Assembly: GCA_027605045.1 (NCBI GenBank)
Contig: JAQFWX010000062.1
Location: 145,551-209,550 of the forward strand
Direction of reading: 5' to 3'
DNA: 64,000 nt
DNA from: Phallus indusiatus
Taxonomy: Eukaryota > Basidiomycota > Agaricomycetes > Phallales > Phallaceae
Positions within the stretch are counted from its first letter, which is position 1, and every line of letters begins with the position of its first letter. The translations under genes and the position numbers were made by a program. Positions 1-64,000 of the stretch are shown here, one piece after another. A model generated the notes under the pieces. The model was not told where the DNA came from and ran no database searches. It saw nothing but the letters and a program-made list of their open reading frames with translations.

Positions 1-1221
1 TTTCATGCTATCGGAAAACGTCAGGCGCATTAACGCCTTTTCAGCATCATCCTCAGGAGAGAACGAGCCGAAGGCCTGAGTAAGGGTTTCGATGAAAGAT
101 TCCCAATTGGTAAAGAACGGGTAGTCTTGAAGATCTTCATCACCAGACTCAAGGAATGGCTGAAAGAAACTAAGAGCAGTGCCGCGAAGAAAAGAAAGAG
201 CATAGAAGATACGTTGCCAGTCCAGACTAAAGTCAGCTGGACGAGCACGAAAGACGAGATGACATTGAGTGAAAAAGTTAGCAATTTTGTCCGGGTCCGT
301 TCCGTCAAACGTTTCTGGTTCCTTGACGGTTGCACGGGAACGAGAGACGTTGAGTTGAGCAGTCTGAATCGACTGTTGACTGGAGAGGAGGGCGGCGATG
401 TTACGAAAGACTTCACGTATTTCGTCCATGGAGATGGTGTTGCGACGACGCGGATCAGGAATGAAATCACCTTCGTCGTCGTTGTCGTCTCCAAAGTCGT
501 CAGGAGGACCACCGCCAGGGGGTCCACCATCGCCACCACCACCAATACCACCACCACCGGGACCTGCAGAGGGAATGCCAGGGACAGAGGCATCGTGCGG
601 ACCATCAGAGTCATGATTGTCCGGATCTCCATCGCCTGGAGGGTCTCCACCGTTTCCGCCAGAACCCGATGCTTGCGGCAAAGGTGTACGAGGAGGTTCT
701 TCGTCTTTAACTTCTTCGATCTTTGGAATCTGAGAAGTTTGACGACGAACAGGAGGAGGAGGGTTTTGGACAGGGTTGGCGCTAGGAGGAGGTGTAGCCA
801 ACACCGTAGGAGTAGGAGACGCTGAGATGCGAGGTCGAATAGGAGGGGGAGGTAAGGAAGAAGAACGAGCCGAACCATAGTACGTAGGGATATTGAGATC
901 AGTAGCAAACGATTCGATAGGGTAAGGCAAGTTAATTATACCGGGAACGTGTGCGCCAGACCTTGCGCCCATTTCACGTTCGTAAGACAACGAACGTTGA
1001 CGCTGAGTCGGCATCAAACTGCGCAGAGGAGAGGTTATCACAGAGGGATTGACGATTTCTGCGAGTTGGTTGAGCTGGGCAGTTCGATTAAGTTGTCGAC
1101 GTTCATTCCGGGATTGCCTATCGCGACGTTGATCTTCAATAACCGATTCGCGAGTAGCTGGAGACAGCGAGGTTAAACGCTGCGCATATACTCGAGTGTG
1201 TGATTGTTGAGTAGAAGACAT
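1..1221 (-). CDS. Gag-like protein of an LTR retrotransposon, 5' part only
   Basis: An uninterrupted minus-strand frame of 407 codons runs from an ATG at 1221 to the window edge, so the C-terminus is missing. The start lies 75 nt inside the LTR at 1296-2161, where a gag start is expected. Residues about 1-250 are low complexity: Arg/Gln-rich, then Pro-rich, then a Gly/Asp-rich linker (GGGGIGGGG). Residues about 265-407 form a folded helical region with the look of a retrotransposon capsid: ETFDGTDPDKIANFFTQCHL, then DWQRIFYALSFLRGTALSFF. This is the usual gag pattern of fungal Ty3-type elements, in which the capsid packages element RNA. It is a different element from Ty3-A next door: both its gag and its LTR are unrelated in sequence. 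No stop or frameshift is seen, so the copy may be young. The class (Ty3 rather than Ty1) is inferred because pol lies outside the window. Confidence 0.8.
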   Translation of the reverse strand, partial: MSSTQQSHTRVYAQRLTSLSPATRESVIEDQRRDRQSRNERRQLNRTAQLNQLAEIVNPSVITSPLRSLMPTQRQRSLSYEREMGARSGAHVPGIINLPYPIESFATDLNIPTYYGSARSSSLPPPPIRPRISASPTPTVLATPPPSANPVQNPPPPVRRQTSQIPKIEEVKDEEPPRTPLPQASGSGGNGGDPPGDGDPDNHDSDGPHDASVPGIPSAGPGGGGIGGGGDGGPPGGGPPDDFGDDNDDEGDFIPDPRRRNTISMDEIREVFRNIAALLSSQQSIQTAQLNVSRSRATVKEPETFDGTDPDKIANFFTQCHLVFRARPADFSLDWQRIFYALSFLRGTALSFFQPFLESGDEDLQDYPFFTNWESFIETLTQAFGSFSPEDDAEKALMRLTFSDSMK

Positions 1222-1295
1222 GATGAAAGAAAAGATATAACCGAGACGTAGAGTGTGCGTTGAAAAGAAGAGCTGCCGGGTGAGACTTAATATAC

Positions 1296-2161
1296 TGTCA
1301 AGTACCGATATCCGGGAACGGTGATAGATACTATAATGTACTTTAGTCGCTGAATAGAACAATGATAACCGTCACCGTTGGTCGACGATAGTCAGGACTT
1401 GGCCTCAACCTATAAGAGGTTGTGCCACGACAGTCTTCTTTAGGATTTGTCCTGACGTTCGTCACAAGCGTCGAGTTCGTCAAGGACGTTACGGATATAT
1501 GCGTTCCGAGCTTCGAGAGTCGCGAGCTGTATCTCGTATTGAATGATATCAAGCTCAACGATAATGAAGAAAGCTTTGAGATGTAACTCTCGGCAACGAC
1601 GGATGGCTTCCGTCGCTGCAAGTCTCGAGGAACGATCTCGACGTTCAATGATGAATAGAATAGAGAAGGAGAGTTGTTATAGAGATATCGAACTACGTTC
1701 GATATTAAGTCTGAAGAACTATCTACGTGTATGCTAGGGTTTATATACACGTCAGATAATTAATTCTAGCTCAGTTCGAAATAGATTCCGAACTTGAGAA
1801 ATACAAACAAGTCGTGAGATTCGTAAGTTACATCAATATATGCAGGGTATGATGTCTCATGTGATGAACATGAGGTGTGCAGGGATGAGAGCTGTGCATA
1901 CATGGACCTACGTTCGTCATCTATGATCTCATAACCGGAACGTGCGTGGAATATTCTAGAAAGGCCTTTCCGCGGGTGTTCCAGGAGTTAAGAGAGACGG
2001 GTGCGTCTCTATTCGAGTTGTAAGGTTGATTGAGATGACTGAACGCGAAGGTCATATCGTGAGTGACGTAAGCGAGATAAGATTACGGAGATGAACGGTA
2101 AATGATCGGATATGGATTACGTAACGTTACCGGAAGTGATGTCATGAATCGGATCATGACA
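1296..2161 (-). repeat. 5' LTR (866 bp) of the element carrying the 1-1221 gag (family 2)
   Basis: Ends are TGTCA...TGACA on the plus strand. A second copy occurs at 15889-17119, with 865 bp of LTR once its own insertion is removed, and there a 5-bp target duplication (cctag) proves the boundaries. Here the left edge is followed by a 74-nt leader and the gag ATG, so this is the 5' LTR of a minus-strand element. Its right edge abuts a 40-bp stub of the Ty3-A 3' LTR, showing that this element inserted into Ty3-A. Open frames inside it are chance. Confidence 0.88.
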
Positions 2162-2201
2162 TAAATAAGAAAATGAGAGACGGCGGTAGCGTACCCTGAC
2201 A
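2162..2201 (-). repeat. Stub of Ty3-A 3' LTR (first 40 bp)
   Basis: On the minus strand this reads TGTCAGGGTACG and onward, identical in type to the many family-1 LTRs in the window. It follows the pol stop and a purine-rich tract, so it is the start of the 3' LTR. The rest was separated by insertion of the family-2 element and should lie beyond the window start. Confidence 0.85.
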
Positions 2202-2212
2202 CCATCCCCCCT
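2202..2212 (-). other. Polypurine tract of Ty3-A
   Basis: On the minus strand, AGGGGGGATGG directly precedes the TGTCAGGG start of the 3' LTR, the position of the plus-strand DNA primer in LTR retrotransposons. The same tract with one more G precedes the Ty3-B 3' LTR at about 10928-10939. Confidence 0.8.
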
Positions 2213-5200
2213 TCAACGAGGCGGCGTCCCGACGCCTGTAGCTTCGACTAATGACGCCTGTAACTTTGAGAAATCGAACCGAGGGCGACGATGGAAGAGA
2301 AGACCATTTATCGAGCGTGGCGCACTCGGATGTTCGCGGTGGAATTCCTTAATGAGATCCGGGGCTGCAATATTCGACTCGGGTTCCCACTGGTCATGCT
2401 CGGGACCATAGCCTTCCCAACGCACCTTATACTCGAGTCGTCTCCGGAAGACACGACTGTCTAGAATCCGTTCCACGACATAGTGTTCACCATCGTCTCT
2501 GACCTCAGGAGGTGGTGGGGCCTTAACGCGAGGACCCGGGATCGTATCTTCAACCTTGGGACGTAACTTCCCGACGTGGAATACTGGATGAAGCCTTGAC
2601 ATCGACAGTGGTAAACGCAGCTTATATGCGTGCGACCCGACCTTGCTGACTATCGGAAAAGGCCCCAAGTACCGGTGCGATAACTTGGTGGAGGGCCTGG
2701 TGGTACGAATGTCGCTCGAATCGAGGTATACCTTGTCGCCAACCTTGTATTCAGGGGCTGGGATGTGCTTCCGATCGTAATACTTGGCCATCTCGTCCTT
2801 CGACTTGGCTATGGCGGCCTTGGCTTCCTCTATTGTCGACTCCATACGCGTCTTGAACTCGTTGACAGATTCGATCTTTGAGTCGGCAACCAGCGGTTCG
2901 AATCCCATACGAGGATGTCGTCCAGTGTCGAGCTCAAATGGTGTCGAACGCGTAGCCGAGTGTACATGGTTGTTGTATGCGAACTCAGCCAGGGGCAGCA
3001 TCTGGTCCCAGTCATCCTGCCGCTCTGAGGTGAAAAGTCGAAGGTACTGCTCGACTTCTGCATTGACCCGCTCTGTCTGACCATCGGTCTGAGGATGATA
3101 TGCCGTAGAGGGTGCAAGCCGTATGCCAAGGAGCCTAGAAAGCTCCTGTGTGAAGCGGGACGCGAACTGGGGACCTCTGTCAGAGATCACCTTCATGGGG
3201 AGACCATGGAGCTTCCAGACGTGTTGGAGGTACAGTCGGGCTAGACCTGTCGCGTCAAGTGTCGTAAATGTCGGCACAAAATGAACCCGTTTGGTGAGAG
3301 AGTCAACGACCGAGAGGATCGCGTCGAAACCATTGGATTCCGGTAGTTCCACGATAAAATCGACCGAGATGTGTTCCCAAGGTCGACTTGGCACTTCTGT
3401 GGGCCGGAGAAGGCCATAGGGAGCGTGGCGAGACGGTTTCGTGCGTAGGCACATATCGCAGGCCTCTACATAGCGTTGTACATACCTAGAGACACCTGGC
3501 CACCAAAAGGTGCGCGAAACGAGCTCGAGAGTTTTGAAACGACCAGGATGGCCACCGAGTTTGGTGTCGTGATGTCTGGAAAGAATTTTCCGACGCAGTT
3601 CATCCACGTTTGGCACGTAAACCTTGCCGCGATAATAGAGGAGGTCCTGATCCTCGAACCATTCCGACGAGTGAGCTGAGCGACCACCTAGGGCATGAAG
3701 TGTTGCAACGGCTTTTGACACGCTATCCTCGACCTTGCCTTCTCGTTTGGCCTTGCGAATCTGGCGTAAAAGGTCCTCCTCCTCCCCTTTAAGACGGAAT
3801 GTTTGCAGAGCATTGATTGCAAACATTTCGGGTCGGATTGGGGTGATGCCACGATTATCGTCCTTTCCCGAGCCATGGTCTGACCGACGGGATAGACCAT
3901 CAGGTTTACCCATCGATTTACCCGGTATATGCTGTAGAGTAAAATCGAAGCGCGAGAGATATACTGACCATCTGGCTTGACGACGATTGAGGTTACGCGC
4001 GGACATGAAATACTCTAGATTCTTGTGATCAGTCCGTATGTCAATAGGGTGAGACGCGCCTTCAAGAAAGTGTCGCCATTCCTCCAAGGATCGTATGATA
4101 GCCAGCATTTCCTTGTCGTGAATCTCGTAGTTGCGTTCGACAGGGCTAAGGGCCTTCGAGAAGAATGCAACTGGGTGCCATTTGCCGTCATCGTTCGACA
4201 ACTGTGAGAGAACTGCACCTGTTGCAAAGTCGGAACTGTCGGCCTCAACTCTGTAAGGGTTAGCGGGGTTGGGGATGAGGAGGATGGGGGCGGACGTGAT
4301 AGACGACTTTAGTGTATCGAAGGCATGCTGACAATTGTCGGACCAGACGAAGGGGGTGTCCTTCTTGGTTAACCCAAACATGGGATTGGCGATACGCGCG
4401 AAGTCCTTGATAAACCGACGATAGAAGTTGGCGAAACCTAAGAAGGACTGGACCTCAGTGACATTTTTCGGGACAGGCCAGTCTCTGACACCTGAGACTT
4501 TCGCGGGATCCATCTCGACGGTGTTCTCGCAAATGACGACACCCAGGTACTCGATCTTGGTCCGGCAAAACTCGCACTTTTCTGCCTTGAGGTACAACTT
4601 GTGATCGCGAAGACGTTCGAGAACACGTCGGGTGATCTGGTCGTGCTGTTCCCGACTCTGAGTGTAGATGAGAATGTCGTCGATGTAGACGGCAACAACA
4701 CCTTCAGAGATCATATCCTCGAAGATCTCGTTCATCATCGTCTGGAAGGTGGCAGGGCTGTTAGTGAGACCAAAGAACATCACCAGGGGCTCGAAGAGGC
4801 CGCGATTGGTGCGGAAAGCAGCCTTCCACTCATCTCCTTCTTTTATCCGCACGTTGTTGTAGCCCCAGCGCACGTCCAGTTTGGTAAAGTACCGGGCACC
4901 CTGTAGCTTATTGATGAGCTCAGAGATCAGAGGTAGTGGGTAGCGATTCTTGATCGTCATGGCATTCAACGCGCGATAGTCTTGAATAAGACGGAGAGAG
5001 CCATCTTTCTTCTTGATGAAGAATACCGGGGAAGCCATGGGCGACTTGGAGGGTCGGATTCGTCCAGATGCAAGGTTTTCTTCTAAAAACGCATCTAACT
5101 CGGCCTGTTCATTAGGTGACAGTGGGTAGATCTTGCAAGACTTAGGCTCAGAACCCGGCACAAGCTCTATTGGGTGGTCCCACTTCTTTGACTGCGGCAG

Positions 5201-6157
5201 CGAGTCGAACGACTCCTTCGAGAAAATGTCGGCAAAGTCATGGAACATCTCTGGTACGATATCCCGAAAGCCTTTGGGTGCTGGTGCGTCTGCGTTGTTG
5301 GCGTGAGCCTGAGCCAGTCGCTGGGAGATGGTCTCGGTGGCATATATGCGGTGAGTGTCGGGCTCGTCAGGTAGTATTGATATCGCGAATAGTCGATCAC
5401 CTTCCTCAATCTCAGACTCGACGTCAACCAGGTCTGGTATATCCGGATCATTGGCCTCGGTGTCGTCAAGCTCTGGTAGAGGTGCGCGCCGGATCTGTTG
5501 GAATGCACGCTTAGAGAGCTTACCCGCTGGCCAGTGTGGAGCACAAGACCGACAACTGGGGCTGCAGCGCATGAACTCTACTTGACCAGTTGTGTAGTCT
5601 ATGACGGGATTGTGAGCCTTGAACCACGGCAGCCCAAATAGGACGGGATACTTGAGCGAGGTAACGGCGAACAAGGTGCGTTCAGAGTGATCCCGAAATC
5701 GAACAACCAGGTCGACGACGTGGGTGATAGAGCCAGCATGGTTGGGCGTACCGTCGACATTAAACACGGGAATTGGTTTAGCAAGACGTACGGAGGGAAG
5801 CCGATGCTTCTCGACAAAGTCGCGATCGAGGAACATACCGCTAGCTCCAGTGTCCAGCATGGCCTTGCTGTGCAGCAGGGCTCCAGTGTCAACACTCTGT
5901 AGTTCCACCGGGATCTCTAACTTCTGCGTACCAGGAGTAGCTGCGAGTCGGTATTCGCTTGGCAATGCGCGACGTTGAGAAGGCGACAGCATACATGGAG
6001 TTGAAACAGAGCGTGTAGCAGGTGGAGACGATTCTTCGGGTTTAGCAGGGGATGCAGCAGGGGTAGTTAGATTCGAATCAGAAGTGTCATTTTGTTCGCG
6101 ATCTATGTACAAAACGTCGAATCTATTAGATGTCGGCAACGAGGGTGCATCTATCAC
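2213..6157 (-). CDS. pol: Ty3-A Pol polyprotein (protease, RT, RNase H, integrase, chromodomain)
   Basis: An open frame of about 1314 codons. Aspartic protease active site LDTGASG near residue 102; reverse transcriptase with the YIDD catalytic box near residue 490; a tethered RNase H segment; integrase with an HHCC zinc finger (H-HxxxxGGH...CxxC, about residues 860-905), then a D,D,E core (SVDFIVELPE, SDRGPQF, AYHPQTDGQTERVN). The C-terminus holds a chromodomain (VVERILDSR...YKVRWEGYG...WEPE, about 1222-1262), which in this clade binds modified histones and guides insertion to heterochromatin. There is no ATG at the start: the frame overlaps the end of gag and lies in the -1 frame, with GTG at the overlap. 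Pol is therefore probably made by frameshifting or another read-on from gag; no canonical slippery heptamer was recognised. All catalytic residues seen are intact. Confidence 0.93.
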   Translation of the reverse strand: MIDAPSLPTSNRFDVLYIDREQNDTSDSNLTTPAASPAKPEESSPPATRSVSTPCMLSPSQRRALPSEYRLAATPGTQKLEIPVELQSVDTGALLHSKAMLDTGASGMFLDRDFVEKHRLPSVRLAKPIPVFNVDGTPNHAGSITHVVDLVVRFRDHSERTLFAVTSLKYPVLFGLPWFKAHNPVIDYTTGQVEFMRCSPSCRSCAPHWPAGKLSKRAFQQIRRAPLPELDDTEANDPDIPDLVDVESEIEEGDRLFAISILPDEPDTHRIYATETISQRLAQAHANNADAPAPKGFRDIVPEMFHDFADIFSKESFDSLPQSKKWDHPIELVPGSEPKSCKIYPLSPNEQAELDAFLEENLASGRIRPSKSPMASPVFFIKKKDGSLRLIQDYRALNAMTIKNRYPLPLISELINKLQGARYFTKLDVRWGYNNVRIKEGDEWKAAFRTNRGLFEPLVMFFGLTNSPATFQTMMNEIFEDMISEGVVAVYIDDILIYTQSREQHDQITRRVLERLRDHKLYLKAEKCEFCRTKIEYLGVVICENTVEMDPAKVSGVRDWPVPKNVTEVQSFLGFANFYRRFIKDFARIANPMFGLTKKDTPFVWSDNCQHAFDTLKSSITSAPILLIPNPANPYRVEADSSDFATGAVLSQLSNDDGKWHPVAFFSKALSPVERNYEIHDKEMLAIIRSLEEWRHFLEGASHPIDIRTDHKNLEYFMSARNLNRRQARWSVYLSRFDFTLQHIPGKSMGKPDGLSRRSDHGSGKDDNRGITPIRPEMFAINALQTFRLKGEEEDLLRQIRKAKREGKVEDSVSKAVATLHALGGRSAHSSEWFEDQDLLYYRGKVYVPNVDELRRKILSRHHDTKLGGHPGRFKTLELVSRTFWWPGVSRYVQRYVEACDMCLRTKPSRHAPYGLLRPTEVPSRPWEHISVDFIVELPESNGFDAILSVVDSLTKRVHFVPTFTTLDATGLARLYLQHVWKLHGLPMKVISDRGPQFASRFTQELSRLLGIRLAPSTAYHPQTDGQTERVNAEVEQYLRLFTSERQDDWDQMLPLAEFAYNNHVHSATRSTPFELDTGRHPRMGFEPLVADSKIESVNEFKTRMESTIEEAKAAIAKSKDEMAKYYDRKHIPAPEYKVGDKVYLDSSDIRTTRPSTKLSHRYLGPFPIVSKVGSHAYKLRLPLSMSRLHPVFHVGKLRPKVEDTIPGPRVKAPPPPEVRDDGEHYVVERILDSRVFRRRLEYKVRWEGYGPEHDQWEPESNIAAPDLIKEFHREHPSAPRSINGLLFHRRPRFDFSKLQASLVEATGVGTPPR

Positions 6158-7464
6158 TCGTCGCCGTTTTGAAAATCCTCTACCTCTGTTGCAGCTACAG
6201 TCTCCCCCTCTGTCAGAGCAGGGTCACCACGTGTCTGGGCTTCTATCACGTCTTTCTGGGCCAGCAGATGCGCGATACTGTCGTCTAACTCCTCGGGCTG
6301 GAGATACCGGATGTCATATGCACGAGGGCATTCGCGAGCCCAATGGCCTGCCGCTCCACAGCGACGACACCTGGTTGTTTCTAGGCCAGCACGTCGACGG
6401 GCAGCGTCAACGTCCATCGGATCATGCCTAACCTGTGGTGCAGGAGCAGGAGCCGCAGGTCTTGGAGGCAGCGTGGGCACGATTTGAGATGCTGGCCTGG
6501 GAGGTGGATAGGGAGGAGCCTGGTAGGAAGGGGCAGGGGGCCTCCTCTGGATCTGGAGGGTCTGATACGACGGAAAAGGGTTGGGACGAGGTCGATTAAT
6601 GGGGACAGCTGCGGGATTTGTCTGAGTCGTTCCAGAGCCTATGAGTCGTCGGCGAGCAGCGGTGAAGGCCTCGTTGGCATGCCTGTCCATGTCAAACATG
6701 CGTGCTTGCCTGATCCAGCCTTCGTAGTCGTGGAGTGCAGGTCGGTCTTTCATCGTCGCTACCAGGGACGCAATTGCCGGGTCTAAACCATTACGAAAGT
6801 ACGTGTTAATGGCGAGTCCTTCCGTAAAGCCAGCGTGCTCAATAAGTACGCGGAAGGCGTCTACATATTCCTCCACAGTCCTGTTGCCTTGGACATAGCG
6901 GTTGGAGTAGAGGGCGTTGATGGCATCTTCCTGCTCGGATTGTGGAAAGAAATCTGCCTTAAATCTTTCCCGAAAGGCGTCCCAGTCGGCGAAGGGTTTC
7001 TCTCCTCTTTGATACCTTTTCAGCATAGATTCGCTGAGGGTAAGGGCGCGGCCTTCATTCATGTACGACATTGCCCAGCCAATCTTGAGTTCATCAGTCT
7101 CGAAGTCGCGACTGCATATACTCATGTAGAACTCGACAGTGTTCCAGAAGGCACGACCCTTGGAGCGGTCTCCGTCGAACGAAGGAGGTACAGCAGGTCG
7201 GGTATTTCGGGAAGAGCGTGAACTGGCTTGATGCTCAGGAGCCGGTGGTTGTCCAGACGAGGACGCGTCGGCCACAGGGGGGTTTTGGGTTGGAGCAGTT
7301 CTAGCCGCGTCTCGGATGCTCTGCAGCACTTCAATCATCTGCGAGGCCTGGGATTCCTGTCTTGCCATGCGGGCATCCATTTCCGCGAATTGCCGCATAA
7401 TAATAGTCGCCACATCGTTGAGGGTGACGAGTGGGGGTGCAGAGGGTGGAGGAGAAGAGTCCAT
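6154..7464 (-). CDS. gag: Ty3-A Gag with CCHC zinc knuckle
   Basis: 436 codons from an ATG at 7464 to a TGA at 6156-6154, overlapping the pol frame. The N-terminus is helical and Gln/Met-rich, followed by a capsid-like region (about residues 105-240, with FWNTVEFYMSICSRDFETDE and NRTVEEYVDAFRVLIEHAG). A Pro-rich linker follows, then one zinc knuckle, CRRCGAAGHWAREC (about 366-379), which binds element RNA. The size is normal for fungal Ty3 gag. The start sits 148 nt downstream of the primer site. Confidence 0.92.
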   Translation of the reverse strand: MDSSPPPSAPPLVTLNDVATIIMRQFAEMDARMARQESQASQMIEVLQSIRDAARTAPTQNPPVADASSSGQPPAPEHQASSRSSRNTRPAVPPSFDGDRSKGRAFWNTVEFYMSICSRDFETDELKIGWAMSYMNEGRALTLSESMLKRYQRGEKPFADWDAFRERFKADFFPQSEQEDAINALYSNRYVQGNRTVEEYVDAFRVLIEHAGFTEGLAINTYFRNGLDPAIASLVATMKDRPALHDYEGWIRQARMFDMDRHANEAFTAARRRLIGSGTTQTNPAAVPINRPRPNPFPSYQTLQIQRRPPAPSYQAPPYPPPRPASQIVPTLPPRPAAPAPAPQVRHDPMDVDAARRRAGLETTRCRRCGAAGHWARECPRAYDIRYLQPEELDDSIAHLLAQKDVIEAQTRGDPALTEGETVAATEVEDFQNGDE

Positions 7465-7611
7465 GAGAGAGAGAGAGGAAAATGGGGTTTTTAGGATGGA
7501 GCAGAGGGGTCGGTTATAGACGGGACTCGAAGGAAAAATACGACACTGCGGTAGTCGGTGTCGAGCGCGATTTTTCGATAGCGAGTGTCGATAAAAACGG
7601 CCAGTCTGCGA

Positions 7612-7628
7612 GTAGAAGCTTGTTCTAC
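7612..7628 (-). promoter_or_regulatory. Predicted self-priming primer-binding site of Ty3-A
   Basis: Immediately inside the 5' LTR the minus strand reads GTAGAACAAGCTTCTAC. Its core AGAACAAGCTT (7626 to 7616) is the exact reverse complement of AAGCTTGTTCT at 7811-7801 in the LTR. That LTR 11-mer sits about 33 nt after a TATATA box, where transcription should begin. The Tf1/sushi retrotransposons prime reverse transcription by folding the first 11 nt of their RNA onto such a site. I recognised no match to a tRNA 3' end. Direct sight: complementarity and position. Inference: the self-priming mechanism. Confidence 0.72.
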
Positions 7629-8100
7629 TGTTAGGGCTACTCAGCTCAGACTGTTAGGGCTACTCAGCTCACACTAGAGGGAGGGGATCCTAAGAGAATA
7701 TATTAAGGAGAATACTAACTACTCACCTAGAGGGAGGGGATCCTAAGAGAATATATTAAGGAGAATACTAACTACTCACCTAGAGGGAGGGGATCCTAAG
7801 AGAACAAGCTTAGGGACCCTCACTCTAGGTACAGCTACTATATACATAAAACGACGACGCGGCGTGCGGCCCTGACACAGCTAAGTGCCAGGCGCCCAAG
7901 CCGAGCCTAAGCGACGTGATGTCACGGGCATCACGCCGGGTACGAGCGCGCGACGCGCGCGAGTAGAGAAAGTGAAATAGAGACAGAACAAGGAAACGGA
8001 GAGTAAAAGTAAAATATGGAAATGATAAATAAAATAGAAAGGAAATGATGCCGATGATAATAAATAAGAAAATGAGAGACGGCGGTAGCATACCCTGACA
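7629..8100 (-). repeat. 5' LTR of Ty3-A, 472 bp, with expanded internal repeat
   Basis: Minus-sense family-1 LTR: TGTTAGGGCTACTCAGC at the left, GTACCCTGACA at the right. It carries a TATA box, the AAGCTTGTTCT start region (7811-7801), and is longer than the usual ~394 bp for two reasons. The terminal 23 bp is duplicated (7629-7651 and 7652-7674), and a 53-bp unit beginning ctagagggaggggatcc is present in two full tandem copies (7674-7726, 7727-7779) plus a partial third, instead of one. Confidence 0.9.
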
Positions 8101-8477
8101 CAGACTAGAGGGAGGGGATCCTAAGAGATATATATTGGGAAAGTACTAACTACTCACCTAGAGGGAGGGGATCCTAAGAGAACAAGCTTAGGGACCCTCA
8201 CTCTAGGTACAGCTACTATATACACAAACGACGACGCGGCGTGCGGCCCTGGCACAGCTAAGTGCCAGGCGCCCAAGCCGAATCTAAGCGACGTGATGTC
8301 ACGGGCATCACGCCGGGTACGAGCGCGCGACGCGCGCGAGTAGAGAAAGTGAAATAGAGACAGAACAAGGGAACGGAAAGTAAAAGTAACATATGGGAAT
8401 GATAAATAAAGTAGAAACGAAATGATGCCGATGATAATAAATAAGAAAATGAGAGACGGCGGTAGCGTACCCTGACA
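8101..8477 (-). repeat. Family-1 LTR in direct tandem with the Ty3-A LTR, lacking its last 18 bp
   Basis: Starts abruptly inside the LTR (cagactagaggg) directly after the preceding LTR's terminal TGACA, and ends with GTACCCTGACA at 8477. The two LTRs are head to tail without any gap or target duplication, which suggests recombination or insertion of one copy into another followed by loss rather than two clean insertions. Confidence 0.85.
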
Positions 8478-8689
8478 ATACTCGTATATACACTTATATG
8501 CAGACGATCGTCGTCTGCCCAAGTACCTAGTATTATGTAACGTACATAGGCGCCGTCACAACTGTAAATACCGCGTAACGGTAAAGGCGCCGGCAGCCTT
8601 TCTTACCTGCACTTGCAAATATACAGCTTTATACTGTTTGTTGTGAGTCCATAAGAACCGGGCTAATCGTAAACTGTAACGAGACGTTA
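8478..8689. other. 212 bp of unassigned sequence with two perfect hairpins; possible Helitron 3' end
   Basis: No coding potential. A perfect 8-bp-stem hairpin (GCAGACGA-TCG-TCGTCTGC, 8500-8518) is followed 8 nt later by CTAG then T (8527-8531). This is the arrangement of a Helitron 3' terminus (hairpin about 10 nt before CTRR, insertion before T). A second hairpin, CTGTAACG-AGA-CGTTACAG, lies at the junction with the truncated Ty3-B pol. Neither assignment is proven by a second copy here. Confidence 0.4.
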
Positions 8690-9194
8690 CAGAAGATCAA
8701 GACCTCCTGTACTATCGCGGCAAGGTTTACATGCCAAACATGGACGAGTTGCATCGGAAAATCCTCTCTAGACATCACGACACCAAACTCGGCGGTCATC
8801 CCGGTCATTTCAAGACCCTGGAACTCGTTTCGCGCACCTTTTGGTGGCCAGGTATCTCTAGGTATGTGCAACACTATGTAGAGGCCTGCGACATGTGTCT
8901 ACGCACGAAACCGTCTCGCCACGCACCCTATGGACTTCTCCGACCTACAGAAGTGCCAAGTCGACCCTGGGAACACATCGGTCGACTTCATCGTGGAACT
9001 GCCAGAATCCAATGGTTTTGATGCAATCCTCTCGGTTGTCGACTCTCTCACCAAACGGGTTCACTTCGTGCCGACATTTACAACACTTGACGCGACAGGT
9101 CTAGCCCGACTGTACCTCCAACACGTCTGGAAGCTCCATGGTCTCCCCATGAAGGTGATCTCTGACAGAGGCCCCCAGTTTGCTACCTGCTTCA

Positions 9195-9984
9195 TGTTAG
9201 GGCTACTCAGCTCAGACTAGAGGGAGGGGATCCTAAGAGATATATATTGGGAAAATGCTAACTACTCACCTAGAGGGAGGGGATCCTAAGAGAACAAGCT
9301 TAGGGACCCTCACTCTAGGTACAGCTACTATATACATAAACGACGACGCGGCGTGCGGCCCTGGCACAGCTAAGTGCCAGGCGCCCAAGCCGAGCCTAAG
9401 CGACGTGATGTCACGGGCATCACGCCGGGTACGAGCGCGCGACGCGCGTGAGTAGAGAAAGTGAAATAGAGACGAAACTGTCAGGGTACGCTACCACCGT
9501 CTCTCATTTTTCTATTTATTATCATCGGCATCACTTCATTTCCATTCCATTTACTATTTCCGTATTTTACTTTTATCTTCCGTTCCCTTGTTCAGTCTCT
9601 ATTTCGCATTCTCTACTCGCGCGCTCGTACCCGGCGTGATGCCCGTGACATCACGTCGCTTAGGCTCGGTTCGGGCGCCTAGCACTTAGCTGTGTCAGGG
9701 CCGCACGCCGCGTTATCGTTTTTCATGTATATAGTCGCTGTCCCTAGAGTGAGGGTCCCTAAGCTTGTTCTCTTAGGATCCCCTCCCTCTAGGTGAGTAG
9801 TATAGTTCTCTCAATATATTTTACTTAGGATCCCCTCCCTCTAGGTGTGAGCTGAGTAGCCCTAACAGAAACAAGGAAGCGGAAAGTAAAAGTAAAACAC
9901 GGAAATAATAAATAAAATAGAAATGAAGTGATGCCGATGGTAATAATCAAGGAAAATGAGAGACGGCGGTAGCGTACCCTGACA
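9195..9984 (-). repeat. Family-1 solo LTR in Ty3-B integrase, itself interrupted
   Basis: Minus-sense LTR starting TGTTAGGG and ending CCCTGACA. Removing the inner LTR (9479-9867) and one gaaac copy leaves about 396 bp. Flanks are cttca (9190-9194) and ctgca (9985-9989), a 5-bp target duplication with one later change. The Ty3-A sequence has a single cttca at this position, confirming the insertion. Confidence 0.92.
9479..9867 (+). repeat. Family-1 solo LTR nested in another family-1 LTR
   Basis: 389 bp, plus sense, TGTCAGGG...CCCTAACA, flanked by a perfect 5-bp duplication gaaac (9474-9478 and 9868-9872). It lies inside the LTR at 9195-9984 in opposite orientation. Confidence 0.95.
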
Positions 9985-11048
9985 CTGCACGCAAGAGCTT
10001 TCTAGGCTCCTTGGCATAAGGCTTGCACCCTCCACGGCGTATCATCCTCAAACCGATGGTCAAACGGAACGAGTCAACGCAGAAGTCGAACAGTACCTTC
10101 GACTTTTCACCTCAGAACGCCAGGACGACTGGGACCAGCTGCTGCCCATGGCTGAGTTTGCATACAACAACCATGTGCACTCGGCTACGCGTGCGACACC
10201 CTTCGAGCTCGACATTGGACGACATCCACGTATGGGATTCGAACCGCGGCTTGCTGAGTCCAAGATCGAGTCTGTCAACGAGTTCAAGACGCGTATGGAG
10301 TCGACGATCGAGGAAGCCAAGACTGCCATAGTCAAGGCGAAGGACGAGATGGCCAAGTACTACGACCGGAGACACATCCCGGCACCTGAATACAAGGTTG
10401 GCGATAAGGTTTACCTCGATTCCAGCAACATTTGTACTACCAGGCCTTCCGCCAAGTTGTCGCATCGATACCTAAGCCCGTTTCCGATAGTCGGCAAGGT
10501 TGGGTCTCATGCATATAGGTTGGGTCTACCGCTGTCCATGTCAAGGCTTCACCCCGTTTTCCATGTCGGGAAGTTGCGCCCTAAGGTCGAAGACACAATC
10601 CCGGGTCGTCGCGTAAAGGCTCCTCCACCGCCTGAGGTCAGGGACGACGGTGAACACTATGTCGTAGAGCGGATTTTGGACAGTCACGTATTCTGGAGAC
10701 GACTCGAGTATAAGGTGCGTTGGGAAGGCTATGGTCCCGAACACGACCAATGGGAACCCGAGTTGAATATCGCAGCTCCCGACCTGATCAAGCAATTTCA
10801 CCAAGAACATCCAAGTGCGCCGCGTTCAATAAACGGTCTTCTTTTCCAACGTTGACCTCGGTTTGACTGGTCGAAACTTCAAGAATCATTAGTCGGTGCT
10901 GCAGGCATCGGGACGTCGCCTCGTTGAAGGGGGGGATGGTGTCAGGGTACGCTGCTGCCGTCTCTCATTATTCCTTATTTATCATTGCCGGCATATATTT
11001 CTTTCTGTTTCAATTACATTTCCCATATCTCACTTTCACTCTCCGTTT

Positions 11049-11635
11049 TAGTGTGGCCGCGGTTCGGTTCGGTCCGGTTTTTTGACACTTTTTGCCGAAC
11101 CGAAAACCAAACCGATGGTTCGGTTCGGGAAATTTCACTGAACCGAACCGTTTTACATTGGTTCGGTTCGGTTCGGTTTTTATTGGTTCGGTTCAGTGGT
11201 TCGAACCGGTTCACAATAGTACTTGAAATTTTCTAGATTTTGATGAATTTAGATGATTTTGGACAGCTTTTTTGCTTATGTAACACGGGCGCTTATTTAA
11301 GCGCCCAACTTATCTTGTAGATATTCGAAAAATATTTATGACATATTTTTTTATTCCCATTTTGAGCAATTTTTGAGCTCTCTAGAGCCAAAATAAAAAA
11401 AAAATCACGACAAAATTCACCATTTTGACCCAGTTATATGGCAATATGTGAATTGGTTTCTGAACCGGTTTGAAATGGTTCCTATCGGTTCAGCAATTTT
11501 TCAAAAATTTCCGAACCGCAAACCGAACCATTTAAAAGACCGAACCGAACCGAACCGATAAATCGGTTCATTTCAGTCTTTTTTTCGGTTCAGTTCGGTT
11601 CGGTTCGGTCCAAAAACCGAACCGTGGCCACACTA
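11049..11635. mobile_element. hAT-like MITE, 587 bp, 8-bp target duplication
   Basis: Terminal inverted repeats start TAGTGTGGCC and run into CGGTTCGG-rich sequence on both ends. Flanking target duplication is ctccgttt at 11041-11048 and 11636-11643; the intact family-1 LTR has it once. TIRs beginning (T/C)AGTG with 8-bp duplications are the hAT signature. The ends hold many GGTTCGG/CCGAACC copies on both strands, giving the element strong fold-back potential; the middle is AT-rich. There is no coding frame, so it is non-autonomous. Confidence 0.88.
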
Positions 11636-11705
11636 CTCCGTTTATTTGTTCTGTCCCTATTTCACCTTCTTTACTCGCGCGCGTTGCGCGCTCGTTTCCG
11701 GTGTG

Positions 11706-12008
11706 CACTGGAGACATAGGAAAGTTTGCTTGATATGCAAACTATTAAGCAAACTCCAAGCAGAGACCCAGTTTACTTAGAGTTTCTCACTGTTTCAAAC
11801 TTTGTACAAACTCTCAATTTGATCAGAGTTTACTTGGGTAAACAGATTTCATACAAATTTTCTGACAAACCTTAATTAAATGTTATGTGGATTTTATGCA
11901 GATGCTGAAGAAGCAATCTGCTCAAGGTTTCCATACAATTTGCATCAAAATCTATTCATAGGATGCTAATGGTTTGCATGTCAAGCAAACTTTCCTATGT
12001 CTCCAGTG
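11706..12008. mobile_element. CACTG-ended MITE, 303 bp, 3-bp target duplication
   Basis: Perfect 27-bp terminal inverted repeats beginning CACTGGAGACATAGG, extending with mismatches to about 42 bp. Flanked by gtg (11703-11705 and 12009-12011). CACTR ends with a 3-bp duplication fit the CACTA/EnSpm-like group. It is non-coding and AT-rich inside. Confidence 0.88.
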
Positions 12009-12241
12009 GTGATGCCTGTGACATCACCTCGCTTATGCTCGGTTCGGGCGTCTAGCACTTAGCTGTGTCAGGGCCGCACGCCGCGTTATCGTTTTTCATG
12101 TATATAGTTGCTGTACCTAGAGTGAGGGTCCCTAAGCTTGTTCTCTTAGGATCCCCTCCCTCTAGGTGAGTAGTTAGTTCTTTCTCCAATATATTCACTT
12201 AGGATCCCCTCCCTCTAGTTGTGAGTTGAGTAGCCCTAACA

Positions 12242-14325
12242 ATGAAGAGCTTCCAACCTCATTTTTGTCTGTAAGTTCTGGATCATCAAGCAGAGTCAAT
12301 CCAGCACCTTCAGAATCATTTATTCGCGATGTCTGTGAGTTTTTCATGGACTGGCAGCGACGAGAAGAAAGTGCACAGTATATGCGTACATTGGCTGGTG
12401 AGTAATGGAACTTTTTTTTGAACTTCTTTTTTCTTATTTGAATTAGGTATGGCAATTGGGCTAGACTCAACAATTAAAATTGCAAAGAAAGCAAATATTT
12501 ATATCAAGACATCAGGACAGAAAAAAATGAAAGTGATCAATGTTTTTGACGGCGGCTTACTCACTGGCGTAAATGAAGATAAAGAATTGGTGATTTGTGT
12601 GAGTTCAATCAATGTTGTAGAATTTTCGTCATTATTAGAACCTATTTTTCAGGAATTTCTTGGCACCAGTTCATATGGGGAGATGATCCCGCCTGTCCGT
12701 GAATTTGCTGATCAATGTGACTCCCACAATGTGCCATTTCGAGCTGCTGGCCAGATTTGTGTTGATAGGTGTTGTGATTTCAGGAAGACCTTGCAGATTG
12801 CAATCCCTGGTATCACCGTCACACAGGATTTAGCACATCTCAAGGCGCGGATAATGGACACCATCCCAAAGAGAAGTCCCTATCGTGACATTTTGAGCCG
12901 TGATATTTCTGATGCTCTTATCAGTCAGAAGAGCATGAAAAAAGGCGATCCTCCAATTTATCATCCACAAGAAGAACAAGAGTCACGATTGAGATCTGTA
13001 TGGGAAAAATATGCGAATGCGGCAGGTGTTTGGACAAGCGAATCTGAAGCCGTGTTCTTCCGTCAAGTGGCACATGCTGGGAACGGTTGTCTTCAAAATG
13101 ATGACCCTCATTGGATGGCAACAACATCTCTTAATGAGAATTGGCATAAACAGCTAAACCGGTTGTCTGTCGGACGCACTGGAAGCATAACAATGATTGA
13201 AGGCACTGGAGACATTGTAGGGTTTAGCCAAAAAAAGGATCTTAAGAAAATTATAGTTCGAGGTATAGTCCATTGATGATTTACCAAATTGCAAAATCAT
13301 ATTATAACTAATACTCAGATTAAGGAATTCTGATTTGGAAAATTGTCAGTATACTGCTATAACTATCTTGGTTGAATTATGTAATAATTCTTTGTCATAT
13401 AAGCCTATGATCAATCTTATCCATTCAGTAAAATAATAAACAGAGTGAAACTTATATTATCATCATCTATATTGAAGAATGTTCTGAAAATATTGTTTAT
13501 ATTTATTGTGAGAATATATTTCTATCATAATTTGGATGCATGGGAAAAGCTTAATTTTAAGCATGAGAATACTCTTTGTAATATTATAGTTTTCCTGGGA
13601 AAACCTTAATAATACATGGATTCCTGGAAAATGCTGAGAAAACTCTAATGTCACAAATTGTGACCTTAAGTTTTAATTACACAGAAACTCAATATTTCCC
13701 ACTCTCTCAAAATTATGATAAAATACTGTATTGACAAGTAATTATATCAACTTGAATATATAATTTTCCACTATAGTTAATAATAATATATATTTTAGTT
13801 TGTATACTGTTTGACTGAATAGAGAAAGTTATTTATAGTGTTATATAAGTAAAAATAATTATAGAATTTAACTAAGATAATAATAGCAGCATACTGATGA
13901 TTTTGCAAGCCAGAATCCTTTAATCTGAATATTAGTTATAATATAATTGTGCAGTTTGGTAAATCATCAATAGTCTATACCTCGAACTATAATTTTCTTA
14001 GGATCCTTTTTGGCTAAACCCTACAATGTCTCCAGTGAGGACTAGTGATGGATGCTATTCTTCGACATAATTTGACGGTTAAAATTGACAATCGCTCTCA
14101 ATCATTTGACTCACCCTCATGCCAGTTCCGTCTCAAAGCCGAAGGATCCCATCATTTATTTCTCCTGGAAAGTATTCTCCGTCAGCGGGAAATTTTAACA
14201 AGCACTCCACAGCCCAAGTTTCTTAATGTCAGACCAGAGCATAAGATTGGGCTTGTACCACGCGAAAGGTATCCATTTTCTCACCCTCTTGTGATATTTT
14301 TTTATTTATTTTGTGCTTTATGAAG
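12242..14325 (+). pseudogene. Transposase-like gene (gene A), N-terminal part, disrupted
   Basis: The coding frame begins inside the end of the Ty3-B LTR, so the true 5' end is lost. Exon to about 12398 (ESFIRDVCEFFMDWQRREES), a ~50-nt intron (GTGAGT...TTAG), then a long exon from 12447. Visible features: an RNase H-fold-like pattern with acidic residues GLDSTIK, CVDRCCDF and QDLAHLKARI, then TTSLNENWHKQLNR and, across the 834-bp insertion, a LRHN motif. The same R/T-x-x-x-E-x-x-H...LRHN order occurs in the exonuclease element at 14.4-24.2 kb, so the two belong to related transposase-like families. Removal of the insertion at 13204-14037 plus one agg restores the frame exactly (TMIEG joins LVMDA). 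Function as a transposase is inferred. No protein name can be given with confidence. Confidence 0.68.
13204..14037. mobile_element. CACTG-ended element with ~140-bp inverted repeats
   Basis: 834 bp, flanked by agg at 13201-13203 and 14038-14040. Both ends start CACTGGAGACATTGTAGGG and stay about 90% alike for about 140 bp inward. Its end motif CACTGGAGACAT is shared with the 303-bp MITE at 11706, although the remainder differs, so both were probably moved by the same type of transposase. The interior is AT-rich and non-coding. It sits in an exon of gene A. Confidence 0.9.
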
Positions 14326-14350
14326 GGGACACCTATTATAGTGGTGGGCC
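14326..14350. repeat. Left terminal inverted repeat of the exonuclease transposon
   Basis: 25 bp; pairs with 24271-24295 at 23 of 25 positions. The shared core is CCTATTATAGTGGTGG. Confidence 0.75.
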
Positions 14351-15888
14351 CTGCCGGGAGCAAAAAAAAATTAAATAAATTAAATAAATTAATTCAAAAG
14401 GGAGCATCCGGCTATTCGTATTATTATCGTTGAAATATATTTATATAAGACTTGAACTACTCTTTAACTGTAAAGATGCATTTATTTTTTCCCCAGCGCC
14501 CCTTACAATCGCCTTGCCGACATTGTGTACACGTCCGTGGTTTTTTTGAAACAACTGGATGCTCCTGCACAGATGCATCGATTGCCGGTCGTTTGTTTGG
14601 TTGGCGCTGAAATGCCGCTCCCTCACCATAATAATATTGCATGTTGATTGACGTCTGATTGACCTCTAGGGTTCCAAGGAGGTTTTGCATTTGCCAATTG
14701 TTTGATAATGGCACTGTTGGTCTTTGTATGGGAGCTGAGATTGCCTGCGTCAACGGCTGTGGGTTAGCAACTGGAATAGTGAAGTTAATATATTTGGAAT
14801 TTGAGGCAAGGAGTTTGCGAATTTTTTCAATAGCGGCGTGATTCTGTTCTATTGAATTCTTCTCATTTCGACGCTCATTCCATGTCTTCCAGTATGCTTT
14901 AAGATGTTCCGGCAGCTGCAAAATGTCCAAGTATGTATGTATACAGTTTATTAATGTCATACCTTGTAAAAAACCTGCTTGCCGTCACAATAGCCTGACC
15001 ATGAGTGAGCAAGAGAAATCCAATTTGGCTGGTTGGAGCCACTGAAAGGTCCGTTAACCATTTGTGCAAGTCCATAAAAAACAAGCTTCTCAGCTTGTGT
15101 GTGAAGTGGAAGAACAGCGACACGTGTTCCTTGTGATTGAGCCAAAAATGTGTGCCGGATTCCTTGTTCGCGTGCATAGTTTTCACTAAATGGCAGCATT
15201 GCATATTTTGTTAGCATTGCTGAGGATAGTGGCATGATTCCAAATTTTTCTTGAGAGCGTTGATAATTATTCCCGTTGACCCAGCCACCTGACCCAAAAT
15301 ATGGAGGGACTGAGTTAAAACAATTTGCGACTTCATCCAATAAAGCGGCAATCCTATTCTTCAGCCAAATGTCATAATGTCCTACATATGTCAGGGTACG
15401 CTACCACCGTCTCTCATTTTTCTTTATTTATTATTGCCGGCATATATTCTTTTCTATTTCACTTACATTTCCCATATCTCACTTTCGCTCTCCGTTTATT
15501 TGTTCTGTGTAAGGGTACGATCGTTCAGTAGTTAGCTTAAGGATCAGATGGAGTATAACCCAGTAGCCCAATCTATAATAGCGCAAGGAACTACTCTTAC
15601 GTGCACAGGTGTATATATATACATGAGTACGTTATCTCTACCAATAACGGTCAGGTACTATATCTACCAATAGGAAGGAAGGCAGTCGATGGCGAATAGG
15701 AAAACATGAGAAAGAGGAAGATGGTGACAGAATGGAAGCGTATGGAGAAACGGTGAATGTACGGGAGAATACGGGAGGATGATACGGACCGGCATACCGG
15801 GTACCGTACGATGAACATGGTAACGCGGGGTCGACATATGCATTGTACTATACTACGCAGTATACTAGATTAGCCCTTATGGTCCTAG

Positions 15889-17119
15889 TGTCAAGTACCG
15901 ATATCCGGGAACGGCTATAGATACTATAATGTATTTTAGTCGCTGAATATAACACTGATAACCGTCACCGTTGGCCGACGATAGTCAGGACTTGGCCTCA
16001 ATCTATAAGAGATTGTGCCGCGACAGTCTTCTTCAGGATTTGTCCTGACGTTCGTCACGAGCGTCGAGTTCGTCAAGGACGTTTCTGATATATGCGTTCC
16101 GAGCCTCGAGAACCGCGAGCTGTATCTCGTACTGAATGATATTGTCACGGTACGCTAGCGCCTCTTCCGATTATTCGATTTATTCGATTTCTTCGATTTC
16201 TTTCGGTTTCATTTCGTATTACGATTTCCTCCATTTCCCGTACTTTGCCGTTTCCATTAGTTCCCTCGATTTCTCGATTTCTCGATCTCTTCGATTTCTT
16301 TCGATTTCTGTTTGTATCTCCTCGGATCCCATGGAGATCAGTCGGGCGCCTCATATTCGGTACTTATATGCGTTTTCCCTAGAGGGGGATACCTAAGCTT
16401 GTTCTCTTAGGTTTTCCCTCCTCTAGGTGAGTAGTTAGTCGTTGTCCCTCAATAGATCTTAGGTTTTCCCTCCTCTAGGTGTGTGCCCTGAGTCGCCCTA
16501 ACAGATATCAAGCTCGACGATAATGAAGAAAGCTTCAAGATGTAGCTCTCGGCAACGACGGATGACTTCCGTCGCTGCAGGTCTCGAGGGGAGATCTCGA
16601 CGTTCAATGATGATTAGAATAAGAGAAGGAGGGTTTATAGAGATATCGAATTACGTTCGATATTAAGTCTGAAGAATTATCTACGAGTATGCTAGGGTTT
16701 ATATACATGTCAGATAAATAATTCTAGCTCAGTTCGAAATAAATTCCGAACTAGAGAAATGTAAACATGTCGTGAGATTCGTAAGTAATATCAATATATG
16801 CAGGGTATGATGTCTCATGTGATGACCATGAGGCATGCAGGGATAAGTGCTGTGCATACATGGACCTACGTTCGTCATCCATGATCTCATAACCGGAAAG
16901 TGCGTGGAATATTCTAGAAAGGGCTTTCCGCGGGTGTTCCAGGAGTTAAAGGAGACGGGTACATCTCTATACGAGTTGCGAGGTTGGTAAAGATGACTGA
17001 ACGTGAAGGTCTTATCATGAGTGACGTAAGCATGATAAGATAACGGAGATAACAGATAAATGATCGGATATGGATTACGTAACGTTACCAGAAGTGATGT
17101 CATGAATCGGATCATGACA
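15889..17119 (-). repeat. Family-2 solo LTR, third shell of the nest
   Basis: Matches the 5' LTR at 1296-2161 over its whole length; flanked by cctag (15884-15888 and 17120-17124). Net length 865 bp without the inner insertion. No gag lies beside it, so it is a solo LTR left by recombination. Confidence 0.95.
16143..16503 (+). repeat. Diverged family-1-like LTR (family 1b), innermost of the nest
   Basis: 361 bp, TGTCACGG...GCCCTAACA, flanked by gatat (16138-16142 and 16504-16508); the family-2 copy at 1296-2161 has gatat once at this point. Body sequence (TTCGATTT repeats) is unlike family 1, but the promoter-to-R block is kept, including the CCTAAGCTTGTTCTCTTAGG core. Confidence 0.93.
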
Positions 17120-17899
17120 CCTAGCACGTACCCTGACATTCTGTCTCTACTTCACTTTCTCTACTTGCGCGCGTTGCGCGCTCATACCCAGCATGATGCC
17201 CGTGACATCACCTCGCTTACGCTCGGTTCGGGCGCCTAGCACTTAGCTGTGTCAGGGCCGCACGCCGCGCTACCGTTTTTCATGTATTTAGTCGCTGTCC
17301 CTAGAGTGAGGGTCCCTAAGCTTGTTCTCTTAGGATCCCCTCCCTCTAGGTGAGTAGTAGTTTCTCCTCGATATAATTGCTTAGGATCCCCTCCCTCTAG
17401 TTGTGAGCTGAGTAGCCCTAACAACATACACTTGTCCTGTCCGGTTTAAAGTGCCACACTTAAAACAAAGTTGAGTGAAGATGAAGAGATTAAAATAGTA
17501 AACTACAAACCCTGAAATTATGTCTCAAGCAGTAATCCCGTAATAAATGAACTGCAAGGTGTGGTGTTACATTATACGACCCAAACTTTTTGTGCATGTC
17601 GCGATGCACTCCACCTTCAACATCATTTGTGCCTCGACAACAACGGTAAAGAATTAATCCATTTTTGTCTTTGCGCTGGAAGTAATATAATTGAACACCT
17701 GGAGAATCTGAATAAAAAGCTCAACGAATATTCTCCAAAATATTAGACGCTTTTTTCCATGAGTTATCATTGAATAATGGGGCTCCTGTATTCACATCCT
17801 TCATGGGACCATATGTTGCGAAAATTCCAGTGACACGCTGGAAGAGCTGCTCTGGGCCAGGAATAAAGCGCCGCACTCGTTTGAAAACATACTTGGGGT

Positions 17900-18295
17900 T
17901 GTTAGGGCTACTCAGCTCACACTAGAGGGAGGGGATCCTAAGTACTATATTGGAGAAATACTAACTACTCACCTAGAGGGAGGGGATCCTAAGAGAACAA
18001 GCTTAGGGACCCTCACTCTAGGGACGACGACTATATACATGAAAAACGGTGGCGCGGCGTGCGGCCCTGGCACAGCTAAGTGCTAGGCACCCGAACCGAG
18101 CGTAAGCGAGGTGATGCCACGGGCATCACACCGGGAACGAGCGCGCGGCGCGCGCGAGCAGAGAAAACGAAATAGAGACGGAAACAGACAGTGGGGAATA
18201 AATGTAAAACACGGAAAGGATAAATAGAATGAAGATGAAGGAATGCCGAGGATAATAAATAAGGAAAATGGGGACGGTGGTGTTGTACCCTGACA
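17900..18295 (-). repeat. Family-1 solo LTR
   Basis: 396 bp, TGTTAGGG...CCCTGACA, flanked by ggggt (17895-17899 and 18296-18300). It interrupts the exonuclease-element gene between HP and KYVFKR codons without loss of coding bases. Confidence 0.95.
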
Positions 18296-19355
18296 GGGGT
18301 GTTGGAGAACCATTTTGTCATATGTTATTTCGCGTTTTTGCAATACCTCTTGCAGCGCAGCCTTATCTTCAGGATCTGGAAGAAGAAGTGCATCACGGAG
18401 AGCTCGTGCAAATGGATGCCGTAAACCATGGTGCACAGAAATTTGGAACTGGTGCATTAAGTGCCAGCAATCCCCAAGTACACGTGAGCGAATGACTGGG
18501 GCTTGTTCTGAACAAGAACGGGACAGAAGTTGATTTGCACGCATATCACCATGCTCATCTCTGTCTGACGTTTCAAGGCACTGCTCATCACTCGCTTGAC
18601 CATCATCAACGTCATGATACCAGGGCATGTTATCTTCTCCCATAGCCAGCATCTCTTCAACATTGTCTATTTCTTCGACTGAGCTGTCTGCGCGAGAATT
18701 GTGAGGTGTGCCGGCATCCAATGTTGGCAGTAGCGTTGAATCATCCTGGTTGGAGTTGCTTTGGCGAGTTTGCAAATGCTTTGCAAAACAAAGCAGTGTA
18801 AATGGCACCTCACCAAAGACTGTGAGTGATTGGTCGGTACGCGTTGATGTTAACTCCTTTGGCACTTGATATCCTGGGACCAAAACTCAAGTTATTTCAA
18901 CGAGAATGCGAGATTTTGATATCTCAATGCCATTAAACGTTGTGGACTGGTTTTCAGATAGGTAGCCTTCTGCTGCCTGCAACAATAGTTGAACGATTGC
19001 GAGATAGTAAGGATACCAACGTTCCTCCCGGCATGTCAGGTGTGACTGACTTTGGTTTTTCAGATTTGCTGAGCACTGAGTAAATTTGTATAGATGTATA
19101 TGCATCTCTTGCGGCATATAATTCTTGATCTGGAGTGAGTTCAGATCGATCCCATTCAGTACTGATTCGGATTGATGAATCTTTGGGCAGATGCTGTTTC
19201 AAGACGATTGCAGAGAGTTCAGCGAGGCTGAAGGAGGATTTATCCACAATATTTGATGTTTTTGCTAATGTGCGCAAGTCGAGACCACCGGTGAAGGGGA
19301 GTTCTGTATCATCTTTGTCAAATCCACAATCCCGATACAGCCGTTGCAAATCTGC

Positions 19356-20151
19356 TGTTAGGGCACGATCGTTCAGCGATGAGACTTAAGGATCAGACTG
19401 CTACTATAACCCAGTAACCCAGTCTATAATAGCGCAAGGAACTACACATGCGCACACGGAAGTATATATACATGTTTACGTTATCTCTAACCAATAACTA
19501 ACAGGTGCATTATCTGCCAATAGGAAGAGTCGGCAGTCGAGGACATACGAACGACATAGAGAAGGAGGGAGATGTGACAGAATGGAGCGAACGGAGAAAC
19601 GGGGAGAGTTCGGGAGAATACGCGAGGGATAAGTACGGACCGGTATACCGGGTACTGTTAGGGCTACTCAGCTCACACTAGAGGGAGGGGATCCTAAGTA
19701 CTATATTGGACGATAACTATACTACTCACCTAGAGGGAGGGGATCCTAAGAGAACAAGCTTAGGGACCCTCACTCTAGGCACAGCTACTATATACATAAA
19801 CGACGACGCGGCGTGCGGCCCTGACACAGCTAAGTGCCAGGCGCCCAAGCCGAACCTAAGCGACGTGATGTCACGGGCATCACGCCGGGTACGAGCGCGC
19901 GACGCGCGCGAGTAGAGAAAGTGAAATAGAGACAAAACAAAGAAACGGAGAGTGAAAGTAAAATATGGAAATGATAAATAAAATAGAAACGAAATGATGC
20001 CGATGATAATAAATAAGAAAATGAGAGACGGCGGTAGCGTACCCTGACAGGTACCGTATGACCGACGTAGAGCGCGTAGGCATCTAAGTAGGTTATACTA
20101 TACTACGCTAATATACTAGAATGACCGTGAGTCCTGGGACGTACCCTGACA
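19356..20151 (-). repeat. Family-3 solo LTR with a nested family-1 LTR
   Basis: TGTTAGGGCACGATCG at 19356 to GTACCCTGACA at 20151, flanked by tctgc (19351-19355 and 20152-20156). It splits the exonuclease domain at the NVNAD/LQRL motif II. Removing the inner family-1 LTR leaves about 397 bp. Confidence 0.94.
19656..20049 (-). repeat. Family-1 solo LTR inside a family-3 LTR
   Basis: 394 bp, flanked by ggtac (19651-19655 and 20050-20054). TSS-like AAGCTTGTTCT is present on the minus strand near 19752-19762. Confidence 0.95.
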
Positions 20152-20394
20152 TCTGCATTAACATTGACACCACACTTGTGCACGCGACTGGAGCGGAGCA
20201 AGGTCAGCAATGCACCTGGAAGCTTGAGATATCCATCTGTATTCAAAAATGGAAAAAGCTACTAGAATATCAGAAAAAAAATGATAATTATTTCACCAAA
20301 AATTTACCTGTATCAAAAAAACATATGGCTCAAGTGCAATCTGAACTAATGCTGTCCGTCCCTGAATGCCCGTGTTTAGATCAACTGGCCATTC

Positions 20395-20511
20395 TGTCAG
20401 AGAACGCTCTAGTACAACATATATAGGAGCTAGCAGCATGTCAGACAGCTCTGACATTGTGGTTGCCTTTTGGCTAAGTGGTCAACGCTGCTGCTAGAGC
20501 GCCCTCTTACA
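20395..20511. mobile_element. 117-bp TG...CA mini-element with 5-bp target duplication
   Basis: Starts TGTCAGAGAACGCTCTAG and ends in the near inverted complement CTAGAGCGCCCTCTTACA. Flanked by cattc (20390-20394 and 20512-20516). It interrupts the exonuclease motif I exactly: without it and one cattc, GFDTE is followed in frame by WPVDLNTG. It carries ATATATAGG but no coding. It could be a tiny solo LTR or a short MITE; the 18-bp imperfect inverted ends are longer than most LTR termini. Confidence 0.8.
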
Positions 20512-20602
20512 CATTCTGTGTCGAATCCAATGAATAATTTGCTTGTTGGAGAGTCTTGCAAGTGTTCTAACATTTGATTTAAACGTGTATTGATTTGGAA
20601 TG

Positions 20603-21000
20603 TGTTAGGGCTACTCAGCTCACACTAGAGGGAGGAGATCCTAAGCAAATATATTGAGGGAGAAACTACTACTCACCTAGAGGGAGGAGATCCTAAGAGA
20701 ACAAGCTTAGGGACCCTCACTCTAGGGACAGCAACTATATACATGAAAAACGATAACGCGGCGTGCGGCCCTGACACAGCTAAGTGCTAGGCGCCTGAAC
20801 CGAGTGTAAGCGAGGTGATGTCACGGGCATCACGCCGGGAACGAGCGCACAACGCGCACGAGTAGAGAAAGTGGAATAGAGACAGAACAATAAACAGAAA
20901 GCGGAAGTGAGATACGGGAAATGTAAATGAAATAGAAGGAGATATATGCCAAAAGTAATAAATAAGGAAAAACGAGAGATGGCGGTGGCGTACCCTGACA
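20603..21000 (-). repeat. Family-1 solo LTR
   Basis: 398 bp, flanked by gaatg (20598-20602 and 21001-21005). It lies upstream of the exonuclease domain in the element's gene. Confidence 0.95.
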
Positions 21001-21043
21001 GAATGTAGACCGGAGTTTAATGACTGTCCATGATAGTGGGATT

Positions 21044-21435
21044 TGTCAGGGTACGCTACCGCTGTCTCTCATTTTCTTATTTATTATCATCGGCATCATT
21101 TCATTTCTATCTTATTTATCATTTCCATATTTTACTTTCACTCTCCGTTTCCTTGTGCTGTCTCTATTTCACTTTCTTTACTCGCGCGTTGCGCTCGTAC
21201 CCGGCGTGATGCCCGTGACATCACGTCGCTTAGGTTCGGTTTGGGCGCCTGGCACTTAGCTGTGTCAGGGCCGCACGCCGCGTCGTCGTTTTATGTATAT
21301 AGTAGCTGTACCTAGAGTGAGGGTCCCTAAGCTTGTTCTCTTAGGATCCCCTCCCTCTAGGTGAGTAGTTAGTTTCCCTTCCAATATATTGTCTTAGGAT
21401 CCCCTCCCTCTAGTCTGAGCTGAGTAGCCCTAACA
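21044..21435 (+). repeat. Family-1 solo LTR
   Basis: 392 bp, plus sense, flanked by ggatt (21039-21043 and 21436-21440), only 43 bp from the previous solo LTR and in opposite orientation. The coding frame (NLPAVQI then PLSWTV) reads across it. Confidence 0.95.
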
Positions 21436-22688
21436 GGATTTGCACTGCTGGAAGGTTTGTGATGTCCGGAACGGGCACAACATTGTTGCGCAGAGGAGGG
21501 AAGACTCTTTCCAGCTCATTTTTATCAGAGAGATTATCTGTATATACCGCTTCAATCGTCCCATGACCGTACATCTTCAAAGATTGAGGAATTAGTTCCA
21601 GTGCCGGCATGAATTGATTATGGCCTTTGGTTGGTGTGAGCAGCATTGAGCGTATCTCCACATATTCATTGGAGACAGTATGCACAGCACTAAATATTTG
21701 AGTTCCTTCAACTCTGCCAAGATGTCCCGGGACCTGTGCATATAACATTCAAATTTCAAATTCTGGGATACTGGAGAAATAACATACCTTGTGACTATGA
21801 TCAATTGAAAGAATCCGCGCGGATAGCATTGCCATATGTTGATCAATCTCTGCCGCATGTTGATCCATAAATTGCTCGTAAAATGTCCGGAAATACAGAG
21901 CGCTTGGCACATGGCCACTATATCCATTGCGATCTGTGAAAAGACCAAATGGAGGGCCGCGATTTTGCAATGTGTTGAACAACGGCATAGATTTGCGGCT
22001 CTTTATCATTTCAAGGTATTGGAGATGTAACTGATCAAAATGACAGTAATGGAAAGCACGAATCATTTCAGAAAAAGGTCCAGGGCCTATTCCTCTTTGG
22101 AAACACGAGCGCATAAGTGTTGCAACCTCATCGGTTAAGCCACCACGGTAGGTCAGATGATGCGTGAACTGCATGGAAAGTGCGGGTGGCAACACCTTGA
22201 GAAATTTGGGACTCCAGCTCTGAAAGATTCGCTTGCAATCAGGGTGAATGCAACGGTACCGATATCCAACCAAGTAGAGGCTGGAATTTAAATCCGTTAT
22301 TCACCGAGGTGTGTTAGGCCATCCATGTGCTTGCACACAGATAGCTGCATTGTTTTTTTCCTTCCGGCCCTCATCCAGACATGCAGGACATGGGATCCTT
22401 GTTTTTACGAGTAGATGGGGGATTCAGATCCAAAACTTTGGTTGATAAAACTGTTGCGGCTGGGGGCGTGCATTCCTCTCAGCACCGAAGTATGGAGTCG
22501 CGTGTTCAATGAATGTATGCCGTTCATAGCAAGTTGGTTGGCGGGAAGGATTGGTTTTGAATTCTTTCATCAGACGAAGTTTGAGATCATCATAAAGGCC
22601 TGATAACCAGTTCAGTATTGTTGAGCGCTGGACTGGCTGACTGGCAGGGATGCTTTGTACTGGATTTTCATCATCATCAGGCAGCGGC

Positions 22689-23084
22689 TGTTAGGGCTAC
22701 TCAGCTCGCACTAGAGGGAGGGGATCCTAAGACAATATATTGGAAGGGAAACTAACTACTCACCTAGAGGGAGGGGATCCTAAGAGAACAAGCTTAGGGA
22801 CCCTCACTCTAGGGACAGCGACTATATACATGAAAAACGATAGCGCGGCGTACGGCCCTGACACAGCTAAGTGCTAGGCGCCCGAACCGAACCTAAGCGA
22901 CGTGATGTCACGGGCATCACACCGGGCACGAGCGCGACGCGTGCGAGTAGAGAAATGGGAACAGGGACAGAACAAATAAATGGAAGAGGAATATGATGTA
23001 CGGGAAATACGAATGAGATAGAAATAGATATATACCGATGATAATAAATAAGAAAATGAGCGACGGCGGCGGTGTACCCTGACA
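22689..23084 (-). repeat. Family-1 solo LTR
   Basis: 396 bp, flanked by gcggc (22684-22688 and 23085-23089), in the acidic N-terminal region of the exonuclease-element gene. Confidence 0.95.
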
Positions 23085-23314
23085 GCGGCTGGAATTCGAA
23101 ATCAATATCTTCATCAGCACTCAGTCCCAAAAGTATGTCGAGGTCATCCTGAGGGTCATTCTCAGCAGCGGTGAGATCAGAATTATATGGATTGGCTGCT
23201 TTTACCGGTGGCATTAATATAAATAAATCATAAGAAAGGAAAAACCCACAGTGATGGTGTGATGTTTCTTTACATTCTAAAGTCTCTTCCTCCGTCAGAT
23301 TTCCAGATTCCGCG

Positions 23315-23710
23315 TGTCAGGGTACGCTACCGCCGTCTCTCATTTTCTTATTTATTATCATCGGCATCGTTTCTTTTCTATTTTATTTATCCTTTCCATA
23401 TTTTACTTTTACTCTCCGTTTCCTCGTTCTGTCTCTATTTCACTTTCTCTACTCGCGCGCGTCGCGTGCTCGTACCCGGCGTGATGCCCGTGACATCACG
23501 TCGCTTAGGTTCGGCTTGGGCGCCTGGCACTTAGCTGTGTCAGGGCCGCACGCCGCGTCGTTGTTTTATGTATATAGTAGCTGTACCTAGAGTGAGGGTC
23601 CCTAAGCTTGTTCTCTTAGGATCCCCTCCCTCTAGGTGAGTAGTTAGTTTCCCTTCCAATATATTCTCTTAGGATCCCCTCCCTCTAGTGTGAGCTGAGT
23701 AGCCCTAACA
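23315..23710 (+). repeat. Family-1 solo LTR
   Basis: 396 bp, flanked by ccgcg (23310-23314) and ccgca (23711-23715), a duplication with one change. It lies near the 5' end of the exonuclease-element gene. Confidence 0.92.
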
Positions 23711-24270
23711 CCGCAGCTTGCTCATCATCAGTAGGCATGGCTAAAATGAGTTCTTCAACCGCATCAATATCCTGCTCGCCGGTACTGGACTTCTCATCAT
23801 CCAAATCCATCACTCCTTCAGGCACAACTAAATTAACACTTGTTTCTGGTTCTAGACTAGGTGCAGACGGCGACATAGATAAACCCTCATTCCCAGCAGG
23901 CAATCCTGACAAAAAAATTCAGTAATACAAAGAGCCGGCTGAACAGCAGAACACACCTTCCATATATTTCCTAATTGTGTTTTGAAAGGCTTGGATACCC
24001 CACGGCTTAGGGGGCAGTGCATTTTTTCTCGGGCAGCCAACAGGACCAGCTCCAGGCTTATTCTTAGTTCCTTTGGGACGGCCTCGACTTCGTTTGGTTG
24101 GCTGTGGGGCTGGTGTGCTTTTTTGAATTGAACGCTGCGCGGATTCACGTGTGCTTGACATGAATTGATGGACAAGGGTTATAGAGAAGCACGTCGTGAG
24201 CACTGTAGAAGTCGCTTCGGAAGTAAACCTAACTCTTACCATATACGGTAGGTCGTTTTAAACTCAGTTA

Positions 24271-24295
24271 GGTCCACCACTATAATAGGTCTCCC
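24271..24295. repeat. Right terminal inverted repeat of the exonuclease transposon
   Basis: Inverted partner of 14326-14350, located 110 bp upstream of the predicted ATG of the element's gene. Confidence 0.75.
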
Positions 24296-25727
24296 TATAT
24301 AAAATGCTGACTATCTTTCAGGAAAATTCCGAAGGCGCGCCTACAATTCTCAAGCGGAATAATTCATGCTTGAATGAGTAAGTGACATCAAAATATTCTA
24401 GCATATAACTGATAATTTTTCTCTTAAGTGATACAAGTTTGCCCAACAAAGTCCAGGTCCTTTGTGACCAGAATATTCTCAAGATTACTGCAACACCGTC
24501 ATGCCCCTCTGACATTCCGCAACATCAAACACTGTTGGTCCCTGAGGTGGCACTCTTGTCCGATTCACAACCATTATCATCTGAGCTCCCTTTGTCACCC
24601 TCTCTATCGTTTTCACTTTCATCAGCCCAAATACAGGAAACAGGTATTTCTTTTTTTCAAAATCCAGTCTTTATTGCTTGCAGATAGCTCTCTGTTAGTT
24701 CTGCCAATCCAAAAATGTGAAGACAGTCAACGGGAAGTTTTGCCTATGCCTTGTCCGCCGCTGCCGCTAAGTTCAACGCTGCCTCTATGCTCACTACCAC
24801 TTCCCCTTCCAACATCCACCACCTTTTCTCCCAGTGCAGCTGCTACTAATACTTCAACTTCGTCTGTATTAAAGCACTCACGAACAGAACATACAATGTT
24901 CAAACTCACCGGGAGAAATGTATCATTGGAGCTTCTTGAAAACACAGTCCAACTTAAGTCAGATGGCCATTGGCGCTGTTGTGCACTTCGGATGCAAGAC
25001 AAATGGATCTCTACAATGTCAGATACAGACTGGGCTAGAGCTTGTGAACGGTATAACAATCCAAATACTCCAATTGATCCTCAGTATTATCGTAAAACAT
25101 TCCCGTATGACTCCATTCGCCGAGATCCTAACACACTTAAAAAGTGGTGTATCGAGTTTGAGGAGACATGCCAAAGATGGCGTGCAATCGGGGACAGCAA
25201 TCAACAAGGTTAACAAAATTGTATTCTTCCTGAAATATTACTGACAGTATACAGGACTGACTCCATGGAAACAAATGCATTTGACGCTTCCTCTCCCGGA
25301 ACGGCCCACCACAACATCCAAGCAAAATCGTGTGACGAAAGTCAAGGTATGCAGCCGCTGCTGCAAAACAAAGGATGGAAAGGGCCTCGGGAAGGGTCAT
25401 CAACGTGACTGCTGTGATGACGGTTTTCCGATCTGGAAAAATGTGCCGTATCCGCTCCCTCCACACATGGCATCCCTCCAGAATGGACAGAGTGCCGTGA
25501 GTCCCAATATCTGCCTGACAAGGTTTAGAGAAATGGCCGAAGCACTCAAGGGCACGTGTGGAGATATATCCCTGCTATCTCAAGAAATGCAAAATGTTTA
25601 CACATTCGAAAAACTTGCTCGTTTATCAACTGTTTCCAGGTCTCTTGAAGAAGCTTTAGTTATTGGGATAGCGGCTTACAGGTTTGACCGGGAGTTTATT
25701 GAGAAAAAGCGGAATAAAGGGATTTAA
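24296..25727 (+). pseudogene. Gene A, C-terminal part, resumed after the 10-kb insertion
   Basis: After an acceptor near 24318 (CTATCTTTCAG), exons run with 45-50 nt introns to a stop at 25725-25727. The predicted protein has a Ser/Pro-rich linker, a region with LLENTVQLKSDGHWRCC and PYDSIRRDPNTLKKWCIEF, then a cysteine cluster CSRCCKTKDGKGLGKGHQRD. A Ser/Pro linker followed by a terminal cysteine motif also ends the exonuclease-element protein, which supports kinship. That this is the same gene as 12242-14325 is an inference from strand, position and domain order; the splice phase across the insertion was not resolved. Individually these exons look intact. Confidence 0.6.
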
Positions 25728-26029
25728 TTATATACATGTATGTACTACATACAATAAACTGAGCCTAGCTTGGTCTGGGCGGGTGTTTGGTAACTTCTGA
25801 CATTAGAACTTCTGGGGAGAATTTTTACGGGCGCCGAAGCGCCGTAAAGCTCTCATGGTTTGGGGAAATACAGATATATGACCACGTTGCCGGAGAGCGA
25901 CGAGCAGTTGTTGTTGAAGAAGAAAAACGAGGGTGCGAGAATATCTCACATCCGCGAGGGCCTAGACCTGAACGTTGTCAGTTGCAAGGTAACGAGAGAT
26001 GGCGGAAACAAAGAGGGAAAGAGACGAAC
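25728..26029. other. Intergenic boundary between transposon-rich and gene-rich halves
   Basis: About 300 bp without a recognised gene or repeat. It holds the 3' flanks of gene A (plus) and the protease-like gene (minus). A small inverted GGCGCCGAAGCGCC sequence lies near 25830. Confidence 0.5.
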
Positions 26030-28052
26030 CTAGTTGTTGGCGGGGACGTCGAAGAAGAGGATAGCGTTAGGGAACTTCTTTTTGATGACCTGTTCCCAAA
26101 GCCACTCCATGGGGGTACCGTAGGTGATATCGGAAGAGTCGGTCACCCCAGCACCGCCGGTGAGCTGGGCGACGAAGTCGTTGTTGGCGCCGACGATGGC
26201 GGCTCCAGAGTCTCCCCCTCGAGAGAACGGACCAGAGTCGTTGTCGTACGGGAACACCGCCGCCTCGATCGACTCGAAGTTGCCGAGAAGGCCATAGCGG
26301 CGCAGGTAGGACTTGAAACCATTGAGACGACCGACGGTAGTGAGCGTCGTGAAGCCACGTTTGATAACGAAACGCGTCGGGTCGCCCTTGACGTCCTGAC
26401 TGTTCGGCTCCCTGATCTTGGTGGCGGCGAGAATGGTTCTCAGAAGATAGATGCGGTCCTCCGGGTAATCAAACTCGGAGGGCACATCGTCGCGAGGGTA
26501 TAGAAGACCCATGAACTTGCCCGACTCGATCTCCGTGCCTAGAATATGAAGAGTTAAATTCAACACCTCAAGTCGAGCGGGTTAGCACGCACCCAAGTCG
26601 ATCGCGTTGCCCCTTAAGTTCGGCAAGAACTTCTCCTTGTTCAGCTTGATAACACATACGTCGCGGGTGTAGGCGTTGGAAGGAGTGGTGCCTATGATGG
26701 GCGGTGACCAGACAACGTGGCCGATGATGCGATCCCTGACATCTGACCAGTCTTTCTTCAACGTCACGAAGAAACTCTTCAGCTCGACAACCGTCGCCTT
26801 CGTGTCATCCAGTCTCTGCTGGTACCTCGCCAAGTCCGCCGCCGCCAGTGGGTTGCCAGCCGCCACCCTTGCCGTGTACGTCTGGACGTTCCTCTCCAAG
26901 ACCTTGGCCGTATCATTCAAGGTCCCGATAAGCTTCTGAGTAGAGTCGAGAAGATCTCTGAACCCTCTGTTGCCCATAAGGACGACATTCTTCTTCGGGG
27001 CGGCTGTGTAGGTGCAGTCAGAATTCCGCTCATCGTCTCGGAGAAGATAGAGGAAACGAACGTACAATTGTCGTAGCTGTAGGCGTCGTTGCCTTCCGTG
27101 TCGGGGAACAGCACGTGGCGCGTAGTGACGCCGTAGAGATCGTCGCCGACCTTGAAATAGAAACCTAGGCTGCCTTGCTTGTGAAGCGTCTTGAGCCCGG
27201 CGATGGGTAGGCTGAGAGTAGTCGTGAGACTGTCGATGACGCTCTTGAGCGGATGGAAGTCGTTGACCGGGGCGGAGAGGATGGAACCAGCCAAAGGCCG
27301 AGCCTCCGACTCGCGAAAAGCGACCTCGACATCTTCAACGCCATACCTCTTCAGGAGCTCGAAAATGTCCTGGGCGCATTCGAACGCAGCGTCGCCGTTG
27401 GTGCTATCGGGACGGACGCCGATCCAGATTGTGACGGGGCTGGTAACGTCCTTGCCGAGACCGTCCTTAGTCTCCTCCTCCCAACGGAAACGAGCGAGGT
27501 CAATGGAAGTGAACCTGATCTGTTTGGCGTCGAGGAGTCCCGCCGTCTTGGAACGAATGTCAGTCCGTCGATTGCTTGGCTCTGAGAAAGTCACGAACCT
27601 TATCCCGAACTATTTCCCACAGGTCGTTCTCCCCGAACTTGGCATGTTCGTGCACGGTGAGAAGCTGGATCTTGCGAAAGTCGCCCGATGGCCCAGTCGG
27701 TGGCGTGAAGGCGTCCTTCGACGACCTATAGACTAATTTCGGGCCGGGCTTTCTCTCGCCGCGAATGCCATGGTAGTAGAGCGCCGCCTCGATCTTGGAA
27801 ACGCCATGACTAAACGAGTCGACCAAAGTAGCACTAGACGAGTCGTCGCTGTCCCAGAGCCTGAGCTCGTCGTAAGTTCCGGAGACACTAGAGCCAGACG
27901 AGAGACTCCTGGACTTCTTGTCGCAATCTTGGTCGAAAGCTTCAGTAAGAACGTGCTTGTCCCAGTCGATGGCTAGAAGGGGATACAGCAGGGTCAGTAT
28001 AGGAAAAGACTAATAAAACGCAAAGGGACTCACGTTTTTCAGTTCCGGACAT
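26030..28052 (-). CDS. Trypsin-fold serine peptidase-like protein, fungal, 597 aa
   Basis: Five exons: 28052-28034, 27972-27599, 27546-27066, 27003-26593 and 26538-26030; all junctions are GT-AG and phases match, giving 1794 nt including stop. Start MSGTEKPIDWDKH. A chymotrypsin-like triad is visible: His in GVTTRHVLF, Asp in RDVCVIKL, Ser in RGGDSGAAIVG. Between His and Asp lies a long helical insert (STQKLIGTLNDTAKVLERN...RYQQRLDD). There is no signal peptide, so it is probably intracellular, unlike secreted trypsins. Similar uncharacterised proteins are known to me from mushrooms. It lies beside the transposon block but is intact and GC-richer than its neighbours. Activity is inferred from the triad only. 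Confidence 0.82.
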
Positions 28053-28406
28053 GGTGAGTAGAGCAGTGGTCGAAGGAAATTGTTAAGCGAGTTGAGTTGA
28101 CGAAGGACATGTCACAGTGAGTGACCTACTTGACAATGGAAACGGTCAACGGCCGGAACACATGCGGACTGCCGCATCGTGATAAGCGCCTGCAAAGCTT
28201 TACCAAAAAGGGCATGGAACGAAAGTTTTGCGTCCTAATACATGTCCTGCATACTTTACAGTTCACGCGTCAATAAACGCGAGAATCACAACTCAAGCAG
28301 CCGGTCGAGTAGACCTAGAAAGCGAAGGCAAGTAGAATTATGAGATTAAAAATAGCTACGTTATAATAGTGTTCTGAACTACACAAATGAATACCGACCC
28401 GATTCC
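28053..28406. other. Intergenic, 354 bp
   Basis: Upstream region of the protease-like gene and 3' flank of Ku80. No repeat, RNA gene or further coding exon was recognised. Confidence 0.5.
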
Positions 28407-31400
28407 TTACTCTTCTTCATCCTCTTCTATGAACTATGGAAAATTAATTTAATCAAGCATTCACACATGATCAAATTTAAGCCTCCACTTACATCCACCG
28501 AAGTTCCTTCCGTGACAGTAGATTTACCACCTGCCTTTTTCGCTTCTTTTGAGCTTATCAAACTGATAGGTCTTCCAATCTTCTGCAACTCTTTCCAAAA
28601 TTCTTTATTGTGTGGAATTCGATTGAGACAACTATTTTTAAGATCTCGGATAAAGCTGTGTGAGAAAAACGGGTTTTTCAGTAACCAAATGAAAATGGGG
28701 GGGGTGAAATAAGACACCGAACTCATTCCATGCATCGATTTCATCTTGCTCCAAGGAAACACTTCTCATTTCAACCATACACTCGATCATTTCTTGATGA
28801 CGTCTTGACGCAAATGGTTTGGTCACAATCTCCTTTATTACGACACCAAGATCTCGTACAGCTTCCGTTACGACGTCACCTTGTTTAATATTCTCTTTAA
28901 AGTCGCGTAATGGATGAAGATTTCCAATAATTCGTCCAGGGGCACGGTCGTTTTGAGGAGAAGGGCTGGGAGATTCTCGTGATTCCTGCAATGTCGGGGG
29001 AACAGTTTCTTCGATTTCAGGAGAAGGCGATTTTTTAGAGCTGGATGGTTCGACGTGAGAGGCCTTTCCTTTCTTTTCCTGAACAGCAGGCTTGGCAATT
29101 TTCTCTGAATCCTCAACACCCGAGTCGTCTTCAGTGGCACTGTCATCATCTTTCACCACTGATTTTTTCGGGACTGCCGAGATCGGACCAGACGGATGCT
29201 TAACTGGCTCACGAGCAGGCAAAGCACCGAGGTCAATCAGTTCATCATCATCTTCTCCAGGCACATGTGCATCTTTTCGAGGTCTGGCGGTCTTAGGAAG
29301 TGCTGGGAGTATTGATATTAATTGAAAGTAGCCCTCAAAAAACCAAAAGAAAGAAGAAAAACAAACCTGGCTTAATTTTGAAGTGCTTCCTGCATTCATC
29401 GACTGCATCACGTGCACGCTTCAGAACTCTCTCAGGCGGGTTGAAATACTTTAGAAGTTCTGGATGAGGGGGAGGAAGAGGATTTTTGGAAAGATCCGAA
29501 GTAATCGCGCCGTGGAATAAAGCTTGCTTGATACGGTGTACCGCGGGGTTGTAACTTTGTACTGTGTCATACCATGGCAAGCGATTCCTGAGAAGTCGAA
29601 TAGTAATATTAAATATAGAGCGAAATGCCATATACTCAAAAGACATACCCTTCTTCATCTTCATCGCCGGCGCTCATAAGATCCATAGCATCCACAAACG
29701 AGTCCATCGCTTTTAGCTGTTCTTCGGTTGGAATATGCGGATGTTTGGTTATTCGCTCCCCCTTTTTTGTCGTAAAATTATCTAAAGAGCGAAAAGTGTA
29801 TTTGCGAACGTCATCGGCAAATGGAACCTAAGAACATCATCGTTTGTCTGTGCCAGATGGAAACACCACTCACCTGAACCCATAAAAAGCAGTCAACGTT
29901 TTCTAATACACGAGGCAGCATTACCCCCATTTTAGGATCACTCCGCCCGGTCCAACGTGTTATTGCCATTGCATCTTTTTCATCCATAGCTCTCACGATG
30001 GAAGAGAAGGCGATTTGCTCTTCGTAAGAATCCGGGTTCGCCCAAACGTATTGAACTTCCCCCATACTCCATTCGCGGCGATACTACAGTAAATCACATC
30101 TTAATAGATGAATCAATCGAGATGGGGAAACTCACGTTCTTTCTAGGAAAGAAACCGCAGATATCAATTCCAGAATTGGGCTCTAAACGCTCAAACTCGT
30201 CCTCTTCATCGATAGGGATAAAATTTGTCCCATATTTATATCCTCGTACAAGGTTTTCTTTCTCAACGGTTTGGTCCTCGTCGTCTTCGGTTTTGTCGTC
30301 GTCGGTTTCATCCGCATCATGATTATCTTTGACTATGACATACTCGGTTCGCCTCTCCAAGGGTATATATGAATCACCCTCATCAACATCGATACGGCCA
30401 GGGTCAAATTTCATCTTCGCAAATTTTTTCAATGAAGGTGGCCTGGTGAGCGCGGTACATTTTGACGTCCTGATATTGAGTTCAATGGCCTCTTCGGGGC
30501 GGGTCTCAAGATCACCAATCCGCAATTTACTCTTCATCAATACAGATTTCACCATTTTTATGTCCGGTCTGAAACACTCTTGTAGAGCATATGCGGCTGT
30601 CCCGATAACGCATTCGTTTATCTGCTCGGAGAATTGGTGGTAAAACGACTCGTTCTCGCGCTAGTTTCCAGGCAGGATAAAATCGACATGTGAAGTCATT
30701 TCAACAAAAACATACTTTTATGTGAGGTTTAGCTTCCTCGCGAAAGGGCATGTCGTCATCATCAAAGTCGACACCACTGGTAGACTCAATCCATCGTAAA
30801 TAACGTGATATAAGTGAAACGACGTACATTATACCCATTTTGACATTGAAATCATTTATTTTCTGCGTCGTTAATTCCCAATCCTGAAGTTCCATAGGAT
30901 TTTCTCCGTCGGTCAAAAGAGTAATTTTCCTAGTCCAGGTGGGTTTTCGAACCAAGTAGCTGTCCTGATTTTCGATGGCTACAATGAGAGCACCGATAGC
31001 TAATTTGAAAACTCAATAAATCTCAAAACCAACTCCGAAATATGATCAACGAACGGTCTCCTATAGACGTAGAGGGTCGAATGCTCTGTAGTTTGGCTAT
31101 GGTTTGTGCGTTTGGTTGACCTATGGGGATAAACTCTGTTATATGTTCATATTCGCCGGCGTTGATCTCGTTCAAACTATTTTGAGTCTCTGAATGTAAT
31201 TTAGGCTCGGCTTGAAATCTTCAAGCAAAACGAGTGACCTTCAGTGCCGAACAGAATTACGCCACATTGTTCAGTTTTTCTCTCGTGAAAGATCTAGAAT
31301 GACCCTTTCAAAACGAAATATAGAATGATTGGTAAAAAAAAATAGACCATTTCTTGAACTTTGTACATCACAAACTCAAGGACCCACTCTAATCTTGTCA

Positions 31401-31580
31401 CTTCTCGTGTTCGCGGTCGACCATCTGGTCCAGGAGGCAAGTCAAGTATTTTTTTGTTCGCCATTGACGGGGATACGTCCACAACGAACATTGTCACCGT
31501 ATACTGCAATAACCTTCAGCAAAAACCCCTCATTTGACTATAGAACATGGACTCACTCCCGCTCGCTGGGTCGTCGCCAT
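28407..31580 (-). CDS. KU80: Ku80, DNA-end-binding subunit of the Ku heterodimer
   Basis: ATG at 31580 (MATTQRAG, exon 31557-31580), stop TAA at 28407-28409, more than ten short introns. Domains in order: von Willebrand A-like domain (YTVTMFVVDVSPSMANKK...ITLLTDGENPME); Ku beta-barrel core (EYVIVKDNHD... RGYKYGTNFIPID, ICGFFPRKNYRREWSMGE, AFSSIVRAMDEKDAMAITRW, FLWVQVPFADDVRKY, HPEL); a charged Ser/Pro-rich linker; and a C-terminal helical Ku_PK_bind-like domain (NIKQGDVVTEAVRDLGVVIKEI) ending in an acidic FIEEDEEE tail. With Ku70 it binds broken DNA ends for non-homologous end joining and protects telomeres. Subunit 2 rather than Ku70 is indicated by the C-terminal domain and lack of a SAP domain. 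One donor (ATG|GTCTAT near 31346) is unusual. Confidence 0.92.
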
Positions 31581-31778
31581 AGTCTCAGTCCTGGAAGGAT
31601 AATTAAAGGACCGGCGCGTGACATCAGGTGACATCGCGGAATGTCAAAGTGGACGTGCCAAGTCACATGACCATAAACTGTCTATACAGGGTATTACAAT
31701 ACCATTATATTCTGCTCTTTAAGATACTTGATAAACAAGCAAAAAAGTCTTGGCTGTAGATACTAATGATACAGAAGG

Positions 31779-33455
31779 TCACGGTGGACCGCTCCAGATC
31801 CATTCCTTTACTACCGTTATGACATCGTCTGTGTTTTCCGGCAAACTGAAAAAAAGACATAAACGAATGAATATTGAAATTTGCATCAATATCTTACCGA
31901 ACTTTAGGTACCCAGCGGCCGCTTGAGTCCTGCTCGAAAAATCGAGTTGGATGTGTCAGACCTTGTTCATCTCGCTGTCTCCTTTCTTCGCGTTGTGCGT
32001 CCTCGATGGCCGACTTCGCTTCTTGAGCCCGACTCATGTTTTTGTCCATGATGGCAGAAGTTAAATTAGTCCATAATCTGCATAATACGAAATTAGCGAG
32101 CATTCGACCTAATGGGGTATGAATAAGGACCTCCGAGACTCGTTTTGTTCCTGGGTGTCCTCAGGTTCTACATATTTAGGCGCGACTTGACTCTGTTTAG
32201 CGTCGAACAATTGCCGTTTCCGAGAAGTCTAAAAATTGATTGAACATAGAGTGTAATAGTCTCTCAACAAGAGTAATACCTTTGTGTCTTTGTATTCCAT
32301 GACATGACTCCATCGGCCGTTGACTTCACCAATTTCTCCGCCGTTCTTCTTGACCCTGCCCACTACATTATTGTATGTTCCTGAGAAGAATCCCTGAAAT
32401 GGTGTGAGGGTGATTCTCTGGTTTCTATTGATGAGAGGTACCTTAGTTTTGAACTCGACATCGCAGCGGATGGCCGTCTGATCATTCTTGACGACGCAAG
32501 TATCACCCAACTCTAGTACCATCTTTCCGAATAAAATACCTCGGGCATACATTGAAGGCATGGTGATAACATATTCTAATAAATCAATGAGCGTCTTGAG
32601 ATTCTAAGCCTGCGAAACTCACCTCCATCCTCAGGTCTGTCCATCAAGAAGACACGGTTTTCTCCTTCCATGTTTGTCGAAACGGAATTACCCAAGAACT
32701 TCGACTTCGGCCGAATTTCTCCCGATATACGGACTTTATTAGCTGGGGATATATAGAAATAAGCGGAAATAGGTGGATGATGCGATACTTTGAAATTAGA
32801 ACATATGTTAGTATAAGCGCGTAGGATCCTATGTACAATATCAATGTGGCATACCTTGCTCTGCGATATAGAAACCTTGCGTTCCATCTGGGTAATCAAA
32901 TTTGCATCGGAAGAATTCACCAAGGACAGGATTATATCTAACAAACAGATTAATAAAAGGTAATAGATAGTTGCATTAAACTAATTTGACTGACGGCTTT
33001 TTGACCCCCTTCGGTTTAACATGCCAGCCAGAGAGATAGTACTGAAGAACACGAATAAAACGCTCTTCAGGAACTGGCTCAGATCCTGCACCAAAGATGA
33101 GGTCTGGATGAGACATAAAGTCTGTTATTCGCTCAAGCATGCTTCGAGGCTCTAGGACAAAAGTGGGAAAGGCGACCTTCTGTAGATCCATGCCGATCCT
33201 AAGAGAGCATCAGACCGGAAGGAGAAGAAAATATCGAGAAAAAGCAACCTTAATTGAGATATAATAGAGGTAACAACCGAGCCCTCTTGTTCGTCTCTGC
33301 ATCATGATATGGCACGGTCAGATTCAGCCTTTGTATCGCACACGATCAAGTACTGACAAAATAGATGTATCATCTGGATCGCTTCCTTCAGGCGCTCTGT
33401 CTTCCGAGTCTTTGCTATGGCTCCTGAATTTAGAGCCTGAGAATATGTTGAGCAT
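31779..33455 (-). CDS. Oxysterol-binding protein (ORD only, Osh6/Osh7-like)
   Basis: Start ATG at 33455 (MLNIFSGSKF), stop TGA at 31779-31781, several short introns; exon 1 joins the next through donor GTCAGT so that SIL reads into DEQEGS. The signature EQVSHHPP is split by a phase-changing intron near 32785-32855 but present as SHHPPISAYFYIS. Other ORD hallmarks: MDLQKVAFPTFVLEPRSMLE near residue 55, GKMVLELGDTCVVK, and the C-terminal LW..LTSAI...A..AKSAIEDAQREERR helix with RFFEQDSSGRWVP. No PH, ankyrin or GOLD domain is seen. The family exchanges sterol or phosphatidylserine for PI4P between ER and other membranes; LEPRSMLE suggests the Osh6/7 branch, with moderate certainty. Intact. Confidence 0.88.
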
Positions 33456-33814
33456 AGCTGAGGGACGAAGCGATTTGGGGCGGGGTCACAAAAGATGAAG
33501 GGAGAGAGCAACTGTCAGATAATCCCGAGGCTTTCTAAGGAGATTAATAAAGTTGGCGGTGACAAAAAAGCGCTAGCAAGCACTGCTTCAGTAAGACTGA
33601 ATTGTCGCTTTGACCGTCCTACACGTTGTAAACAGCCTATGCACGACAAACAAACTGCGGTAGGAAGCTGCCGTTCAAGATTGCTTGTTCGGACGGCTGC
33701 AAGTGCGCTTCAGTTTCATGCTGTCATAATTAGTTCCGTTCAGACGTAATCAACCATACTCCGTCTCCACTAAGAGTCAATACAAATCTGTGACTACAAT
33801 AAATGATTAATGGA
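33456..33814. other. Intergenic, 359 bp
   Basis: Upstream region of the oxysterol-binding protein gene and 3' flank of DBP3. Plus-strand frames here have no coding support. Confidence 0.5.
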
Positions 33815-36064
33815 CTAAAATTTAATTTTCTTCCCAACTCCAGAATTCGAAATGTCTTTGTAAAAGGCCCCATAAGCACTGTGTTCCTTCTTTTTGATCG
33901 CCATCGGGAATTTCTTCAGGCCCTCGCACTGGAATCCGCTTTCGCGCAGTACCTGCAGGATCAACGTCATGAGCATCAAAATCACTAGATTTCAGCTTAG
34001 CAAAACAACCTTGGCCAGTTCCCCAGCCAGTCCCGTCTCGTGGTTTTCCCCAGTGAAGAAGGTTATCGACTTTCCGCTTCGGCCAGCACGGCCTAGAAGG
34101 TAAGGGTTGATTTTAGTTTGCCAGATAGGTCGCAAAAGCAATCAACGGTATTACATACCTGTTCGACCAATGCGGTGAACATAATTTTCAACTGTCAGCG
34201 GAAAGGTGTAATTAATTACCACCTCCACCTCAGGTATATCCAAACCCCGAGCAGCAACATCAGTGGCTACCATTAGCCGTTTTCGACCCAGCTTGAAGTC
34301 GTCTAGAGCCCCTATTCGTTGGGATTGTGATAAATCACCATGTAAAGAAGCGACACCGTAACCATTCCGCTCAAGCGTCTGTGTTAGTCGCGCCGCTTCC
34401 GCCTTGTATAAAGCAAAAATCAAGATCCGAGACTTCGACGTGTCATTTTTGGGCACAAGTTCTTTTAAATGTTTTAGAAGCCGGGAGCTACGAAAGAGAA
34501 AATAAGATTTTAGCAATCAGTTATTACCGCCGCACTTACTCTTTAGACCGGGGATCGTCGAAGACTTCAACAACTATACGACCACGGGTAAATTGATGTC
34601 TAGAAAAAGGAAGAATGAAGCTGGCTCACGTTGTTCGACACGTCCATTTGCTGACAACTCGTCGCTCCCAACGGTCACCCTAACAGGGTTATGTTGAAAG
34701 CTGCTTGCCAGACGTCGAACGGATTCGGGCCAGGTGGCACTAACTGCATTGCGTGATATATGAAAAAGGCATTATGAGCCACAAAGTAAGACCCACACAT
34801 GACAGTCTGGCGGTTCATCTGTGACGTAAACCCAATGATTTTCCTGATATCATTTTCAAATCCGTGATCCAGCATGCGATCTGCTTCATCCAGCACAAGA
34901 TAATTAACGCTAAAGAGTAAATTACTCAGTGTGTTCTGGAAGCTGACTGAATCATTTGAAATTACTAACCCGCTTAAATCCAGATGTCCTTCGTCAATTA
35001 AATCCAGGATTCGACCTGGTGTACCTACAACGATACTTTTGGTTGCCGAGTTTTTTTTCAACTCCTTCCGCTGGCTGTCCTTGTCGACGCCACCGTACAA
35101 GCATATACAGTTGATACCCCACTGACGTCCAAGAGCACCAATGTTATCATAGGTCTGCATAGCTAACTCGCGGGTCGGCGCAAGAACAAGCGTTGAAATT
35201 TTTTTTGAATTATTTTTAACGAGCCTTGAGAGCGCGGGAACACCAAAAGCAAAAGTCTTTCCGCTCCCAGTCTCCGCAATACCGATGGCATCCTTACCCT
35301 TAATAAGAGCTGGCCAGGTACATGACTGTATTGGTGTAGGTTTTTGGAATTTTAAGTCTAGAAGAGCTTTTCGTAGCTCCGTGGGTACCGGTAACTGATC
35401 AAATGCGAGGATGGGGGTAATGGCTTCTTCACCAGGAGGAACTTGAATTGTAATGCGATGTTCCGCTAAGAAGGCTGAGATTTCAGTCTCTGAGGGAACT
35501 TGTTCAGAAGGTACCGGTGTTGCTTCTGCTGTGGGATTTACGCTTGTTTCGGGTGTGATGATAGCGTCATTAGCAGAGTCCCGTACTTCGTCACTTTTGT
35601 GTTTCTTTTTCTTCTTCTCCTTGTCCTTCTTTGATTTCGACGTTTGCTCAGCCGGTTCAGTTTCTTGTAGTTTCTAAAAAGCATAGCTGTCAACTAATAA
35701 ACTCATAGACAAACATAATTCATACCTCTTCTCTCTCTTTCTTCCTCTTCTTCTTCTTTTCTCCTTTCTCCTTCCCAGTGTCCTCGGGTTCTACTTGGTC
35801 TGACCCTAGCTCAGGCTCCGCTTTCCCTTCATTTTTTGCTTTCTCTTTCGCCAACTTTCTCAACCTCTTGGCCTCTTTCGCGGACAATGCGTCCCGGTCA
35901 TGATCAGCATCCAAGACGTCGGCCTTTCGCTTCTTTCCCGGTGACTGTGTTTTTTCTAGTACAACGTCGGGCGTTATGTCCATAGCTTCATTTTCATTAC
36001 CCTTCTTCGACTTTGATTTCTTCGACTTTTTGCTTTTGGTTGTGACTGAATCCTCCATAGACAT
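33815..36064 (-). CDS. DBP3: DEAD-box ATP-dependent RNA helicase Dbp3
   Basis: Start ATG at 36064 ([16 protein letters not shown]), stop at 33815-33817. The N-terminus is a long Lys/Glu-rich tail typical of nucleolar Dbp3 ([29 protein letters not shown]). The helicase core has all motifs: Q (FQKPTPIQS), I (AETGSGKT), Ia (PTRELA), TPGR, II (DEAD in [13 protein letters not shown]), III (SATWP, split by an intron at about 34745-34800), then [22 protein letters not shown] and HRIGRTGRAG. Dbp3 acts in 60S ribosome assembly and 27S pre-rRNA processing. It runs in the same direction as Ku80 and the sterol-binding gene but with separate spacing. Close Dbp2-type paralogues are the alternative; the basic tail favours Dbp3. 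Confidence 0.9.
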
Positions 36065-36316
36065 ATTGGCAGAGTTTCAGGGGCAAAGAAAAAAGTCAAA
36101 ATAGGGAAATATCCCAATTAGGAAGGTGGCAGTAACGGCATCAAATTTATGAAAACCTGTTTATTTTGTACATCGTCTCTACGATGTCAAATAGTGTCTA
36201 TTCTCACAATATAGTATGTACTTTATTACAGCAAAGAATACAAATAAACTCCAGTGAAAAGAAATAAAACAGTCAAAGAAGGAAACAGCCCCCCCAAAAA
36301 ATACGATCAGGTCTCA

Positions 36317-39300
36317 TTATTCGTTATCGCTGCCCCCGTTATAGTCACTGCCATCGCTCGTCACTTGTTTTCTAAGCTTACTTGCTCTAGGTGCCCGAGG
36401 GACATCGTCGTCGTCTTCGTGTACATTGAAATTCGCCGCACGCCCGTTGCCTGCTTTGGCGCCGGGAAGGCCAGAGCCAATGGTACGTCGATGAAATACA
36501 GATTCTAGTACCTTTTGCATCTCCACTGCGTCTTGGTATACCCACGAGTCTTCTTGATTGTACGTTTTGGCATTGTCAAACATGAGGGTCCAGTCTTCCA
36601 GATACTGCTGTACGGTCTTATAGTGAACGCCTGCGGATCTCTTGCGGATGATAGAAATGGCAATAGGGGTTTTGATCGTTTTGTAATAGTCGGGATACTC
36701 CTATGAAAAGATTAATATTTACCCCAAATGAGAAGGAAAAGGAATGATCGTACCTTTTTGCTTGGCAACTCTCTAAACATTTCACAGCGTTTTCGACCAG
36801 TCTCGTCAGCGCACTCTAAGACAGCTTGCATACAAGCAGCGAAAACTTCCTTCATCTGTTGGCGTTGAGCGGGTGTAGTTTCGTCCTTCTTTCGACGCTT
36901 CTATGAAAAAAAAACATCAGGAAATGAACGACACTCAGAAAATATGAACATACGACATCACGAGCGTCATCGTCGTCTTCAAGGAAAGGCGTGACAGACA
37001 AAGACTTGCCACCACCACGTTTCCGCTTTCCATTTGAAGACGCCACTTCAAAGTCGTCTTTTTTAGTCCGCCCTTTCCCTTTCTTGCGTCCACGACTCTC
37101 GGGAGATTCTTCCTCGGAATCATCATCGACGTAATCGACGACGCCACTCCGCCTAGCTCTCTTTGCCGCCGCAATTTCTGAAGGATCTTCGCCTGCGTCA
37201 ACGGCAGCCGTCCAAGCCTCGTCTGATAAACCATCGTTGTAGCTCACTTCTTTGCGCCGTCGGTGTCCTCTACCGGTGTTCATGACTTCACCATCTTCGG
37301 CTTCTGGATCGAACGTTAGATCTCGTTGATATTGAGGAGGAAGTTCTTCGATAGTCATCAAGTTCGAAGGACGAGGACCATTATTTCCAGCTGAGTACCA
37401 CGCTCGGTCCGCTTCTCGCTCACGCTCAATGTCCATGTTTCTGAATATCTCCAACTCCTCAGCCGAACGTTGTAAAATCTCATTAACCTCGTCATCGTTC
37501 ATATCTCCGGCTTCCTCTTCATCGCCTTGTTCATGATCAAGCATAAGGATTTCGCGCTAGTTTCAAGATTAGAATACAACAATCGACACTTGAACGAAAA
37601 TAACACACCAATAGATTCTCTTGTTCCTCACGACTCGACATGTTGTTGAAGCGACCAGCTTGAATTACTTTTTGATCGACGGAAAGTTTGGCCATAGCTC
37701 GACTTTGTATGGCTTCTTCAACACTTTTCTCAGTGATTAAACGCAATATCCGCACTGCTTTCGTTTGACCAATACGATGGGCACGATCTTGTGCTTGAAG
37801 ATCGGCATGTGGATTCCAATCACTGTCGAAACTGGCGACGACGTTAGTCGATCATCTATACAAGAATAATAGGGACTTACATAATGACAGTATCGGCGGT
37901 TTGTAAATTTAAACCAAGACCACCAGCACGAGTCGACAAAATGAAGAGTTTAAGCGGAGAGTCGGGAACGTTCCATCGTTTCACATAATCAGCTCGTTCA
38001 TCAGGTTTAGTGCCACCATCTAGCCGCAAGTATTCCCAGCCTTTCCATTTCAAAAAATCTTCCATTATATCCATGACTTTGGTCATTTGGAAGAAAACCA
38101 GGACCTAGTGGGAGTAAATACGAGGGGTTCATCTTTTAGGAGCGTACTTACACGATGGCCAGTCTTAAACAATTTGGGAAGAATACGTGAGAGCAATTCA
38201 AATTTACCAGACGTTCGATAAATAGTATCGTTGACATATCCCAAAGGATTGATATCATCTTCAACCTGCTCGAACAAAAATGGATGTTGACAAATTTTAC
38301 GGAACTGCATCAATTCGTTGGTTAAACCAGTGAAAGCGTTTCCTTTACTGGTCAAGGTGTCAAATACTTTCTCCAAGAAGAAACCGCATAATCACTTACG
38401 CAGACTGATTGCCTGTAAGGTTGAACACCATTTTCCGATTCTTCATTTGCTTATACAACTGCGCCTGCAACCCACTCATCTTGATTTTAATGACATTCTC
38501 TATCTTGTCAGGCAACTCGCTCTCCACATCCTTCTTTAACCTACGCAACAAGAAGGGCCTAAGAACTTTATGCAAACGACGAATAATAAGGAGCTGTTCT
38601 TCTTCGTTAAGTTCTATCTTATCTTGAGTTCCGGTATTGGCGAAGGGCGTATTAAACCATTCGTCAAACGATTTTACCGAGTTGAAGATCTTAGGAAGTA
38701 CGAAGTTCAGAAGCGCCCATAATTCTGGAAGGTTATTTTGGAGCGGTGTACCCGTCAGAATGAGTCGGTATCGGGAATGATAAAATTGAGTTAGTGTCTG
38801 GGATAATTTACTCTGAGTGTTCTTCATACGATGACCCTCGTCTATAGCCAATAGTTCAATGATTAGAGCTGAAAAGGCAATTAATTCAACGTACCAATGA
38901 TCATATGAACCCAGCGCGGACGGGACAAATAAGCCTTATCTTTGATGACATACTCGTAAGTCGTAATCAACACTTGATAATTGCTTTGACGGATTTCTGT
39001 TTGCAGGTTCTTCCTGACTGTCGGATTCCCTTTATACATGAGGATACGGACTTTGGGTGCCCACTTGATGAATTCATTCTGCCAATTGTTCATAGTTGAG
39101 AGAGGTACGATGACAAGATAAGGTCCAGGCTGCTTTTTGCGTTCGATGAGGAACGTGACAAGCGAGATGGTTTGAATTGTTTTTCCGAGACCCATCTCGT
39201 CTGCGAGGATACCATTGAGACGATTGTTGTACAGACTGACCATCCATTGCAAACCCTTGAGCTGGTACTCTTTGAGTTTGCCACCCTCAAGAAGCGATGG

Positions 39301-41159
39301 TTGATCGATGACTTTCTCTTGATATCTATGCGCGACAGCATAGTAGTCGATTTTGTTTTTATCTTCTTCATCATCGATCCGCTGAGCACCGAAAGCTGTT
39401 TCATCAATATGTTGTTGTTCCTCAGTGTGGAAAATAGGGGCCTCGTTCTGCTGAGCGGCAACAGCTTGTGCCAGAGAGTCGAGATAGATATCCGTTTGCC
39501 TCAACAAATGCGTGATACGAGTGTCTTTGGCAGTATCAATGAGTTTCATATATGCCTCCTCATCATCAGCCTTAAGAGCCTTAAGACGTTCTTTGGAAAT
39601 CCGCTCAATACGCTTCTGCTCTTCCTTCTCAGCATGCGCATGGAAACTTTGCACCATCTTTCCCATTCGCTGTGCTTTAAGAGTCCTGTTTCGACCAGCC
39701 TCGATTAAGTCCTGACCATGCTTGCAAATGACACTAAGATATTCCAAGTGTTTCTGCTTCGCACGTCGTTCACGATCAAGACGTTGATGGCGTTCGAGCT
39801 GTTCAGTAGCACGAGCATCTCGAATTGTAGGCTTCCTGAAACGTCTGAATTCTTTGCGGTCTATAGGAAGAAGGGTACCGTGTGTGAGTCGTTCAACAGT
39901 CTGAGCACGAAGGAGACGCTGTTTCTCTCGAACTCGAAGACCTTTCAGCTCAATGAGGGCACGTAACTTCCCGCGGGAGGTAGCGCTGGGGTACTGGTGC
40001 TTGACGATAGCCTGCTTCTCTGAATCGTCCTCAGGGGTTACGGAAGGAAGAGCACCATCACCGATACTGCTGGGAAGGTTTGATAGTTCGTTGATACGCT
40101 GCTCAATCCGTGCCTCCACAAACCGATTCCTCTCGGCGATAATTTCGTGTGGATCCAACCCAGCTGGCATGATGGATGGCATAAAAAGTCGATGTTTTTT
40201 CGTCATGCTTAGATCGCGGAAGATAGATAAAGGATGAGTGTAGGCATTATAGGGATAGACGAGAGAACTAGTGTCGTCTTCAAGAAGAGGCCCATCTGGT
40301 ATTGGCCCATCCTCTACTGCTGGGGCTGTTGGAGAAGGATAATCAGGTGTTTTCTGGGTGGGTAGGCTACGTGCATCGGCTATGGGGACGTCTTGTCTCT
40401 CAGCCCTGGCGGCTGGAATAAACATGGCCTGTTGCAATATACTGTCTGGAACAGGCTGGCCTTTGGTGACAAGCTTGAAAGCGTGTATCTGGGCGCGCAG
40501 AGTAACAAACTGTTCTTCCGTAAGGACAATCGGAGGGGACTGCGGGTGAACGGGAAGGGTGTGTGCAGCGGGAGACGCGCCTGGCAGATTGATGTCAAAG
40601 GAAGTGCCATTCACAACAGGCTGGGACGTTGGAGGGGCAACATGTTCTGCTGGTGACGGTACAGACTGGTTATGCTGAGATGGCAAACCAGGCTGCACCG
40701 GTGGCTGAGGTTGCTGATGCGGAAGTTGTTGATATTGAGACTGCGCCGAGAGTTGGTGAGCCTGTTGTTGTGAGTGCTGCTGTTGCTGTAAGACTCGCTG
40801 CTGTTGTTGTTGTTGTTGCGGCCGTCGTCGTCCCTGGTCGGGACCAACATTGGGTTGAGGCTGACGATATTCTCGATCTAGGCCAGAAAGGTAAGCATCA
40901 AGGCACTAAAAACAGACTCAAAACTGTTGACGAACTCGCAACAAGATTAATAAATTGAGTGAGTTGGGCAAGTTCAGGATTTGTTTCTACGGTAAAGCCT
41001 TGGTGCTGTAAGTCCCGTACTCGCTGCAGAAACAGCCAGTGAGTCATAATTTCGAAGCAAAAAAAGCACGAGGAAAGGAAATACCTGCAAATGGTGTTGC
41101 AGTTTGTCGTTCCATGTCAGCGGGCCTGGAAGCTGAGGAGGCTGCATCGGAGTCACCAT
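36317..41159 (-). CDS. SNF2/STH1-type chromatin-remodelling ATPase with bromodomain
   Basis: Start ATG at 41159 ([16 protein letters not shown]), stop at 36317-36319. Order: Gln/Pro-rich N-terminus coded by CAG/CAA-rich runs (about 40680-40830); QLQ motif ([16 protein letters not shown]); HSA helix ([20 protein letters not shown]); SNF2 helicase with [15 protein letters not shown] (motif I), [19 protein letters not shown] (II), LTGTPLQN (III), and [13 protein letters not shown] end ([20 protein letters not shown]); SnAC region ([17 protein letters not shown]); and a C-terminal bromodomain ([20 protein letters not shown]). This is the catalytic core of SWI/SNF or RSC, which slides and ejects nucleosomes. 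Which of the two complexes cannot be told here. Intact, many introns. Confidence 0.93.
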
Positions 41160-41935
41160 CGCCTCGTACAAATAGGTTCGGGTTCAAACCAAAACTGTTA
41201 CGTAACCCTTATTGCTGAGTCCCAAATTAATACTAGCGTCACTGAGTGACGCATATTTATTCTGTATGCCAATTAACAAGAGTTTATTGTAGTTCACAGT
41301 TCAACGGGAGTGTTTTGAGAGAAGGGAATGCAAGCTTTATGAAGAAAAACCGGCTAGAATTGGTAAGCTTCCAAGTGCGCTGTTTCTGCCCGGTCATTCC
41401 ACTCACGCGTGTTCCGAGTCTTCCGTCGCCGTCATCGACTCTCATCGGCATGCGTAATTCACTTGCTACTCGCATGTGTTATGAGAATCACATCCGCAGA
41501 CGATCTTTTAAATTTAACAGAAATCAGGGCGTAATCTGGCATATAAAGTATTCTATTTCCAGATCTATCCACGGATTGATGTCATCCCGCGGAAGCCCTT
41601 AACTGGAAATCTCAATGGCAGTTTTCAAATTTAAATTTATTGATGGGCCGGTCATGCGAAAGCCTCTGGGAAACTGCGTTTTACTGTTTTCTGACAAAGT
41701 TTACGACGTCATAGTAACCGCCCGTCCAAAGGCTTGCTTCCACTCATCTACACACATACAGGTATAGCTCAAGTATATTTATTTACCCTATCAAAGATAT
41801 GGCATATCACGCGTCATAATCTCTTACCAAGTCAGTTATAAAACCCTCATAATATCGTACGTACCATAATAAACATTAAACCAACTCTTCCGTACTTACT
41901 TCTGTTGTTATCGCTGGTCGACCCCCCTTTTCGTC
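41160..41935. other. Divergent intergenic region, 776 bp
   Basis: Lies between the SNF2 gene (minus) and a small secreted-protein gene (plus). TATAAAA at about 41837 fits the promoter of the plus-strand gene, 100 bp from its ATG. A plus-strand frame at 41246-41602 has no recognisable features and is probably chance. Confidence 0.5.
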
Positions 41936-42477
41936 ATGCCATTTTGGATTTTTATCTTTTTCTTAATTCATCTCCTCTGCTCCTCGGTTTTCTTCGCCAA
42001 TTCAGCCCCTATTTCTTCTGCTGATGGTCTCGTCACCATCGCCGAGTTAGAAACGCCGAGCGAAGGAGGATTATTTGTAGACTTTGGTAAGTCACGACTC
42101 ACTAGATTAGTACCGAGAGACATGTGATCATTGATATCTATCCAGATGTTCAGGAATGTGAGTCTGAGCTCAGGCGCGATACCCAATGATTTCTATTAAT
42201 CACATGCCCGCGTAGTAACTAAGCGAAGCTTTTTTCCTACCCTTGGACACGATGGTAAGTGTGAACATGGAAAAGGAGATTGTTTTTTGGAAGGTTGGTT
42301 GCTTACCTGACGCGAATGACGTTCTGACTGAACGTCTCATTTTAAGTACCCGCCGTATCCGAGGCGTTTTCTCCTCATTTCTCTCCCTCGCAATTGGCGC
42401 CGTCCCTGCCCTTTAACAAGGATGCTTCTGAGAACAATACATCAAATTTCGGTCTACCCCCGAAATTGAATCCGTAA
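41936..42477 (+). CDS. Small secreted protein, 110 aa, with ELxTPSEGG motif
   Basis: Proposed exons 41936-42086, 42146-42157 (12-nt micro-exon), 42216-42254 and 42347-42477; all introns are GT-AG and the total is 333 nt including stop, in frame. It starts with a clear signal peptide (MPFWIFIFFLIHLLCSSVFF, cut near ANSAP). The mature part holds ELETPSEGGLF, then a Ser/Pro/Asn-rich tail ending NNTSNFGLPPKLNP. The motif and the Asn-Thr-Ser tail recur in the minus-strand gene at 43315-44509, so the two are likely paralogues. A simpler model ends after exon 2 at 42189 (about 65 aa). Function unknown; extracellular or cell-wall location is inferred. Confidence 0.6.
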
Positions 42478-43314
42478 TTCTTTCAATCGACTGGGTTGGT
42501 CTTAGCCCCGTCGCACTGGATGCAAATCGCAAGTATTGCTGTCGACCTTCGAAACTTAAGCTTGACATATAAACTGATGTAATATGTAAATTGATTGACT
42601 GTGTACTCTTTAAGGACTGAGATAGATTTGATCCATGTACATACTCTCTGCATACAGCCGGACTGTATTCATGTTTCGTTATCGGAAAAGTCAAATTGTA
42701 CATGGGTCAGCCGGAGAGTCGGTAAATCATTTGCCTTCCAGCCAGTAAGGTACTGCTTTGTTTTTCGTTAGCTGCAGCCTGCGTGGTTACAGCCATGTAG
42801 CGCCTAATAATCGAACTTTAAGTGCGTTTCTTCGTTCCACCTTCTCCCGTTGCAATGGTGCAACCCCTCCACTCGGAAAGTTGCCAGGTGTCTACTAGTC
42901 GTAATGCATAAACTCTAGGGTCTTTTTTCGTTGGGATGGTACAGCCACGCAGTAGATCTGTCGATTTACATCAATCGATAATAACCCCTGTCGTCAAGCC
43001 CTTACTATGCTTATGCTCAAGTGAGAAAACTTGGGAAATACAAGGCAGCGAGATATATTTACATAGCACATTCACGAAAAAGTCCCACCAATAAAAACTT
43101 CTATATGTGCATTGACAAATGTCAACAATAGCGTACCTAACAAACTGAAATTTTTAGCCTTCTCCATCTGAAAGATGGTTGAGGGAGCATAAAGTACTAA
43201 GAAAAAGGGAAACGAGCTCCAGATGATGGAAACCGAACCGGAGTAGGAGGTTCACGACAAAGCCTACGTGGAGGTAGTGGAAGGAATAGGCATGAAGGAG
43301 GACTGCCTTATGTC
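42478..43314. other. Intergenic, 837 bp
   Basis: Lies between the 3' ends of two convergent secreted-protein genes. No gene, RNA or repeat was recognised. Two short related stretches around a TTTTTCGTT...TACAGCCA pattern (near 42765 and 42930) are too short to classify. Confidence 0.45.
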
Positions 43315-44509
43315 TCAGGAGGGAAAGGCGGGGAAAGGGTCCGACGCAAAGGGGAAATCGTTTGTACTCGTGTTATTTGAATTGTTTTCATTGTGAGACC
43401 CTCCACCCAACCCATTATTGTTTTGAGTTTCGAATCCGTTGTCACCCCCATTATTGCCTTCGTTGTCTCCTTGCCCTTTACCCTCAGACGGACCGAATAA
43501 TGATACACCAGGTGGAACTACGTTCGGAGGGAAGTTTTGTCCCGCATTGTTACCATTGTTACCATTATTATTGTTGTTTTTGTTACCATGCGAGAATCCT
43601 GAATTATCTTTAGATAGGTTGTTTTTTGAAAAATTATACCAACATGCCTGGTACATCAAACCGGTCAAAACCTTCATAGTCTTTGAAAAGGCTTGGAAAT
43701 AAACGTTTCGCAAGTTTTTCTGGAAAGAATGAACAAAATATCCCGACATAAAGAAAAAGTACAACGCACTTTTTTGGGATTTGAAAGGTCGATGATGATG
43801 ATTCACGGCGTGAGCTTTTGAAGTGAAGGAAGGAGTGGGAAGGAGTGTGGAAAGGATATGAGATGTCAAAGTTGACGTCAACGATTGGTGAACCGTCGTT
43901 GACTGGGTGAAAAGGGCATGCGAAGTCAACGTATTTGCGGCAAAGGTTGACACATGAGTAGATGAGTATGAACCCAGCGGAGAGGTAGCTGTAATCACAA
44001 TAAGATATTTGATTGTGTAGTTTTCGACAAGTTGACTTGCCAGTTTTTTCAGTGGCTGTGCCGTTGGCTCCATCATTCTCAACGAATTTGTTGAAAGTGC
44101 CTCCTTCACTAGGAGTGGTTAATTCCCCCAAGGTGACAGGACCATGAGTGACCTCTGTTTCCACGTTATTATTATTGCTTTGTGATTGACTAGTATCAAC
44201 TGTTGACGTTGCAGGCTCGATCTCCTGTTGTACAGCAGAAGATGACGTTGAGCTTGAAACTATTGCCTGACTTGTAATTTGAGGAGACGTGATAGTAGTG
44301 CTTGTGGGGAAAGCAGCAGGAGAAGGAGTGGGGAGATCCTGAGTGAAGCTACTGAATGCGAAAGTCGAAAAAAACTCTAATACTGGTATCAACGACGCAA
44401 GCTCTGCCTCGGCTGACGTTGTCGTCGTTATTATGTCTTGCGGCAACGGTAGAGGGACAGCCAGGGCCAAATTCGTTATAAAAATAAGGACGACGACCAG
44501 AACATTCAT
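43315..44509 (-). CDS. Secreted Ser/Thr- and Asn-rich protein, 380 aa
   Basis: Two exons, 44509-44041 and 43988-43315, joined by a GC-AG intron (GCAAGT...TTACAG); 1143 nt including stop, in frame. The signal peptide is MNVLVVVLIFITNLALA, cut before VPLPLP. A Ser/Thr-rich stretch follows (likely O-glycosylated), then ELTTPSEGGTFNKF, an internal hydrophobic stretch ALYFFFMSGYFV, and an Asn/Gly-rich tail (NKNNNNNGNNGNNAGQ). The TPSEGG block matches the gene at 41936. An in-frame upstream ATG at 44584 would add 25 residues but weaken the signal peptide. No family was recognised; a cell-wall or surface protein is the best guess. Confidence 0.68.
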
Positions 44510-44851
44510 TTGAAAGATACGAGATAAGCAAAATAAAATAAAAACGACCAGCGATAAGCAGCAAAAAAAGACGAAAACTTTCAACTGTTCGACAGTTGAT
44601 AGGCTATGAGATCTGCCTTGAAAGAACTAAGCACTTTGAAGAGCATCTTTATACTCTTGACAGGTCTTTCGGCTGCTTTAGGTGCGAACACGCTAACATA
44701 GACTAGGGAAATTTGTTTCAGCTGTGAGAGGTTTGTTGTCAAGACTGAGGTGCTAATTGGAATTGTCCGGACTCGTTGCATAACCAATTAGTCACGGGTC
44801 CATTGAATTGGTCACTTTAAGCTAAAGCCTTTCAGTAAATGTCTACCCAAC
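44510..44851. promoter_or_regulatory. Divergent promoter region, 342 bp
   Basis: Shared upstream region of the secreted Asn-rich protein (minus) and the Rab-like GTPase (plus). No specific regulatory motif was identified. Confidence 0.45.
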
Positions 44852-46113
44852 ATGCGAACGATCAAGCTCGTCATCATTGGTGACAGCGGCGTCGGTAAGG
44901 TCAGCTGGAAGTTATTTCAAAACATTTTCTTTCTCACAACCCACACTAGACAAGTTTACGAAGCAACTACATTTCCGGGCGATTTTCTAGCGGCTACCGG
45001 GCGACCATTGGCACAGATTTTATAACTAAGACCTTACCACACTACAATAATCCTGATGAGACAATAACATTGCAAATTTGGGTAAAATTTTGTCCAAATT
45101 GCATCTCGTTTGCGCCTGGAGACTGACACTTTGCTGGACAGGACACTGCCGGCCAAGAACGCTTCTCGAGCCTCTCGTCTGCGTTTTTCCGTGGCGCTGA
45201 CGCTGTGTTGATGGTCTACGATGTAACCAAGACTCAGACATTTTATAATCTCAAGAAATGGTGGCACGAGTTTCAAGACCGGGCACCTGTTCCTGACGAT
45301 GAAGCGTACGATTATTGTTGTGTCGTTGTAGGTAACAAGGTAGATCTCGTCGAGAATGAAAGCGACACGCCAATATCTGAGGAAGAAGTCAAGTCTTTTC
45401 TGGACCATCTAATTCCCTCAACCTCAAACTCAGTACACTCCCCTGCTGACACCATTGTACCGCCATCTCCATTCCCAGACTCTGTCCAATCTCGAAGCCA
45501 AGAACTCGCCTCCTCTTCAGAATATGACGATGACTTCACAGTCTTCCCATCCGAAACAAGTCTATCTTCTCGGTCACCGATTGACATTCATCACGCGAGA
45601 AGAGGCCAGTCCTTGTCCCGTGCTACAAGTCGCTCGCGTTTTGGTGGAACCATGACATCTACCCACACAGGGTTGTCAGTATACTATACCCCTCCTTCCT
45701 CAATATTTAACGAATATATATCCGCACCATCCTCACCGACTACCACCTCTCGATTGAACCCTTCGCCAGGACCGCCGCTCCCGTCGTCGTCCATTCAACG
45801 TCGTCGGGGAGCAGAAACCTCTACTACATCTTCGTCCGATACCATCACCCCAACTACATTCGCTCTAGGTGCACCAAATTCGGAATCCCAGTCCCTCGAA
45901 AGAGGTCCAAAACATTTTCTAGCGTCAGCTAAATCAGCTAAATCCGTACCAGATATATTCCTGTATATTTCGAAACGCGTCGTTTCCCGCTGGGAATGGG
46001 AAGATCGGGTCCAAAGCCAGATGCTTGAATACGCGGAAAGGTCGGAAATACGTACCGTAAATCTTCAAAGCAACACTCATTCATCTCGGATTGCTGCGTG
46101 TTGTGGATCATAA
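44852..46113 (+). CDS. Rab-like small GTPase with a ~165-residue disordered insertion
   Basis: Exons 44852-44899, 44950-45081 and 45142-46113, giving 383 aa. G1 GDSGVGKT (residues 10-17), switch I with ATIGTDF, G3 WDTAGQERF, G4 NKVD (about 125-128), G5 SAK (about 321-323). The C-terminus AACCGS has a double cysteine for prenylation, so the protein is membrane-attached. N-terminal half resembles Rab7/Ypt7 (TIKLVIIGDSGVGKTSLR). Normal Rabs are about 205 aa; here a Ser/Pro/Thr-rich insertion separates G4 from G5. Rab7-type identity would imply late endosome/vacuole traffic, but the insertion and residues after switch II differ, so it may be a fungal side branch. It is intact; the insertion stays in frame and no splice sites bound it clearly. 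Confidence 0.85.
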
Positions 46114-46506
46114 TTTGGGCAAACAAGTTTCCAGGAATCGTCGGACATGTAGATTGTGTATTATAAATTAATCAAACCAATTTAGATTCTGCTAATCTTC
46201 AGATCTTTAAAAAAAAATCATCCATTGAACGCGTGAGAGTATTAAATATATATATTCTCAATTCGAGAAGAAAAGATATCGCGTTGAAACAATCATGGGT
46301 ATTGTAACACTGTAAGGGGAAAAATTGTGGGATACTAACAGATATGCCGAGGTATGTAGAAGGAGAAAATGACAGTGGAAATGCATAATGGTAACAAATA
46401 AGGAATGGTATAGTGTACGAATGGGGGTTGCATATAACAAAAGATTCCAAGGTAGATGTAAATGAAAATAGTTGTTGCAAAAAGGTATCTGAGAGAGAAC
46501 AGTCAT
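46114..46506. other. Convergent 3' region, 393 bp
   Basis: Lies between the stop codons of the Rab-like gene (plus) and the coiled-coil gene (minus). AT-rich; no gene recognised. Confidence 0.5.
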
Positions 46507-49500
46507 TTATCTGGTATACCAACCATCATCTTGTCTACTTATTGTGCTAGGAGTGGGGGAAGGCATGGAAGCTCGTGATGGATATGAGGTACGAGTGCTT
46601 GGACGAATAGGAACTAATGTAGGCCGTGGCGCGTGCATCGATTCCCAGACTCCCTTTTTAACGGGGGTTTCGGCAACTACAGAAGGAGCCCGAGAGGAGG
46701 TGTACTGGGCTTTACGGAATGATAGGTCCGTCGGGGTAACCGGTGAGCCTCCTCCATACAAGGTGCTAGTTCTCGACGAAGGGCGTGGTACCTGGCTGTG
46801 ACCGTTTGTACCCCCCCAGTGTGGCGGGCTCATGATAGATAGCGGCTGAGGTGCCCGTGTTGGATTCTCATGTTCGTTACGACGATTTGCAAGCTGTTTC
46901 TGCAATGAAGAAATCTCGGTCTGAAGCTCTATCTCCTTCCCCTAGACATTATCCTCTCATTTAATTTTATGTCAATCTTCAAGACAACGTTCTCTTACCT
47001 TTGCAGTTCTTTCAGCTTGTTCCCTCTCTTCCAGCTGCAATTTCACTAACGCCAAATCAGAATCGAGCTGCATGCGAATGTCATCGGTCTCCTCTAATCT
47101 TGCACGTGTGGCATCTAATTCTGTTTCTAATTCCTTATTGCGTCGCTCTAATTCAGTGGCGTGATCCTGAGCCATGGCAACATTTTGCTTGGCACTTTGA
47201 GCTGCGCGCTCCAAATTGACGATACGATTCTCTCCCTCTTTGAACCGTTTCTGAAGTGCCAAGTGCTCACCCTCCAAAATTTTAGCTTTATCGCTGGCCG
47301 CCCTGAGCTCCGCCAACTCCTTCGATTCCGCGTTATTGACAGCTTGAACAAGCTGTTCTACACGTTCTGAAGTTCGGCGAACCTCCTCCCAATGTGATCG
47401 CTCAGAAGTCAAGAGCTCAAGTTCTCTTTCCAATTGAGAATTGCGCATCTCCAAACTGTCCTTGTCTCGTTTGAGCCATTCTTCCTGCAGCTCAAGTTTT
47501 TGAACCTATAGAAGATACCTCAATAAGGTGACTTAACAGAGAAAAATAAACTCACTTGGGACTTGTACTGATGCTGATCAAGGCTATATTGACGGTTCTG
47601 CCGCTCAAGTTCTGCAATCCGCTCATCTTTCGCTTTACCAGTGGATTCGGAGATCTCAAGACGGGAATTAGCATGTGATAAGGCATCCTCCAAATTCGTG
47701 ATTCGCAAGCCTGACACGGCAATTTCAGTTTCCTTGGCCGAGATTTTGCTCTTCAAGTCTTCAGCTTCATTACGGAACGCACTGCATTCACCTTCTGCAA
47801 TCGCCATGCGCTCGTGCATCAAATCCTTTTCTACTCGGATTTGCCCATGAGCACCTCTTGCTTTGGCAAGTTGAACCTGTAACTCGGCGTTCGCAGCTTG
47901 TAGATTTCTTATCTCAGCCGAGTGGTCCGGTGAAGAACTTTGCGCTGCTATGAATTCGGCCTGAGCATGTTTGATAGAAGCAATAGCGCTGTTGATCTCT
48001 CCCGGTAAGCTCATTACAACTGAAAGTAATTTTTCTTGTGACTCCGCCAAAATGGAAGAACGCGAGACTAGTCCTTCAGTAGTCTGAGAAACTTGGACGA
48101 CGTTAGAATTAGTTGATTCTAACACGGCCGCAATTTGATCTAGCGTGTTCAACCTCGAAAGTCCGGATCTAGCATCAACCTGCAGTTGTTGCACTGATGC
48201 ATTGACGTCGTTGATTACGGATCCAACAGATTTCGGCAGCTCCAATAACTGCGCAGCCATGTCTTGATAGAGGGTATTCAAAACGTCGTTGCGTTCTCGA
48301 AGCGTATCTTGTCCATTTTGCAGACTCTCGACTGCCTTGCGGACATCGCTGACAGGTACATGCAAATCGTCGATTCGTTCCGAAATTCGGGAGTACAACG
48401 TCTCGCTGGAGTACGCCTTTTCTCGGACGGCTAGCCTTGAGTCTAGTCTCTCCACGACCAGATCCGCTACGGCTTCCTTGAGAAGATGAGGATCTGACGC
48501 AGGAACCATTTGCGCCAACTCGACTCGCAAATGAGAGACTAAAGCATCAGTATCCACTTGGGTGGGTCTTTCAAGCAGAGAGCTAAGGGCGGGCATAAGC
48601 CGTTGTAAAATCAGCCCAGCAGTCTCTTTCTTGTCCGAAGTGAGATCTATCAGCTGCGAAATGTGCGGTTTGACTGCTTCCGCAAGTTTGGCAGTCACCG
48701 CGTCGAAATCAATTTGCGGATGTTGCATCGTGTCCAAGTGAGGAGCAAGAATGGTGTAAATATCGCTTAGCAATGATTCGCGATCATCGGCGGCACGAAT
48801 ACGACCTAATTCGTCAATCTGGTCAATGCGATTGGCAAATTTAACTACGGCATTAGTGACTGCAGAAACGGTGCGATTGCCAAATTCTTCCAGAATCGGT
48901 CGGATATCAGTTGGCAGGGAGGTGGGGGTTCGTTCCAAGGAGAGGGTAGGCTCAGCAGTGCGTAAAATATCTTCCAGATCGCGACGTAGACCAGTTCGAA
49001 TATCCATGACGCTCTCCTCTAACATAGTTCGGACAAACTCAAAGTCAATCTCGCCTTTGGCGTCAGCAGTACCTTCTTCACTTCGTTCAATGAGTTCCGA
49101 AACTTGAGCCTTCATAGCGTCCAAGACTCTGGATACCAATTGATCGGTGGCTTGTTTATGTGTTTCAACCAGATCTTTCTTAGCCAGTTCCATCCTATCA
49201 TCCAACATATCCTCGAGACGCTGTTCAAGTCGGTTCGAACGTTCACCTTGACTGAAGTCTGTCGACTTGGTTTCGGAAATAGATGACATGGTATCTTTGA
49301 CGGATGCATAATTCCGATCTTCAGCAGTTAAGATCTCCGTTGGAATTGCAGGGGTGAAGATATCGACTATCGGTCTAGCATCATGTCGTCGCGGTTCCGA
49401 TGTATGCGACCTGGATGCCATACGAGCAATAGCGGGAACGTCGTTATCGTCAAGCGAAGGACTGTTGATGTGCTCAAATATTTCGCGCGAGCTCAGGCGA

Positions 49501-52491
49501 GACCTCACAGTTGACCTGATAGGCCCATCCATTTCAGTGGCAGCCAGGGCCTTCTTGAACAAAGCGGCAGGCACAGTATTAGTGGACACCGGATGTCTGA
49601 ACTCGAGACCAGGGGGTCGTTTGCGGGGTAAGGTGGCGGGTTGAGCACGGGGAGCCTGTGTTTCTTGCTCTTCTGTATTTTCAACCTTTGAAACCTCCTC
49701 ATTTTCGAGAGGGTTATACGAGATGTCACCTTCCGATTGATGTTGTACGTGCCCACTTCCAGCCGGAGGGGGTTGGTTATCAGCGTAACGATGGGTATTT
49801 GGTAGAGGCAACGAAAGATCACTAGAAGCTTTGAGATTATATGGGCCAAGTCCTATATCAGACCTCGGAGGTAATGGAGAAATGGCTCGCTCGCTACCCA
49901 AATGTAAAGGCGAGGACATTCGTAGAGGTAGAAGAGGCAGAAGAGGGAATCGGAATGCATGCATGGCACCTTCATCACTGGCAGCTTCCTCATCATCCTG
50001 CATACTCTCAGACGCGCTTGACTCCCTTCTTCGACGCTTTTCTCTTCCTTGAACCCTAGACGGAGACAGACCAACCGGAGGCTGAGGTAACGGACGAGGA
50101 GCTTCAGGAGATGGGAAGGATATCTTAGGCACGCCAGCCGGTGGTACAAACGTAAATCCAGGTTTGAATTCAGCTGCAGCCACATTCAGCGGACGGGCAA
50201 CAGAAGGTTGACGAGCGTGAGTAATATCCACTGAAGGTCTGTTTTCGGTCGATACTGTTAACGATCCACCACCGAACACAAAGGGCTTGGCAAATGGATT
50301 GAGGGAGTCTCGTTTAACCGTCGAAGCAGCAAGTGGTTCAAACTCGGGAACATTTGATGGATGGCGAGAGTGATGTAAGGATGAAGGATGAGAAATGTGT
50401 CCCGAGCCTGCACGAGAATCCGGGAGAGGGGGTAATGGCCTAGGCGAACGTGTCTGGGCATCTGCACCATTCTGATAATACGAGTAATCTTGCGGATACT
50501 GTTGATGAGGATGGAACCAACCGTTTTGCTCCAAATTTCTCCCTTCCTCGCTAGGATTAGACACGATATCGTCATCTGTGGATGATTGTGGCATTACTAA
50601 GGTTTTGTCAGGAGGGAGGGGGAATTCGGGTAAACGTCGTGGAATCTCAGAGCCAATAGATTGTTTCATACGAGCAGCTTTACGTTCGGCTCTGGCTTGA
50701 CGAGCTCGTTCTTCATCGGATGGGTTAGAGTACTCGTCCATTGTCTGTAAAGTTGAAGCAACATGAGCATAGGGAGTAATACACTCAAAAGTTCCTTGCG
50801 TACCGCTTCCTCCCCCTCTGACCCAGTCCATTCAGCAACCATCTCTTGAGTGCCCTTGTCTTCCGGATACGGTATAGGAGTGATCGCTCGTCCTGAGAGA
50901 TCCCAGTGCACGGGTTGGTCCAACTCTGGCGGAACATTTTCTTCTATAGTTTCGTGTATTTCAACTGGTGCAGGGAAAGCAGGAACCGAGATCGAGGTTT
51001 TTGAAGCATGCCTAGTGTGAACACCGGCTGTAGTATTATCATCTTCGTTTTCATCTACTTCTTCGACTGCTTTCAATTCATGTAATTGATCCCTGTTTTC
51101 ATCATCGAGGTCTTCTGATAATTGATTAGGTAGTGACGAAATTTCATAATGACCAAATGTGCGGAGAGCCTCTTCGTCTTCTTCTGGAATGTCAAGCCCA
51201 AAGCCTCTATGGAAATCTGGGTTGGTGCTAGCTGTGCGACTCGGTCCAGCAGAGACAATTGATGGGGTCGCGGAAGGCATGTTTATTGATAGAGGCGTTA
51301 CGCCTTGAGGCGCGTGTAAACGCGGTGGGATGTCGTGCCCAAGCAAGGGCCCACTTTGATCCATATTGACTCCGGGTGATGTAGCCAAGGGATTAAACAT
51401 GGTAACGGGAGCATATAATTGTGACGGGTTATAGTTTGCTAGTGAGAAACTATGGCCATGTCGCGACATAGCACCTTGTTGGAAACGTGGAGGCAGAGAT
51501 GGATTAGTGGAGGTCATAGAAATGACTGATGGTGGTGGTTGCGGTGAAACAGAAGCAGAGTTGGCTCGTGACTGTTGCAACTTGTTCAATTTAAACATCA
51601 AAAGCGCAGGATCTGCCGGGGAGGAAATCTAACAGAAGCACAATCATTTAGGTAAACGGAACGTGGTTGGCCACGAGGACGAAAGACTCACGGAGGTAGC
51701 CCGAGCGTGTTGATGAGAGGATGCAGCAGGTCCATTCTCTAAGCCGAGTTTTTCTAATCTTTGGTCGACAAGCTTTTGATAGTATTCATCCCACGCAGCC
51801 TAAAAGCAGGTCCGAAGGTTAAAAATCAGACTGAGAGTAGGGTACAGAATCAAAAAAATACCTTAGCTGGCAAGTAAACTTCTATTGTCTTAGGCATTGA
51901 ATTCGGCGGTACTTCGTCAATGAGGTAATGTTCAATGGATTGTATATCTGCCGGGGCGACCGGCTCGTCGAAAATGATAAAATCCTTAAGAGGTCGTCTT
52001 GTCCATAACGGTAACGCTCCTCCATCATTATCACTCGATTCCTCTTCTATGGGTAATTTGACAGTGATTTTCTTGGCTTTGAATTTCTCTGCTTGTGAGG
52101 CAGCGGGAGTTGGGGTTGCCGGAGGGGCAATTTTTCTGTTGGGACCGCCGAGAGACGCCTTTGGAGGACCACCTATGCTAACACTGGCGGTTCGTTTGCT
52201 TGCTTTGGTAAAACCTGGCAGGGATGTACCATTCAGAATTCCGGCGGAATTGAAAGATGCAGCGAGAGCAGCAGCAGGTGTAGGGAACATTAGCGACGGG
52301 TGCGACCTGTGAAGGCTAGGCCTAGGAGGAGCAACTGGAGGTATTTGTGAGTTAAAACTTGTGTTCATAGGCGTGACCAAGGGGAAATTGCTCCCATGAA
52401 GTGCGCTAGGTAGACCCGTGAACAAAGGTGGTAACGACGCGTTTGGCTGGGGAATCTGGAGCCGTGACAACTGCGGATGCTGCACGACCAT
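46507..52491 (-). CDS. Large disordered/coiled-coil protein, about 1,850-1,900 aa
   Basis: Start ATG at 52491 (MVVQHPQLSRLQIP), stop at 46507-46509. Main exons lie near 52491-51860, 51800-51690, 51630-50814 (to donor GTACGC), 50754-47555, 47505-46999 and 46942-46507. The N-terminal third is Pro/Ser-rich and disordered, with conserved-looking patches DFIIFDEPVAPADIQSIEHYL and AWDEYYQKLVDQRLEKLGLE. Next come acidic and basic linkers, then a long helical region (about 49.3-47.0 kb) with heptad character: DMLDDRMELAKKDLVETHKQ to ERRNKELETELDATRARLEE. The C-terminus is again disordered and Ser/Arg/Pro-rich. No enzyme motif is present. A scaffold or cytoskeletal role is plausible from architecture alone; no family was recognised. 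It appears intact. Confidence 0.72.
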
Positions 52492-53292
52492 AGCAAAAGC
52501 TCAAGGTCAGCAATGACGAGTCAATATTCAAAGTATTTTGGTATAATATGGTATATGAATATAACCCAGAGAAAAACAGGGTATCTTGAGCTAGGTAAGG
52601 TTTGTTAGAAAGTCAAGACAAGTTCGGAACGAGAGGAAAAACCACAAAGCAAATTAGCGTACTTAAATAACCGTGACCTCCACCCGATGACAATGGACGC
52701 GACGGTGAATGTCCCGCGACAGACAAGTAAAAAGGCGAGTTCAGACAATACACACGGGTTAGAGTTACCTTGCTGGTGCCATCAGCATAATTTGATTCCG
52801 CGATGCTCCTTTTGGCGCTAATGAAAGGAAAATCAAAAAAACACCGCAAAACAAAGCCATTTAGTAGTCACTATGCGACACAGTATTCCAAGTCGCATCT
52901 CAGTTGTTGGAGGACAAAGGCAAGGCCGACCAGATCGGTGGACAATTGTTTTGGGCTTTGGAAGATGGCGGATGATGGCGGCACATTCAAATACCTCGTC
53001 CTCGGTGCATTCTCGTTCTGCATGACAAAACACGAATACTTTTTCAAAGACAGATTTTTCAAGGTCTCAAGTGACCTCTTTTTGCCAGAAGTTTTGAAAC
53101 GTATCGCAATATTATCTACCAGAGGCTTTCTTCAAAGATGTACGTCATCATCCGACAATCTCAAGTTGTTAACTTCGCTCCATTTCAAAATAATACATAT
53201 ATTTCTTCAACAACTATCTTAGAGTAAAAAGTAAAAATAATGGTACGACTAGAGTACATTCGGCTGTAAAGAGAATAAATGAAAGAGAAGAG
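52492..53292. other. Intergenic, 801 bp
   Basis: Upstream of the coiled-coil gene and downstream of TOP2, both minus strand. TATTTAAG at about 52660-52667 is a possible TATA box for the coiled-coil gene. Short minus-strand frames around 52.8-53.06 kb have plausible splice signals but no recognisable protein, so no gene is called. Confidence 0.4.
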
Positions 53293-56200
53293 CTAAATAA
53301 CAAAGTCGTCATCGTCATTGTCGTCCGACCCCACTTCAATGTACTGTGGTTGAGCGCGTGCTGTTCGTTTTGGTTTCGTATCGCGGGGTGGAGGGGTTGG
53401 AAGACGATTGGATGAATCCTCTCCTTCCTCACTGTCACTATCGATTTTCTTTTTTGCAGCTGTCTTTTTCGGATTAGACACAACTCTTGGTTTCGCTTTG
53501 CTAGCTGGAGCCTTAGCTGCCGTATTAGCCTTGGTTATCTTTGTCTTTTTCGCTGGTTTTTCGTCTTCTTCGCTGTCTATGACGAAGCTATCGCTACAAG
53601 AATACTAAGTAAATCGTGGCAAAGAAAAACAACGATAAGGACATACTTCTTTCTTTTCGGCGCAGCTTTTACAATTGGTTTATCTTCCTCAGAATCTGAG
53701 TCTGATATATTTAAGGGATTCTCCATTGGTTTGGGTTTAGGTGCAGGAATAATCTCAGCATCTTCATCGCTTTCCTCGTACTTCGGTTTGGCGGCAGGAA
53801 GTTTCTCTTTCGACGTCGTAGCCACCGGTTTTTCCTTTACAGCCGGAGCAGGGGCTTTTTTAGCTTTGGCTTTCGTCGGCTTAAAATCGTCTTCCGAATC
53901 ATCTCGAGGTTCTCCCAACGATTTCCTGGTTTTAAGCGTTGTCTGCTTGCGCTTGGCAGGTTTCGCCTTGTCGTTACCACCGTGCAAACGAACCCATTCT
54001 TTACCCGCAAGCTGACTCGGAGTTCAGGATGAATACCCAAGGAAAGCCGACACAATATACTCACATCCCATTCCACCAAAAATGCGTCTAAATCTTCAGT
54101 CCAAATACCAATGGGAGTTCTCTTCAGGAGAACCATAAGTTCTTGTTCTTTCTCAGTGCGTTGTTGCTTGAGTTTTTCAACCTGAAAAGAGAGGTCACTA
54201 CAATTGCTCCAATCTGTTTTAGAAACCGTACCTTTTCTTGAGTCAAATTCCAAATAGCCATCCCAAGCAAGTAGTCGTAATCAGTGTTTGCACCACTAGC
54301 ATCTACTTCCTCTTCTTCGTCCTCGGCAACATCTTCGAGATCTGCAGGCGCCTTGACCTTCACAACTTTCGGAATGGGTTTGAAGTCCAGTTGACGGAGA
54401 TCGCCAACAATATCAGCTTTCTTACGACCCGAGACCACCAGTTCCTTTTTGATAATCATCTGCACGAATCGGACTTGATTTGAGAGCTTGTCCAATTGCA
54501 TCTCAAGTTCGTTAGCAAGGAAATCCTTTTGAGAGAATTGAATTCAACGAGCTAATAATCAGTATGATTCGCTTACTTTTCGTTTCTGATAATAAGCCAA
54601 GCGTATGGTATAAAACTCCTCGATTATTTCCTCTGGTGTGTTATATTTCTTGATCTTGCCTTCAACATCGAAACACATCATGTTGTTCGTGCTAATCTTT
54701 GTGATCAGCTTGAAATAATTGATCAGGCCTTGTTCGACGGCTTTATCGAGCTCCTTTTCCGACATAGTAAGTGTGAATGAGATAGCCGTCGTGGTTGAGT
54801 GCTCTTTATAGTCCTATGAGTGACGTTAGCAACAAATAAATAGTACTGAATGAACTTGAAGTAACCTTTAATGGCCCATCTCCTTTCTCGCCGCAGAGAG
54901 CTTCCAACTCGCCTTTGAAATCTTGCGTCCATCGATAAATGGGAAGTTCGGAAATATCAACTGTTTTAGCGTCGACGCGCTCCGCACGCCCATAAACCTC
55001 ATACTTGTGGTCGCCAACCTTTTTTACTTCACCCTGAATGTCAAGTGAGGAATGGAGCTATAAATACAGAGATAACAATTTACCGTGTGACCTCGCCACC
55101 AGGGAAGCATAGGGACTTGCTCCTCTCCAGCCATCAGTCGTTTTATATTTGCTACAACGTCTACCGGATTGTAATTGGGGATTGATGTACTCCAACCTAT
55201 ACTCTGATAAGCAGCGGAATACGTGCCATACTCAGAATGCTCACCTGTTCCGATACCTTCTACACCGTTGAGTAGTACGACAGGAAGTATAGGCATGTAC
55301 CAATCAGGTTCGATGCTCTTGCCATCTTCAGTCTGATAATTCAACAGGGGATCATCAGCAGGATGAAATACTGTGCGGGCAAGAGATGACTGCATAGTGT
55401 GGATGTAACGAGCCGAGGCGTGATCTTTACCACCCTGGTTGTGAAAAATAAGACATACGTATGGGCTCAAAGAGAATCTAGACAAACTTTACCTTTTCAC
55501 GACTACCATACTGTCCATCGGGTTTCAGCAGATTAACATTATTGCTCCCAACGAAATCTTGAGCCAGGGCGACAATGGTTGACATCAGACTCGTTTCACC
55601 GTGATGATATTGAGCGTGTTCAGAAACATAACCGACAAGTTGTTGTACCTACGGACAGACAAACATTTGGTAAATGAACGAATACTGGAAAAGGAAAAAT
55701 CAACTTACCTTGATTTCTGACTTGAGTTTTTTCTTGAATGTACCGAACATCACTTTTCGTTGACCTGGTTTCAGACCATCTATGACGGACGGAATGGATC
55801 GAATGTTATCCGCCATCGAAAACAGGATTAGTTCTTTGTTGATAAAATCTGATATCGGAATTTCATCAACATCATGATTCAAGTATGTTCCGGGCTACGT
55901 AAAATCAGCCCAGGATGATCTTCAATAGTTTGAAGCTACGAGCATACCCTAAACTGCCGTAACCAGTCCTTTCGTTCTTCAGTCTTCTTTTTACTGAAAG
56001 CAAGGTCGATTAAATCCTTGTCTTCAGTCTTCAAAGGCGTGAAAGGTATCATATGCTTCGCCATTTGCCGAAAATATAAACGGGCATCTTCATCGGTACT
56101 TGTCCCCAATCCCTGAAATAATATTGAAATCATAGTCTAGGTTATTCAAAAACGAAACTTACTTTGTAATACTTGTGCTTCCATCGATATGAGTTGGGAG

Positions 56201-58664
56201 TTCGTTCCAACCACTGTTCATATTCGGGAATAGTATAAAAATTGATGCTTTGAGTGCCTTTCGTAACCTGAAGCACCAAGAACATTGCAAAAGTCATTCA
56301 TGAGTGAAATGCGAATACTTACCCTAACAATTGGTGTGATGAACTCCACGAGGAAATTGGGGATTCGCAAAAGCGACGGATAGAAATGATCGAGAAAGTT
56401 AATTAGCAGGCCTTTGATATGTGAACCGTCATGATCCTATCAATTACTTAAAAATCTGTACTCTCTGAAACACCAGAACATGCATACCTGATCAGTCATA
56501 ATCATGAGGCTCCCATATCGTAACGTGGACACGTCACTATACTCCTTGTTATGTTGCAAACCTAGGATTTTCTTGATATTCTGAATTTCTTCGTTCTTCA
56601 TGATTTGACCATGATTTGCTTCGCGAACATTCAACAGTTTACCACGCAAAGGGAACACTCCAAAATTATCTCGACCGGCGACACTGAGCCCTGCTATCGC
56701 TAACGCCTTCGCAGAATCTCCTTCTGTTAAAATCAATGTGCATTTCGACGCATTTCTTCCGCCGGCATTATTCGCGTCAGATAATTTTGTCATACCGGAT
56801 AATCTAGAAATGGTTTAGTAGAGGCTGAGATTACATACGCTGGAATAGGATACCTAGTTCGTTTCGAACCGTCCGTTTTCTTAATTTCTTGGTCCGCTTT
56901 GAATTTGGCCCAGTTGAGGATATTCTCGATAATTGAACTCTTGGCCACTGAATTGGTGTTATAAGGTACTTTGATAATAAAGTTTGAAATTCAAACCTCT
57001 TTTGAGAAATTCCTCTGTCAACACTGGCTTGGTTCCGCCGAACTTGCTGGCAGTCAACGTGAGCATCTCTTTTGTTTGACTGTCAAAGGTCGGATTTTCG
57101 ATAAGAGCATTCACGAAAATCCACATGTAGTTCTTGATTTGGTGCGCCTTCACTGTCGCACCCTTGTTCTTTTTCGTGATCGTGGCCATGAGATATTTTG
57201 CAATCTGATCTTGAATGAGCTGTACGTGCGTACCACCTTTGGTAGTAGCTATGGAATTGGCGAACGAAACCTGTTGGGGAGACCCGTCCGAAACAGCAAA
57301 GGCAACCTCCCAACGGGAACTAAGTTGCTCGTAAACGACTGTCTGCTTAACTGTGGCAGCCCCTCCTGAGTTCTCGGACGCTTCCGCTGCGGCGGAAGAC
57401 AGGTACATCTCGACATACTGTTTGAAGTTTTTGATCTTGAGACGTTCATCGTTCAAGAATACCTTGACATCTTTGACTGTACCGGCCATATCATAAACAC
57501 GCTTCTTCAACAATGCGAGGGTATCCTCGTCGATTTCTGACATTCCAAAACGCTTCAAATCTGGACGGAAGGTGATACGAGTGAACTCTACGTTGCCACT
57601 TGTTTTGGTAATCTTCGCCTTGCCAACTTTGGTCATGTTTTCCGTCCACGTCTGTTTATATTTTTGAGACGTATTCTTGTCCGCGGTTTCGACAGTAAAT
57701 TCATGAGAATAGATATTAGCCAGCTTGGCACCGTATCCATTACGACCACCGGTGAGTTTCTTCTCGTCGTCATCATAATTAGAGGATGTCAAGAGGTGAC
57801 CGAAAATGAGCTCGGGAATATAGATATTCTCAGTCGCGTGTATTTCGATAGGGATTCCTTTCCCATCATTATAAATCGAGATGGTACCCTCTTCCACATC
57901 AATATTGACCTTAAGCGTCGTCATATTCGGATCGTTAATCTAGTCAAACATGGTAATCATCACGAAAATCAGCGCGCTATAAGTATAGAACTCATACTTT
58001 GTTATCAGCCGCGTTAACCAAAATTTCGTCGACGATCTTGAAAAATCCTGGTACGTACTTAATTTCCCTGTTGTGGTCAATTAAGGGGGGTTCGCACAAG
58101 GCAACGAAAAAAGTACCTATTTGTCATGCGCTTGGTTTCGGAGTCATACACCCACATATGCTGAGTATGGGCCTCTACGCTACCAATATAAGAATCTGGA
58201 CGTTTGAGAATGTGTTCCAGTTGGGTGAGCTTTAAGAAAGTCAGAACTGTCAGACATCCGAGGGTGATAACACAAGGGAAACGTGCCTTTTGATACATTT
58301 GTGTGGCTGTTTTGTCTTTCCCTCTAGGAAGTGGTGGTGGTGTTAACGCCCTTCTCACCGGTTCAGCGTCGCTATCCCCATCTGAATTCCCCAATGTATC
58401 AACATCCATCCGTTCAGCACCATTTTCGTCTATCTCTCCGAGAACCTTGGTTGATTTCTTCTTAGCCTTTGCGGCAGTTGCTTTGGGTTTGGTAGGGGCT
58501 GCTTTAGCCGGAGCTTTCGTAGATTTAGGAGGAGCCTTGGCCTGTGAACATTACCAACCGGGAAAGCAGCATCCTGCAGAATAGTGACGCACCTTTTTCG
58601 AGGCAGGAACATAGCCTTCAGAGCCTGAGTCTGACATTTGATTTTCGAAGTCAAAGTCGCTCAT
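53293..58664 (-). CDS. TOP2: DNA topoisomerase II
   Basis: Start ATG at 58664 ([17 protein letters not shown]), stop at 53293-53295, many short introns. Order: Lys/Ala/Pro-rich N-tail; GHKL ATPase with [29 protein letters not shown] and [15 protein letters not shown]; transducer with QTK-type loop region; TOPRIM with LTEGDSAK and [10 protein letters not shown]; winged-helix breakage domain with the catalytic tyrosine in ARYIHT and IGTG loop (NGVEGIGTG); then a long acidic/basic C-terminal tail ending [11 protein letters not shown]. It passes one DNA duplex through another during replication and chromosome segregation. A single TOP2 is normal in fungi. Head-to-head with the MFS gene. Intact. 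Confidence 0.96.
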
Positions 58665-58875
58665 TGAGTACTGACTTGCGCGACGAGATGGGAGGATCAA
58701 GGGACGGAAGAGTGATGGCAAACGAGACGCGACACGGTGTGACACGAGCATGACAGGACCGCGCCGCAACACTCACGTGACACCGTGACATGGAGGTTAC
58801 CAGTGAGTCAGTGACCACAATACGAATGTGGCGTAATGACCTATAGCCCATCGCGCATTTCAAATCCCATCAACA
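58665..58875. promoter_or_regulatory. Bidirectional promoter between TOP2 and the MFS gene, 211 bp
   Basis: The two ATGs are only 211 bp apart and face away from each other. Several CACGTGAC/GTGACAC-type stretches (GTGTGACACGAG, CACGTGACACCGTGACA) lie between 58730 and 58795; CACGTG is an E-box-like site. Which gene they serve is unknown. Confidence 0.5.
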
Positions 58876-60879
58876 ATGTCTGAAGTGGACCCCCTCCTTT
58901 TGACTCAAAAAGATGCCTACGATCGATTCACGCCCGTCCGAAAGCGTTTTATTCTTGTAACCATAATTTTTGCGGGAGCAATTGCTCGTAAGTACTGAAG
59001 AAATCAACTCAGTCATTCAAGCTGAGAAAACATCGCGACAAGCTTTTGCTGCGAGCTCGTTTATTCCTTTAATACCTTCAGTGGCAAATGATTTAGACGC
59101 AAGCGCGGTTCTCATAACGTTCGGCAAGCTTTTGACTCGTTCCTCATGCTGAGAAATTAACATGTTCTGTACCAAAGCTTTTCTATCAGTCTGTATACTT
59201 TTGTTGTCGCAGTTGGAACCCTCATTTGGGCCCCATACTCGGCTTTTTGTAAGTGTTGGTGACATCAAATGTAACTTTTCCGCTAAAATCAGTATCCATA
59301 GATGGTCGTCGCAGCGTTTACCTTGCATCTCTTCCACTTGCCTGTGTTGGAACGCTTGGCGTATATTTCTCAAGAACTGTTGTTCACCTGTTCATCTCAC
59401 GCATCATTCAAGCTCTGGGCGCATCAAGTCTAATGAGTCAAGGCGGGGCAACCATTTCAGATATCTATCGGATTGAGGAGCGAGGGGCTGCTATGGGGAT
59501 TTATTTCGGTGTATGACTTTCCTTGTGACAGTATGCTATATGCTTTTGATTTCTTCTCTCTTAGTCTGTTCTTTTGGGATTTGCCGCAGCACCATTACTC
59601 AGTGGTCTCATTTCCACTGTCTCGTCTTGGCGCACGACGTACCTCGCACTATTCTGTTTCGCCTTTGCTTCATTTATAACCATATTCCTCTCGCTCCCAG
59701 AAACATCTCATCGTGGCTCACGCGGTATCGACAAAACCTTGGCTCAAGAGAATGGTACAGATCGACCAGTTAGTCGATTCCGTTTTGTTTGGCTGAACCC
59801 TTTTGGCCCTTTGACATTGTTACGAGGATACCCTTATCTTGCAGTTGTAAGACACTTAGCATTTTCCACACATCTGATTTAACTTGCATGGGCTAGATTA
59901 CTGCAGGCGGGCTTGCTCTCCTGACCGACGTTGGTGAGTGTATTCTGGAAATGCATACATACGAAGACCCCTCTCAAAGACGTTTAGCCTTGTTTATACC
60001 TATCGCGTATACTGCTGTGAATGCCTTACTCCTACTCCTTAATCCCTGACTGATTGTTTTTTTTTTTTCAGGGCCAGAAATATAATATAACTTCCCCGTT
60101 ACTCCTTGGTGCTTGCCTTTTCCCAGCAGGCGTCGGCAACGCTTGTAAGACCTCACTTCCCAAAGTATCATGCACAAACCATAATTAAAAAAATATATAA
60201 TTATAGTGGGTGCATATATATCGGGCCGCTTGTCAGATAAAGCAGTTATTGCTGGTCGAAAACGTCGAGGGGGCGAATGGGTACCCGAGGACAGACTGCT
60301 GGCCGCAACACCAGGCGCTCTAATCATAGCACCCCTATCTGTTTTCGTGTTTGGCTGGACGGTTAAGTTTGTACCGGGAAATATAGGGTTGATTATATGC
60401 TTGTTCGCTATTTTTATGAACGGGCTGGGGGTAAGAGCTCGTCTGTCTTCACTTCAATTCACGCCCTCAAAGTGATTATTAGGTTGACGTTGTGTTGGCT
60501 CCTACGAATACATATGTCGTAGATATCCTTCACTCCAGGAGCGCAGAAGCCACGGCTGTGGCTTTGTGAGTTAGCTGACTATGCATCCATTATTCCCTTG
60601 ATGCTTATAAATTTATCAAGAACATGTCGTCTCGCCTTCTCCGCACTTACCTCCAGTACGGTCCTACCTCTCGTCCAAGCGATCGGAGTTGGACCAACCA
60701 ACACTCTCGCCGCAGTGATCAGTCTTTTAGGATACCTGTAAGTATATCTCTTATCCGCTTACCACACATTTGTATAACGAGTGTCCGCGACTAGATTGAT
60801 ACGGTTTACAATTAAACACGGCAAGGAAATGCGTGAGTGGAAAGATATAGGATATACGGTCCGAGAATTGGAATCTTGA
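58876..60879 (+). CDS. MFS drug:H+ antiporter-type transporter (DHA1)
   Basis: ATG at 58876 (MSEVDPLLLTQKDAYDRF), stop TGA at 60877-60879, interrupted by about ten short introns. Membrane segments are visible: RFILVTIIFAGAIA, SVYIFVVAVGTLIWAP, YLASLPLACVGTLGVYF, LGFAAAPLLSGLIS, YLALFCFAFASFITIFL, LLLGACFLPAGVGNA, ALIIAPLSVFVFGW and IGLIICLFAIFMNGLG. The motif A loop GRRRVYL follows helix 2, and motif C-like GFAAAPLLSG follows later, both typical of 12-helix DHA1 exporters. Substrate unknown; plasma-membrane export of small molecules is inferred from family. The C-terminal cytoplasmic tail is short (HGKEMREWKDIGYTVRELES). Confidence 0.85.
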
Positions 60880-61165
60880 ATTTCGGCGAGGCAAGCACGC
60901 TTCTAGATGGTGTAACATTGTCGTTGTACGTAAATTGAATCATATAATGTAAGGAAAAGTAGAATTAGACCTATCGTTTTGGCCGTTTCTCTACTTTTTC
61001 CACGGCCAAAACATGTTTCGTTATAAATGATCACAAGAAGTATTTTCTGGGTAGAAAACGTGATCATTTCAAATATTTCAAAGACATTACAAGGCAAGCT
61101 ATGGTGTCGCTTTGGCATTGCTAACTATTATTTTCTAAAGCGACAAGGTTAAATAAGAGTTCAAA
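60880..61165. other. Convergent 3' region, 286 bp
   Basis: Lies between the stop codons of the MFS gene (plus) and GCN20 (minus). An AACATGTTTCG-type stretch and AT-rich sequence; no gene recognised. Confidence 0.5.
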
Positions 61166-64000
61166 TTATGGAGGAATCGTCCTAACCTTGTAACTTTGAA
61201 CGTCTCCATAGAATTTACTGACTTTTCCATCTCCGCAAACCCATAACTGAAAGAACTGAATGAATTTGATTTCTAAAAATGTTATAACTCGGACGAACCT
61301 CTTTCGCGACTGACGTGATGAATCGTTCATCGTGCGATATGATAATAACACCACCATTCCAAGCGTTCAAGGCGGCCATTAACGCATCTAGACCCTAGAA
61401 GACCATTAGTAAACTCTTCAGGAAGCTGTCCAGGATCTAACTTACTTCGATATCAAGATGATTGGTAGGCTGTCAAACAATTAATTGAGTAACTTGCTAA
61501 CGAGATAAATAATAATCAAATTCGTACTTCATCCAATAACAATATATGAGGTTGCTGAAGAGATAACGCAGCGAACGCCACTCGACTTTTTTGTCCTCCC
61601 GATAGGGTACCAATTAATTGTAGTCTGCACGATTGGTTCAAAAAAGGTATCGCTTTTAAACAATTCGCTTACCCGATAATACCTGAAATTTTGTGACGTT
61701 AGACAACAGATAGACGTGAGCTTGAATTAACACACCAGTCAAACCAAATGAGCCTAAATGATTGCGATATTCCTGTTCACTCCTTCCGGGGAATTTGGAA
61801 GCGAGGAATGATACTGGTGTCATTGTTGGAACCAACGTGTCGACGTGATGTTGTGCGAAGTAAGCAATCCGGACGCGCCCATTGCGATTAACTTGACCAG
61901 CCAGTGGTGTAAGTTCCCCAGTTAATAATTTTATACTGATACCAAAAATGTTCAGTCCGAAAGAATAAAAATGAAACTATGACATGTACATACAGGGTGG
62001 ATTTTCCAGCACCGTTAGCACCTTAAGCAATGCAGAAAATTTAGGAAGAAATACGACAATGCAATACTTGAAATTTACTCACCAACGATTGCTATCCGCG
62101 AATCTAGATTGACATCAATATCTATCCCGCTAAGAATGATGTTATCGGGTGTATAACCAAAGGTCGCGTTGGATAGTTGGAGGAGAGGAGGCGATATTTT
62201 GTCAGCTTCCGGGAATCTGACAAAATATAATAATTTAATTATTGAGTTTTCGGAAATATATTTATTCATACTTGAATTTTTCGGTATCTTCGGATGGTGG
62301 CGGTTCTAGTTCAGGCAACTAAAAGAAATTTCATGAGCGAGAAAAATTTGTAAAGAGAGTAAAACATTACTTTTTCTAAAATTTTGATTTTCATCTGGGC
62401 TTGAGAAGCTGGGAGACTGTCAGAACTGAATTTTATTATTAAATCAGGAGTGAATACCTCGGTTGGCATTATATCGCCATCTATCAATGAAGGCTTGGAG
62501 ATGTTGTCGATATGCCAACTGCGTCTCATATTCCTTGCGCATATTTCGTTCTCGTTCGGATTTCGTAGCGTAGAACTGTGTGAAATTTCTAGAGGTGGCC
62601 GTAAAAATGGTCAAAATGATCGGTCAAGTCTCAAAATGCTGTTTTACCCTTTGTAATAATCCAGACGAGCCGAATGTTGATGGACAATATCAGTCGCAAC
62701 CGCATCTCTGAAAACAGTTGTGAGGCTAGCACAGAAAATGAAGCAGACTCGCTCACAGAAAGGCCCGATCGTGAGATCTAAAAACATATTGAATCAGAAT
62801 AACTGCACAGGTTCAGAGAACAAATACTCGCACACGACTAGTATAGTGCCAGGCCATGTTTGCAAATAGTCTTCTAGCCACGCGAGAGCATTCAAATCAA
62901 CTAAATTACTTGTAAATAAAATACTGTCGGATTAAGAAATGAGAATGGCGCACTATGATTGGAAGGCTCGTCAAGGAGTAAAAGATGAGGCTAAGCAAAC
63001 ATTAGTAATGTCATTTCATGATCAGATAGGCAAATTACCTTGACGAAGAGAGCACGAGCAAGAGCAAGACGCATCCTGAAGAACTTGGTTGTATCGTTGA
63101 TATACGTTGGCGCAAGGACTTACCTCCATCCTCCGCTGAATTGTTTTGTTGGCCTTAGTCGGTCGGCGTCAGAGAAGCCCAGACCTGAATACAGACAGAA
63201 TGAGAGCAGAGCACGCTCATAAAAGAGACTCATTACCTGCTAAGAGGGTTGCGGCTCGAGCTGGACCACTCTCCGCGTCCATATCAGCAAGTCTTTCGTG
63301 TACTTCCGCCAAACGAGACTGCGCTTCTTCCTTTGCCTCCGTGTTTAGGCCATCGGAGCTTTCAAGTTCTGCCAGTCGCGCGTTAAGGTTTTGTTCTTCG
63401 CGTAAGAGATGGTCTCGCCAAACGTCCGCTTTCAACACAGACTCAATCGCCGGGGTATCATCACCAATAACCTAACAAAGATTCATCCCTGTTAACACTT
63501 TCAAAGCACAGAAATAACGAGCTTGACCTCTTGTTCTACGAAAAGTATAGTTATGTGGGCGGGAATAGGCACCTGACGCAGTGCGATATTACGCAGGAGA
63601 GTACTTTTACCGACACCATTGCGACCGATTAAGCCGTACCGACGACCATACGCCAAAGTCAAAGTAGCACCAGATCTTACAAAAGTAATCAGTGAAGTTT
63701 GGACTATGTCTCAGGTGCAGATGTTGATGAGACTTACAGGATACGATTTGAACCGAAGTTGACGTCAATAGACTGAAGATGTACATCTTTACTTTTGCCT
63801 TTGGCACTAGCTGCGGCTTCCAGAGAGTTGACCTATGCCACACAGTCTAAATCATGCCATGAAGGATATAATAGTGTTCGTACTTTCATGAATATTTCTT
63901 CATATGATTGCTGGCAACTTTATCAACGAAACTGACAAATGAGCAAAAGGCAAAGAATGGTCTACCTGCTTCCGTTGTGCTTCCAATAGCTTTGACCCTT
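61166..64000 (-). CDS. GCN20: ABC-F ATPase Gcn20, N-terminus outside the window
   Basis: Stop TAA at 61166-61168; the frame is still open at the window end, so the N-terminal Gcn1-binding region is missing. Visible order: GSKLLEAQRKQ then QSYEEIFMKVNSLEA; NBD1 with DVNFGSNRIL, a Walker A region encoded near 63605, the SVLKADVWRDHLLREEQNL linker and QFSGGWRMRLALARALF (signature); the ABC-F linker with QAQMKIKILEKLPELEPP; NBD2 with IAIVGANGAGKSTL, TLSGGQKSRVAFA and LLLDEPTNHLD, then SHDERFI and a terminal LWVCGDGKVSKFYGDVQ. No membrane domain, as in all ABC-F proteins. Gcn20 with Gcn1 carries uncharged tRNA signals from ribosomes to the eIF2-alpha kinase Gcn2. Arb1/ABCF2 is the alternative; the KADVWR and YEEIFMKVN segments favour Gcn20. 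Many introns; intact as far as seen. Confidence 0.9.

Follow-up and report, generated by a model that had tools for sequence, protein, structure and literature searches.

A degenerate DNA transposon of Phallus indusiatus, very probably Dada-like, with an exonuclease inside its transposase core

The element, its gene and its decay

The window, i.e. the whole 64-kb stretch of DNA analysed here, corresponds to C165:145551-209550 of a 67.2 Mb assembly in 206 contigs. It contains a disrupted minus-strand transposase gene framed by inverted repeats (Table 1), as an earlier note on this DNA had described from the letters alone. Inverted with respect to each other at the very termini of the element, these repeats share 23 of 25 bases; one lies 106 bp from the gene's stop codon, the other 109 bp from its ATG. 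When up to three mismatches were allowed, GGGANACCTATTATAGTGGTGG gave two matches in the window, both perfect, and none in 100 shuffled windows. The outer borders are given by copies of the flanking DNA elsewhere in the genome: the right flank has 99% identical copies on C78 and C1, and the left flank matches the same places at 98-99%. As the match to these element-free copies breaks off after base 14325 and restarts at base 24296, the element extends from 14326 to 24295, which amounts to approximately 5.2 kb once the insertions described below are discounted.

Table 1. Features of the element and its flanks (window positions).
Feature	Position	Strand	Basis or remark
Target, left part of exonuclease-less Dada-like transposase gene	12241-14325	+	sequence match to C78/C1, profile match
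Left terminal inverted repeat	14326-14350	+	gene's 3' end; C78/C1 match stops at 14325
Dada-like transposase gene, pseudogene	14457-24161	-	ATG 24161, stop 14457-14459
C-terminal CX2CX4CX8C zinc-like motif	14478-14531	-	motif reading
LTR-like insertion	15389-17423		TG...CA ends, 5-bp flanks
GTNDVEGG, catalytic E	17610-17633	-	motif; conserved in relatives
LTR-like insertion	17900-18295		TG...CA ends, 5-bp flanks
GDCWHL, DxxH motif	18458-18475	-	motif; conserved in relatives
Exonuclease motif II second half (ADLQRL) and III	19056-19355	-	YAARDAY 19098-19118
LTR-like insertion	19356-20151		TG...CA ends; holds nested copy 19656-20049
Exonuclease motif I and first half of II	20151-20525	-	FDTEC 20511-20525; VNVNAD 20151-20168
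LTR-like insertion	20603-21000		TG...CA ends, 5-bp flanks
LTR-like insertion	21044-21435		TG...CA ends, 5-bp flanks
VYTDN, second catalytic D (D2)	21533-21547	-	motif; conserved in relatives
DUF6729/zinc region, continuing to D1	21749-22690	-	Pfam and motifs
SIDHSHK, DDE core first catalytic D (D1)	21788-21808	-	motif; conserved in relatives
RCIHPDC	22235-22255	-	inside DUF6729/zinc region
IPCPAC	22379-22396	-	inside DUF6729/zinc region
LTR-like insertion	22689-23084		TG...CA ends, 5-bp flanks
LTR-like insertion	23315-23710		TG...CA ends; flanks 4/5 alike
AT-hook-like RGRPKGTKNK	24057-24086	-	motif reading
Right terminal inverted repeat	24271-24295	-	gene's 5' end; C78/C1 match restarts at 24296
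Target, right part of same transposase gene	24296-25760	+	C78/C1 match; 184 bp lost at junction

In the order of translation, the gene presents the AT-hook-like motif, a zinc region matched by the Pfam family DUF6729 (E 5.5e-7) with the cysteine spacing CX2C...CX4C, the DDE core and the C-terminal zinc-like motif; an LRHN motif is also present. The earlier note had spoken of an exonuclease fused to transposase-like domains. The exonuclease is there, not at one end of the protein but within the DDE core, after D2 and ahead of the DxxH and E motifs. All three of its motifs can be read, with motif II split by an insertion into VNVNAD and ADLQRL, although motif I reads FDTEC, with a C where the note had given a W. 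In the Pfam search of the window copy, the exonuclease family PF01612 stayed below the cut-off (20.6 against 23.6 bits, E 4.2e-4). Fold searches were run with models of P0011 (21 sequences), whose fold was weak in the DDE core, and of P0087 (60 sequences), which provided the fold used here; exonuclease structures occupied all matches listed for both, and no transposase structure appeared among them for the core. The domain thus has DEDDy motifs and, as modelled, a WRN fold. The WRN exonuclease domain is part of a RecQ helicase. It is of the same DEDDy type (structures 2e6l and 2fbx) as the domain of the window element, which lies inside a transposase core.

The window copy is dead, its gene being broken by three in-frame stop codons and interrupted at seven places by LTR-like insertions, and the suggestion that it represents an autonomous element is not supported. 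The stops are TGA codons within exons (at 22415-22435, 22292-22315 and 17715-17732), the first two within the DUF6729/zinc region. The insertions resemble solo LTRs, have TG...CA ends and are mostly of about 396 bp; their 5-bp flanks are identical in six of the seven cases and agree at four of five bases in the remaining one (23315-23710).

Some further observations concern this decay. All three in-frame stops are TGA, and at the first two sites most of the relatives compared have W or R, which fits C-to-T or G-to-A changes. Seven insertions lie within a single 5.2-kb element, although the flanking gene differs by no more than 1-2% from its copies without the element. Either recent activity of the LTR family was high, or the element moved with some of the LTRs aboard.

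Relatives in mushrooms and copies in this genome

A protein search returned 172 relatives, and among the 120 matches listed the named ones are from mushrooms, mostly with the same layout as the window gene. Their names include DUF6729 protein, 3'-5' exonuclease and Werner-like helicase protein, in agreement with what the earlier note said of mushroom annotations, and a single species can have several diverged entries (for example five from Lyophyllum atratum, among the matches listed). Conservation of residues was scored on an alignment of 140 proteins, counting at each position those that are aligned there. D1 is a D in 124 of 125 and D2 in all 132; in the DxxH motif the D is kept in 127 and the H in 128 of 130, and the catalytic E is found in 117 of 118. 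The five exonuclease residues are retained in 123/132, 128/133, 126/131, 127/133 and 128/132. Of the N-terminal CCCC zinc finger, the four cysteines are present in 99-105 of the 102-108 proteins aligned, with variable spacing (CX2C...CX4C in P0007 from Amanita muscaria, CX4C...CX2C in P0111 and P0114). A CX2CX4CX6-10C pattern occurs in the last 120 residues of 25 of the 140 relatives, a count to be read with many models truncated and with a cysteine-only pattern as against the CCHC of Dada. Pattern matches in IMG/VR (14) and in GTDB species genomes (5) yielded no confirmed relative.

Within this genome, the DUF6729 profile matches two places only, the window and C195. The C195 copy (99%) has identical flanks; it is taken as an allele and was dropped as independent evidence. 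The only other coding copy found lies on C126 (74% identity in DNA, and 76% in protein over one exon). It is likewise broken and has a private stop; two of the insertions seen in the window copy are missing from it. As to gene copies without these ends, a possibility considered by the earlier note, the C126 copy could be read at its left end, and there the left repeat is present, diverged by 4 mismatches in 24 bases. Two independent coding loci have therefore been found, both broken, so that the case for mobility is made by ends dispersed in the genome. With up to two mismatches, ACCTATTATAGTGGTGGNC has 14 matches genome-wide, against a single match for a reversed-pattern control. Judged by context, nine of these have subterminal sequence in common with the element (the window pair, the C195 pair, two on C130 and one each on C173, C2 and C142), and four others form two pairs, identical in context within each pair but unrelated to the element; the one on C25 was not placed in either context group. 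No coding sequence was detected at the ends on C130, C173, C2 and C142. Alignments of dispersed ends start or stop at the repeat (C126 from 14325, C2 from 14323, C130 to 24295).

The two C130 ends were not used as a second insertion site: they are 38.6 kb apart, one of them lacks the terminal GGG, and the sequence examined, which covers all but about 2 kb of the interval, gave no coding match. C189 was considered as an empty site for the C126 copy, whose flank is homologous to it (95% over the query, 96% over a longer stretch), and was likewise discarded, as another repeat, not found on C126, begins at the same boundary. Neither C126/C189 nor C130 thus offers a clean insertion site from which a target site duplication (TSD) could be read. 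The homology to C189 ends at the boundary of the C126 left flank (L044 near 3191, L045 near 3187); the repeat that begins there is itself dispersed, with its 36-bp start at a dozen places, and the C126 element and the C189 repeat may be two different elements sharing one target.

A related transposase gene as the target

The earlier note had proposed that the flanks rejoin within another related gene. They do belong to a related transposase gene, one without an exonuclease, yet the two parts do not meet end to end. In the C78 sequence across the junction the matched flanks are separated by 184 bp that are absent at the window junction, and the spacing on C1 equals that of C78 by match coordinates. 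No target duplication, let alone the constant one the note had anticipated, is visible at this single site with element-free copies (window against C78/C1), although a TSD could have been lost with the missing 184 bp of target. Moreover, C78 and C1 carry the target at other genomic places and do not represent the pre-insertion site itself, so the loss may also stem from an earlier or later deletion or from recombination between two insertions.

The target is thus a transposase gene rather than one for a small RNA; a scan of 14 related loci detected no tRNA, and no Rfam family matched in nine sources totalling 138,687 bases. The flanking family has no Pfam match. From the zinc region up to the residues directly preceding D2, its profile aligns with that of the exonuclease-bearing family (hhalign probability 98.4, E 8.2e-15; a smaller alignment of that family gave 97.3). 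With the DDE piece of the flanking gene as query, four proteins were recovered from Clathrus and Cryptococcus (P0141-P0144), two of them carrying the UniRef name 'Transposase'. These follow the exonuclease-bearing family in the order of their D, D, DxxH and E motifs, but have only about 21 residues from D2 to DxxH, where that family has its exonuclease. The flanking gene is therefore an exonuclease-less relative, and an exonuclease-bearing Dada-like element has inserted into a Dada-like element that lacks this domain.

Separately, an 834-bp MITE-like hairpin element lies at 13204-14038, within the left part of the target; it has several dozen copies in the genome (about 89-98% identity) and is missing from the copies of the flanking gene on C78 and C1.

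Relationship to Dada and the missing target DNA

Ends, borders and motifs agree with the proposal that this is a DNA transposon with terminal inverted repeats (TIRs) whose transposase holds a WRN-type 3'-5' exonuclease. By such an account, the transposase would have bound DNA, the DDE core would have carried out strand transfer, the exonuclease might have trimmed ends, and the element would in the past have been moved by its own protein. From the names of some relatives one could have suspected a host exonuclease or Werner-type gene, with which the inverted repeats have nothing to do; this is extremely improbable, as the inverted repeat has no chance match in 100 shuffles, the borders of the element-free copies fall at the repeats, the ends are dispersed in the genome and several diverged entries occur per species.

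Nor is it a new class of transposon, as the earlier note would have had it, because the same layout was published for Dada in 2013 (PMC3706591). In the text available to us, Kojima and Jurka describe Dada transposases with a DDE core including DxxH and with CCCC and CCHC zinc motifs. The families from Laccaria bicolor (Dada-1_LB and Dada-2_LB) and Ectocarpus (Dada-1_ES) share with the window gene the DxxH-containing DDE core, the N-terminal zinc motif, introns and, to judge by the zinc-like cysteines of the window gene, probably the C-terminal zinc motif. They also have a DEDDy exonuclease placed after the second D and ahead of DxxH, as here, and this domain was said to be likely to process cleaved 3' ends (PMC3706591). 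Dada counts have also been given for Ganoderma (PMC8955403). We therefore regard the window element, with considerable confidence, as a degenerate Dada-like transposon with an exonuclease, of the kind known from Laccaria. Its link to the Laccaria families is drawn from their published description (PMC3706591), since P0112, the single Laccaria protein found among the matches listed, retains D2, DxxH and E but shows none of the exonuclease residues in readable form in the alignment, and its gene model has no Pfam match.

We call the element Dada-like, rather than filing it as a Dada family, because its target is a transposase gene and not a small-RNA gene. According to the portion of the 2013 paper available, all Dada with definable ends lie in small-RNA genes with a TSD of 6-7 bp, and Dada-U6 and Dada-U1 have short subterminal repeats and no TIRs (PMC3706591). 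The window element differs from these in its 25-bp TIR, its target, the lack of a visible TSD and the loss of 184 bp, and the first three of these features could be taken to indicate a separate superfamily beside Dada, with the same exonuclease layout and a target reaction of its own. This seems unlikely to us, as in the Dada families of Laccaria and Ectocarpus the exonuclease already occupies this position, and the zinc spacing of P0111 and P0114 (CX4C...CX2C) is that of Dada-U6_DR (PMC3706591). The same text gives neither ends nor targets for the families from Laccaria and Ectocarpus (PMC3706591), so that the TIR and the kind of target seen here may be common to the whole exonuclease-bearing branch.

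The missing 184 bp invite a link with the exonuclease, which could be imagined to resect the target, so that insertion deletes DNA in a TIR-bearing mushroom branch of Dada that has left small-RNA targets; we consider this improbable. Probably the loss is secondary, the exonuclease having had no part in it: two insertions 184 bp apart may have recombined, or the transposase may later have made an adjacent deletion. Recombination between insertion elements, or adjacent deletion, would leave deletion borders at element ends, and both borders coincide here with the ends of the TIRs. Dada copies lacking a normal TSD have also been reported, and one-ended transposition was suggested for them by Kojima and Jurka (PMC3706591). 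A secondary loss does require an extra event, and this single site offers nothing decisive.

The YqaJ exonuclease of ISL2EU belongs to a nuclease fold other than that of the window element. ISL2EU is likewise a DNA transposon with an exonuclease, but has it in a separate ORF (PMC4482050). KolobokD, a DDD/E transposon from the C/DxxH group, has a 3'-5' exonuclease of DnaQ type as well; it is DEDDh and related to TREX/ERI1, as opposed to the WRN-like DEDDy domain found here (PMC9587614). No mention of DUF6729 was found in the open papers searched. An exonuclease inserted in a Dada-like transposase is known but little studied; what is added here, as far as these papers show, is the precise position of both ends, an unusual target and the loss of 184 bp where the element inserted. 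With base-exact ends now given for an exonuclease-bearing Dada-like element, the 2013 proposal of end trimming becomes testable by comparison of insertion sites, and the neighbouring exonuclease-less relative provides a view of the transposase core without the exonuclease domain. This kind of element is widespread in mushrooms, where it is annotated as DUF6729 or exonuclease genes, and mushroom genes carrying DUF6729 or Werner-like exonuclease annotations should first be checked for being transposons.
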